Positions 1-42,036 of a DNA stretch of 42,036 nt are shown here, piece by piece (position 1 is the first letter of the stretch; the number at the start of each line of letters is the position of its first letter). The notes under the pieces were generated by a model. The model had not been told where the DNA came from, did not search any database, and saw only the letters and a list, made by a program, of their open reading frames with translations. Position numbers and translations under genes: made by a program. The stretch lies in the NCBI GenBank assembly GCA_018648265.1, contig JABGRN010000047.1:1-42036 (forward strand), in the 5' to 3' direction. This stretch comes from Prolixibacteraceae bacterium (GTDB lineage: Bacteria > Bacteroidota > Bacteroidia > Bacteroidales > Prolixibacteraceae).

Positions 1-6
1 TAGGGG

Positions 7-1539
7 TTATCTCAAAGCCACGTCCTTTGGGCGTGGTTGTTTACTAATTTTTAAAGCATCGTCGTATTCAGCCATGCTGAGAATAAAAAGTTTGGCATCT
101 TTAATTCCGGCCTTTTCTAAAACCTGCGGCCTTGTTACATCGCCATAAAATAATGAGAAACCAAATTTTCGCAAGATCTCAACATTTGCCGGATTGCTGT
201 CGATAATTGTAACCTTAAAGTTATTGGCCAAAAGCAACCTCCCGATAACCAATCCAAACCGTCCGAAACCAGCAATAATAATTGGGTTTTCAGATTCTTC
301 AACTTCATCGTATTCCAGCTTATTTTGCCAACGGGAAAGTATCGGGCTAACTGCTTTATCATTAAAAATTAAAAGCAAGGGTGAAATGGCCATTGAAAGT
401 GTTGCAACCAGCAAAAGTAACCCAGCTGTTTTATCGTCGAAAAGGTGGTTTTGTTTTGAAAATGAGATCATTATAAAACTGAATTCACTTGACTGAGCCA
501 GAAGAAAAGCAAATAAAAATTCATAACCTTTTCGAAGCCGGAAAACCTTTCCGAGAATAAGTAAAACAGTAAACTTCAGAAAGATAAGTAGAAGTACAAA
601 ACCTAAGATTTGAAAAGGATTTTCGGCAAACAGGTTAAAATTAATGCTGGCACCAACCGAGATAAAAAAGAGGCCCAGCAAAAGTCCTTTGAACGGATTA
701 ATAGTAATCTCCAGTTCGTGGCGGTATTCGTTATCGGCCAGTACAACACCGGCAATAAAAGTACCCAATGCTGGCGAGAGACCAATTTTATCCATTGCCA
801 AGGCAATGCCAATAACAAGTAAAAGGGCCAGTGCAGTAAAAACTTCGTGCAGGCCGGTTTCGGCAATTAGCCTAAAAATGTGACGGGCAATAAAACGGCC
901 AGCTAAAACAATAAAAGAAAGAACTGCCACAATTATTAATAACTGCAGCCAGCCTGGCATTGATGCAACACCGGAAATTTTGGTTATTTCAGAATTATCA
1001 AGATTTATGTTGCCATTGAGTGTAGCTAAAACCGGAATTAAAGCAAGAATAGGAACAACTGAAATATCCTGAAATAGTAAAACAGAGAAAGCCGACCGTC
1101 CGGCAACATTTTGAAGTAATCCCTTTTCTGTTAAGGTTTGTAAAACGATTGCAGTTGAAGACAGTGCCAAAATTAAACCAATTGCAATACTCTGATTTAA
1201 CTTAAACCTGAATAAAATTGCAACGGCAGCAATTACCAGCGAAGTGAACAAAACCTGCAAACCACCTAAACCAAAAATCGATCGGCGCATTTTCCAAAGC
1301 AGCGAAGGTTGTAGTTCCAGACCAATTACAAATAGCATTAATACAACTCCAAATTCGGCAAAGTGCATAACACTACCTGCCCCGTTTCCTACCAGTCCCA
1401 AAACAAAAGGGCCAATAATTGTCCCGGCAAGCAAATATCCTAAAACCGATCCGAGTCCAAGTTTTTTCGCCAGTGGCACAGAAATCACCGCTGCTAAAAG
1501 ATAAATTAATGCCTGAAAGAAAAAGTCTTGATTGTGCAT
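7..1539 (-). pseudogene. KefB/KefC-type cation:proton antiporter (CPA2), C-terminus truncated
   Basis: Inner-membrane monovalent cation/proton antiporter of the CPA2 family, expected to mediate K+ efflux or pH and electrophile protection. About 385 N-terminal residues are hydrophobic transmembrane helices of the Na_H_exchanger fold. An RCK_N Rossmann segment follows, with GFGRFGLVIGRLL near residue 424 and an acidic strand end (IIDSN). The reading frame ends at residue 510, just after the conserved MAEYDDALKI stretch. The last 11 residues (KQPRPKDVALR) are encoded by a hairpin and do not look like RCK sequence. Intact KefC-like proteins run to 600 residues or more and finish the RCK domain, so this copy looks interrupted by an insertion at about position 50. 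It starts one base after the stop of the KefF-like gene, so the two were probably translated together. The transport core is intact, so partial activity cannot be excluded. Confidence 0.85.
16..38 (+). repeat. Hairpin at the antiporter break point, possible mobile-element end
   Basis: AGCCACGTC and GGCGTGGTT pair over nine base pairs, two of them G-T wobbles that exist only on the plus strand, around the loop CTTTG. The stem sits where the antiporter sequence stops resembling its family. Subterminal imperfect hairpins of this size are typical of IS200/IS605-type element ends, which have no terminal inverted repeats. No transposase is visible because the window begins here. A MITE or another small element is equally possible. 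Confidence 0.45.
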
Positions 1540-1540
1540 T

Positions 1541-2128
1541 TTAATCTATTAATTCATTTAAATATTCCACCGAACGAATTTTTGTACTTTCTATTTGTTC
1601 ATCGCGTAATGCAATTAACAGGTTTTTAAATTTTTCTGCATGTTTGTCAATTTCAGAATGAGAAATCGTGTGTGACCCGTGAATCACAAAAGGGGGAAAA
1701 TATTCCATTCGGCACAAATTTGCCGACTGCTCGAATGGCACAAGAAATTGGTTTATGGTAAAATTATTGCGTCCCGTTTTCGAATAAATTTCTTTTCTAC
1801 CACCTGTTGAAATAACCGAGAAAGCTATTTTTCCTTCCAATGCCTGCCCTGAAATACCATAAGCAAATCCTATTTGCAAAACAAGGTCGAACCACTCTTT
1901 TAACAATGCAGGCGAACTGTACCAATAAAACGGGTGATGCCATATTATAATATCATGTTCTACAAGCAGATCCTGTTCTTTTTTAACATCAATAAAAAAG
2001 TCTGGGTATTTTTCATACAAATTATTTATTGTAACTCCTTCAATATTTTTGATCGTGTGAATCATTTGTTTATTGATCCGAGATTTATGGAAAGCTGGGT
2101 GAGCAAATATGACGAGTATTTTTTTCAT
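1541..2128 (-). CDS. KefF-like NAD(P)H:quinone oxidoreductase (flavodoxin-2 fold)
   Basis: Cytoplasmic FMN-dependent quinone reductase of the KefF/KefG/NQO1 family, which in enteric bacteria binds and activates KefB/KefC potassium-efflux systems. The N-terminus MKKILVIFAHPAFHKSRIN is the flavodoxin-type nucleotide loop. IIWHHPFYWYSSPALLKEWFD at residues 83-103 is the family signature around the flavin site, and the STGG segment (near residue 124) is also typical. At 195 residues it has the usual full length. Its TAA stop is one base ahead of the antiporter ATG, which strongly supports an operon and a role as the antiporter's ancillary subunit. The partner antiporter is truncated, so the pair may no longer be functional. 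The start is the first in-frame ATG and fits the family N-terminus. Confidence 0.87.
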   Translation of the reverse strand: MKKILVIFAHPAFHKSRINKQMIHTIKNIEGVTINNLYEKYPDFFIDVKKEQDLLVEHDIIIWHHPFYWYSSPALLKEWFDLVLQIGFAYGISGQALEGKIAFSVISTGGRKEIYSKTGRNNFTINQFLVPFEQSANLCRMEYFPPFVIHGSHTISHSEIDKHAEKFKNLLIALRDEQIESTKIRSVEYLNELID

Positions 2129-2203
2129 GTCAACGGCAAATTAACTATCGTGTAAATTTAATCTATTCATCTTTAAGAATTCAATTCATTACAAAATAAT
2201 TTA

Positions 2204-2235
2204 TTGGTACTTCATTTATCATTTTCTTACCTTTA
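2204..2235 (+). promoter_or_regulatory. Probable Bacteroidota promoter for the A2M-pbpC operon
   Basis: TTG at 2204-2206 is followed after 21 bases by TACCTTTA at 2228-2235, a 7-of-8 match to the TAnnTTTG -7 box. It lies 36 bases before the GTG start of the macroglobulin gene. Assigned by consensus only. Confidence 0.45.
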
Positions 2236-2271
2236 GATATTTATTTCATTAACCTTTAAAAATCTTTAAAA

Positions 2272-5200
2272 GTGAAAAAAATTATAGTCCCCGTTATTTT
2301 GTTGATAATTATTTTAATAGCTTGTCAATCAGAAAAAAAGAAAACAATTACCACCGACATTGAGTTTGGCAAATATGTACAGGCATTTACCAGCGGAACT
2401 ATTTCAAAGGAGGCTGTAATTTCCGTTTATCTCGCTAAACCAATTACAGACTCAGATATTTCAAACAAAAAGATTTTTAGGTTTTCACCCGAAATAGACG
2501 GTGAAATTGTTTTGGTAGGAAATAGAATTGTTGAGTTCAGGCCTTCGGGGCAGTTAAAATCGAATACAACATATTCTGCTGATTTTTTTTTAGGAAAGCT
2601 TTTTGAAACCGAAAAGCAGTTTGAAAAAATGCCTTTTCAGTTTTCAACTGTTAAACAATCATTTTCGATCACATTTGAAGGATTGAAAAATTACGAAAGC
2701 ACAAAAACTAATCAAATGCAGTTTTCGGGTTATTTATTAACAGCCGATATTTTAAATCCTGAAGAGACAGAAAAATTATTACATGCAACATTTGAAAATA
2801 ATCAGGTTGATATTATTTGGCAACATGAACCAGATCGTAGAAAACACTTTTTTACAATCGACAGCCTGAGCAGGTACGATGAAAAGGCAGGTATTTTAAA
2901 AGTTAAATGGAACGGGAAATCGGTAGATATTGATAAAAAAGGAGAGGAAATATTTGAAGTGCCGGGGTTGAATGTTTTTGAAATATTAGATGCAAAAGTA
3001 ATTCAGTTGCCCGAACAACACATTCAAATTCGTTTTTCTGATCCTTTATTAAAAGAACAGGATTTAACAGGATTGGTTGCATTAAACAACGGGGAAAATT
3101 TACGTCTTGAAATAAATGGGAATGTAATAAATGCATGGCCGGAAGGAATAATTTCAGGAGAATTGAATCTTTTGGTAAATGAAGGGATTTCGAATATAAA
3201 CTACTTCAAATTTAAAGAATCTGAAACATTTTTATTACAGTTTAGCAGTCTGAAACCAGCAGTGAGATTGATTGGAAAAGGGGTGATAGTTCCGCAAAAC
3301 AACACTTTAGAAATGCCTTTTGAAGCCGTAAGTTTGAATGCAATTGATGTACGCGTAATCCGGATTTTTAAAGATAATATTTTAGAGTTTTTTCAGGAAA
3401 ACCAATTCGAAGGCAGTGCCGATTTAAAAAAAGTAGGCCGTCAGGTTTATGAAGGAAAAGTTGAATTAAAACCAAATCATCCGGGAGGGCTTGAACATTG
3501 GAGTACCTACAAAGTAAATCTGGTCGATTTTTTTCAAATTGAACAGGGAGCAATTTATCGGATTGAATTCAGGTTTAAAAAAGAATATTCCGTTTACAAT
3601 TGCAGAGAAAATACTCCCGGAAAAAAACTAAAAGAAACTGCTATTCCCGAAAAAGAAAAATACAAAACTGAATGGGATGAACCAGGTTGGTACTATAATT
3701 CTTATTACCCTGAAGATTACGATTGGAATGAACGCGATAATCCCTGCCATGTTTCGTATTACCATTCCGGAAGGTTTGTCAATCGGAATATTTTTGCTTC
3801 GGAACTGGGGATTATTGCTAAAGAAGGTCGCGGACACGAAATGCTTTTCGCGCTTACAAATCTTCTTTCCACTGAGCCGGAAACAGGGGTAAATTTGAAA
3901 CTTTTTAATTTTCAAAACCGGCTAATAGAAACAATACAAACTGATGAAAACGGGTTTGCCCGCGTCGATTTGAAAAAGAAACCTTTTTTTCTCGTTGCAC
4001 AAAAAGGAGATCAGTTTGGATATCTTCGCCTTGATGACGGCAGTTCACTTTCTACAAGTAATTTTAACGTTTCGGGGCAGGAAATCAAAGAAGGAATAAA
4101 AGGATTTATTTATGGCGAACGCGGGGTTTGGCGACCTGGAGACACACTTCATCTGAATTTTATCCTGGAAAAAGAGAATACAGAAATCCCCGAAATCTAT
4201 CCGGTGGTTTTTCAACTAATAAATAGCAGTGGTCAGGTGGTCGAGATACAAGTTCAATCTGAAAATGAAAATGGGTTTTATTCATTTAAACCGCAAACCA
4301 ACACAGATGCACAAACAGGAAACTGGCGGGTAGAAGTTAATGTAGGAAATACAACTTTTTCGAAAAGAATTAAAATTGAAACAGTTAAACCCAACCGTTT
4401 AAAAATTGAATTAGGCCTGCCTTCGTCAGTACTTACTTCCAGTATTTCCGAAATTCCTTTGAGCGCCGAATGGTTGTTTGGTTCACCTGCCCGTTCGCTA
4501 AAAACAAAAATTGATGTTCTTTTTACAAAAGATCAAACCAGTTTTGAAGGATTTGAGCAATATTCATTTACCAATCCGGCCTCTTATTTTTCTCCAGAGG
4601 AACAAACTGTTTTTGAGGGTCGGTTAAATGAAAATGGGAAAACAACAATTCCGGTCAATTTTCAATCGCTTGAGGATGCACCAGGAATGGTAAGAGCATG
4701 GTTCACTTCAAGGGTTTTTGAGGAAGGTGGCGATTATAGTATAAATGTAGAACAAGCAAAATATGCCCCATTTAAAACTTTTGTTGGCGTAAAAATGCCA
4801 ACTTCTGAAGATAACTGGTATAAAACCGATACCGATTATACGCCGGAAATTGTTCTTGTTGACGAAAATGGGAAACCATCATCAGAAGGTAACCTTCAGG
4901 CAAAACTATATAAAATCGACTGGCGCTGGTGGTGGGAGTCGGGTTCAGAAAATTTGGCACATTATGTTTCAGGAAGTTATTACAGGCCGGTTGCTACCTG
5001 GAATATTAATCGGGCAAAACATAAAAACAAGTTAAAACTAAATGTAAAGTACCGCAATTGGGATGATAATGGAAGATACTTACTTTGGATAAAAGATATA
5101 AATAACGGGCATGCCACGGGTGTAACATTCTATATGTCAAAATGGGGAAGCTGGCGTTCAGGAGGAATGGCTGACGGTGCAACAATGCTCACACTCAATA

Positions 5201-7803
5201 CCGATAAAGAAAAATATCTGGTAGGCGAAAATATAGAAATAACTATTCCGTCATCAAAAACAGGAAAAGCACTCGTAAGTATTGAAAACGGGACAAAGGT
5301 TATCGATTTGTTTTGGGTAAAAACCGAAGATAAACAAACCCGGTTTTCTATAAAATCCAAACCGGAGATGGCTCCTAATTTTTATATTCATGTTAGTTTA
5401 ATTCAACCTTACGGACAAACTGAAAACGATGCTCCACTTCGCTTGTATGGCGTTACTCCCGTACTTGTCGAGAATCCTGAGACTGTTTTACATCCGATAA
5501 TTGAAACAGCAAATGAGATCAAACCGGAAACAAAATACATGGTTAAAGTTTCGGAGGCAGACAAAAAAATGATGACTTATACACTCGCCATTGTAGATGA
5601 AGGGTTGTTGGGATTAACCAATTTTAAAACCCCCGATCCGCACAAGTCTTTTTATGCCCGCGAGGCACTTGGAGTTAAAACCTGGGATTTATTCGATTAT
5701 GTGGCAGGTGCATACGGTGCAAAACTGGAAAAAGCTTTTGCAGTTGGCGGAGACAGTGAGATCAAATCGACTGGTAAAAAAGAAGTTAACCGGTTTAAAC
5801 CGGTTGTACATTTTGCCGGCCCTTTTACCATTCAAAAAGGCAAAACGAATAAACATGAGTTTATTATGCCAAATTATGTTGGTGCTGTACGAATGATGGT
5901 AGTTGCAGGAGACAAAGGCGCTTACGGAAATGTAGAAAAAACGGTTCCTGTAAGGAAAGGTTTGATGTTGCTTGCTACATTACCACGGGTATTAGCGCCC
6001 AACGAAGAAGTATTGTTGCCGGTCAATGTTTTTGCCATGAAAGAGAATGTAAAAAATGTTTCTGTCAGGGTAAAAACAAATGAATTAATTGAAATTTCCG
6101 ATGAACATCAAAAAGCACTTACCTTTTCAACTTTAGGTGAAAAGATGGTATTTTTCAAATTAAAAATTAAGGGAAAAACAGGTGTCGCAAAAATAAATAT
6201 CGAAGCAAAAAGTGGTAGCGAAAATGCAACTTACCAGGTTGAACTGGAAGTTAGGAATCCAAATTCAGAAGTGACCGTAGAAAAATCGTCGATGGTTGAT
6301 GGACAAAAGAGTTGGTCAACAGAACTAACAGCTCCCGGCGAACCAGGAACAAATACTGCCTGGATAGAAATTTCGGGATTCCCTTCGCTAAATCTTTCAA
6401 AACATCTCGATTATTTAATCCGGTATCCGCATGGTTGTATCGAGCAAATTACATCTCAGGCATTACCACAACTTTTTCTTGAAGATTTAACTGAGCTTGC
6501 GGCCGATCAAAAACTGGAAGTTGAGGATCATATCAGAAATGCACTAAATAAATTACCGGCATTTCAATTAACAAACGGTGGTTTTGGTTATTGGCCGGGA
6601 GCTGCATTAGTAAACGAATGGGGAACCAATTATGTCGGGCATTTTATTTTGGAGGCTTCAAATTCAGGATATTCGGTTCCTTTAGGAATGAAAGAAAAGT
6701 GGTTAAACTTTCAGAAGACTGCTGCACGAAACTGGAGCCCAACCAATGCTAATCACAATGGATTTTATTTCAGGAATTACGATTTAACACAGGCGTATCG
6801 TTTATATACCTTGGCTCTGGCAGGTTCACCCGACTTGGGGGCAATGAACCGTTTACGCGAAAAAGGAGAAAAATCGGTTGAAGTTTCATGGCGACTTGCA
6901 GCCGCATACGTATTAGCCGGGCAAGCAGAGGCTGCTAAACAACTTGTTAGCAATTTATCATCTGAAATTGATGATTATAATGAATTTGGCGGAACGTTTG
7001 GTTCGGCCTTGCGTGATAAAGCAATGATATTGGAGACACTGATTCTATTGGAACAGAAGGAAAATGCTTTTGAATTATTGAAAAATATCTCGGAAGAAAT
7101 GAACCAACGGGAGTGGTTAAGTACTCAAACTGCTGCGTGGTGCTTATCTGCTGCTGCCAATTTCGCCGGCAAATATTTTAACGATGAGCCTGAAACTAAT
7201 TTTGAACTTCTGGTAAATGGTGAAAAATCAAAACTTCGAACAAGAATCCCGGTTGTAAAATTACCTGTTCAATCCAATTCGGAAGGTAAAATTAGGATCG
7301 AATTAAATAATAAAGGAGAAAATGCAAGTTTTGTAAAAATACTCGCCCGGGGAATAAAAACAGGAGTTGATTCAACTTTAGAATCAAAAAACCTGCTGTT
7401 AAATTTAAAATATTTTGATGCAAATAACAGGGAGATAGATCCGGCTTCATTATCTCAGGGCGAAGATTTGAAGTTGGAAGTTACGGTAAAACATCCGGGG
7501 CAACGTGTAGATTACGAAAAAATGGTATTAAGCACAGTTTTCCCTTCGGGCTGGGAAATTATTAACAAGAGATTGAACGATATTCCCCAAAATCAAAACG
7601 CTGGTTTTGAATATCAGGATATTCGTGACGATCGGGTTTATACCTATTTCGATTTAAACATGAACCAGCAAAAAACATTTGTATTTTATCTGAATGCTGC
7701 GTACGTAGGGCAATTTTATCAGTCTCCGGTAAGTTGCGAGGCGATGTACGATTATAGTGTTCGTGCACAAAAACCCGGGAAATGGGTGAGTGTAAAACAA
7801 TAA
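2272..7803 (+). CDS. Bacterial alpha-2-macroglobulin family lipoprotein
   Basis: Large periplasmic protease-trapping protein of the bacterial alpha-2-macroglobulin family (E. coli YfhM/YfaS relatives), thought to protect the periplasm when the envelope is breached. The start is GTG. Residues 1-18 form a lipoprotein signal with lipobox LIAC, and Cys18 is the predicted lipidation site. The next residue is Gln, so outer-membrane sorting is possible. Repeated beta-rich MG domains fill most of the 1843 residues. YPHGCIEQ near residue 1385 is the thioester motif, with Cys1389 and Gln1392 present, so covalent trapping should be possible. An alpha/alpha-toroid-like segment follows (about 1400-1640). 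The pbpC gene starts 28 bases downstream, the classic A2M-PBP1C pairing that couples protease trapping to cell-wall repair. The length is at the upper end of the family. Confidence 0.95.
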   Translation: MKKIIVPVILLIIILIACQSEKKKTITTDIEFGKYVQAFTSGTISKEAVISVYLAKPITDSDISNKKIFRFSPEIDGEIVLVGNRIVEFRPSGQLKSNTTYSADFFLGKLFETEKQFEKMPFQFSTVKQSFSITFEGLKNYESTKTNQMQFSGYLLTADILNPEETEKLLHATFENNQVDIIWQHEPDRRKHFFTIDSLSRYDEKAGILKVKWNGKSVDIDKKGEEIFEVPGLNVFEILDAKVIQLPEQHIQIRFSDPLLKEQDLTGLVALNNGENLRLEINGNVINAWPEGIISGELNLLVNEGISNINYFKFKESETFLLQFSSLKPAVRLIGKGVIVPQNNTLEMPFEAVSLNAIDVRVIRIFKDNILEFFQENQFEGSADLKKVGRQVYEGKVELKPNHPGGLEHWSTYKVNLVDFFQIEQGAIYRIEFRFKKEYSVYNCRENTPGKKLKETAIPEKEKYKTEWDEPGWYYNSYYPEDYDWNERDNPCHVSYYHSGRFVNRNIFASELGIIAKEGRGHEMLFALTNLLSTEPETGVNLKLFNFQNRLIETIQTDENGFARVDLKKKPFFLVAQKGDQFGYLRLDDGSSLSTSNFNVSGQEIKEGIKGFIYGERGVWRPGDTLHLNFILEKENTEIPEIYPVVFQLINSSGQVVEIQVQSENENGFYSFKPQTNTDAQTGNWRVEVNVGNTTFSKRIKIETVKPNRLKIELGLPSSVLTSSISEIPLSAEWLFGSPARSLKTKIDVLFTKDQTSFEGFEQYSFTNPASYFSPEEQTVFEGRLNENGKTTIPVNFQSLEDAPGMVRAWFTSRVFEEGGDYSINVEQAKYAPFKTFVGVKMPTSEDNWYKTDTDYTPEIVLVDENGKPSSEGNLQAKLYKIDWRWWWESGSENLAHYVSGSYYRPVATWNINRAKHKNKLKLNVKYRNWDDNGRYLLWIKDINNGHATGVTFYMSKWGSWRSGGMADGATMLTLNTDKEKYLVGENIEITIPSSKTGKALVSIENGTKVIDLFWVKTEDKQTRFSIKSKPEMAPNFYIHVSLIQPYGQTENDAPLRLYGVTPVLVENPETVLHPIIETANEIKPETKYMVKVSEADKKMMTYTLAIVDEGLLGLTNFKTPDPHKSFYAREALGVKTWDLFDYVAGAYGAKLEKAFAVGGDSEIKSTGKKEVNRFKPVVHFAGPFTIQKGKTNKHEFIMPNYVGAVRMMVVAGDKGAYGNVEKTVPVRKGLMLLATLPRVLAPNEEVLLPVNVFAMKENVKNVSVRVKTNELIEISDEHQKALTFSTLGEKMVFFKLKIKGKTGVAKINIEAKSGSENATYQVELEVRNPNSEVTVEKSSMVDGQKSWSTELTAPGEPGTNTAWIEISGFPSLNLSKHLDYLIRYPHGCIEQITSQALPQLFLEDLTELAADQKLEVEDHIRNALNKLPAFQLTNGGFGYWPGAALVNEWGTNYVGHFILEASNSGYSVPLGMKEKWLNFQKTAARNWSPTNANHNGFYFRNYDLTQAYRLYTLALAGSPDLGAMNRLREKGEKSVEVSWRLAAAYVLAGQAEAAKQLVSNLSSEIDDYNEFGGTFGSALRDKAMILETLILLEQKENAFELLKNISEEMNQREWLSTQTAAWCLSAAANFAGKYFNDEPETNFELLVNGEKSKLRTRIPVVKLPVQSNSEGKIRIELNNKGENASFVKILARGIKTGVDSTLESKNLLLNLKYFDANNREIDPASLSQGEDLKLEVTVKHPGQRVDYEKMVLSTVFPSGWEIINKRLNDIPQNQNAGFEYQDIRDDRVYTYFDLNMNQQKTFVFYLNAAYVGQFYQSPVSCEAMYDYSVRAQKPGKWVSVKQ

Positions 7804-7831
7804 AGTTTTGAAGGACAAAATATAATACAAT

Positions 7832-10177
7832 TTGAATAAACGCTGGCCAATTATATTAAGTTTTATTTTTTTTCTGTTTCTGGGATTACTCATTTGTGTC
7901 CCTAAACCTTTATTCAATTCCCCATTTTCAACAGTGGTTAATAGCAGCGAAGGAAAACTGCTGGGTGCCCGTATTGCAGCAGATCAACAATGGCGATTCC
8001 CTGCTGTCGATTCAATTCCTGTGAAATACAAAAAGTGCCTTCTGCATTTTGAAGATCGCTACTTTTACTATCATCCGGGAATTAATCTTGTTTCACTTTC
8101 CCGGGCATTTTTTCAAAATATAAAGGAAAAGAAAATAGTAAGTGGAGGCAGCACAATTACCATGCAGATTTGTCGGATGGCACGAGGCCAAACCAGGCGT
8201 TCGATAAAAAACAAAGTAATCGAAATGGTTTGGGCCATTAATCTTGAGCTCCGTTTTTCAAAAAAAGAAATTTTAAAATTATATGCTTCTCATGCCCCTT
8301 TTGGTGGAAATGTTGTTGGAATCGATGCTGCTGCCTGGCGTTATTTCTCACGACCATCATCAGAATTGTCCTGGGCAGAATCGGCAACTCTGGCTGTTTT
8401 GCCAAATGCACCTTCATTAATTTATCCCGGGCGGCTAGATCAGAAATTAAAACAAAAACGCGATCGACTTCTTAAAAAATTACTGGCCCGTGGCGAAATC
8501 GACAGTTTAACTTTTCAATTATCGGTGGCGGAACCCCTTCCGGGAAAGGTGAATCCGCTGCCGTTAAATGCCTATCATTTGATAGAAAAAGCGGCCCTGG
8601 AAAAATCAGGTCAACGAATACATTCCACAATAGACTTTTTTTTACAGGAACAAATATGCGAATTGGTTGAACGGCATCATAAAAAATTACAGGCAAATCA
8701 TATTTATAATATTGCGGTTGTGGTGTCCGAAGTATCGTCGCACGAAGTAAAAGCTTATGTAGGAAATGTTTTTGATGGTAAACAAGCCGACCACGATAAC
8801 CATGTTGATATTATACAAGCGAAAAGAAGTACTGGTAGCATTTTAAAACCGTTCCTTTACTGTAAAATGATTGACGAAGGATTAATTACCCCGCTTACTT
8901 TAATCCCTGATATACCAACTCGTTTTGGAGGTTTTACCCCAATGAACTTTGATCAGGAATATAACGGGGCAGTTCCGGCCGCTGAAGCTTTGTCGCGTTC
9001 GTTAAATATTCCGGCGGTTCAAATGTTGCGAAATTATGGAGTGGCACCATTTCATAATTTTTTGCAAAAAGCTGGCATGAAATCACTGACACAAAATCCC
9101 GATTATTACGGCCTGTCGTTAATTCTTGGAGGGGCAGAAATTACATTATGGGATTTGGCAGGAATGTACACTTCGTTGGTTTCAATTCTAAAAAATTACG
9201 GAGAGAACGATGGTGCTTATAAAATTGAACCGTTTAAAGAATTAATTTGGGAAAAGAATATTTCCAAGTCAAAAATTGAAAAAGTGGAATCTGCCCAACC
9301 TGAAATACGTGCTGGTTCAGTTTATTCAACTTTGCAGGCTTTGTTAGAAGTAAAACGCCCAGATTCGGAAACAGGTTGGGATGAGTTTATATCGGCACGA
9401 AACATTGCCTGGAAAACGGGCACCAGCTTTGGATTTCGAGATGCCTGGGCGCTTGGAATGACACAAAAATATGTTGTTTCTGTTTGGGTTGGAAATGCCG
9501 ATGGTGAAGGCAGGCAAGGATTAACAGGTGTTTCAGCAGCAGCTCCACTTTTATTCGATGTTTTCAGGCTGCTTCCTAACTGCGATTGGTTTGAAATGCC
9601 AGTTGATGAAATGGAACAAATTGAAGTGTGTTCTGAAAGCGGTTACAGGCCAGGTTTAAATTGCGAAACAACAAAAGATATCTGGGTACCAAAAGGTACA
9701 AAAGTTGAAGTTTGTCCCTGGCATATAAAAGTTCATCTAAATGAGTCAGGGACTCACCGGGTAAATGCTGATTGTTTTCCTGTTTCGAAAATGACACATA
9801 AAAGTTGGTTTGTTTTACCACCTGCAATGGAATACTATTTCAGACAAAAAAATCCCGAGTACACAATATTACCTTCATTGTTGCCAGGTTGTTCTAACGA
9901 TATTAAAAATATGGAATTTATTTATCCTCGTGAATGGAACCATGTTTTTATCCCAACTTATTTAGATGGAACTCCCGGACAAATTATTTTTGAACTGGTT
10001 CACCGACAAAACAGAGCAACAGTTTTCTGGCACCTTGATGAAAAGTTTTTAGGATCTACAACCAGATTGCATCAATTAGCACTTAATCCTGAAAAAGGAT
10101 GGCATGTTATAAATGTAACGGATAATCTTGGAAATCAACTTTCAAAGAAATTTTTCGTAGTAGATAAACATGAATAA
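7832..10177 (+). CDS. pbpC: Penicillin-binding protein 1C, peptidoglycan glycosyltransferase/transpeptidase
   Basis: Bifunctional class A penicillin-binding protein of the PBP1C type, anchored in the inner membrane by an N-terminal helix (about residues 7-27). The GT51 glycosyltransferase domain carries the EDRYFYYHPG motif with the likely catalytic Glu74, and SGGSTITMQ near residue 108. The transpeptidase domain has SxxK at Ser336-Ile-Leu-Lys339, SxN at Ser390-Leu-Asn392 and KTGTS at 528-532. The C-terminal part (about 690-781) fits the PBP1C C-terminal domain. The start is TTG, with AAGGA about 17 bases upstream. The preceding A2M gene is in the same operon, which is the conserved arrangement in many Gram-negatives. 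All catalytic residues are present and the length is normal. Confidence 0.96.
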   Translation: MNKRWPIILSFIFFLFLGLLICVPKPLFNSPFSTVVNSSEGKLLGARIAADQQWRFPAVDSIPVKYKKCLLHFEDRYFYYHPGINLVSLSRAFFQNIKEKKIVSGGSTITMQICRMARGQTRRSIKNKVIEMVWAINLELRFSKKEILKLYASHAPFGGNVVGIDAAAWRYFSRPSSELSWAESATLAVLPNAPSLIYPGRLDQKLKQKRDRLLKKLLARGEIDSLTFQLSVAEPLPGKVNPLPLNAYHLIEKAALEKSGQRIHSTIDFFLQEQICELVERHHKKLQANHIYNIAVVVSEVSSHEVKAYVGNVFDGKQADHDNHVDIIQAKRSTGSILKPFLYCKMIDEGLITPLTLIPDIPTRFGGFTPMNFDQEYNGAVPAAEALSRSLNIPAVQMLRNYGVAPFHNFLQKAGMKSLTQNPDYYGLSLILGGAEITLWDLAGMYTSLVSILKNYGENDGAYKIEPFKELIWEKNISKSKIEKVESAQPEIRAGSVYSTLQALLEVKRPDSETGWDEFISARNIAWKTGTSFGFRDAWALGMTQKYVVSVWVGNADGEGRQGLTGVSAAAPLLFDVFRLLPNCDWFEMPVDEMEQIEVCSESGYRPGLNCETTKDIWVPKGTKVEVCPWHIKVHLNESGTHRVNADCFPVSKMTHKSWFVLPPAMEYYFRQKNPEYTILPSLLPGCSNDIKNMEFIYPREWNHVFIPTYLDGTPGQIIFELVHRQNRATVFWHLDEKFLGSTTRLHQLALNPEKGWHVINVTDNLGNQLSKKFFVVDKHE

Positions 10178-10222
10178 TGCAGGTTAAAAGTTCTATTTGT
10201 TTTGTAGCTTATAATCACGATT

Positions 10223-10981
10223 CTATTTCAGTGCTTTGGTCATTGCCATTTTCGCAGAATTATAGCCAAGTTCAAACAACTCATCGGCATGAGTTCGAAG
10301 TAAAATGTCAAATTTATCAATTCCTTTAGGCTCAATAAAAACAGTGGCATGTTTTCGAACTTCCCTCATATTTGCATTTACACTCATGTAAAAAGTGCGT
10401 GTAGCAATTTGGACCAGATTTTTCATTTTTACCTTTGGATTAATTGGGCTGATATTCGACACGAAAATTTGTTTGCAATCGTTTTTTATTGGTGCAATCG
10501 GAATATTATCCATTAAACCACCATCAACATACGAATGCCTTCCAATAGTAATTGGTGAAAAGAGTATCGGAATTGATGAAGATGCCAAAACAATATCGCC
10601 AAGCGGGCCCGAATTTTTGTATTCGATAATTCCCTTGTTTAAGTTTGAAATCCCAACAAAAAATGGAATTTCCAACTCTTCAATATTTTCAACCGAAATT
10701 TCTTTTTGAATAACTTCTTTTAACCCGTCCAGTTTTAATAATCCATCGATTGGTAAATGAATTTTTGTGTATTTAAAGAACCATCCCTTTTTGAAAATTT
10801 CAAGAATCTCTTTGGGTGATTTTCCACCTGCAATAAAAGCACCAACGACAGCTCCGGCACTTACCCCTGAAATTACATCAGGTTTAATTCCTCTATCATA
10901 AAGTGCAGCAATTACTCCCAAATGTGCAAACCCCCGGGTTCCACCTCCACTTAAAACTAGTCCTGTTTTGTACTTTTTCAT
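10223..10981 (-). CDS. Patatin-like phospholipase (RssA/YlbK type)
   Basis: Cytoplasmic serine lipid acyl hydrolase of the patatin family. SGGGTRG at residues 11-17 forms the oxyanion loop, GVSAG at 39-43 is the nucleophile elbow with Ser41, and the DGG of YVDGGLMD supplies the catalytic Asp of the Ser-Asp dyad. The protein is about 252 residues, with no signal peptide and no outer-membrane barrel, so it belongs to the short RssA/YlbK type. I chose the ATG at 10981. A longer frame opens at 11023, but it would start upstream of a good TAnnTTTG box at 10999-11006 and adds residues unlike the family. It converges with pbpC, and only about 45 bases separate the two stops. The natural substrate is unknown. 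Confidence 0.9.
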   Translation of the reverse strand: MKKYKTGLVLSGGGTRGFAHLGVIAALYDRGIKPDVISGVSAGAVVGAFIAGGKSPKEILEIFKKGWFFKYTKIHLPIDGLLKLDGLKEVIQKEISVENIEELEIPFFVGISNLNKGIIEYKNSGPLGDIVLASSSIPILFSPITIGRHSYVDGGLMDNIPIAPIKNDCKQIFVSNISPINPKVKMKNLVQIATRTFYMSVNANMREVRKHATVFIEPKGIDKFDILLRTHADELFELGYNSAKMAMTKALK

Positions 10982-10998
10982 GATGAGAAAATAAAAAA

Positions 10999-11006
10999 CA
11001 AAGGTA
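10999..11006 (-). promoter_or_regulatory. -7 promoter box of the patatin gene
   Basis: On the minus strand this reads TACCTTTG, an exact match to TAnnTTTG, 17 bases before the ATG at 10981. A TTG lies about 24 bases further upstream. The box fixes the choice of the downstream start codon. Confidence 0.55.
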
Positions 11007-11053
11007 TGAAAATGCAAATACACTTATTTACAAGATTGATACTCCCTTTTAAA

Positions 11054-11080
11054 TTGCATGGCACTATTTTTTTATATTTG
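11054..11080 (+). promoter_or_regulatory. Promoter of the CPPED1-like phosphatase gene
   Basis: TTG at 11054-11056 and an exact TAnnTTTG box (TATATTTG) at 11073-11080 are separated by 16 bases. The coding start is 94 bases downstream, which leaves a leader of roughly 85 bases. Consensus-based call. Confidence 0.5.
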
Positions 11081-11174
11081 TTCGAATTATACAAAAACGC
11101 AAAGAGTGACTCAGCCACATTTTTAATATTTTAAAAAAGGGAAAGAATAATTTTAAACATAAAAAAGCAAAAAG

Positions 11175-12026
11175 ATGAAAATGAAAAAGTTATTTGTTCC
11201 ATTATTATTTCTTAGTTTATTGCCTGGAATTTTAATTGCGAAAAAGAAAAATAACAACCTTCCATATTTTTTTATTCAGATCACCGATCCTCAATTTGGC
11301 ATGTTTGAAGAGAACAGGGGATTTGAAAAGGAGACAGTTTTATATGAAAAAGCTGTTATGGAGATTAACAGATTAAATCCTGATTTTGTAGTTATTACCG
11401 GTGACTTTGTTCACAGTTCAAAAGATATGTCGCAAATGGCAGAATTTAAAAGAATTACTGCAAAAATTAATTCCGGAATCCCGGTTTATTATACTCCGGG
11501 GAATCATGATGTTGGGTTGGAACCGGATAATAAGAGTATCGATACTTATAAAAAGAATTATGGTTCAGACAGGTTTTCGTTTAAACATAAAAATTCACGT
11601 TTTATTGGATTTAACTCAGGCATAATTAAAGCTAATACACCGGGTTTTGAAAAAAAACAATATGATTGGATTAAGAGAAATCTTGCCAAAAATAAAAAAG
11701 CCTGCCATACCATACTCTTTTGTCATTATCCGTTTTTTAATAAAACATTGGATGAACCCGAAGCGTATTCAAATATTGGTTTAACAAACCGCAAAAAATA
11801 TCTCTCCTTATTTGATGCAAAAAAAGTAGAATATATTTTTTCAGGGCATTTCCATAAAAATGCGTATGCAAATTACGGTGAAATACAATTGGTTACGACC
11901 AGTGCCGTAGGAAAACCTCATGGTGAAGCCCCATCTGGATTAAGGATTGTGAAGGTTTATAATGACAATATTGAACATTCATATTATGGTTTGGATGAAA
12001 TCCCTGAATCAATCACATTCGATTAG
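11175..12026 (+). CDS. Exported calcineurin-like metallophosphoesterase, CPPED1-like
   Basis: Metal-dependent phosphoesterase with an N-terminal signal peptide (about residues 1-22, KKLFVPLLFLSLLPGILIA), so it is probably periplasmic. Metal-ligand motifs are all present: ITDPQFG (Asp38; Gln40 where most relatives have His), GDFVH at 76-80, PGNHD at 108-112, FCHYPFF, and SGHFH at 223-227. From memory, the DPQFG motif, the GNHD region, the SGHxHxNA motif and the C-terminal YY-LDE stretch resemble eukaryotic CPPED1, a Ser/Thr phosphatase, more than CpdA-type cyclic-AMP esterases. This family-level placement is inference. At 283 residues the length is usual. It appears to be a single-gene unit with its own promoter. 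The substrate cannot be told from the sequence. Confidence 0.88.
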   Translation: MKMKKLFVPLLFLSLLPGILIAKKKNNNLPYFFIQITDPQFGMFEENRGFEKETVLYEKAVMEINRLNPDFVVITGDFVHSSKDMSQMAEFKRITAKINSGIPVYYTPGNHDVGLEPDNKSIDTYKKNYGSDRFSFKHKNSRFIGFNSGIIKANTPGFEKKQYDWIKRNLAKNKKACHTILFCHYPFFNKTLDEPEAYSNIGLTNRKKYLSLFDAKKVEYIFSGHFHKNAYANYGEIQLVTTSAVGKPHGEAPSGLRIVKVYNDNIEHSYYGLDEIPESITFD

Positions 12027-12070
12027 AAATAATATATATTTCCGGCGGCAAAAATCATGATAAAGGGTTG

Positions 12071-12155
12071 ATATTCAGAATTTGAGAAATCGATATGTTT
12101 GCAGATTTAGCTAAGTATTACAATCAAACTTAGCGATGTTGAATTTCTGATTATT
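12071..12155. repeat. Stem-loop between convergent genes
   Basis: A perfect 7-bp inverted repeat, GCTAAGT (12110-12116) and ACTTAGC (12128-12134), sits inside a longer imperfect one: TCAGAA near 12075 faces TTTCTGA near 12145. It lies in the 166-base gap between two convergent genes and may act as a shared transcription end, although no clear T-run follows either arm. Confidence 0.35.
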
Positions 12156-12192
12156 ATAAAACAATGCTGAATTTGGGATTAGCGGGAATTTT

Positions 12193-13662
12193 TTATTCCA
12201 ACAAAAACCAACTATTTAATAATGCAGTGTCGCTTTTTTCGTTTTTGTGCCAATATACGTTTGTACGTTTATCGTGGGTATAATCTTTTTTATAAATTTC
12301 AATATTTTTAACAATATCATTTAAAGCAGAAATCATTAAATTAATTTCAGTATTTGTCATTGTAGGGTGCAACGACCAGCGCACCCATCCGGGTTTATCC
12401 GAAAGATCACCGTCATTAATTTTATTTGTAATTTCTTGTGATTTGTCGTAAGAAACTTCGAGCAAAAAATGACCGTAAGTCCCGGCACAGGCACAACCTC
12501 CGCGGGTTTGGATGCCGTATTTGTCATTTAATATCCTAACTATTAAATTGTAATGAATTTCTTCTACATAAAATGAAATTACACCCAAACGTTTACGAAT
12601 ATTATCGGCAAGGATTTTTAACCCCGGGATTTTATCTAATCCTTCGAAAGCCAGATCAAGCATTTCTTCTTCACGCAGTTTGATATTTTCTAAGCCCATC
12701 TGGTCTTTTAATTCAAAACAAAGGGCTGTTTTTATTGATTGAAGAAAACCAGGTGTTCCACCATCTTCGCGTGCTTCAATGTCATCAACATATTTATATT
12801 TCCCCCAACGGTTGGTCCAGTCAACTGTACCTCCGCCCGGTTGGTCGGGTACTTCACTTTTGTACATCGACGCATCAAAAACCAAAACACCCGATGATCC
12901 GGGACCGCCCAGGAATTTGTGTGGCGAAAACATTACTGCATCGAGTTTTTCCATTGGATCTTCTGGGTGCATATCAATTTCGTCGTAAGGTGCCGAGGCA
13001 GCAAAATCAATAAAACAAACACCCCCAAATTCATGCATTATTCTGGCCAACTGTTTGTATGGAGTGCGAACTCCGGTAACATTTGAACAAGCCGAAAAAG
13101 AGCCAATTTTAAATTGCCTGTCTTTATATTCTTCTAAAACTTTTCGAAGGTTTTCAGGTTCAACCTTTAAACCTTCACCAGGCTCAATCATAACCACATC
13201 GGCATTGGTTTCGTACCACGAAGTTTGGTTTGAATGATGTTCCATGTGAGTGATAAAAACCACTGGCCGTTCGCGATCAGATAGGCAATCTTTATGCGAT
13301 AGTTTACCACAATATTTAAGCCCCAGAATACGCTGAAATTTATTTATTACAGAAGTCAATCCAAAACCTGCTGTAATAATTACATCGTTTGAACCGGCAT
13401 TTACATGTTTTTTTATTAATTCGTGCGACTTGTGATAAGCCTGTGTCATCCGCAATCCAGTTTCGCTGGTTTCAGTATGGGTGTTTCCCACAAAAGGGCC
13501 AATTATATCAGTAATTTTATTTTCGATAGGTTTATATAATCTGCCACTGGCAATCCAATCGCCGTAAATAATTTTTTGCATTCCGTAAGGCGATTCAAAT
13601 TCCTGGTCAATTCCAACAATATTTTCTCTGAATCTTTCAAAATATTTTTCCAGGTTATTCAT
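12193..13662 (-). CDS. Class V aminotransferase / cysteine desulfurase-like PLP enzyme
   Basis: Pyridoxal-phosphate enzyme of the NifS/Csd superfamily. SPHKFLGGPG carries the PLP lysine (Lys249), THMEHHSN is the usual cofactor-stacking His segment, and FIDFAASAPYDEID holds the PLP-binding Asp. GGCACAG in the C-terminal part includes the cysteine position used by desulfurases. At about 489 residues it is longer than IscS/SufS (about 400), with an extended C-terminus, so it belongs to a separate subgroup and may act on a small sulfur- or amine-containing substrate. I use the ATG at 13662; an in-frame GTG at 13683 is less likely. No suf or isc genes are adjacent, so a role in Fe-S assembly is not supported by context. 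Confidence 0.82.
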   Translation of the reverse strand: MNNLEKYFERFRENIVGIDQEFESPYGMQKIIYGDWIASGRLYKPIENKITDIIGPFVGNTHTETSETGLRMTQAYHKSHELIKKHVNAGSNDVIITAGFGLTSVINKFQRILGLKYCGKLSHKDCLSDRERPVVFITHMEHHSNQTSWYETNADVVMIEPGEGLKVEPENLRKVLEEYKDRQFKIGSFSACSNVTGVRTPYKQLARIMHEFGGVCFIDFAASAPYDEIDMHPEDPMEKLDAVMFSPHKFLGGPGSSGVLVFDASMYKSEVPDQPGGGTVDWTNRWGKYKYVDDIEAREDGGTPGFLQSIKTALCFELKDQMGLENIKLREEEMLDLAFEGLDKIPGLKILADNIRKRLGVISFYVEEIHYNLIVRILNDKYGIQTRGGCACAGTYGHFLLEVSYDKSQEITNKINDGDLSDKPGWVRWSLHPTMTNTEINLMISALNDIVKNIEIYKKDYTHDKRTNVYWHKNEKSDTALLNSWFLLE

Positions 13663-13723
13663 AATAATATTTTTTAAAGGCACAAATTAAACAACTTTGA
13701 GTGAATAAAAAAGGGGGGAAAGA

Positions 13724-13778
13724 TCAGTTTTAAGTCAGTTTTAACATTATTTGAATTTCTAAAATGACAATTAGTCAT
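13724..13778 (+). promoter_or_regulatory. Repeats upstream of htpG, possible control region
   Basis: Two tandem 11-mers, TCAGTTTTAAG and TCAGTTTTAAC (13724-13745), are followed by an inverted repeat ATGAC-AATTA-GTCAT at 13764-13778. They lie 73-127 bases before the htpG start. No CIRCE element and no clear TAnnTTTG box is present. Regulator binding is a guess. Confidence 0.25.
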
Positions 13779-13850
13779 AAAATTCGAATGGCATGTTGTT
13801 TGATTTTAACCGGGCTAACAACGAAAATATTAAATTAAAAATAGATAAAA

Positions 13851-15905
13851 ATGCAAACAGGTAAAATTGGCGTAACCAGCGAAAATCTTTTTCCGATTAT
13901 TAAAAAATTTCTTTATTCTGATCACGATATTTTTTTAAGGGAAATTGTTTCGAATGCAGTTGATGCCACTCAAAAACTAAAAACGCTGGCTTCTAAAGGT
14001 GAGTACACAGGCGATATTTCCAATGCGAAAGTTGAAGTGAAATTGGATATCAAAGCTAAAACAATTACCATTTCTGATAATGGGATTGGAATGACCGCAG
14101 AAGAAATCGAGAAATATATTAACCAAATTGCTTTTTCCGGAGCTAACGATTTTCTTGAAAAATATAAAGACGATGCAAACGCAATTATTGGTCATTTTGG
14201 ACTTGGTTTTTATAGTTCGTTTATGGTTTCCGAAAAGGTTGAAATAATTACCAAATCTCATAAAGAAGGAGCAAAAGCGGTAAAATGGAGTTGTAAAGGA
14301 GATCCTGAATTTACCCTCGACGAAATTGAAAAAGAGGAGGTTGGTACTGATATCGTAATGTATATCAGTGAAGAGGAAAAAGGATTTTTGGAAGATTCAA
14401 AAATTACAGAAATTCTTGGAAAATACTGTCGGTTTTTACCAATTCCTGTAATTTATGGAAAGAAAAAAGAGTGGAAAGAAGATAAACAGGTAGATACTCA
14501 GGAAGATAACCAGGTTAATGAAACTGAACCGGCATGGACAAAAAAACCGTCCGATCTTAAAGATGAAGATTATAAAGATTTTTATCAGAAGTTGTACCCG
14601 ATGGTCGATGAGCCGCTTTTTAATATTCACCTGAATGTGGATTACCCATTTAATTTGACCGGGATCCTTTATTTCCCAAAAATTAAAAATAATATCGAAG
14701 TTCAAAAGAATAAAATTCAGTTGTACAGCAACCAGGTGTTTGTTACCGATTCGGTTGAAGGAATTGTACCAGAGTTTTTAACCCTTTTACATGGAGTACT
14801 CGATTCTCCTGATATCCCACTGAATGTTTCGCGTTCGTACCTGCAAAGCGATTCGAATGTGAAAAAAATTAGCAGTCACATCAATAAAAAAGTTGCTGAC
14901 CGTTTAAATCAGATTTTTAAAGATAATCGTGAAGATTTCGAGAAAAAGTGGGACGATCTGAAGATTTTTATCGAATACGGAATGTTGACCGAGGAAAAAT
15001 TTAACGACCGGGCAATGAACTTTCTCCTGTTCAAAAATAGCGAAGGAAAATATTTCACTTTCGAAGAGTATGAAAAACTGATAAAGGAAAACCAGACCGA
15101 TAAAGATAAAAACCTGATATATCTTTACACAACTAATACCGAGGAACAATACACATTTGTTGAGTCTGCCAAAGATAAAGGTTACGATGTATTGGTTATG
15201 GACGATACTCTTGCATCTCATTTAATTAACAAATTTGAGCAAAAATACAGCGACAAAAAATTTGTCCGTGTTGACTCTGATGTTGTTGAAAAACTGATTA
15301 AAAAAGAAGATTCAGGCGGAGAAGAATTAACCTGGGAACAAAAAGAAGAATTGTCACCAGTATTTCAGGCAGTTTGCCCCGAAGACAAAGAATTCACTTT
15401 TATTGTCGATTTTCAGGATTTGAGCGAAAATGGTGCCCCGATGGTTATTACCCGTGCAGAATTTATGCGTCGGATGAAAGATATGAGCCAAATGCAGGGG
15501 GGAATGAATTTTTATGGTGATATGCCAGAAAGTTTAAACCTTGTAGTAAATGTTGCTCATCCGTTGGTGAAAAAAGTAATGGATTCGAAAGATAAAAAAT
15601 TGGGTACTCAACTTGAAAAATTAGGTATTGAGCTTTCTGCTAAAAAAGTTGAGGTAGCGGATTTAGAAAAAGTAAAGGAAGGTAAAAAAGAGGAAGAAAT
15701 ACCACAGGCTGATAAGGAAAAACTAGACGATGTAAATAAGGAATTGTCGAAACTGGAAGAGACAAAACGAAACAAACTTTCTGATTTTGGCAAGAAAAAC
15801 AAACTGGCGAAACAGATGGTTGATTTGGCACTTTTAGCCAACGGAATGTTGAAAGGTGCTGACCTCGACAAATTTGTAAAACGAAGTGTTGAATTGATAA
15901 AATAA
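13851..15905 (+). CDS. htpG: Molecular chaperone HtpG (Hsp90)
   Basis: Cytosolic ATP-dependent Hsp90 chaperone. The N-terminal GHKL ATPase domain shows EIVSNAVDATQKL, DNGIGM and GHFGLGFYSSFMV, which are the ATP-lid and Mg-binding motifs. The middle domain has the SRSYLQSD segment that supplies the catalytic-loop arginine. The C-terminal dimerisation part ends without MEEVD, as in bacteria. Length 684 residues, compared with about 624 in E. coli. The extra length includes a charged insert near residues 203-245 (Asp/Glu/Lys/Gln-rich) and a Lys/Glu-rich coiled segment near 600-650, both common in Bacteroidota homologues. It appears to be monocistronic. The start is the ATG after an A-rich leader. 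Confidence 0.97.
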   Translation: MQTGKIGVTSENLFPIIKKFLYSDHDIFLREIVSNAVDATQKLKTLASKGEYTGDISNAKVEVKLDIKAKTITISDNGIGMTAEEIEKYINQIAFSGANDFLEKYKDDANAIIGHFGLGFYSSFMVSEKVEIITKSHKEGAKAVKWSCKGDPEFTLDEIEKEEVGTDIVMYISEEEKGFLEDSKITEILGKYCRFLPIPVIYGKKKEWKEDKQVDTQEDNQVNETEPAWTKKPSDLKDEDYKDFYQKLYPMVDEPLFNIHLNVDYPFNLTGILYFPKIKNNIEVQKNKIQLYSNQVFVTDSVEGIVPEFLTLLHGVLDSPDIPLNVSRSYLQSDSNVKKISSHINKKVADRLNQIFKDNREDFEKKWDDLKIFIEYGMLTEEKFNDRAMNFLLFKNSEGKYFTFEEYEKLIKENQTDKDKNLIYLYTTNTEEQYTFVESAKDKGYDVLVMDDTLASHLINKFEQKYSDKKFVRVDSDVVEKLIKKEDSGGEELTWEQKEELSPVFQAVCPEDKEFTFIVDFQDLSENGAPMVITRAEFMRRMKDMSQMQGGMNFYGDMPESLNLVVNVAHPLVKKVMDSKDKKLGTQLEKLGIELSAKKVEVADLEKVKEGKKEEEIPQADKEKLDDVNKELSKLEETKRNKLSDFGKKNKLAKQMVDLALLANGMLKGADLDKFVKRSVELIK

Positions 15906-15914
15906 TATCATTTT

Positions 15915-15941
15915 GAAATCTTGAAAAATATCAGGATTTCT
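15915..15941 (+). terminator. Weak stem-loop after htpG
   Basis: GAAATCTTG pairs with CAGGATTTC across an eight-base A-rich loop, about 10 bases after the htpG stop. No T-run follows, so it is either a weak terminator or a 3'-end stabilising hairpin. Confidence 0.3.
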
Positions 15942-16020
15942 CAAGGGAAAGTGATTATATACAACGCCATCCATTTATTTGGGTCGCGTTTTTTTGTTCC
16001 ATAATTTTTGTTTGAATGTC

Positions 16021-16080
16021 ATTCCCGCAAAGGCGGGAATCTGTTTCATTTAAAACTGAGATTCCCACTTTTGTGGGAAT
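16021..16080. repeat. REP-like pair of palindromic hairpins in inverted orientation
   Basis: The first hairpin is ATTCCCGC-AAAG-GCGGGAAT (16021-16040) and the second is ATTCCCAC-TTTT-GTGGGAAT (16061-16080), both with perfect 8-bp arms and 4-base loops. The flanks show that the second is an inverted copy of the first: CATTCCC...GGGAATCT on one side and AGATTCCC...GGGAATG on the other. This head-to-head arrangement is that of BIME/REP elements moved by RAYT (TnpA-REP) proteins. The 347-base gap between htpG and ftcD holds nothing else that I can recognise. Confidence 0.7.
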
Positions 16081-16252
16081 GGATGTTAGATTACCGAATA
16101 TATTTTGTTATTTCCCATCAGCAAAATCCTGCAAATACCAAAACCGTTCGGTTAATTTTCCATCTTTTTAATCTACGGTTTTCATAAAATCCGTTTTTAT
16201 CAACCCAAATAAACTGTTGATTACTTAAGGGCATCTCCAAAAGTGCAAAACC

Positions 16253-17950
16253 TTAATCACCAATCTTGCCATGTACAATTTCTAAAATTAATTTTTCTTT
16301 TTCCTTAGCCGAACCCGCCAGACTACCTGCTTTATTCAAGGTTTTTATAAGGTACTTTTTATCATCGAAACCGGCAGCATTTATTTTAACATTTAAATAG
16401 GCTCCTTCAACTGCTGTTCTGGCACATAAAGCACCAACTCCTGCATCGGAAACTGAATTGGGGTTTCCCGATTCAGCCATGGCCATCATAACCTGCAAAG
16501 AGTCGTGAGCAAGTTGCATTACTTTTAAAGGCACTTCAATAGCATTTTTAGTTGCAGATTGAATTGCAATTTTACGCTCAATTTTTTCTTCTTCGGTAGT
16601 TTTGGGCAAGCCAAAAGCAGCCATAATTTGGTTAAAAGCATCGGTATCTTCATCAACACAATTAAGTAGCGATGAATTGTAATACTTACCTTTTTCTGCC
16701 CAGTCGGAAAACTCCTCCCAACGATCGTCCCAACCTCGTTTGTGTGCCGAGAGATTTGCAACCATTGTACCAAGTGCAGACCCAAGGGCACCAACATAAG
16801 CTGATATTGAACCGCCGCCCGGAGCCGGAGATTCAGATGCCGTTTCTTCAGCAAATTGTGCCAAAGTTTGGTCAACCAATTTACTATCGTTATTCCCTTC
16901 AATTACAAATTCAATAATTTTTTTCTTCGGATCGAATGATGACAATTCATCCAAACCCAACGATTTAATGGCAATTTTAATAATCTCCGCATCTGAAATT
17001 CCAGATGATCGTTGCTGTTTTTTCAGGAAATATTTCCCGGCATCAAGCATGGCTTTTAGCGGAATTAATCCAACCAACTCGGAGCCAGTTACCCGAATAC
17101 CACGCAACCTTGCTTTTTCGCAAACTTCATCGAAAGCAGCATGAACCGAAGTGACAGTTATATCGGTTAAATTTATTGATATTTGAGCTATTCCATATTC
17201 TTTTATGTACCAGCCTATTGCACGTGTCTTTTTTAAAGTGCCAGGAATACGAACCGGTTCACCATTTTTATTTGTTAGAATTTTTCCGCTTATCGAATCC
17301 CCCTCTCGTTTTACACGTCCGGCCTCGCGAATATCAAATGCAATTGCATTTGCACGCCGGGTTGAAGTTGTGTTGAGGTTTATATTGTAGGCCACAAGAA
17401 AATTTCGTGCACCAATGGCTGTTGCACCTGATTTTGCTACCTGTTCATTCCAATCATTCGTCCCAAAATCGGGCTTCCAATATTCAGAAGATATTCGTTC
17501 TTTTAGTGCTTCGTATTCTCCTGAACGACAATTAGCAAGGCTTTTTCGCTCTTCTTTGAACGCAGCAAACTCATAACAAAATACCGGGATGCCAAGTTCT
17601 TTGCCTACTTTTTCGGCCAGTTTCCGGGCATATTCAACAACTTCTTCCATACTTACATTTGCCACAGGTACAAACGGACACACATCGGTGGCGCCAAATC
17701 GCGGGTGTTCGCCCGAATGACAACTCATATCAATTAATTCAGCAGCCTTTTTAATTCCACAAAATGCAGCTTCAATCACTTGTTCCGGTTCGCCAACAAA
17801 TGTTACAACAGTTCTATTAGTTGCTTTCCCCGGATCGACATCCAACAAATTAATTCCTTGAATACTTTCAATGGCATTTGTAATTTCCTTAATTATTCCT
17901 AAATCATTTCCTTCAGAAAAATTAGGTACACACTCTATTATCTTTTTCAT
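16253..17950 (-). CDS. ftcD: Glutamate formimidoyltransferase / formiminotetrahydrofolate cyclodeaminase fusion
   Basis: Bifunctional enzyme at the end of histidine breakdown. It transfers the formimino group from formiminoglutamate to tetrahydrofolate (giving glutamate) and then deaminates and cyclises it to 5,10-methenyl-THF. Residues 1-180 are the transferase N-domain (ECVPNFSEGND at the start, SCHSGEHPRFGATDVCPF near 78-95). Residues 180-325 are the C-domain, and about 360-560 are the cyclodeaminase (ESPAPGGGSISAYVGALG). At 565 residues it matches the fused form known from animals and Bacteroidota. It lies downstream of hutI on the same strand with a 127-base gap and is probably cotranscribed. 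HutH and HutU are not in the window. Confidence 0.96.
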   Translation of the reverse strand: MKKIIECVPNFSEGNDLGIIKEITNAIESIQGINLLDVDPGKATNRTVVTFVGEPEQVIEAAFCGIKKAAELIDMSCHSGEHPRFGATDVCPFVPVANVSMEEVVEYARKLAEKVGKELGIPVFCYEFAAFKEERKSLANCRSGEYEALKERISSEYWKPDFGTNDWNEQVAKSGATAIGARNFLVAYNINLNTTSTRRANAIAFDIREAGRVKREGDSISGKILTNKNGEPVRIPGTLKKTRAIGWYIKEYGIAQISINLTDITVTSVHAAFDEVCEKARLRGIRVTGSELVGLIPLKAMLDAGKYFLKKQQRSSGISDAEIIKIAIKSLGLDELSSFDPKKKIIEFVIEGNNDSKLVDQTLAQFAEETASESPAPGGGSISAYVGALGSALGTMVANLSAHKRGWDDRWEEFSDWAEKGKYYNSSLLNCVDEDTDAFNQIMAAFGLPKTTEEEKIERKIAIQSATKNAIEVPLKVMQLAHDSLQVMMAMAESGNPNSVSDAGVGALCARTAVEGAYLNVKINAAGFDDKKYLIKTLNKAGSLAGSAKEKEKLILEIVHGKIGD

Positions 17951-18077
17951 AAAATATATATTTTAAAAACCTTAACACAAAGTCTATCAAAGACTTCGCA
18001 TCAATACTCAAAAATGACTTAAAAAAGAATCGAAAGTACAATACCAGTTTGAAATGTTTTATGAGTTTTTACAGTAT

Positions 18078-19331
18078 TTAAAACGATTGGACATCGCCGT
18101 TTAAAATAACCGTTTCGATTAAATCGGAGCCAAACATGTATGGCAAGTACTCTATTCCGGGCATATCGGAAGTAATAAAAAGATTCGCCATTTTACCTTT
18201 AGCAATACTCCCCAGACGATCACTTATTCCCATTGCATAAGCAGAATTGAGAGTTGTAGCATTTATTACTTCTTCAGGCAGCATATTATATTTTATACAT
18301 CCGAGCGACGAAATAAAATTCATATTTCCGCTGGGCGACGAACCCGGATTAAAATCGGAAGCCAGAGCAACAGGCAGGCCAGAGTTAATCATTTCGCGTA
18401 CCGGCGATAGTTTCATATTCAAGAAAAACGCTGCACCAGGCAAAACGGTTGGCATTGTTTCTGAGCCTTTTAAAGCTTCTATTTCCTCTTCACCAACAAA
18501 TTCTAAATGATCGACTGACAGTGCATTATATTTAACGCCTGCCTGCACACCTCCAGTATTCCCTAATTCATTGGCATGAATTTTTGGTCGTAAGCCATAT
18601 TTTATCCCCGCCATTAAAATCCTTTCCGTATCGACCACAGAAAAAAATCCTTTATCGCAAAATACATCGATAAAATCGGCTAATTCTTCGGAAGCTACTG
18701 TTGGAATCATTTCATTTATTATTAAATCGACATAAGCTGACACATTATTCCGATACTCAAAAGGGATTGAATGAGCCCCTAAAAAAGTGGAGCGGACACA
18801 AATTGGAGCTGTTTCTTTAATTCGTTGAATTACCCGGAGCATTTTTATTTCATCTTTAGTATTTAATCCATAACCACTTTTTATTTCAACGGCGCCGGTT
18901 CCCATTTTTATAATTTCCTTAACCCGTTTCATCGCACTGTTATACAATTCTTCTTCAGACGTTTCATGCAACAATTTTGCAGAATTCAGGATTCCCCCAC
19001 CCCGCCGGGCAATCTCTTCGTACGAGAGCCCTTTAATTTTATCGACAAACTCCTGCTCGCGCGGACCCGGGTAAACCAAATGTGTATGCGAATCGCAATA
19101 ACTCGGATAAACTATCCGGTTTGAACAATCAATTTCAATTAAAAAATCATCATCAACGTAAACATCCTTTAATTGATCCATAGTTCCAAAATCGTCGATT
19201 AATTCATCCTGGATAATTAAAAAGGCATTTTTGATTGTGCCCACTTTGCTCATTTCTGCTCCTGCCCTAAACAATACGGGGTTATCTTCTACCTGAACAA
19301 GTTCTCTTATATTTTCGAGTAATAATTTCAT
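18078..19331 (-). CDS. hutI: Imidazolonepropionase
   Basis: Cytosolic amidohydrolase that converts 4-imidazolone-5-propionate to N-formimino-glutamate, the substrate of the adjacent FtcD. The metal-binding DSHTHLVYPG motif lies at residues 80-89 (His82, His84). Further ligands are in KIHANELG and VDHLEFV, and the catalytic Asp is in ALASDFNPGSSP. The length of 417 residues and all key motifs are normal. Gene order is hutI then ftcD on the minus strand. A YfcC-family carrier is divergent upstream, which suggests uptake and catabolism controlled from the shared 155-base region. Confidence 0.96.
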   Translation of the reverse strand: MKLLLENIRELVQVEDNPVLFRAGAEMSKVGTIKNAFLIIQDELIDDFGTMDQLKDVYVDDDFLIEIDCSNRIVYPSYCDSHTHLVYPGPREQEFVDKIKGLSYEEIARRGGGILNSAKLLHETSEEELYNSAMKRVKEIIKMGTGAVEIKSGYGLNTKDEIKMLRVIQRIKETAPICVRSTFLGAHSIPFEYRNNVSAYVDLIINEMIPTVASEELADFIDVFCDKGFFSVVDTERILMAGIKYGLRPKIHANELGNTGGVQAGVKYNALSVDHLEFVGEEEIEALKGSETMPTVLPGAAFFLNMKLSPVREMINSGLPVALASDFNPGSSPSGNMNFISSLGCIKYNMLPEEVINATTLNSAYAMGISDRLGSIAKGKMANLFITSDMPGIEYLPYMFGSDLIETVILNGDVQSF

Positions 19332-19486
19332 AAAAAGAGTTTTTTAACCGACAAAAAGTTACGAAAATGATTTGACAAATCAAACGACATCATTCGAATT
19401 ACGCAAACTTTCATTTTTAAATTCATGCTATAAATCATACAGTCATTTCAATATTTATTATTTTCGGGGAAATTAATACTACAGGT

Positions 19487-21082
19487 ATGTTAAAAAAAGT
19501 TCCACACACTTTTGTCATTATCTTTTTACTCATCGCTTTTTGTGCTGTTTTAACCTGGGTTATTCCGGGTGGTGAATTTGAACGTGAAATAATTACAGTA
19601 AACGGTGTTGAACGTGAAGTGATTAAAAGTCAATCGTTTCAGTTTATTGAAAGCGATATGCAAACCTGGCAAATATTCTCAGCTTTTTTCGATGGCTTTG
19701 TAAATACAGCAAATATTATTGCTTTTATTTTAATGATTGGCGGGGCATTTTGGATCCTGAATGAAAGCAAATCGATCGACATCGGGATCTACTCTTTTCT
19801 GAAATTTGCAAAAAAATGGGAAAAATCGAAACTGTTAAAAAAATTCGGTGTCAATAATATTATTTTAACGGGTATCATGTTTATATTCAGTTTGTTTGGG
19901 GCTGTTTTTGGCATGAGCGAAGAAACCATTGCTTTTACCATTATTTTTGTTCCACTTGCTGTATCAATGGGATACGATTCTATTGTGGGCGTTTCGTTAT
20001 GTTTTGTGGCAGCTGCACTCGGATTTGCCGGTGCATTTTTAAACCCGTTTACAGTTGGAATTGCGCAGGGACTATCGAACATCCCATTATTTTCAGGAAT
20101 AGAATACCGGATTTTTATGTGGATTATAATAAATCTGGTAGGTTTTACATATATTTTAAGGTATGCTTCAAAAATCCATAAAGATCCCAAAAAATCATTG
20201 GTTTACGATGATGATAAATTCTGGCGAGATAGAAACGACAAAACAAATATAGATTTCAATTTCACGGTTCCGCGAATAGCATGGATATCATTTATTATAT
20301 TATCGATAGCACTTATTTTATTTTCAATTTTTTATTCAATTACAAATTTAAAAATAGGGAACAGCGAAATCCGCTTCCCAGCTGTTCCAATCAGCACCGG
20401 ATTATTTATTTTTTCCGGGTTTCTAACCCTTCGCAAAACTGTTCATTATTACATTTTAAGTTTGCTCACATTTACTATTGTTTTCCTGATTGTTGGCGTA
20501 ATGGGTTACAATTGGTATGTGATGGAAATTGCCACACTTTTTCTGGCCCTTGGTATTTTTTCGGGAATTGCGGTTGGACAAACTGCAAACGAAATTACCA
20601 AATCGTTTATTGAAGGGGCAAAAGATATTTTATCTGCTGCACTGGTAGTAGGCCTTGCTGGTGGAATTATTGTTATTCTTGAAGATGGAAAAATAATCGA
20701 CACTATTCTTTATTATGTATCGCAATCGATGAAAGATTTGGGGAAAGTTGGTTCGGTAAGTGTAATGTATTTAATTCAAACTTTCTTGAATATTTTTATC
20801 CCTTCAGGTTCGGGGAAAGCAGCTTTAACTATGCCGATGATGTCGCAATTTTCTGATTTAATAGGAATCTCGCGACAAGCTACTGTTGTCGCATTTCAGT
20901 TTGGAGATGGATTTACAAATATGATTACCCCAACTTCGGGCGTACTAATTGGTGTTCTGGGGATTGCCCGAATTCCCTACGAAAAGTGGTTTAAATGGGT
21001 AGCACCTTTTATTATAATTCTTACAATTTTAGGATTTCTACTTTTAATACCAACCGTTTTAATGAAAATGAATGGATTTTAG
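19487..21082 (+). CDS. YfcC-family membrane carrier (basic amino acid/C4-dicarboxylate type)
   Basis: Multi-pass inner-membrane transporter of the YfcC/DcuC-like family (roughly 12 helices). MLKKVPHTFVIIFLLIA with a following WVIPGGEFER is the family N-terminus. Two repeats each hold a re-entrant motif, GFAGAFLNPFTVGIAQG in the first half and NIFIPSGSGKAALTMPMM in the second. At 531 residues it is somewhat longer than E. coli YfcC. It is divergent from hutI, so histidine, urocanate or a breakdown product such as glutamate is a plausible substrate, but the family is poorly characterised and the substrate is not readable from the sequence. The proximal -7 region is TATTTTCG (one mismatch to TAnnTTTG). 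Confidence 0.85.
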   Translation: MLKKVPHTFVIIFLLIAFCAVLTWVIPGGEFEREIITVNGVEREVIKSQSFQFIESDMQTWQIFSAFFDGFVNTANIIAFILMIGGAFWILNESKSIDIGIYSFLKFAKKWEKSKLLKKFGVNNIILTGIMFIFSLFGAVFGMSEETIAFTIIFVPLAVSMGYDSIVGVSLCFVAAALGFAGAFLNPFTVGIAQGLSNIPLFSGIEYRIFMWIIINLVGFTYILRYASKIHKDPKKSLVYDDDKFWRDRNDKTNIDFNFTVPRIAWISFIILSIALILFSIFYSITNLKIGNSEIRFPAVPISTGLFIFSGFLTLRKTVHYYILSLLTFTIVFLIVGVMGYNWYVMEIATLFLALGIFSGIAVGQTANEITKSFIEGAKDILSAALVVGLAGGIIVILEDGKIIDTILYYVSQSMKDLGKVGSVSVMYLIQTFLNIFIPSGSGKAALTMPMMSQFSDLIGISRQATVVAFQFGDGFTNMITPTSGVLIGVLGIARIPYEKWFKWVAPFIIILTILGFLLLIPTVLMKMNGF

Positions 21083-21091
21083 TCAATTAAA

Positions 21092-21118
21092 AAAGCCTGC
21101 TCTTTAAGAACAAGCTTT
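21092..21118 (-). terminator. Intrinsic terminator of the ferredoxin gene
   Basis: On the minus strand, AAAGCTTGTTC and GAGCAGGCTTT form an 11-bp stem (with G-T wobbles) around a 5-base loop, and the 3' arm runs on into a T-tract. It begins 23 bases after the ferredoxin stop codon. It is probably also used by the convergent YfcC-family gene, which ends at 21082. Confidence 0.75.
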
Positions 21119-21141
21119 AAATGTTTTATGTTGTCCGGAAA

Positions 21142-21312
21142 TTATTCGTCTATCGAAATAGCTTCTACCGGGCAAACTTCCGCGCATGAACCACAATCAG
21201 TACAAAGCTCTGGATCAATTACATAGATATCACCTTCGGCTATTGCATCAACAGGGCATTCATCAATACACGTTCCACATGCAATACATTCATCAGAAAT
21301 TTTGTATGCCAT
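21142..21312 (-). CDS. 2[4Fe-4S] ferredoxin
   Basis: Small soluble clostridial-type ferredoxin of 56 residues beginning MAYKISDECIACGTC. Two CxxCxxCxxxCP clusters are visible: Cys9, 12, 15, 19 and Cys37, 40, 43, 47, each followed by Pro. The protein is acidic, as usual for an electron carrier. It probably serves low-potential electron transfer (for example pyruvate:ferredoxin oxidoreductase, Rnf or hydrogenases), but no partner gene is adjacent. It has its own promoter (21350-21379) and terminator (21092-21118), so it is monocistronic and likely well expressed. The assignment follows from direct translation of the minus strand. Confidence 0.95.
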   Translation of the reverse strand: MAYKISDECIACGTCIDECPVDAIAEGDIYVIDPELCTDCGSCAEVCPVEAISIDE

Positions 21313-21349
21313 AACAATAAATTTTTTTAATTAAACTTGTACGTTTCGG

Positions 21350-21379
21350 CAAATGTACAAAGTTTAACAAAAAAACAAA
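21350..21379 (-). promoter_or_regulatory. Promoter of the ferredoxin gene
   Basis: On the minus strand TTTG (21376-21379) is followed after 18 bases by an exact TAnnTTTG box, TACATTTG (21350-21357). The ATG is 37 bases further on. This is the best -33/-7 pair in the window. Confidence 0.7.
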
Positions 21380-21490
21380 GTTCATATTTCATTAATTTCA
21401 CAAATCACTTATACTGCCTACTCAACACACTGTTTGTCAGTATATTAATTCATTATCTTACTGTTAATATTAATTTAATCTTCTTTTTAT

Positions 21491-21498
21491 TAAATTTG
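21491..21498 (+). promoter_or_regulatory. -7 box of the ZIP transporter gene
   Basis: TAAATTTG is an exact match to TAnnTTTG, 21 bases before the ATG at 21520. No convincing -33 TTG was found. Confidence 0.5.
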
Positions 21499-21519
21499 CA
21501 ATAAATAAAAAATATAAGC

Positions 21520-22335
21520 ATGAATTTAGACTGGCTTTTACAATTTAACCCAATATTATTAGCACTTTTTGCAGCACTTTTTACCTGGGCGCTAACAGCT
21601 TTGGGAGCTTCGATGGTTTTCTTTTTTAAAAGTATAAATCAAAAAGTACTTAATTCTATGCTTGGTTTTGCAGCAGGAGTTATGATTGCCGCCAGTTTTT
21701 GGTCGCTATTAAAACCTGCTATTGAAATGACCGAAGCGCGTGGTGATATTCCGTGGGTTCCGGCAGTTGTTGGCTTCTTGTCGGGCGGGGCGTTTCTACT
21801 TATTGTTGATAACATTTTACCCCATTTACATCTCGGATTAAAAATTGAAAAAGCTGAGGGGATAAAAACCCAATGGAAACGCAGTGTATTGCTTGTTATG
21901 GCAATTACCCTTCATAATATACCGGAGGGTTTAGCTGTTGGAGTTGCTTTTGGGGCATTGGCCAGCAGCCCGGAGGCTGGTGCTTTAGCAGGTGCAGTTG
22001 CACTGGCAATGGGAATCGGCTTACAAAACTTTCCTGAAGGTGCGGCAGTTTCCATTCCTTTGAGAAGAGAAGGATTTTCAAGATTGAAGGCTTTTAATTA
22101 TGGTCAAATGTCGGGGATAGTTGAACCAATTGCAGCGGTTTTAGGTGCCTATTTAGTTTTAACTATGACACCAATTCTTCCTTACGCTCTTTCGTTTGCT
22201 GCGGGAGCTATGATTTTTGTGGTGGTCGAAGAATTAATCCCTGAATCCCAAACTGGTAATGAAACTGACTATTCAACTGTTGGTGCAATGTTAGGCTTTG
22301 CAACAATGATGTTGCTTGATGTTGCCCTTGGATAA
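21520..22335 (+). CDS. ZIP-family metal transporter (GufA/ZupT-like)
   Basis: Inner-membrane importer for divalent metals such as zinc, of the ZIP family (GufA/ZupT branch). It has about eight helices in 271 residues. The metal-path motifs are conserved: [11 protein letters not shown] in helix IV and [11 protein letters not shown] in helix V, with the His/Asn/Pro/Glu residues that form the binuclear centre. VVEELIPES in a later helix is also typical. The loop between helices III and IV is short and has no His-rich stretch. It stands alone, with its own -7 box. The next gene, nth, faces it. The substrate range is inferred from the family. Confidence 0.93.
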
Positions 22336-22381
22336 AAGAACAAAAAAACAGGGATAAACAATAAAAAAAATTACTATTTAT

Positions 22382-23026
22382 TCAATTATTATTTTGTTTA
22401 TTGTAGAACTTACAAACTTCTGTAAGGCCACATTTTTCACACTTTGGTTTCCGGGCCACACAAGTATAACGTCCATGCAAAATAAGCCAGTGATGTGCTT
22501 TTGCAACTAACATCTCCGGGATATATTTCATCAATTGCAATTCGGTTGCCAGTGGTGTTTTTGCATTGGTACTTAAACCAATTCTTGCTGCTACCCTAAA
22601 AACATGTGTATCAACAGCCAAAGTCGGTTTGTTATAAACCACGGATGCAATTACATTCGCTGTTTTCCGGCCAACACCGGGCAATTTTTGCAAATCATCG
22701 ACATCACTCGGAACCACGCCATTAAAAAGTTCAATGAGTTTTTTAGCCATTCCCACTAAATGTTTGGCTTTGTTGTTTGGATACGAACAACTTTTTATGT
22801 AATCAAAAACTTCAGCTGGTTCTACTTCTGCCATTATGTATGGTGTAGGAAATCGTTTTAAAAGATCAGGGGTAATCAGATTCACCCTTTTATCGGTGCA
22901 TTGAGCAGATAAAATTACAGCCACGATTAACTCAAAGGCATTTTTATATTCCAATTCGGTTTCTGCAATTGGCATTGTAGTTTCGAAATACTGAATCGTA
23001 TATTCGAATAACTCCCGTTTTCGCAT
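22382..23026 (-). CDS. nth: Endonuclease III (DNA glycosylase/AP lyase)
   Basis: Base-excision repair enzyme that removes oxidised pyrimidines and cleaves at abasic sites. The helix-hairpin-helix LPGVGRKTANVIASV carries the catalytic Lys121, and VDTHVFRVAARIG carries the catalytic Asp139. The [4Fe-4S] cluster loop uses Cys189, Cys196, Cys199 and Cys205 with the standard 6-2-5 spacing. At 214 residues it has the usual length. The start ATG is 17 bases after an exact TAnnTTTG box (TATTTTTG on the minus strand, 23044-23051). No operon partner was seen. Confidence 0.97.
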   Translation of the reverse strand: MRKRELFEYTIQYFETTMPIAETELEYKNAFELIVAVILSAQCTDKRVNLITPDLLKRFPTPYIMAEVEPAEVFDYIKSCSYPNNKAKHLVGMAKKLIELFNGVVPSDVDDLQKLPGVGRKTANVIASVVYNKPTLAVDTHVFRVAARIGLSTNAKTPLATELQLMKYIPEMLVAKAHHWLILHGRYTCVARKPKCEKCGLTEVCKFYNKQNNN

Positions 23027-23043
23027 AAAAAAAACTTTTTTTT

Positions 23044-23051
23044 CAAAAATA
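23044..23051 (-). promoter_or_regulatory. -7 box of nth
   Basis: TATTTTTG on the minus strand, an exact TAnnTTTG match, 17 bases from the nth ATG. The region is T-rich, so a chance match is possible. Confidence 0.4.
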
Positions 23052-23181
23052 ATTGAATTTTTCGCAATTCATCTGTAACAAATAGCATTTTCAACTGTCA
23101 TATTAAATGAATTGCTTAAGCAACCTATTTCTCTCCCCTTTTGTAGAAATAGTTTTAAATTAGCAAATTAAACAGACGTAA

Positions 23182-23209
23182 AAAAAAGCCGGTATTGACC
23201 GGCTTTTTT
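23182..23209. terminator. Strong intrinsic-terminator hairpin with no gene in front of it
   Basis: AAAAAAGCCGGT and ACCGGCTTTTTT form a perfect 12-bp stem with loop ATTG, and T-tracts follow in either direction (8 T on the minus strand). It lies between the divergent nth and serine hydrolase genes, where no protein gene ends. It may end a small RNA or insulate the two promoters. Confidence 0.7.
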
Positions 23210-23313
23210 ATAAAACATCTCAACTTTTACTTTTTAACAAATTAACCCTGAAACAATACAAACAGATTATTTATCTTTCGCCCACTAAAAAAAAGTCAAA
23301 AATTAATTAAGAT

Positions 23314-24531
23314 ATGATAAAACTGAGATCCTATTTTTTATTTCTATTCATCATACTGTTTATCGTAGCATTTAAATTTTATCCTTTTGAGGATCATGCC
23401 AAACCTCAGGTTGAAAATACAGTTCCCATTGACATTCCCGAATTAAATCCATTATTAGAAATTTATAAAACAATAGAACAATACGATAGTATTTTAAGTT
23501 CAGAAATAATCGAATCAGGAACGGTTGGAGCTGCAATTGTTATTACTTATAAAAACCAAATTGCATTTCAAAAATGTTACGGTGTTAAAAAAACCGGAGA
23601 GAAAGATTCAATAAATAAAAACACAATTTTTAGGCTGGCATCGGTTTCAAAAACAATAACAGGAATATTAGCTGGCATGTTATCTGACGAGAAAATTATT
23701 GATTTAGACGATAAAGTTATTGATTATATTCCTGGTTTTCAGCTAAAAGACTCCAGCAACACCCATAATTTAACAGTACGGAATATCCTGAGCCATACTT
23801 CCGGGCTTGTCCCACATGCTTACGACAATTTAGTAGAAGATCATGTACCATTTCGATTAATAATGAACGATTTGGACAAAGTTGACATTTCGGCACAACC
23901 TGGTATTTTATATGGATACCAAAATGTAATTTTCAGTTTGTACGATACTATTGCAACCATAAACACATCGAAGAAATATGCTGATTTATTACATGAAAAA
24001 ATATTTACGCCATTTAAAATGACCAATGCTTCTACTGGTTTTGACAACTTTAAAAAAAGCACAAACAAAGCTCTGCCCCATAATGGCTCGAATGGGAAAT
24101 TCAAGACTTTGCGTTTAAATAACCGATACTATTCTACAACACCTGCCGCCGGGGTGAATGCAAGTATTTTCGACATGTCGCAATTCCTTTTAACCTTGTT
24201 GAACACAGAATCAACAGCGATAAATAATAATGTACGTGACATTGTTTTTACCCCCGAAATTATTTCCCCTTTAAAAAGCAATTACCTGCGACAATGGGAC
24301 AATGTAGATTCTAAACACTACTCAATTGGCTGGCGGTTAATAGGTTACAAAGGAAGAAAAGTAGCATACCACGGCGGATATTTACAAGGATACCGTGCCG
24401 AAATAGCCCTTTGCAGGGATGAAGATATTGGAATTGCATTTCTATCGAATTCGCCAAATAATGTAGGTTCGAAAAGTGTACCCACATTTCTCAATTTGTT
24501 TTTTAACCTAAAAGACAACAACGAAATTTAA
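23314..24531 (+). CDS. Beta-lactamase-fold serine hydrolase (class C / AmpH-like)
   Basis: Penicillin-binding/beta-lactamase-family serine hydrolase held in the inner membrane or exported by an N-terminal hydrophobic segment (about residues 7-22). The active-site set is complete: SxxK at Ser110-Val-Ser-Lys113, YxN at Tyr202-Gln-Asn204 and HGG at 353-355 in the place of KTG. At 405 residues it fits AmpH/EstB-like D-amino peptidases and esterases. Nothing suggests true antibiotic resistance. The promoter region has TATCTTTC (23272-23279, one mismatch to TAnnTTTG). It is likely monocistronic, and the next gene has its own -7 box. Confidence 0.88.
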   Translation: MIKLRSYFLFLFIILFIVAFKFYPFEDHAKPQVENTVPIDIPELNPLLEIYKTIEQYDSILSSEIIESGTVGAAIVITYKNQIAFQKCYGVKKTGEKDSINKNTIFRLASVSKTITGILAGMLSDEKIIDLDDKVIDYIPGFQLKDSSNTHNLTVRNILSHTSGLVPHAYDNLVEDHVPFRLIMNDLDKVDISAQPGILYGYQNVIFSLYDTIATINTSKKYADLLHEKIFTPFKMTNASTGFDNFKKSTNKALPHNGSNGKFKTLRLNNRYYSTTPAAGVNASIFDMSQFLLTLLNTESTAINNNVRDIVFTPEIISPLKSNYLRQWDNVDSKHYSIGWRLIGYKGRKVAYHGGYLQGYRAEIALCRDEDIGIAFLSNSPNNVGSKSVPTFLNLFFNLKDNNEI

Positions 24532-24613
24532 ACAAACTGTAAATTTGGGAACTCGAAAAATCGACTTTCTTTTAAGTGGTCAAGAATAATATCTTATTAT
24601 TCAATTCATTTCC

Positions 24614-24621
24614 TATTTTTG
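24614..24621 (+). promoter_or_regulatory. -7 box of the ABC-F gene
   Basis: TATTTTTG, an exact TAnnTTTG match, 14 bases before the ATG at 24636. It implies a very short leader. Confidence 0.45.
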
Positions 24622-24635
24622 CAAAAATTTATTAG

Positions 24636-26516
24636 ATGAAACCATATTTGCAAGGAGAAAATCTTTCGAAACGATGGGGCGAATTAATGCTTTTCGAGAA
24701 TATTTCGTTTACCGTTTTCGAAGGGCAAAAGGTGGCTCTAATTGCAAAAAACGGTGCCGGTAAATCAACATTGTTAGATTTGTTGGCAGAAAAGGAATCG
24801 CCAGATTCGGGCAAAATTACCAAAACCAATAATATTGAAATTGGCTATTTTGAACAAAACCCAGTATTAAATCCTAAAAATACCGTATTAGAGGAAATTT
24901 TTGAAACGGAAAATATTAAATTAAAAACTATAAAAGCCTTTGAACTTGCCGTTTCACAAAATAACCAGGAAAAAATTACAGAGGTTTCGGCAAAAATGGA
25001 TGTGCTAAATGCCTGGGATATTGAATATGAAATTAAACAAATCCTTACCCAGCTTAAAATTAATACACTCGAACAGGAAGTTGCAGAATTATCGGGAGGG
25101 CAGCAAAAAAGGCTGGCTTTGGCAAAGGTACTTATCAACAAACCCGATCTTCTTATTTTAGACGAACCCACCAACCACCTCGACCTTGAAATGATTGAAT
25201 GGTTGGAGGCCTATCTTTCTAAAACAAAGTCAACACTTTTGATGGTAACCCACGATCGTTATTTTCTCGACAGAATATGCAACGAAATAATTGAAATGGA
25301 AGATAACCAGATTTATCGCTTCACGGGAAATTATTCATATTTTTTAGCAAAAAGAAGCGAGCGGATTGAGATTCAACAAGCTTCTGTTTCAAAGGCAAAG
25401 AACTTGCTCCGAACTGAATTGGAATGGATGCGGCGAATGCCAAAAGCACGCAGCACCAAGGCAAAATACCGTGTCGATTCATTTTCCAGTTTAAAAGAAA
25501 AAGCGTCACAAAAAATAAATAACGACGCCATTATTTTAAACGTTAAGTCCTCGCGATTGGGCAAAAAAATTGTTGAACTAAATAATATTTCCAAATCATT
25601 CCCAGGCGTAAATTTAATTGAAAACTTCAGTTATAAATTTTCGAGATTGGAAAAAGTAGGGATAGTGGGAAAAAACGGTACCGGGAAATCAACCTTTTTA
25701 AACCTAATTACTGAGATTCTAAATCCTGATTCGGGAACAATTGAGATTGGACAAACAATAAAATTTGGTTATTACCGCCAGGAAGGAATGACTTTCGATC
25801 CTCATGAAAAAATGATTGATGCCATAAACAAAATTGCTGAATATATTATTTTTGAAGACGGATCGAAAATGAGCAGTTCGCAGTTGTTAAATTATTTTCT
25901 ATTCCCTCCCGAAACTCAATACAATTATATCGAAAAGTTAAGTGGCGGTGAAAAACGCCGATTGTACCTTTGTACTGTTTTAATGCAAAACCCCAATTTC
26001 TTAATCCTCGACGAACCTACAAACGACCTGGATATAATGACTTTAAATGTTCTGGAAGAGTATTTAAAGTCGTTTGCAGGTTGTGTGGTTGTTGCATCGC
26101 ACGACCGTTTTTTTATGGACAAAATTGTAGATCATCTTTTTGTTTTTGATGGGAATGGCAAGGTTTCCGATTTTCCGGGAAATTATACAATTTACCGAAA
26201 TAAAATGGAGGAAGAAAAAGAAAAGTCACAAGCCCGGAAAAAAGAAATAGAACGAAATCAAACAATTTTACAAGAAAAAAACACAAGCGATCATCAACAA
26301 AAAACAAAACTTTCGTTCAACGAAAAAAGGGAATTTGCCAAATTAGAAACAGAAATAGCTGATTTGGAAACAAAAAAAACCAAGTTGGAGGAATTACTAA
26401 ATTCAGGAACTCTTACCCATGAAAAGTTATTCAGCAAATCGGAAGAATTAGGAAAAATAAAAACTGTTATCGACGAAAAAGAATTTCGTTGGCTTGAATT
26501 AAGTGAATGGCTGTAA
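24636..26516 (+). CDS. ABC-F family ATPase (Uup-like)
   Basis: Soluble twin-ATPase protein of the ABC-F family, which acts on the ribosome or, for Uup, in ribosome/DNA quality control; it has no membrane domain. The first cassette has Walker A GAGKSTLLD, signature LSGGQQKRLALAK and Walker B LLILDEPTNHLDL. The second has GTGKSTFLN, LSGGEKRRLYLC and FLILDEPTNDLDI. Between them lies the basic linker (RRMPKARSTKAKYR) that contacts tRNA/rRNA in the family. After about residue 525 there is a Lys/Glu-rich coiled coil, the Uup hallmark. At 626 residues it matches Uup. No antibiotic-resistance ABC-F features stand out. Confidence 0.93.
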   Translation: MKPYLQGENLSKRWGELMLFENISFTVFEGQKVALIAKNGAGKSTLLDLLAEKESPDSGKITKTNNIEIGYFEQNPVLNPKNTVLEEIFETENIKLKTIKAFELAVSQNNQEKITEVSAKMDVLNAWDIEYEIKQILTQLKINTLEQEVAELSGGQQKRLALAKVLINKPDLLILDEPTNHLDLEMIEWLEAYLSKTKSTLLMVTHDRYFLDRICNEIIEMEDNQIYRFTGNYSYFLAKRSERIEIQQASVSKAKNLLRTELEWMRRMPKARSTKAKYRVDSFSSLKEKASQKINNDAIILNVKSSRLGKKIVELNNISKSFPGVNLIENFSYKFSRLEKVGIVGKNGTGKSTFLNLITEILNPDSGTIEIGQTIKFGYYRQEGMTFDPHEKMIDAINKIAEYIIFEDGSKMSSSQLLNYFLFPPETQYNYIEKLSGGEKRRLYLCTVLMQNPNFLILDEPTNDLDIMTLNVLEEYLKSFAGCVVVASHDRFFMDKIVDHLFVFDGNGKVSDFPGNYTIYRNKMEEEKEKSQARKKEIERNQTILQEKNTSDHQQKTKLSFNEKREFAKLETEIADLETKKTKLEELLNSGTLTHEKLFSKSEELGKIKTVIDEKEFRWLELSEWL

Positions 26517-26534
26517 AGCTAAAATCAGCTTATA

Positions 26535-26918
26535 TCAAATGTCTTCGAAATCAACATTTGTATAATCTTTAACAGGCTCATTTTCGGCCACCACCTCTAC
26601 CTCTTCTTTATGTAAATCCGCAGATTGATATTCGGGTTGGTTTTCTCTGATATAATGAATTATCTCCTCAAGACTATCGGCAAATTTTTCAAAATCTTCT
26701 TTGTACAAAAATATTTTGTGTTTTTCATATTGAAATTTACCGTTGTCAATATACCTTTTTTTGCTTTCGGTAATGGTTAGATAATACTCATCGTGCCGGG
26801 TACTTTTTACATCAAAAAAATAAGTCCTTTTCCCTGCCCGAATTACTTTTGAATGAACCTCTTGTTTAAATTTGTTTTCAGGTCTCTTTATTACCACCTT
26901 ATTATCAATTCCTTCCAT
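26535..26918 (-). CDS. DUF3276 / PUR-alpha-like DNA/RNA-binding protein
   Basis: Small protein of the Bacteroidota DUF3276 family, a single PUR-type repeat. Known relatives bind single-stranded nucleic acid, though their cellular role is not settled. RAGKRTYFFDVKSTRHDEYYL (near residues 27-47 from the chosen start) and the KHKIFLYKEDFEKF stretch are the conserved core. The C-terminus is acidic. I start at the ATG at 26918, giving about 127 residues. A frame open to 26978 would extend past a TAnnTTTG box (26956-26963 minus strand), so the longer start is unlikely. It converges with the ABC-F gene, with stops 18 bases apart. A useful marker of the phylum. Confidence 0.9.
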   Translation of the reverse strand: MEGIDNKVVIKRPENKFKQEVHSKVIRAGKRTYFFDVKSTRHDEYYLTITESKKRYIDNGKFQYEKHKIFLYKEDFEKFADSLEEIIHYIRENQPEYQSADLHKEEVEVVAENEPVKDYTNVDFEDI

Positions 26919-26955
26919 TCCTGGTAAATTTAGATTTTTAATCTGCTTAGTTATC

Positions 26956-26963
26956 CAAAAATA
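26956..26963 (-). promoter_or_regulatory. -7 box of the DUF3276 gene
   Basis: TATTTTTG on the minus strand, an exact TAnnTTTG match, 37 bases before the chosen ATG. It supports the shorter start. Confidence 0.4.
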
Positions 26964-27091
26964 AAAAAATAATTTCAATATCTGTAGTTACCAGACATTA
27001 AGGGTAATTAATCTGGCAATTTTATTCAATTTAAATTCATTCTATTAAATAAAAAAGGAACCTGAATTTGTTTCGTTAGAAAATTTAATTT

Positions 27092-27967
27092 TTACTTATA
27101 AATCTCATTTTTAGCCGACAACAATGTATTTTGAAGTAACGATACACGAGTCATCGGACCTACCCCGCCCGGGACTGGTGTAATATAAGAACATTTTTCG
27201 GCCACTTCATCGAACAAAACATCGCCTTTTAATTTCCATCCCGACTTTGTTTTATCCGATTTTATGCGGGTGGTACCAACATCAATAACTACTGCGCCTT
27301 CTTTTACCATGTTTCCTTTTACGAACCCGGGAACCCCTATAGCAGCAATTAAAATATCAGCATTTCGACAAACTTCCACCAAATTTGCAGTGCGGCTGTG
27401 TGCAACCGTTACAGTTGCATTTACCGCTTTCTGCGACATTAAAACACTTAACGGGCGCCCGACAATATTACTCCGTCCAACAATTACACAATTTTTGCCG
27501 CTGGTTTCAATTTTGTACCGTTTCAGTAATTCTACTATTCCAAATGGTGTCGCAGAAACAAAAGATGGTAAGCCAATAACCATCCTGCCCACATTTTCAG
27601 GATGAAAACCGTCAACATCTTTTCGCGGATTGATAGATTCAATTACCTTTTGTTCAGAAATATTTTTTGGTAACGGAAGTTGAACAATAAATCCATCTAA
27701 ACCTTCATCATTATTTAGCTCCTTAACTTTCGCCAGTAATTCTTCTTCAGTTACATCGTCATCGTATCTAATTAACGACGACTTAAACCCAACCTGCTCA
27801 CAGTCTTTAATTTTATACGAAACATAGGTCTCGCTGCCTCCATCGTGACCAACAAGAATTGCTGCCAAATGAGGAGGATTACCACCATTCTTGCGTATCT
27901 TCACCACTTCTTCCGCAATCTCCTTTTTTATTTCTCCTGCTATCTTTTTCCCGTCAATAAGAATCAT
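27092..27967 (-). CDS. folD: Methylenetetrahydrofolate dehydrogenase/cyclohydrolase
   Basis: Cytosolic bifunctional enzyme that interconverts 5,10-methylene-THF and 10-formyl-THF using NADP+. The N-domain has [15 protein letters not shown] with the catalytic Lys and the IVQLPLP motif. The Rossmann domain has [12 protein letters not shown], and [10 protein letters not shown] lies near the end. At 291 residues it is full length. It is downstream of ffh on the same strand (81-base gap with a short AAACTG repeat) and may be cotranscribed. It connects functionally with FtcD, whose product 5,10-methenyl-THF is a FolD intermediate, but the two genes are 9 kb apart. Confidence 0.97.
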
Positions 27968-28019
27968 TTAACTTGTATTTAATTAGAAATGAATTTATTA
28001 GCCAGATTATTGTGTCTGA

Positions 28020-28045
28020 AAACTGAAACTGTAAACTGTAAACTG
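28020..28045. repeat. Short tandem AAACTG(T) repeat
   Basis: Four copies in a row: AAACTG, AAACTGT, AAACTGT, AAACTG, ending a few bases before the ffh stop on the opposite strand. Such low-complexity AAACT(G)T runs are common between Bacteroidota genes. No function is assigned. Confidence 0.6.
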
Positions 28046-28048
28046 CGA

Positions 28049-29389
28049 CTAATACTTCCGCCCCTGTTGTTGTAATCCGCTCATCATTCGTTGCACGTTT
28101 TTACCCTGTGAAACCATTTTCATCATTTTGCGGGTTTCGCTAAACTGTTTTAATAATCGGTTGACTTCCTGGATATTTGTTCCCGAGCCGGTAGCAATCC
28201 TCTTTCTTCTGCTACCATTTATTAATGCCGGGTCTTCTCGCTCAGCCCTGGTCATCGAATAAATAATTGCTTCAATATGTTTAAAAGCATCGTCATCCAA
28301 ATCCATATTTTTCATTGCTTTTCCCATTCCCGGAATCATCGAAACCACATCTTTCAGATTACCCATTTTTTTAATCTGTTTAATCTGTTTCAGGAAATCG
28401 TCGAAGTTGAAAGTATTTTTTGCCAGCTTTTTTTGCAGTTTCCGCGATTCTTCTTCATCAAACTGCTCTTGTGCTTTTTCAACCAGCGAAACAATGTCGC
28501 CCATCCCTAAAATCCTCTCGGCCATCCGGTCTGGATGAAAAACGTCAATGGCATCTACCTTTTCGCCAGTACCCACAAATTTTATTGGTTTTTCAACCAC
28601 TGCCCTAATTGATAAAGCTGCACCACCCCGGGTATCGCCATCAAGTTTAGTAAGTACCACCCCATCGAAATTTAACGTTTCGTTAAATTCTTTAGCTGTA
28701 TTTACTGCATCCTGTCCGGTCATTGAATCTACTACAAACAGGATTTCTCCAGGATCGACTGCCTTTTTAATGGCTGCAATTTCCTTCATCATTTGTTCGT
28801 CAACAGCCAAACGACCTGCAGTATCAACAATTACCACATCGTAGCCCTTGCTTTTTGCCTCTTTAAGGGCAGCCTTTGCAATTTTTACAGGATCCATGTT
28901 ACCATCCTCAGAATACACCGGGACAGTAATTTGTTCGCCAAGGATTTTTAATTGTTCAATTGCAGCCGGACGGTAAACATCGCAAGCAACTAAAAGCGGT
29001 TGTTTCCCTTTTTTAGTTTTTAGCATGTTTGCCAGTTTGCCCGAAAAAGTAGTTTTACCCGAACCTTGCAAACCCGACATTAAAATAACCGAAGGTGAAC
29101 CCTTAACATTTATGTCGGTAAATGTCCCGCCCATCAATGCAGCCAATTCGTCTTTTACAATTTTTACCATTAACTGCCCTGGTTTAACAGCCGTTAAAAC
29201 CTGTTGACCCAGAGCTTTCTGTTTTACATCATCGGTAAATTTTTTGGCAATTTTGAAGTTGACATCAGCGTCGAGCAATGCCCTTCGAATATCTTTTAGT
29301 GTTTCCGCAATATTTATTTCCGTAATTTTCCCCTGTCCTTTCAGTAATTTGAACGAACGATCCAATCTGTCACTTAAATTCTCAAACAT
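28049..29389 (-). CDS. ffh: Signal recognition particle protein Ffh
   Basis: SRP54-type GTPase that binds signal sequences on nascent chains together with SRP RNA and docks to FtsY at the membrane. The N-domain begins [14 protein letters not shown]. The G-domain has [18 protein letters not shown] (P-loop), VDTAGR and [10 protein letters not shown]. The methionine-rich M-domain has [16 protein letters not shown] and ends with Gly/Gln/Lys-rich residues. With the start at the ATG at 29389 the protein is 446 residues, typical for the family; a frame open to 29419 adds ten unrelated residues and overlaps the promoter box. The 4.5S/SRP RNA gene was not found in this window. Confidence 0.97.
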
Positions 29390-29419
29390 ACGTTTTATAT
29401 TCTTTTGAAATTGAAGCAC

Positions 29420-29427
29420 AAAAATAG
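29420..29427 (-). promoter_or_regulatory. -7 box of ffh
   Basis: TATTTTTG on the minus strand, an exact TAnnTTTG match, 30 bases upstream of the chosen ffh ATG. The 307-base ffh-tex gap otherwise holds AGTTTAAAG/GTTAAAAG low-complexity repeats (about 29430-29460) and the tex -7 box. I see no gene in it. Confidence 0.45.
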
Positions 29428-29669
29428 AAGTTTAAAGTTGAATGTTAAAAGTTTAAAGAGAAAACTTTTAGGAGATAAGGTTCATGGCTGTGCTTTGAAA
29501 TTTTTTGTGTCAGTTTTACGCAAAGGGCAATTCCCAATTGAACAAGGAATAGCACATGCTTATACTTCACTTTTAAAATTTAAAATCTTGTAGATTTACC
29601 ATAAAATTTAATAACAATTTCATAAGAAATTTGATCGCGATTTTATAAAGAGTGATAACAACCTTTCGC

Positions 29670-29677
29670 TACCTTTG
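29670..29677 (+). promoter_or_regulatory. -7 box of tex
   Basis: TACCTTTG, an exact TAnnTTTG match, 19 bases before the ATG at 29697. It lies inside the longer open frame from 29652 and so excludes that earlier start. Confidence 0.5.
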
Positions 29678-29696
29678 TATTCCGAAAAATTTTACA

Positions 29697-31832
29697 ATGA
29701 AAAACAAAATCATAGAAATAATAACTCATAAACTTGACATTACAGAAGTTCAGGTTACAAACACAATTAATTTATTTAATGAGGGTGCAACTGTTCCATT
29801 TATTTCAAGATACAGAAAAGAGAGAACCGGCAGTTTAGACGAAGTTCAAATTCAACAAATAAAAGAGTTAAAAGAAAAATTCTCTGAACTTGAAAAACGA
29901 AAAGTAACCATTTTAAAAACTATCGATGAACAGGAAAAACTTACTCCTGAATTAAAATCGAGAATTGAAAGCTGTTTTGATTCAGTTGAACTGGAAGATA
30001 TTTACCTGCCATTTAAACCCAAAAGAAGGACAAAAGCCACAATTGCCAGAGAAAAAGGATTGGAACCATTGGCAAAAATTTTAATGAAACAATTAGAGCG
30101 CGATGTGGAATTCCGTGCCAACTCTTTTATTAATGAAAATGTTGAATCGATTGAAGAAGCACTTTCCGGAGCCCGGGACATTATAGCAGAATGGATAAAT
30201 GAAAATGAACGGGCAAGGAATATTGTACGACGTGGATTTAATATTGGAGCAGAAATTATTTCAAAAATAATTAAAGGAAAAGAGGAAGAAGCTGAAAAAT
30301 ATCGTGACTATTTCGATTGGAATGAACCTTTAAAAAAATGCCCGTCGCACAGATTGCTTGCCATGCGCCGTGGCGAAAATGAAGGGTTTCTAAGGGTTTC
30401 TATTAATCCGGATGAAGACAGAGTTTTGGAAAACATCGACCGCTTTTTTGTTAAAGGAAATAATCAAAGTTCGGAGCAGGTTGGGCTGGCAGTTAAAGAC
30501 AGTTTAAAGCGACTAATCCAACCTTCGATAGAAACTGAATTTGCAAACCTCTCGAAAGAAAAAGCAGATGAGGAAGCTATAAAAGTATTTGCCGAAAATT
30601 TGAAACAACTTTTACTCGCTCCACCACTTGGACAAAAACGAACTCTGGCAATCGATCCCGGATACCGATCGGGCTGTAAAGTAGTTTGCCTCGACGAGCA
30701 GGGGAATCTTTTGCATAATGTAAATATTTACCCGCACAAACCACAGGAAGAGCGAAAAATGGCGGCTAAAAAAGTATCGTCGATGGTAGAAATGTACCAA
30801 ATTGAAGCCATTGCAATTGGGAATGGAACGGCCAGCCGCGAAACAGAATATTTTATAAAGAGACTCCATTTTGATCGCGAAGTTCGTGTTTATGTAGTTA
30901 GTGAAGACGGTGCTTCGGTTTATTCTGCCTCATCGGTGGCCCGCCAGGAATTTCCGCAATACGATGTTACGGTTCGGGGAGCAGTTTCTATTGGAAGGCG
31001 TTTAATGGATCCGCTGGCTGAGTTGGTAAAAATAGATCCGAAAAGTATTGGTGTTGGACAGTATCAACACGATGTTGATCAGAAAAATCTTAAAAACAGT
31101 TTAGATTCTGTTGTCGAACTTAGTGTAAATTCTGTTGGAGTAAACTTAAACACAGCCAGCAAACACCTGCTAACTTATATTTCGGGACTTGGACCACAAC
31201 TGGCTGAAAACATTACTAGTTTCAGAAAAGAAAACGGAGCTTTTCAATCGCGTGAAACATTAAAAAAAGTGGCCCGAATGGGACAAAAAGCGTTTGAACA
31301 AGCGGCAGGTTTTCTGCGAATTCCTGATGCCATAAATCCACTGGATAATTCCGGTGTTCACCCCGAATCGTACAAAATTGTGAAACAAATTGCCAAAGAT
31401 TTAAAATGTGAACTAAACGATTTGGTACGGAATGAAACGTTGGTTTCAAAAATTGATTTTCAAAAATATGTAACAAACGAAATTGGACTTCCTACTTTAA
31501 ACGATATAAAAAATGAGTTGCTAAAACCCGGCCGCGATCCTCGAAAACCAATTAAAATTTTTGAATTTGCACACGGTATTTTCAAAATTGAAGATTTACA
31601 AGTTGGCATGGAACTTCCAGGAATTGTGAACAACATTACCAAATTTGGAGCTTTTGTCGATGTTGGAATTAAAGAATCAGGCTTGATTCATGTTTCGGAA
31701 ATGGCCGACCGTTTTATCTCCGACCCCAACGAAATTGTAAAATTGCATGAACATGTAAAAGTCCGCATTAAAGAATTAGATATTCCGCGAAAAAGAATTC
31801 AACTTTCTCTAAAAGGAATTGAACAGAAATAA
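29697..31832 (+). CDS. tex: Tex-family RNA-binding transcription accessory protein
   Basis: Cytosolic nucleic-acid-binding protein of the Tex/Spt6 family, a transcription factor-like protein in bacteria. The N-terminal helical part has FISRYRKERTGSLDE. A YqgF/RNase H-like domain follows (AIDPGYRSGCKVVCLDEQG near residue 318). Helix-hairpin-helix motifs are seen in NTASKHLLTYISGLG, and a C-terminal S1 domain spans about 637-705 (LPGIVNNITKFGAFVDVGI, GLIHVSE). At 711 residues from the chosen ATG it is slightly shorter than E. coli YhgF (about 770). Its stop is 68 bases before the AIPR gene. Confidence 0.96.
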   Translation: MKNKIIEIITHKLDITEVQVTNTINLFNEGATVPFISRYRKERTGSLDEVQIQQIKELKEKFSELEKRKVTILKTIDEQEKLTPELKSRIESCFDSVELEDIYLPFKPKRRTKATIAREKGLEPLAKILMKQLERDVEFRANSFINENVESIEEALSGARDIIAEWINENERARNIVRRGFNIGAEIISKIIKGKEEEAEKYRDYFDWNEPLKKCPSHRLLAMRRGENEGFLRVSINPDEDRVLENIDRFFVKGNNQSSEQVGLAVKDSLKRLIQPSIETEFANLSKEKADEEAIKVFAENLKQLLLAPPLGQKRTLAIDPGYRSGCKVVCLDEQGNLLHNVNIYPHKPQEERKMAAKKVSSMVEMYQIEAIAIGNGTASRETEYFIKRLHFDREVRVYVVSEDGASVYSASSVARQEFPQYDVTVRGAVSIGRRLMDPLAELVKIDPKSIGVGQYQHDVDQKNLKNSLDSVVELSVNSVGVNLNTASKHLLTYISGLGPQLAENITSFRKENGAFQSRETLKKVARMGQKAFEQAAGFLRIPDAINPLDNSGVHPESYKIVKQIAKDLKCELNDLVRNETLVSKIDFQKYVTNEIGLPTLNDIKNELLKPGRDPRKPIKIFEFAHGIFKIEDLQVGMELPGIVNNITKFGAFVDVGIKESGLIHVSEMADRFISDPNEIVKLHEHVKVRIKELDIPRKRIQLSLKGIEQK

Positions 31833-31900
31833 AACAAGGATACCATCTTTTTTTACACAAATAAAAAAGTTGTGAATAATAATAACCGAAATCTACAAAC

Positions 31901-33913
31901 ATGGCCAAAAACGATAAAGTACTTGTTGACGGAATTATCGATGATAGAATAGAATTAAATCTACCATCAAAAAAAAGAGATGAGGCCTTTGAATTTTTAG
32001 TCTTTGAGCAATTACTTAAAGACTATGATTTATCCATTGATGAGCTAAAATCAGGAATTGTTGATGGTCGTAATGATGGAGGTATTGATGGAATGTTTAT
32101 TTTCATTAATGGACATCATTTATCAGAAATACAAAATTTCAATTGGCCAAAAACTGGCTCTGTTTTGGACGTATGGATTATAACTTGCAAACACCATGAT
32201 ACATTTAAGCAAGCACCTCTTGATAATTTGGTAGCTAGTATAACCGAGTTATTAGATTTTACAATAGAGCAGGATAACTTAAAAGGTGATTATTCCGAAG
32301 CAATTTTAAAAAGAATAAAAAACCTAAAATTTGCTTATCGAAAAGTATCTCCAAGACTCACAAAATTCAATATTAACTTTTGTTATGCATCAAGAGGAAA
32401 TACAGACCAATTAGGAGAATCTATTAATTCAAGGGCTTTGCAACTAAAACAAGTAGCAACAGACTTTTTTGGAAATTGTTATTCTGAATTTATATTTTTA
32501 GGCTCAACGGAACTAATTGAATTAAACAGAAAAACTCCAAATTTTTCATTTGAACTCCCTTTTGTAGAGGTGCTTTCTAGTGGAATGAGTTATGCCCTTT
32601 TAGTTAAACTTAAAGATTACTTTAACTTCGTTTCAGACAATGGAAAGTTAAAAAGGTATTTATTTGATTCAAATGTTAGAGATTTTGCTGGTTTAAATAG
32701 AGTTAATGAGGATATTAGAGATACATTAAATGATGCAAAATCTCCAGATTTTTGGTGGTTAAATAATGAAGTTACAATCCTATCAACAAAAGCTTTACTA
32801 ATTGGGAAAGATATTCACATTGAGGATATCCAAATAGTAAATGGCTTACAAACTACTGAGTCAATTTTTCGCCATTTTCAAAATGGGGGAAGTGATGCAA
32901 AAGAAAGATGTATACTTGTTAAAGTAATAGAATCTAATGATGCATTTAATAGAGATTCTATTATAAGGGCAACAAATAATCAAACTAATGTTGAGTTGGC
33001 GTCACTTCATGCAACAGATAAAATTCAGCGAGACATTGAGGATATTTTAATAAGAAGTGGTCTTTACTATGAAAGAAGAACAAACTTTTACAAAAATCAA
33101 GGAATATCTGCAGATAAAATATTAACACTATTATACCTTGCATCAGGTTTTGTAAGTTTAATTTTAAAAGCACCACATCAAGCTTCTTTATTAAAGTCTC
33201 GTTTTATGAGGTCTGAAGTTTCATATAATGAAGTTTTTTCGGTCGAAACAGACTTAAATATTTGGCCACAAATCGCTCACATATTGAAAAAAACAGATAT
33301 GTTTTTAGAGAGTGTTAGACCTAAAAGAAGTGGAGGTATAAGGTTTTTGAAAACCAGACGACAATTCATAATCTTTTTAACAACATCAAGAATACTTGAA
33401 ACATTCAATTTTAATATAAATGACCTTGTTAATTTAGATATTTCAAAATATGACATTCATGAATTAGGCAAAACTTGGGATTTTTTTAAACCTTTCAATC
33501 GAGATTACAGAGATTTATCGAGAAGTGTTATTGAAAAGAAAAGTTACTTAATTAGGTTATGTGAACCGGCTGCACTTGAATGGAATTTAAAAGGTATTGA
33601 AAGAATTAATAACCTTTCACAAATAAAGTTAAAAACAAAAAAAGATAAAACTTCTAAAATTCCACTATCAATGGAATTTGCACTTAAAGTTAATGATTTA
33701 TTACCTGAACAGCCATGGAAACCAGGCATTCATAAAGAAATCATATCAACTCTAAAATGCACAACTTCAGATTATTTTGACGCAGTGGAAATTTTAATAA
33801 ATGAAGGATTAAGAAATTATCAGAAAGATGGTGTTGTTTTCGATGAAGATGGAAATGTTATTTGTTATGATAAAGAACGTGTAGACTCAGAGACCCTTAA
33901 ACTTAATGAATGA
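31901..33913 (+). CDS. AIPR-family protein (abortive infection phage resistance)
   Basis: Probable anti-phage defence protein of the AIPR family (PF10592). The core is clear: RDFAGLNRVNEDIRDTL, FWWLNNEVTILSTKA and IQIVNGLQTTESIF, roughly residues 250-330. The N-terminus looks like a Mrr/PD-(D/E)xK nuclease fold: NDGGIDGMFIF with Asp63, then VWIITCKHH with Thr95-Cys-Lys97 where relatives usually have Gln or Glu-x-Lys. This makes it a variant or possibly inactive site. The protein has 670 residues, with no transmembrane helices. Arginine is coded mostly by AGA/AGG, unlike much of the preceding tex, so horizontal gain is plausible. No TAnnTTTG box was found upstream, and no partner methylase or ATPase is adjacent, so it is a solitary system. 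The assignment rests on motif memory. Confidence 0.8.
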   Translation: MAKNDKVLVDGIIDDRIELNLPSKKRDEAFEFLVFEQLLKDYDLSIDELKSGIVDGRNDGGIDGMFIFINGHHLSEIQNFNWPKTGSVLDVWIITCKHHDTFKQAPLDNLVASITELLDFTIEQDNLKGDYSEAILKRIKNLKFAYRKVSPRLTKFNINFCYASRGNTDQLGESINSRALQLKQVATDFFGNCYSEFIFLGSTELIELNRKTPNFSFELPFVEVLSSGMSYALLVKLKDYFNFVSDNGKLKRYLFDSNVRDFAGLNRVNEDIRDTLNDAKSPDFWWLNNEVTILSTKALLIGKDIHIEDIQIVNGLQTTESIFRHFQNGGSDAKERCILVKVIESNDAFNRDSIIRATNNQTNVELASLHATDKIQRDIEDILIRSGLYYERRTNFYKNQGISADKILTLLYLASGFVSLILKAPHQASLLKSRFMRSEVSYNEVFSVETDLNIWPQIAHILKKTDMFLESVRPKRSGGIRFLKTRRQFIIFLTTSRILETFNFNINDLVNLDISKYDIHELGKTWDFFKPFNRDYRDLSRSVIEKKSYLIRLCEPAALEWNLKGIERINNLSQIKLKTKKDKTSKIPLSMEFALKVNDLLPEQPWKPGIHKEIISTLKCTTSDYFDAVEILINEGLRNYQKDGVVFDEDGNVICYDKERVDSETLKLNE

Positions 33914-34071
33914 AAATTACTAGTCACAAAGTGCATATTTCAGAGCGGTTTCAGTGCGGCAATCATCGGCGGATTCTCGCATCGTCATTCAGTCCTACCG
34001 GACGTGAACGCTCTCCGAAATCCTCTCCGCAACATGCACCATCCGATGGCATCCTTCCTTTTATAACAAAT
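33914..34071. other. G+C-rich non-coding segment after the AIPR gene
   Basis: About 100 bases (roughly 33945-34050) have markedly higher G+C than the surrounding DNA. They contain CTCTCCG twice (separated by AAATC), a GTCC-TACC-GGAC hairpin, and AGAGCG/CGCTCT as a distant inverted pair. A 79-codon frame crosses it and runs into the next gene antisense, but its composition (Ser/Pro/Arg-rich, no hydrophobic core) does not look like a protein. It may be the remnant of a mobile element or a structured RNA. No family was recognised. Confidence 0.4.
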
Positions 34072-35166
34072 TTACAAGCGAATAAATATCTTCTTTTTAT
34101 AAAGGAAATAACAAACATACCACAACATTGCGGCAACCAAAAGGGTTGAGATTATTATTAAAACAACTTCGTTGGTCCAACTAAAAATTCGGTAAATAAA
34201 CGGATCGACCAATCCACTAAAGAATCTTTTAAAACTACCTGCCATCAAATAAATAAATAGCGGATTCATTCCAAAAACTGCAAAAAACATGGGCACTTTT
34301 TTGAAATTTAAAATGTCGATTAACCAATAAGAAATTGCCATTCCTATTAAACACCAGCCTCCACTAACGATAATAAATGAACTCGTACAAATGTGTTTGA
34401 TAATCGGAATAAAAGGATTCATTGCATAACCGATAATCACACCAATTGTTCCCGCAATTAAAAGCGTCAAAATCTTTTTTTGGTGTGTCCAGTCTTTCAT
34501 TAAAATCATTCCGGTAAGTACTCCCCAAATGGTATGTGCCGAAGTAGGAATAGCGTTAAATGGTACCCAGTTTCCATGTTCCAAACTTCCCGTCAACATC
34601 ATATCAGTCCACGAACCAAAGTTTTGCCCGGCAACAAATGGCTGGTTAAATCCTTCAACCGGCCAATAACGATACAACAAATCCGACACTAGAATCAAGG
34701 CAAATGAAATTATCAACTGCCACTTTATTTGTTTGCGCATTATAAGAAAAGCTATCAAATACGTAACCGAAAGTTGCGCCATTACATTATTAAAATTTGA
34801 CGTGGTTGCACTAGAACTAATTGCCCAACCGATTAGCAGCAAGTACAGACAACGGGTAAGGACATGATAAAGTGTCTTTTTCCAACTGTCGCCTTTTGCC
34901 CATCTTCGCGTTAACGAAAATGGCATTGCCACACCTACAATAAACATAAAAAAAGGTTGAATCAGATCCCAGAAACGAAGTCCTTCCCATGGTACATGAG
35001 TTAGCTGCTGTTGGATAAAATTTATAACCGGGCTATTATTGGCCGGATCTAATTTTCCAAACATTCCACCTAAACCGCCAATAAGCAAAAACATGGTAAA
35101 TCCGCGAAAAAAGTCAATTGAAAAAATTCGATTTTGTTCTGTTTTTAGATGAATTGAGTCACTCAT
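34072..35166 (-). CDS. NagX/DUF5009-like membrane protein (heparan-alpha-glucosaminide N-acetyltransferase-like)
   Basis: Multi-pass inner-membrane protein of the DUF5009/NagX family, distantly related to human HGSNAT, which acetylates glucosamine using cytosolic acetyl-CoA. The N-terminus has the signature SIDFFRGFTMFLLIGG, followed by WEGLRFWDLIQPFFMFIVGVAMPFS and about ten helices, and ends in YKKKIFIRL. At 364 residues the length is typical. In Bacteroidota these genes often accompany amino-sugar or glycan use. Here the neighbour is a divergent NodB-like deacetylase, which fits sugar (de)acetylation, though this is inference. The 313-base gap to that gene carries no clear shared operator. 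Activity is not certain. Confidence 0.85.
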   Translation of the reverse strand: MSDSIHLKTEQNRIFSIDFFRGFTMFLLIGGLGGMFGKLDPANNSPVINFIQQQLTHVPWEGLRFWDLIQPFFMFIVGVAMPFSLTRRWAKGDSWKKTLYHVLTRCLYLLLIGWAISSSATTSNFNNVMAQLSVTYLIAFLIMRKQIKWQLIISFALILVSDLLYRYWPVEGFNQPFVAGQNFGSWTDMMLTGSLEHGNWVPFNAIPTSAHTIWGVLTGMILMKDWTHQKKILTLLIAGTIGVIIGYAMNPFIPIIKHICTSSFIIVSGGWCLIGMAISYWLIDILNFKKVPMFFAVFGMNPLFIYLMAGSFKRFFSGLVDPFIYRIFSWTNEVVLIIISTLLVAAMLWYVCYFLYKKKIFIRL

Positions 35167-35314
35167 TTTTTTATTTTTTTTTGATATTGAATATTATTTC
35201 AAGCTATTATGGAAACACTTTGTTCGATATTAAAAATTCGCATTTACTAGAGTGAATTTTCCTCTTTCAATAATTCTTAATTTCGAGGTATATCTTTAAA
35301 CGACAATAATAAAA

Positions 35315-35404
35315 ATGACAACACCTAAAAAATCAAGAAATCAAACCCTAATTTATCATTTATTGTGGACTATGCCAATTTACATTTTTAATTTCCCAAC
35401 ATAA
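35315..35404 (+). pseudogene. 29-codon open frame, possible gene remnant
   Basis: An ATG frame reading MTTPKKSRNQTLIYHLLWTM and nine further residues, then TAA. It resembles the cytoplasmic start and first membrane segment of a LytS-like sensor kinase (KKSRNQTLIYHLLW) and is preceded by TATCTTTA, a near -7 box at about 35290. The rest of the supposed protein is absent. It may be a truncated gene, a tiny membrane peptide or chance. The remainder of the 35167-35479 gap is A+T-rich with nothing else recognised. Confidence 0.25.
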
Positions 35405-35442
35405 TAAAAATTAATTTTTTGTAAGATTTGCTTTTATTGCTT

Positions 35443-35450
35443 TACTTTTA
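35443..35450 (+). promoter_or_regulatory. -7-like box of the deacetylase gene
   Basis: TACTTTTA, one mismatch to TAnnTTTG, about 30 bases before the ATG at 35480. It argues against the earlier in-frame ATG at 35450, which would sit on the box itself. Confidence 0.35.
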
Positions 35451-35479
35451 TGGTATTTCAATCCAAAAAGAATCATTTA

Positions 35480-36766
35480 ATGAAGAAAATTTCGCGCCGC
35501 AATTTTATAAAAAACACATCTAAACTTTCGTCGGGATTAGTAATATTAGGGACTAACACACATTTTCTAAGTTCTTGTTCAATAAAAAATACAAGCGAAA
35601 AAAAATTGAAAATATTTATTCCGATGCCAATCCAGGTTGTTATTGATGATGTGGGATGGTGGTCGGGTAAAGATGGAAGCAAAAAGCAAGAACCCTACCG
35701 GACAGGTATTAATCGGAACCATGTTCCAAATGATTACCTGGCCATTGCGGAATTGGGGCGTGAACTGGGAATCAGGCCACAGGCAGCTATTATTTTATGC
35801 GAGTGGGATAAAAAGAATATTCTTCGACAATTGCCCACAAGTACATGGATGAGCGAAAAGTGGGATAACTCAAAATGGGTTGGTCAATGGCTTGAAGAAA
35901 CAGCAGAAATTATACGAAACAATAAAAATCATTTTGAACTAACCGTTCATGGCATTGGTCATGAATATTGGGAAGGAGGAAACTTTACCCGTGCCGAATG
36001 GACAGATTCAAAAGGACAGATGCGCCCTCAGGATCAGGTTGAATTACATCTTGATTATTTTGAGAAGTTAATGAACCAACATAACCTTGGATCATTCCCG
36101 AACTCTTTTGTCCCAACTGCATTCAGGCATTCGTTTGGCCCATCAGAAGGAAGGAATATAAGCCTGGCCGAAATTCTTGAAAAAAGAGGTATTACATATA
36201 TTAATAGTCCGTTTGAAGGAATGTACAATAATGAAAGAATACAACACGAACTATTCGGGTTTGATGCCGGAGTAATGACAATTGACAGAGGAAGCGACGA
36301 ATTTCCGTGGGACACATTTCCGGGAAATCCCTCCATGGAATTAACAGGGCCGACCTGTGGAATGCACTGGCCAAATATGTTACATCCAAATCCGGAAAGA
36401 AATTCTGAGGTCGTCCAAAAATGGGTAAATTACCTGAAACCATACAATGAGAAACAAGATATGATGTTAGCCCCGGATTCAGTGGCTTTTCAAAATCAGC
36501 TTGTTCACCAGACACTGACAAAAACTCAATTAAAAAGAAATTCCATTAAAATCGATTTTACAGAAACCGACAAACTTCCAAGTGGAGTTGGTATGGGAGA
36601 ACTGACATTAAAAATAGTAACAGATAAACCTACGCAGTTTAAATCGGAGGATATAAAAATTAAGTCACAAACATTACAAAGGGGCAGTAAATTCCTTTAT
36701 AATTTAATACTGAAACGGAAAGCTGGGAAATTGAAGGTTAATATAATATTTGATTCTGCAAAATAA
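35480..36766 (+). CDS. Exported polysaccharide deacetylase-like (NodB-fold) lipoprotein
   Basis: Predicted periplasmic or surface deacetylase on a carbohydrate substrate. The N-terminus reads MKKISRRNFIK with a twin-arginine-like SRRNFIK, a hydrophobic stretch and then LSSC as a lipobox. NodB-like catalytic motifs are suggested by IDDVGWW (metal Asp pair), HGIGHEYWEGG (the H-x-x-x-H metal motif) and FVPTAFRHSFG (Arg/Pro motif). The C-terminal 80 residues look beta-rich. About 428 residues from the ATG at 35480. The substrate is unknown. The divergent NagX-like gene suggests amino-sugar or glycan modification. It may need Tat secretion, and fold assignment is by motif only. Confidence 0.7.
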   Translation: MKKISRRNFIKNTSKLSSGLVILGTNTHFLSSCSIKNTSEKKLKIFIPMPIQVVIDDVGWWSGKDGSKKQEPYRTGINRNHVPNDYLAIAELGRELGIRPQAAIILCEWDKKNILRQLPTSTWMSEKWDNSKWVGQWLEETAEIIRNNKNHFELTVHGIGHEYWEGGNFTRAEWTDSKGQMRPQDQVELHLDYFEKLMNQHNLGSFPNSFVPTAFRHSFGPSEGRNISLAEILEKRGITYINSPFEGMYNNERIQHELFGFDAGVMTIDRGSDEFPWDTFPGNPSMELTGPTCGMHWPNMLHPNPERNSEVVQKWVNYLKPYNEKQDMMLAPDSVAFQNQLVHQTLTKTQLKRNSIKIDFTETDKLPSGVGMGELTLKIVTDKPTQFKSEDIKIKSQTLQRGSKFLYNLILKRKAGKLKVNIIFDSAK

Positions 36767-36793
36767 CTGTTTTTTAAATGCACAAATAGTTGA

Positions 36794-36817
36794 TAAACGA
36801 ATCTATAAAATCGTTTA
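36794..36817. terminator. Inverted repeat between convergent genes
   Basis: TAAACGA (36794-36800) and TCGTTTA (36811-36817) form a perfect 7-bp stem around a 10-base loop in the 61-base gap between the convergent deacetylase and methyltransferase genes. It is a weak candidate for a shared terminator. Confidence 0.4.
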
Positions 36818-36827
36818 ACCGACGATG

Positions 36828-37739
36828 TTATTTCTTAATCCTTAAAAATAAATTAATCCCAAGGGGTTCCTTTAACACATCAATCTTCGATTTTTCAATT
36901 CCTGCCTGGAGAGCAAATTGCTTTAATTCATCGGCCGACCGATGATACAAAAACCAATCGCCAAGAATCTCCATTGCCCTTCTCGAAGGGTTTTCAATGT
37001 TAAAATTGCCAATTATCATTTCGCCCCCTTCATTAAGATATTCGTAATATTTTTTTAACAAGAAAACAAAATGTTTGCCTTTGAAATAGTCGAACAAGCC
37101 GGCACTCCAAATTAAATCGTATTTTTTTTCAGGTGAGTAACGTATTACATTTCTATTATAAAAAGTCATTTTACTCAAATACTTCCAGTTCTTATTTTTT
37201 GCATAAGCAATTGCCCTTTTATCCATGTCGAGCATTTCGAACACGAGCGAATTTTCAGGATTCTTTTCAAAAAACTCGAAAGTTTCGGTTACTGGCCCAC
37301 TTCCCAAAATCATAACATCCTGCCGCAAGCCCATTGCTTTGGCATTTAGCTTTTCGAAAATACCGATGGCCAAAGTTTTGCGGTTAACAACAGCTATTAC
37401 AGCCGGGGCAGAATGAAGAAATATATCCCACTTTTTATAACGTTTGTCTGGATTTACATAGCTTTGATATATTTTTTCTATTATAAAAAAATCGCCACTA
37501 TAACCGAATGGTTTTGTATATGAAAATCCGAAAAGGGTGGCTGAATTTAATATAGGTGCAATTTTATTTCGAAAACTCTCAATATCTTCTGCTTTAACCT
37601 GGTCAACTATCTCGAAAAACTCCAAATAATCTTCTTTGTCAGGACCATTTTTTAAGAAAATACTTTGAATATAGGCATCTAAATCAATGGAATCAATATT
37701 CATAATTTCACAATCTTTTCTAGTAAAAATGTTATTCAT
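36828..37739 (-). CDS. PhcB-like SAM-dependent methyltransferase
   Basis: Class I SAM-dependent methyltransferase. The Rossmann part has VMILGSGPVTETFEFF (SAM loop) and LVFEMLDMD near residue 195. Upstream, PFGYSGDFFIIEKIY and PAVIAVVNRK match the GY-x-GD and AVxNR signatures that I associate with PhcB-type enzymes annotated as making 3-hydroxy-palmitate methyl ester (an extracellular factor in Ralstonia). The known relatives often carry an N-terminal cyclic-nucleotide domain, absent here. The start is taken as the ATG at 37739, which overlaps the LytTR regulator's stop by 8 bases; starts at 37754 or 37703 are alternatives. Last gene of a five-gene signalling operon. The substrate is inference from family and context. 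Confidence 0.7.
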   Translation of the reverse strand: MNNIFTRKDCEIMNIDSIDLDAYIQSIFLKNGPDKEDYLEFFEIVDQVKAEDIESFRNKIAPILNSATLFGFSYTKPFGYSGDFFIIEKIYQSYVNPDKRYKKWDIFLHSAPAVIAVVNRKTLAIGIFEKLNAKAMGLRQDVMILGSGPVTETFEFFEKNPENSLVFEMLDMDKRAIAYAKNKNWKYLSKMTFYNRNVIRYSPEKKYDLIWSAGLFDYFKGKHFVFLLKKYYEYLNEGGEMIIGNFNIENPSRRAMEILGDWFLYHRSADELKQFALQAGIEKSKIDVLKEPLGINLFLRIKK

Positions 37740-38511
37740 CATCAACAATTTCACCTAATTCACTCTCAAGCCCCATCACCAATTCTTTGTATGCGACTTC
37801 CACCGTAATTACACTCATTTTGTCTGCAATAATAACTTCGGGATATTTTACGGCAAATACTTTTGAACTGTTGATGACAAAATTCCCGCTTACCTGGATA
37901 AAATTCTTTTTTGGTAATAATCCAATAATATCGGAAAATAATTTTTCTGTAACAATCTCATCATCAAACAGATGAATTGTTGTTTGCCCGTCTTCTTTTT
38001 CAACAAAGTACACGTCATCAATATTTATTTTCTCAAAACCTTTATTTACCTGTATAATAAACTGTTTCTTTGGCTGGTCTTTTAAGTCGAAGAAAGTATT
38101 AAATTGATCGCTCTCCATCTTAAGTTTTAAATCGTTGCCAAATTTAAAAATCGCAATTTCGATATTAGTTTGTAAATCTTTATCGGTAAACGGCTTAATA
38201 ATATAACCGTAAGGAAGCGCAACTTTTGCTTTGTTTACAGTTGCAATATCGGCGTTTGCAGTTAAATAAATTATAGGGACATCATGCTTTTGTATAATTC
38301 TCCTGGCCGCTTCTATCCCACTCATTTCCCCTTTTAAATTTATATCCATCAAAATCAGGTCGGGCAATGATTTTTCAACTTCTTTAATAGCTTTAAGTCC
38401 GGTATCTACTGAATTTTGCACACTGTACCCCAGGCTTTCAATGCTTTCTTCTATATCTGTTGCGACTAATAATTCATCTTCAACAATTAATATTTTATAC
38501 TTTGGGTTCAT
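37732..38511 (-). CDS. LytTR-type response regulator
   Basis: Two-component response regulator of the LytR/AlgR type. The receiver domain has ILIVEDE and the phosphoacceptor Asp56 (LPDLILMDI), with IIYLTANAD and the conserved Lys in YIIKPF. A LytTR DNA-binding domain follows from about residue 150 to 245 (VYFVEKEDGQTTIHLFDDE, NFIQVSGNFVINSSKV). Length 259. Its ATG overlaps the stop of the upstream receiver-kinase gene by one base (TAATG), which indicates translational coupling and a shared pathway. It probably activates the methyltransferase or its own operon, since no other target is nearby. The LytTR position corresponds to the response-regulator gene phcQ in the Ralstonia operon. Confidence 0.92.
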   Translation of the reverse strand: MNPKYKILIVEDELLVATDIEESIESLGYSVQNSVDTGLKAIKEVEKSLPDLILMDINLKGEMSGIEAARRIIQKHDVPIIYLTANADIATVNKAKVALPYGYIIKPFTDKDLQTNIEIAIFKFGNDLKLKMESDQFNTFFDLKDQPKKQFIIQVNKGFEKINIDDVYFVEKEDGQTTIHLFDDEIVTEKLFSDIIGLLPKKNFIQVSGNFVINSSKVFAVKYPEVIIADKMSVITVEVAYKELVMGLESELGEIVDDE

Positions 38512-39587
38512 TAGTTTGATAGTTTAAATTTAATTGTAAATTTAGTTCCATTTGAAAAATCACTTTGCAATTCTCCTTCTATTTGCTGTACTAATTTATG
38601 AATAATTTTCATACCAAGCGATTTAGTTTTAGTAATATCAATTTCTGTTGGAATACCAATTCCATCGTCGCAAACCGTTAAAAGGAACTCTCCTTCTTCT
38701 ATGAGTTTAAAACGAATGCAGATAGTTCCGTTTGCTTTGTCAACAAAAGCATATTTAAATGCGTTTGAGATAAGTTCATTAATTATTAAACCACAAGGGA
38801 TTGCAACATCCATTGGAAGATATGCATCATCAATTTGGTAGTCGAATTTAACATTGGCCTGCTGGCTGGCGTACGTCCGGGCTATGTTTCCCGATAAACT
38901 TTTAATATAACTCGAAAACTTAATATCTGCCAAATTCTTATTGTTATACAGGTTTTCGTGGATGAGTGCCATTGAATGTATCCTGTTTTGGCTCTCCTGC
39001 AATATGTCTTTCAATTTCTGATCGTCAATAATACGGCCCTGCATACGCAATATGCTCGATATTATTTGCATATTATTTTTAACCCGGTGATGGACTTCAC
39101 GAAGCAAAATATCTTTTTCCTCTAGTGATTTTTTCAGATAATTTTCGGCTTCCTGGCGTTTTTTCTCCTTTCTTTCAAGCTCCCATTTCATTAAGGTAAT
39201 TCCAGCAAATTCATCTATTAACGACAGTAGTTTTTTTGCTTCAACAGGCTTCATCAAATAACCATCAATACCCAAATGTATTGCTTCAATAAAACTATCT
39301 TTATCGCTATACGCCGACATCACAATAATTTTTGCATCTTGGGCAATCTTCTTGATCTCTTTTACCATTTCCAAACCATTCATCACCGGCATAACCATAT
39401 CGGTAATCACTAAATCGGGTTTGTGCTTTTCATACAATTCTAATCCATGATGGCCATCTTTAGCTATAAACAAATTTTCTACATGTTTTGCCAGGAATTT
39501 TTTATACAGTTGCCTGATTATTTCGTTGTCGTCAACAAAAAGTACAGAAATATTATATCGTTGCACTGGTCCTTTCCTTTTATTCAT
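38511..39587 (-). CDS. Receiver-histidine kinase hybrid (N-terminal REC, HisKA_2-type kinase)
   Basis: Soluble hybrid regulator with the receiver at the N-terminus and the kinase at the C-terminus, the reverse of the usual hybrid order. The receiver has VLFVDDNE, Asp63 in LVITDMVMP and Lys113 in GYLMKPV. A coiled linker (134-158) leads to a HisKA_2 dimerisation motif, LREVHHRVKNNMQII, with the phospho-histidine at 166 or 167, and an ATPase domain with LIINELISNAFKYAF and DDGIGIP. Length 358, no membrane segment. It is preceded by a 111-base gap and followed directly by the LytTR regulator (stop and start share a base). In domain layout it matches Ralstonia PhcR, a receiver fused to a kinase-like domain. 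Confidence 0.93.
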   Translation of the reverse strand: MNKRKGPVQRYNISVLFVDDNEIIRQLYKKFLAKHVENLFIAKDGHHGLELYEKHKPDLVITDMVMPVMNGLEMVKEIKKIAQDAKIIVMSAYSDKDSFIEAIHLGIDGYLMKPVEAKKLLSLIDEFAGITLMKWELERKEKKRQEAENYLKKSLEEKDILLREVHHRVKNNMQIISSILRMQGRIIDDQKLKDILQESQNRIHSMALIHENLYNNKNLADIKFSSYIKSLSGNIARTYASQQANVKFDYQIDDAYLPMDVAIPCGLIINELISNAFKYAFVDKANGTICIRFKLIEEGEFLLTVCDDGIGIPTEIDITKTKSLGMKIIHKLVQQIEGELQSDFSNGTKFTIKFKLSN

Positions 39588-39698
39588 TTATTTAAATTAA
39601 ATATTTTTTATGGTAAATGATATACTTTCCAGATAAAATGACCAAACCCGACTTGAATAAAATTCATCTTTCTTTGTACGATTTTATCTATGATCGTT

Positions 39699-40091
39699 TC
39701 ATTCCTTTGAATATTTTTCAAACTGCTTAACCATAATTTCAAGTAACTTTTCTCGTATTATTGGTTTAAAAACTATTCCGTCGCACCCTGAAGTCGCAAT
39801 TTCTTCGTAGGCATGTCCCATAACACTTGCAGTTTGAATTATGATTGGTATATCGGGTGCAATTTGTTTTATTCTTTTTGTTGCTTCAACACCGTCTAAA
39901 ACCGGCATTCTTATATCCATTAATATTACATCAACTTTTTTCTTTTCCTGCACATAGTCAATAGCTTCTTGTCCGTTGATTAACCAAACAAAATTTGCTT
40001 TAGTTTTTCTTAATTGAGTTTTTATCAAAACAAGGTTAATTTTAATATCATCAACTATTACTATTGTTTTGTCTTCCCAGTTGAGTTGCAT
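39699..40091 (-). CDS. Single-domain receiver (CheY-like response regulator)
   Basis: A stand-alone receiver domain of 130 residues with no output domain. VIVDDIKINLVLI holds the acidic pocket, LMDIRMPVLDG holds the phosphoacceptor Asp59 and VFKPI holds the conserved Lys. DDIKxN is typical of receivers that pair with hybrid kinases. It starts 6 bases after the stop of the membrane kinase, so it is almost certainly cotranscribed with it and is probably its direct phosphate acceptor. It may act as a phosphate shuttle or sink between the membrane kinase and the downstream hybrid kinase. Confidence 0.93.
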   Translation of the reverse strand: MQLNWEDKTIVIVDDIKINLVLIKTQLRKTKANFVWLINGQEAIDYVQEKKKVDVILMDIRMPVLDGVEATKRIKQIAPDIPIIIQTASVMGHAYEEIATSGCDGIVFKPIIREKLLEIMVKQFEKYSKE

Positions 40092-40097
40092 AAATTG

Positions 40098-41579
40098 TTA
40101 CTTTGGTTGGTTGTTGAAAATGGGCAGTTTAAAAGAGAACTTTGAACCTACATCTAATTTGCTATTTACTGAAATATCCCCCCCCATTAAATTTAAATAG
40201 GTTTTTGTAATTGCCAAGCCCAAACCTGTACTTTCACGGCCAGGTGTCCTACTTGTTGAAGCCTGCATAAACCGATCAAAAATGTGTTCTTGTAGTTCTT
40301 CCTTTATTCCAATTCCAGTATCTTTGACAAAAAAATCAAGTGTATCATTTTTTAGTGTGTAATAAAATTCGATGTTTCCCTTATCAGTATATTTACAAGC
40401 ATTTTTCACCAGGTTAATTATTATCTGTTTTAATCTTACCCTGTCGGTATAAACTACAGATTTTCCGTCAGGCAAACCATTTTTATAGCTAAGGTTCAAA
40501 TTTTTTGTAACAACGTTTTCCTCAAGGCTAAACATATCATAAATCTCCTTGGTTAACATATTCAATTCAAATTCACTTTTTTCGATTTTTAATATACCTG
40601 CCTCAATTTTCGATAAATCTATTATGTCATTAATCAAATTAAGTAAATGCTCTCCATTATGTATAATTACGCTAATAAATTCATCTAATTCTTCTTCATC
40701 CTCTGCTTCGCGCAAAAGATTTGCAAAACCAACAATTCCATTCATCGGGGTACGGATTTCGTGGCTCATATTAGCAAGAAATGCAGATTTAAGTTTATCT
40801 GATTCTTCTGCTTTATCCCTTGCAATAATCAGCTCCTTTTGAATTAATGATCTTCGTTCAACCTCGTCTTTCAGATCTTCATTCCTGGTATTCAACAATC
40901 TTGTCCTATCCTGGACTTTTGCTTCCAAATTTTTATTAACACCTTCTATCTCAGCATTTTTACCTGCTATTTGCAAATAAAGATTAAAATTTTGCCTGTT
41001 AAAAATTTCGTTACTATAAGCTGCAAACATTCCGATAAGATTTGCCCCAATAAAAAAGAAACTATTTGAAACAATAATTTTATTATCAATTTCAAATATC
41101 AAGGAAGCAACAATATAAATAACTATCACAATCCAACTTGCTACCGATACCGATAAAAAGCGAAGTTTTATTAATACAGCCCCTGAAAGGAAAACAAGGA
41201 TCAACCCACTACTGTAAACTACTGCCTCAGGAAGCAAAACGAGCATTATTATTATTCCAACTGCACCTATCAAATAGGCGGCAAAAATCAAAGTCTGCCA
41301 ATAATTTTTAAAGTTCTTTGAATATGATAGTAACGCCACAGATAGCAAAACAGGCACAACTACAATACGAATAATAATAAAAAGCTTGAAAAAATCTTCT
41401 GCAACAATACTATCGAGGTATCCAAAAAAACCATAAAGCAATGACAAAATTACAAATGCAGCTCTCGTTGTCTTAAATGAACGGTTAAAATACGATTCCC
41501 TATACTTACTTTCTCTTTCGTCAGGAAAGTTAAGCGTAAATTTGTTTAAATCAGTAGTATCGTCAGAACTAAAATTCAT
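40098..41579 (-). CDS. Membrane histidine kinase with six-helix N-terminal domain
   Basis: Inner-membrane sensor kinase. Six hydrophobic helices are predicted at about 40-57, 64-85, 98-117, 122-138, 145-163 and 171-189, with no periplasmic sensor domain, so it probably senses a lipophilic or membrane signal. A coiled coil (200-262) leads to HisKA with His273 (MSHEIRTPMNG) and a HATPase with IIINLVKNACKYTD, DTGIGI and STGLGLAI. Length 493. It is first in a same-strand cluster with a receiver, receiver-kinase, LytTR regulator and PhcB-like methyltransferase. PhcS of Ralstonia is also a polytopic kinase without a soluble sensor domain. The ATG at 41579 has no recognised -7 box. Confidence 0.93.
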   Translation of the reverse strand: MNFSSDDTTDLNKFTLNFPDERESKYRESYFNRSFKTTRAAFVILSLLYGFFGYLDSIVAEDFFKLFIIIRIVVVPVLLSVALLSYSKNFKNYWQTLIFAAYLIGAVGIIIMLVLLPEAVVYSSGLILVFLSGAVLIKLRFLSVSVASWIVIVIYIVASLIFEIDNKIIVSNSFFFIGANLIGMFAAYSNEIFNRQNFNLYLQIAGKNAEIEGVNKNLEAKVQDRTRLLNTRNEDLKDEVERRSLIQKELIIARDKAEESDKLKSAFLANMSHEIRTPMNGIVGFANLLREAEDEEELDEFISVIIHNGEHLLNLINDIIDLSKIEAGILKIEKSEFELNMLTKEIYDMFSLEENVVTKNLNLSYKNGLPDGKSVVYTDRVRLKQIIINLVKNACKYTDKGNIEFYYTLKNDTLDFFVKDTGIGIKEELQEHIFDRFMQASTSRTPGRESTGLGLAITKTYLNLMGGDISVNSKLDVGSKFSFKLPIFNNQPK

Positions 41580-42036
41580 ATAAAAAGATATAACAAATAC
41601 ATATAAGGCGTGTATTTATGGGCAATACAACTATTCTTTTGGTTTAATAAGTTTGCAATCATTACGTTTAAAAAAACCACATGGTTTTTTTAACAATCCA
41701 ACATTTTTTTACTTCGTGTAAAAGAAATAAAAATAAATGAAATACCATTAATTACCTAACCTTAAATCAAAAGCCAAATTGCTTAATTTGACATTTAACA
41801 ATTCTCAGGTTAAGTGGCAAAAAACAAAAATATTTTATTTTACATATTTTGTTTTGAATGTTATAGTTTCCGTTACAACCACTTTTTCCCCAAATTATTA
41901 ACTTAACTTTTTTTATTTTTGGTATGCAATAATACTTTAGCGCAATTAATCAGATTTCAAGAGTTACATCTTTCATTCTTCATTCAGAATAAAAAAAAAT
42001 CCTTTTCTATCAATAAAAACTCACTCTTCACCAAGC
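41580..42036. other. Non-coding right edge
   Basis: This 457-base A+T-rich stretch has no credible coding frame. One plus-strand TATTTTTG (41914-41921) fits the -7 consensus and may serve a gene beyond the window. The minus-strand leader of the kinase operon must also begin here, but no clear box was found for it. Confidence 0.5.

Follow-up and report, generated by a model that had tools for sequence, protein, structure and literature searches.

Do members of the Bacteroidota produce and sense a fatty-acyl methyl ester signal? This question is raised by five neighbouring genes in a stretch of 42,036 nucleotides from a Prolixibacteraceae bacterium (contig JABGRN010000047.1, hereafter the window), which, judged by sequence, resemble a unit for signalling between cells that joins a membrane sensor kinase to a methyltransferase (MT) related to PhcB, the enzyme producing the fatty-acid methyl ester signal of Ralstonia. 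As far as the literature searched shows, in the parts of it consulted, descriptions of Phc-type signalling are confined to Ralstonia and betaproteobacterial relatives, and the portions of the literature on phcB/PhcB with Bacteroidetes/Bacteroidota and quorum sensing that were consulted contained no such system.

Gene layout and conservation of the locus

The five minus-strand genes listed by the first-pass annotation, their order and the lengths of their joins were all confirmed (Table 1). In order of transcription, the genes are separated by 6 bases and by 111 bases, followed by a 1-base overlap and by the overlap of the LytTR and MT genes, which is 8 bases if counted from the ATG at 37739 and 23 bases from the GTG at 37754; the MT may start at this ATG instead of the GTG. 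The identical gene order is complete in six congeners and cut by the contig end in three others, and since it recurs in this way, the arrangement is more than chance. The lone receiver and hybrid kinase genes overlap by 1-23 bases in all seven congeners showing both; the 111-base break is thus a feature of the window alone. In L027, one of the six congeners with complete order, the LytTR frame is interrupted by a stop codon. The REC-LytTR regulator is presumed to be the output of the cassette; a by-eye check of the region upstream of the kinase, in the window aligned with six congeners, revealed no conserved promoter or LytTR site, and the analysis found no LytTR site or target.

Table 1 The five genes of the cassette in order of transcription.
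Gene product	Position	Strand	Features
Membrane histidine kinase, 493 aa	40098..41579	-	6 predicted TM helices, HisKA (H273) + HATPase_c; first gene
Lone receiver, 130 aa	39699..40091	-	D59; second gene
REC-HisKA_2-HATPase, 358 aa	38511..39587	-	Receiver D63, motif H166-H167, PhyK-like kinase core; third gene
REC-LytTR response regulator, 259 aa	37732..38511	-	PhyR-like receiver (D56) + LytTR DNA-binding domain; fourth gene
Class I SAM methyltransferase (MT), 308 aa	36828..37754	-	PhcB-related, KPxGYxGD / NRK / AGLFDY family; last gene

Relationship of the methyltransferase to PhcB

The PhcB and PhcS references were taken from betaproteobacteria other than R. solanacearum; their loci are Phc operons, with PhcB followed by PhcS- and PhcQ-like genes in 80 of the 80 kept loci, and the sequences keep the residues reported for Ralstonia in the parts consulted of PMC6989110 and PMC11960443. 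Profile-profile comparison by hhalign matched the MT to PhcB with 99.8% probability (E 1.8e-30) over 252 columns, a match that takes in the family-specific region ahead of the SAM fold. This pre-SAM region by itself gave 96.9% (E 1.9e-10; reversed control 1.1%), and its invariant residues are common to both proteins. In the 5.58-Mb host genome, the window MT was the sole match of the betaproteobacterial PhcB profile (E 1.9e-8). Identity is low (22-26%), and the MT has no counterpart to the N-terminal ~185 residues of PhcB. On these sequence comparisons, the MT is a genuine PhcB relative, in a separate but related subfamily of the wider PhcB family, and the kinship proposed by the first-pass annotation is upheld to this extent. 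All Pfam matches of the MT lie under the curated cut-offs, and Pfam alone therefore gives it no family name; an NCBIfam scan likewise returned sub-threshold matches only and no family name. The predicted structure (mean pLDDT 64) is poor ahead of the SAM fold, and its Foldseek neighbours are generic class I methyltransferases only.

The gene neighbourhoods of relatives, together with this homology, suggest that the substrate of the MT is a fatty-acyl compound. The gene of one relative overlaps a fatty-acid desaturase gene, an operon of Deinococcus combines a desaturase, the synthase FeeM and two methyltransferases, and one polyketide synthase protein ends C-terminally in the order KS-ACP-MT. 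Elsewhere in the superfamily, a Rhizobium member is located near EAL and GGDEF-EAL genes, one member is fused to a cNMP-binding domain and several are solo. The breadth of the superfamily seen in these last cases, together with the generic fold search and the low identity to PhcB, would fit a signalling unit that keeps the Phc logic with other chemistry, the MT product being either a small molecule other than a lipid or a lipid that stays in the cell. We consider this unlikely, though worth keeping in mind, as the whole pre-SAM region including its invariant residues is common to MT and PhcB, and three relatives sit with desaturases, FeeM or a polyketide synthase terminus.

The sensor of the membrane kinase

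A count of hydrophobic helices in the membrane kinase gave six. Compared profile to profile, its sensor matched the PhcS sensor with 97.2% (E 3.3e-11), while the reversed control reached 0.1% and the best among 20 block permutations 48.6%; a search of the host genome with a PhcS-sensor HMM gave no match. The six-helix sensor thus appears to be distantly homologous to that of PhcS. For kinases that have no MT next to them, the sensor match to PhcS is just as good (97.2%), and a PhcS-type sensor is carried by 26 of 369 MT-less genomes. The match can therefore not be taken as specific to MT-linked kinases, and it gives no ligand identity. Of the kinship between kinase and PhcS that had been suspected at first, the sensor match stands, but the sensor type is common in kinases without an MT beside them. 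MASE8 (PF20968, cut-off 26.2) was considered as a named sensor common to all; it was dropped because its scores were sub-threshold (16.4 bits for the window kinase, 17.6 for Paraburkholderia PhcS and 13.9 for Cupriavidus PhcS) and the six other MT-linked kinases scanned had no match. In another family of kinases adjoining the MT, f43, the sensor shows no match to that of PhcS (0.3%), and LuxN was the best NCBIfam model for this kinase type in both of the two scanned.

Linkage and co-inheritance of methyltransferase and signalling genes

Of 46 MT loci located across the phylum, 33 have a gene for a kinase or a receiver next to the MT, two of them added by hand to the 31 of 44 scored by script; outside the genus the proportion is 24 of 35, compared to 12 of 222 for background genes. 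Kinases of three architectures accompany the MT, the two genes standing in either order. In the genus, for which 36 congeners were sampled and, among the four signalling genes, the LytTR regulator was searched, the MT is present in all eight congeners bearing the LytTR gene, and at E <= 1e-40 the LytTR gene was found in none of the 26 MT-less ones. The cassette passes down as a unit. The earlier concern that the signalling genes might occur without the MT in related genomes is allayed for the LytTR regulator, which was never seen without it in this sample. On the MT tree, whose long branches make rooting or dating of the linkage impossible, the labels for cassette type and solo/other need seven changes, with six the minimum possible. 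The Bacteroidota clade has solo MTs branching off at its base, and the link to kinases may for this reason have an origin separate from that of PhcBS.

The frequent adjacency to kinase and receiver genes would also be expected if the MT were a CheR-like protein methyltransferase modifying the membrane kinase or a receiver in adaptation, with no diffusible signal. The CheR SAM-binding domain does score on the MT, below cut-off (14.8 bits vs 27, E 0.019), and the chemotaxis methyltransferase 5ftw is among 23 PDB profile matches (E 5.9e-5, SAM region), but these marginal matches are outscored by other generic methyltransferase models and structures. Furthermore, the cassette has neither a CheB-type esterase nor a chemoreceptor gene, the paired kinases are of three different architectures, and PhcB, the closest characterised relative found, produces a lipid methyl ester according to the parts consulted of PMC8578825 and PMC11960443. 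We thus regard such a role as improbable. That the MT is a mere passenger, a metabolic enzyme carried by chance in an ordinary phosphorelay operon for environmental cues, draws on the many MT-free kinases with the same sensor type and is just as doubtful in view of the co-inheritance with the LytTR gene, the linkage in 33 of 46 loci and the pairing with three kinase architectures in either order.

The proposed phosphorelay and a model for the cassette

The REC-kinase of the window scores 98.5 bits for HisKA_2, whereas Cupriavidus PhcR scores 31.5 bits for HisKA, and Cupriavidus PhcQ shows Response_reg only where the window regulator has LytTR. PhyK is the best-scoring model for the core of the REC-HisKA_2 kinase and PhyR for the receiver domain in the LytTR regulator, both far under the curated cut-offs. 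Kinase and receiver are naturally fused in five loci, and the four-gene version of the cassette seen in related families has the lone receiver fused to the kinase.

The homology of the MT to PhcB, the apparent distant homology of the sensor to PhcS, the conserved linkage and the co-inheritance are what we observe; the following model builds on them. We judge it fairly likely that the locus is a Phc-like signal-production-and-sensing cassette of the Bacteroidota, in which a fatty-acyl methyl ester made by the MT would act through the kinase and a phosphorelay on LytTR. The MT would transfer a methyl group to the carboxyl oxygen of a fatty-acyl substrate, for which a 3-hydroxy fatty acid is the probable candidate, and so yield a diffusible methyl ester. 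Given its PhcS-type sensor and the recurrent gene pairing, the six-helix kinase may sense this ester in the membrane and change its phosphorylation state. Domain order, conserved phospho-sites and the natural kinase-receiver fusion suggest that phosphoryl groups would reach REC-LytTR by way of the lone receiver and REC-HisKA_2; acting on promoters, this regulator would replace the PhcR/PhcQ/PhcA branch known from Ralstonia.

More tentatively, the locus may be one of a hitherto undescribed family of Bacteroidota quorum-sensing systems, widespread though patchy, that use lipid methyl esters. In this family, a single PhcB-like synthase lineage would be combined with polytopic kinases of two or more kinds, among them PhcS-like and LuxN-like ones; in one order it would have been rewired to a HisKA_2-LytTR phosphorelay, and many further PhcS-like sensors in synthase-free genomes would be listeners. 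Should the cassette itself work as modelled above, the Bacteroidota would have a quorum system with both synthase and receptor, of a kind undescribed in the phylum, with a concrete signal class to seek, and cross-talk across phyla would become testable.

Comparison with known systems

With regard to HisKA_2 signalling of the PhyR/PhyK type, the likeness lies in the kinase core and the receiver of the regulator; the window differs in its LytTR output, and there is no sign of an anti-anti-sigma role. Two other Bacteroidota forms, a three-gene form (MT, kinase-REC, REC) and the f43-family form (MT plus HK-REC-REC), share a kinase-linked MT of the same clade, but no REC-HisKA_2 or LytTR protein adjoins them. 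The three-gene form puts the MT first, like phcBSRQ, and the f43-family form has a kinase core nearest to the LuxN model and a sensor unlike that of PhcS.

The PhcBSRQ operon of the Ralstonia solanacearum species complex, Cupriavidus and Paraburkholderia differs from the window cassette in having the MT gene first instead of last, and the cassette has an additional lone receiver. The first-pass annotation had likened the two operons gene by gene; this equivalence is not supported, since the REC-kinase is of another class than PhcR (HisKA_2 instead of HisKA, in an otherwise identical architecture) and the C-terminus of PhcQ is unannotated, without LytTR. The cassette is thus Phc-like and not a PhcBSRQ operon, its counterparts of PhcR and PhcQ being architectural only: both operons encode a REC-kinase and one more REC regulator, the MT is homologous across the catalytic part and the pre-SAM region, and the six-helix sensor of the kinase appears homologous by profile comparison.

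A five-gene kinase and methyltransferase cassette

The first-pass annotation described five genes on one strand, with a given domain order and tight gene joins, and all of these features were recovered on the minus strand of the window, which is the entire 42,036-base contig of an assembly totalling 5.58 Mb (see table). Translation of the methyltransferase (MT) may begin at ATG 37739, with the 8-base overlap annotated previously, or at GTG 37754. The expected phospho-site of the membrane kinase, H273, is in place, and in alignments of 11, 16 and 16 sequences (window included) the receiver residues D59, D63 and D56 and the H166-H167 pair of the HisKA_2 kinase are invariant. The type IX secretion sorting tail is a mark of Bacteroidota; PF18962, the model of this tail, gave 75 matches in the host genome and 0 in any of 14 control genomes. 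The convergent 438-aa gene downstream of the MT has no match in Pfam or NCBIfam, and its position is taken in nine congeners by a 204-aa gene, an FAA-hydrolase in the one scanned (L020).

Table. Cassette forms and loci discussed in the text, with coordinates.
Locus	Position	Feature
Window	36828-41579 (-)	Five-gene form: membrane histidine kinase, lone REC, REC-kinase, REC-LytTR, MT
Window	35450-36766	438-aa gene
Window	34072-35166	NagX-like membrane acetyltransferase (NCBIfam NF046061, 137 bits, below cut-off 480)
L169-L173		Four-gene form: kinase and lone receiver fused
		Three-gene form: MT, kinase-REC, REC
L046-L051, L055		f43 form: MT beside HK-REC-REC protein (4 of 7 scanned with Pfam); LuxN quorum-sensing kinase model best for core (two scanned)
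L016	3374-6732	Deinococcus plasmid operon: fatty-acid desaturase, FeeM N-acyl amino acid synthase, another methyltransferase, MT
L248	5655-8792	Enterobacter ludwigii plasmid: polyketide synthase ending KS-ACP-MT
L233	4644-7088	Kinase with six-helix PhcS-like sensor
L234	5159-7072	Kinase with six-helix PhcS-like sensor

Conservation and linkage of the cassette genes

The cassette genes are linked and co-inherited. Within the genus, the MT was detected in 10 of 36 congeners searched (E <= 1e-6); the full gene order is complete in six of the ten and truncated at contig ends in three, and the tenth (G011) carries a divergent MT (42% identity) bordered by a contig end, with no cassette gene on its other side. 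The LytTR regulator (E <= 1e-40) occurs in eight congeners, each with the MT. None of the 26 MT-less congeners yielded this gene, some of their assemblies being incomplete and no more than 43 first-look candidates having been scored in most. Judged by this gene alone, the signalling genes are not found without the MT in most relatives. G048, a genome farther removed, encodes a LytTR regulator of 44% identity and no MT.

Wider searches (E <= 1e-10, own genome included) detected the MT in 24 of the 393 genomes searched in the order and in 12 of 395 in the phylum, giving with the genus search 46 loci in 45 genomes. The linkage script examined 45 of these loci and scored 44, an MT fragment (L187) falling below its profile. 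A kinase or receiver gene was directly adjacent on the same strand in 31 of the 44, with nine loci lacking one and four at a contig edge. After addition by hand of L182, where a frame break splits the kinase, and the degenerate L187, linkage amounted to 33/46 loci, versus 12/222 for other genes of the same loci (120 aa or longer and more than four genes distant). The linkage counts are inflated by close relatives among the loci; outside the window's genus, 24 of 35 loci were linked. Genome G599, where one open frame of 2,778 aa holds two MT-superfamily domains (L166/L167), was counted as unlinked, its surrounding region not having been retrieved.

Four forms of the cassette were found. The kinase-receiver fusion of the four-gene form points to the lone receiver as first acceptor for the membrane kinase. 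For the f43 kinase adjoining the MT, LuxN was the best model in both proteins scanned (321 and 282 bits; cut-off 1550).

Relationship of the methyltransferase to PhcB

As PhcB references we used the best 80 of at least 505 relatives (one genome per species scanned), all betaproteobacterial by title (Paraburkholderia, Cupriavidus, Janthinobacterium, Massilia, similar genera and one Candidatus Nitrotoga); R. solanacearum was not among them. PhcS- and PhcQ-like genes come after the MT in all 80 loci of this best-80 set; in 58 there is, judging by length, a long PhcR-like gene as well. A short lone receiver, likewise judged by length, occupies the PhcR position in 18 of the 80 operons (including L015 and L065), and no PhcR-like gene was seen in four; therefore, the kinase half of PhcR may be dispensable in such operons. 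A Paraburkholderia plasmid reached by tblastn carries an operon of MT, kinase and two receivers. For Cupriavidus, a complete Phc system is reported in PMC2842291. Among the Ralstonia positions named in PMC6989110 and PMC11960443, PhcB Arg22 is conserved in 6/6 reference loci checked; PhcS His230 and Leu161 and PhcQ Arg154 lie exactly at Ralstonia numbering in L131, the numbering being shifted in the other five.

The profile comparison called for in the first-pass annotation linked the Bacteroidota MTs to these PhcBs at 99.8% (E 1.8e-30, 252 columns). The region preceding the SAM fold, with the KPxGYxGD and NR motifs, matched by itself at 96.9% (E 1.9e-10; reversed control 1.1%), and the single match of a PhcB-only profile in the host genome was the cassette MT. 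In an unrooted tree, the PhcB clade stands apart from the Bacteroidota MTs with long branches between, and solo MTs are basal among the latter. The Bacteroidota MTs thus form a separate subfamily related to PhcB.

Genes found around other members of the family point to acyl chains as substrate. In L053 the MT and fatty-acid desaturase genes overlap, the Deinococcus operon resembles a cluster for a lipid signal or lipid metabolite, and the KS-ACP-MT terminus in Enterobacter, with an MT of the PhcB-related family, suggests methyl ester chain release. Other solo MTs have neighbours without an acyl hint, e.g. a globin, a helicase, a TonB receptor or a radical SAM protein. None of the PDB sequence matches of the MT extends to the KPxGYxGD motif; the AlphaFold model is weak around this region (mean pLDDT 64.4 overall), and Foldseek returned generic class I methyltransferases.

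The membrane kinase sensor

Sensor profiles of the cassette kinases matched the PhcS sensor at 97.2% (E 3.3e-11, 165 columns) and those of the three-gene form at 81.6%, whereas f43 sensors and an unrelated membrane protein did not match (0.3% each). Reversed profiles gave 0.1-0.3%, and the maximum over 20 block permutations was 48.6% with the five/four-gene kinases and 9.0% with those of the three-gene form. However, 15 kinases without an adjacent MT matched equally well as a profile (97.2%, E 3.4e-11), and an HMM search of the host genome with the PhcS sensor found nothing. Of 393 genomes of the order, 46 carry the PhcS-type sensor, namely 20 of the 24 with the MT versus 26 of the 369 lacking it (Fisher p 2e-17, relatedness uncorrected). 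Since MT-less kinases match equally and MT-less genomes carry the sensor, the cassette sensor is a member of a broader family, which is evidence for membrane or lipid sensing as such and for no specific ligand. Many kinases have a six-helix PhcS-like sensor and no MT seen beside them (L233, L234 and 13 further, L235-L247); two belong to the window's own genome, and some of the loci run up to a contig edge. Possibly, such kinases are listeners, or the sensor is a general membrane sensor.

Comparison with the Phc system

A one-to-one equivalence of the REC-kinase and regulator to PhcR and PhcQ was not supported. PhcR has a HisKA kinase, whereas the cassette REC-kinase is of the HisKA_2 type, with PhyK as nearest NCBIfam model; PhcQ is without a recognised output domain, whereas the cassette regulator carries LytTR, the nearest model for its receiver being PhyR (both models far below cut-off). 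Therefore, this branch is not orthologous to PhcR and PhcQ. As the first-pass annotation had stated, no Phc-type system in Bacteroidetes/Bacteroidota is described in the accessible open-licence literature on PhcB and 3-hydroxypalmitic acid methyl ester, including the available part of a 2026 review (PMC13220807) and of further papers. Two surveys sought PhcB or related names through annotation text, an approach that would probably have missed cassette-type genes (PMC9540692, PMC12503165). The cassette is Phc-like, with a synthase half related to PhcB, a sensor half related to PhcS, and a relay and output that differ from those of Ralstonia; for the cassette as a whole we infer a lipid signal.
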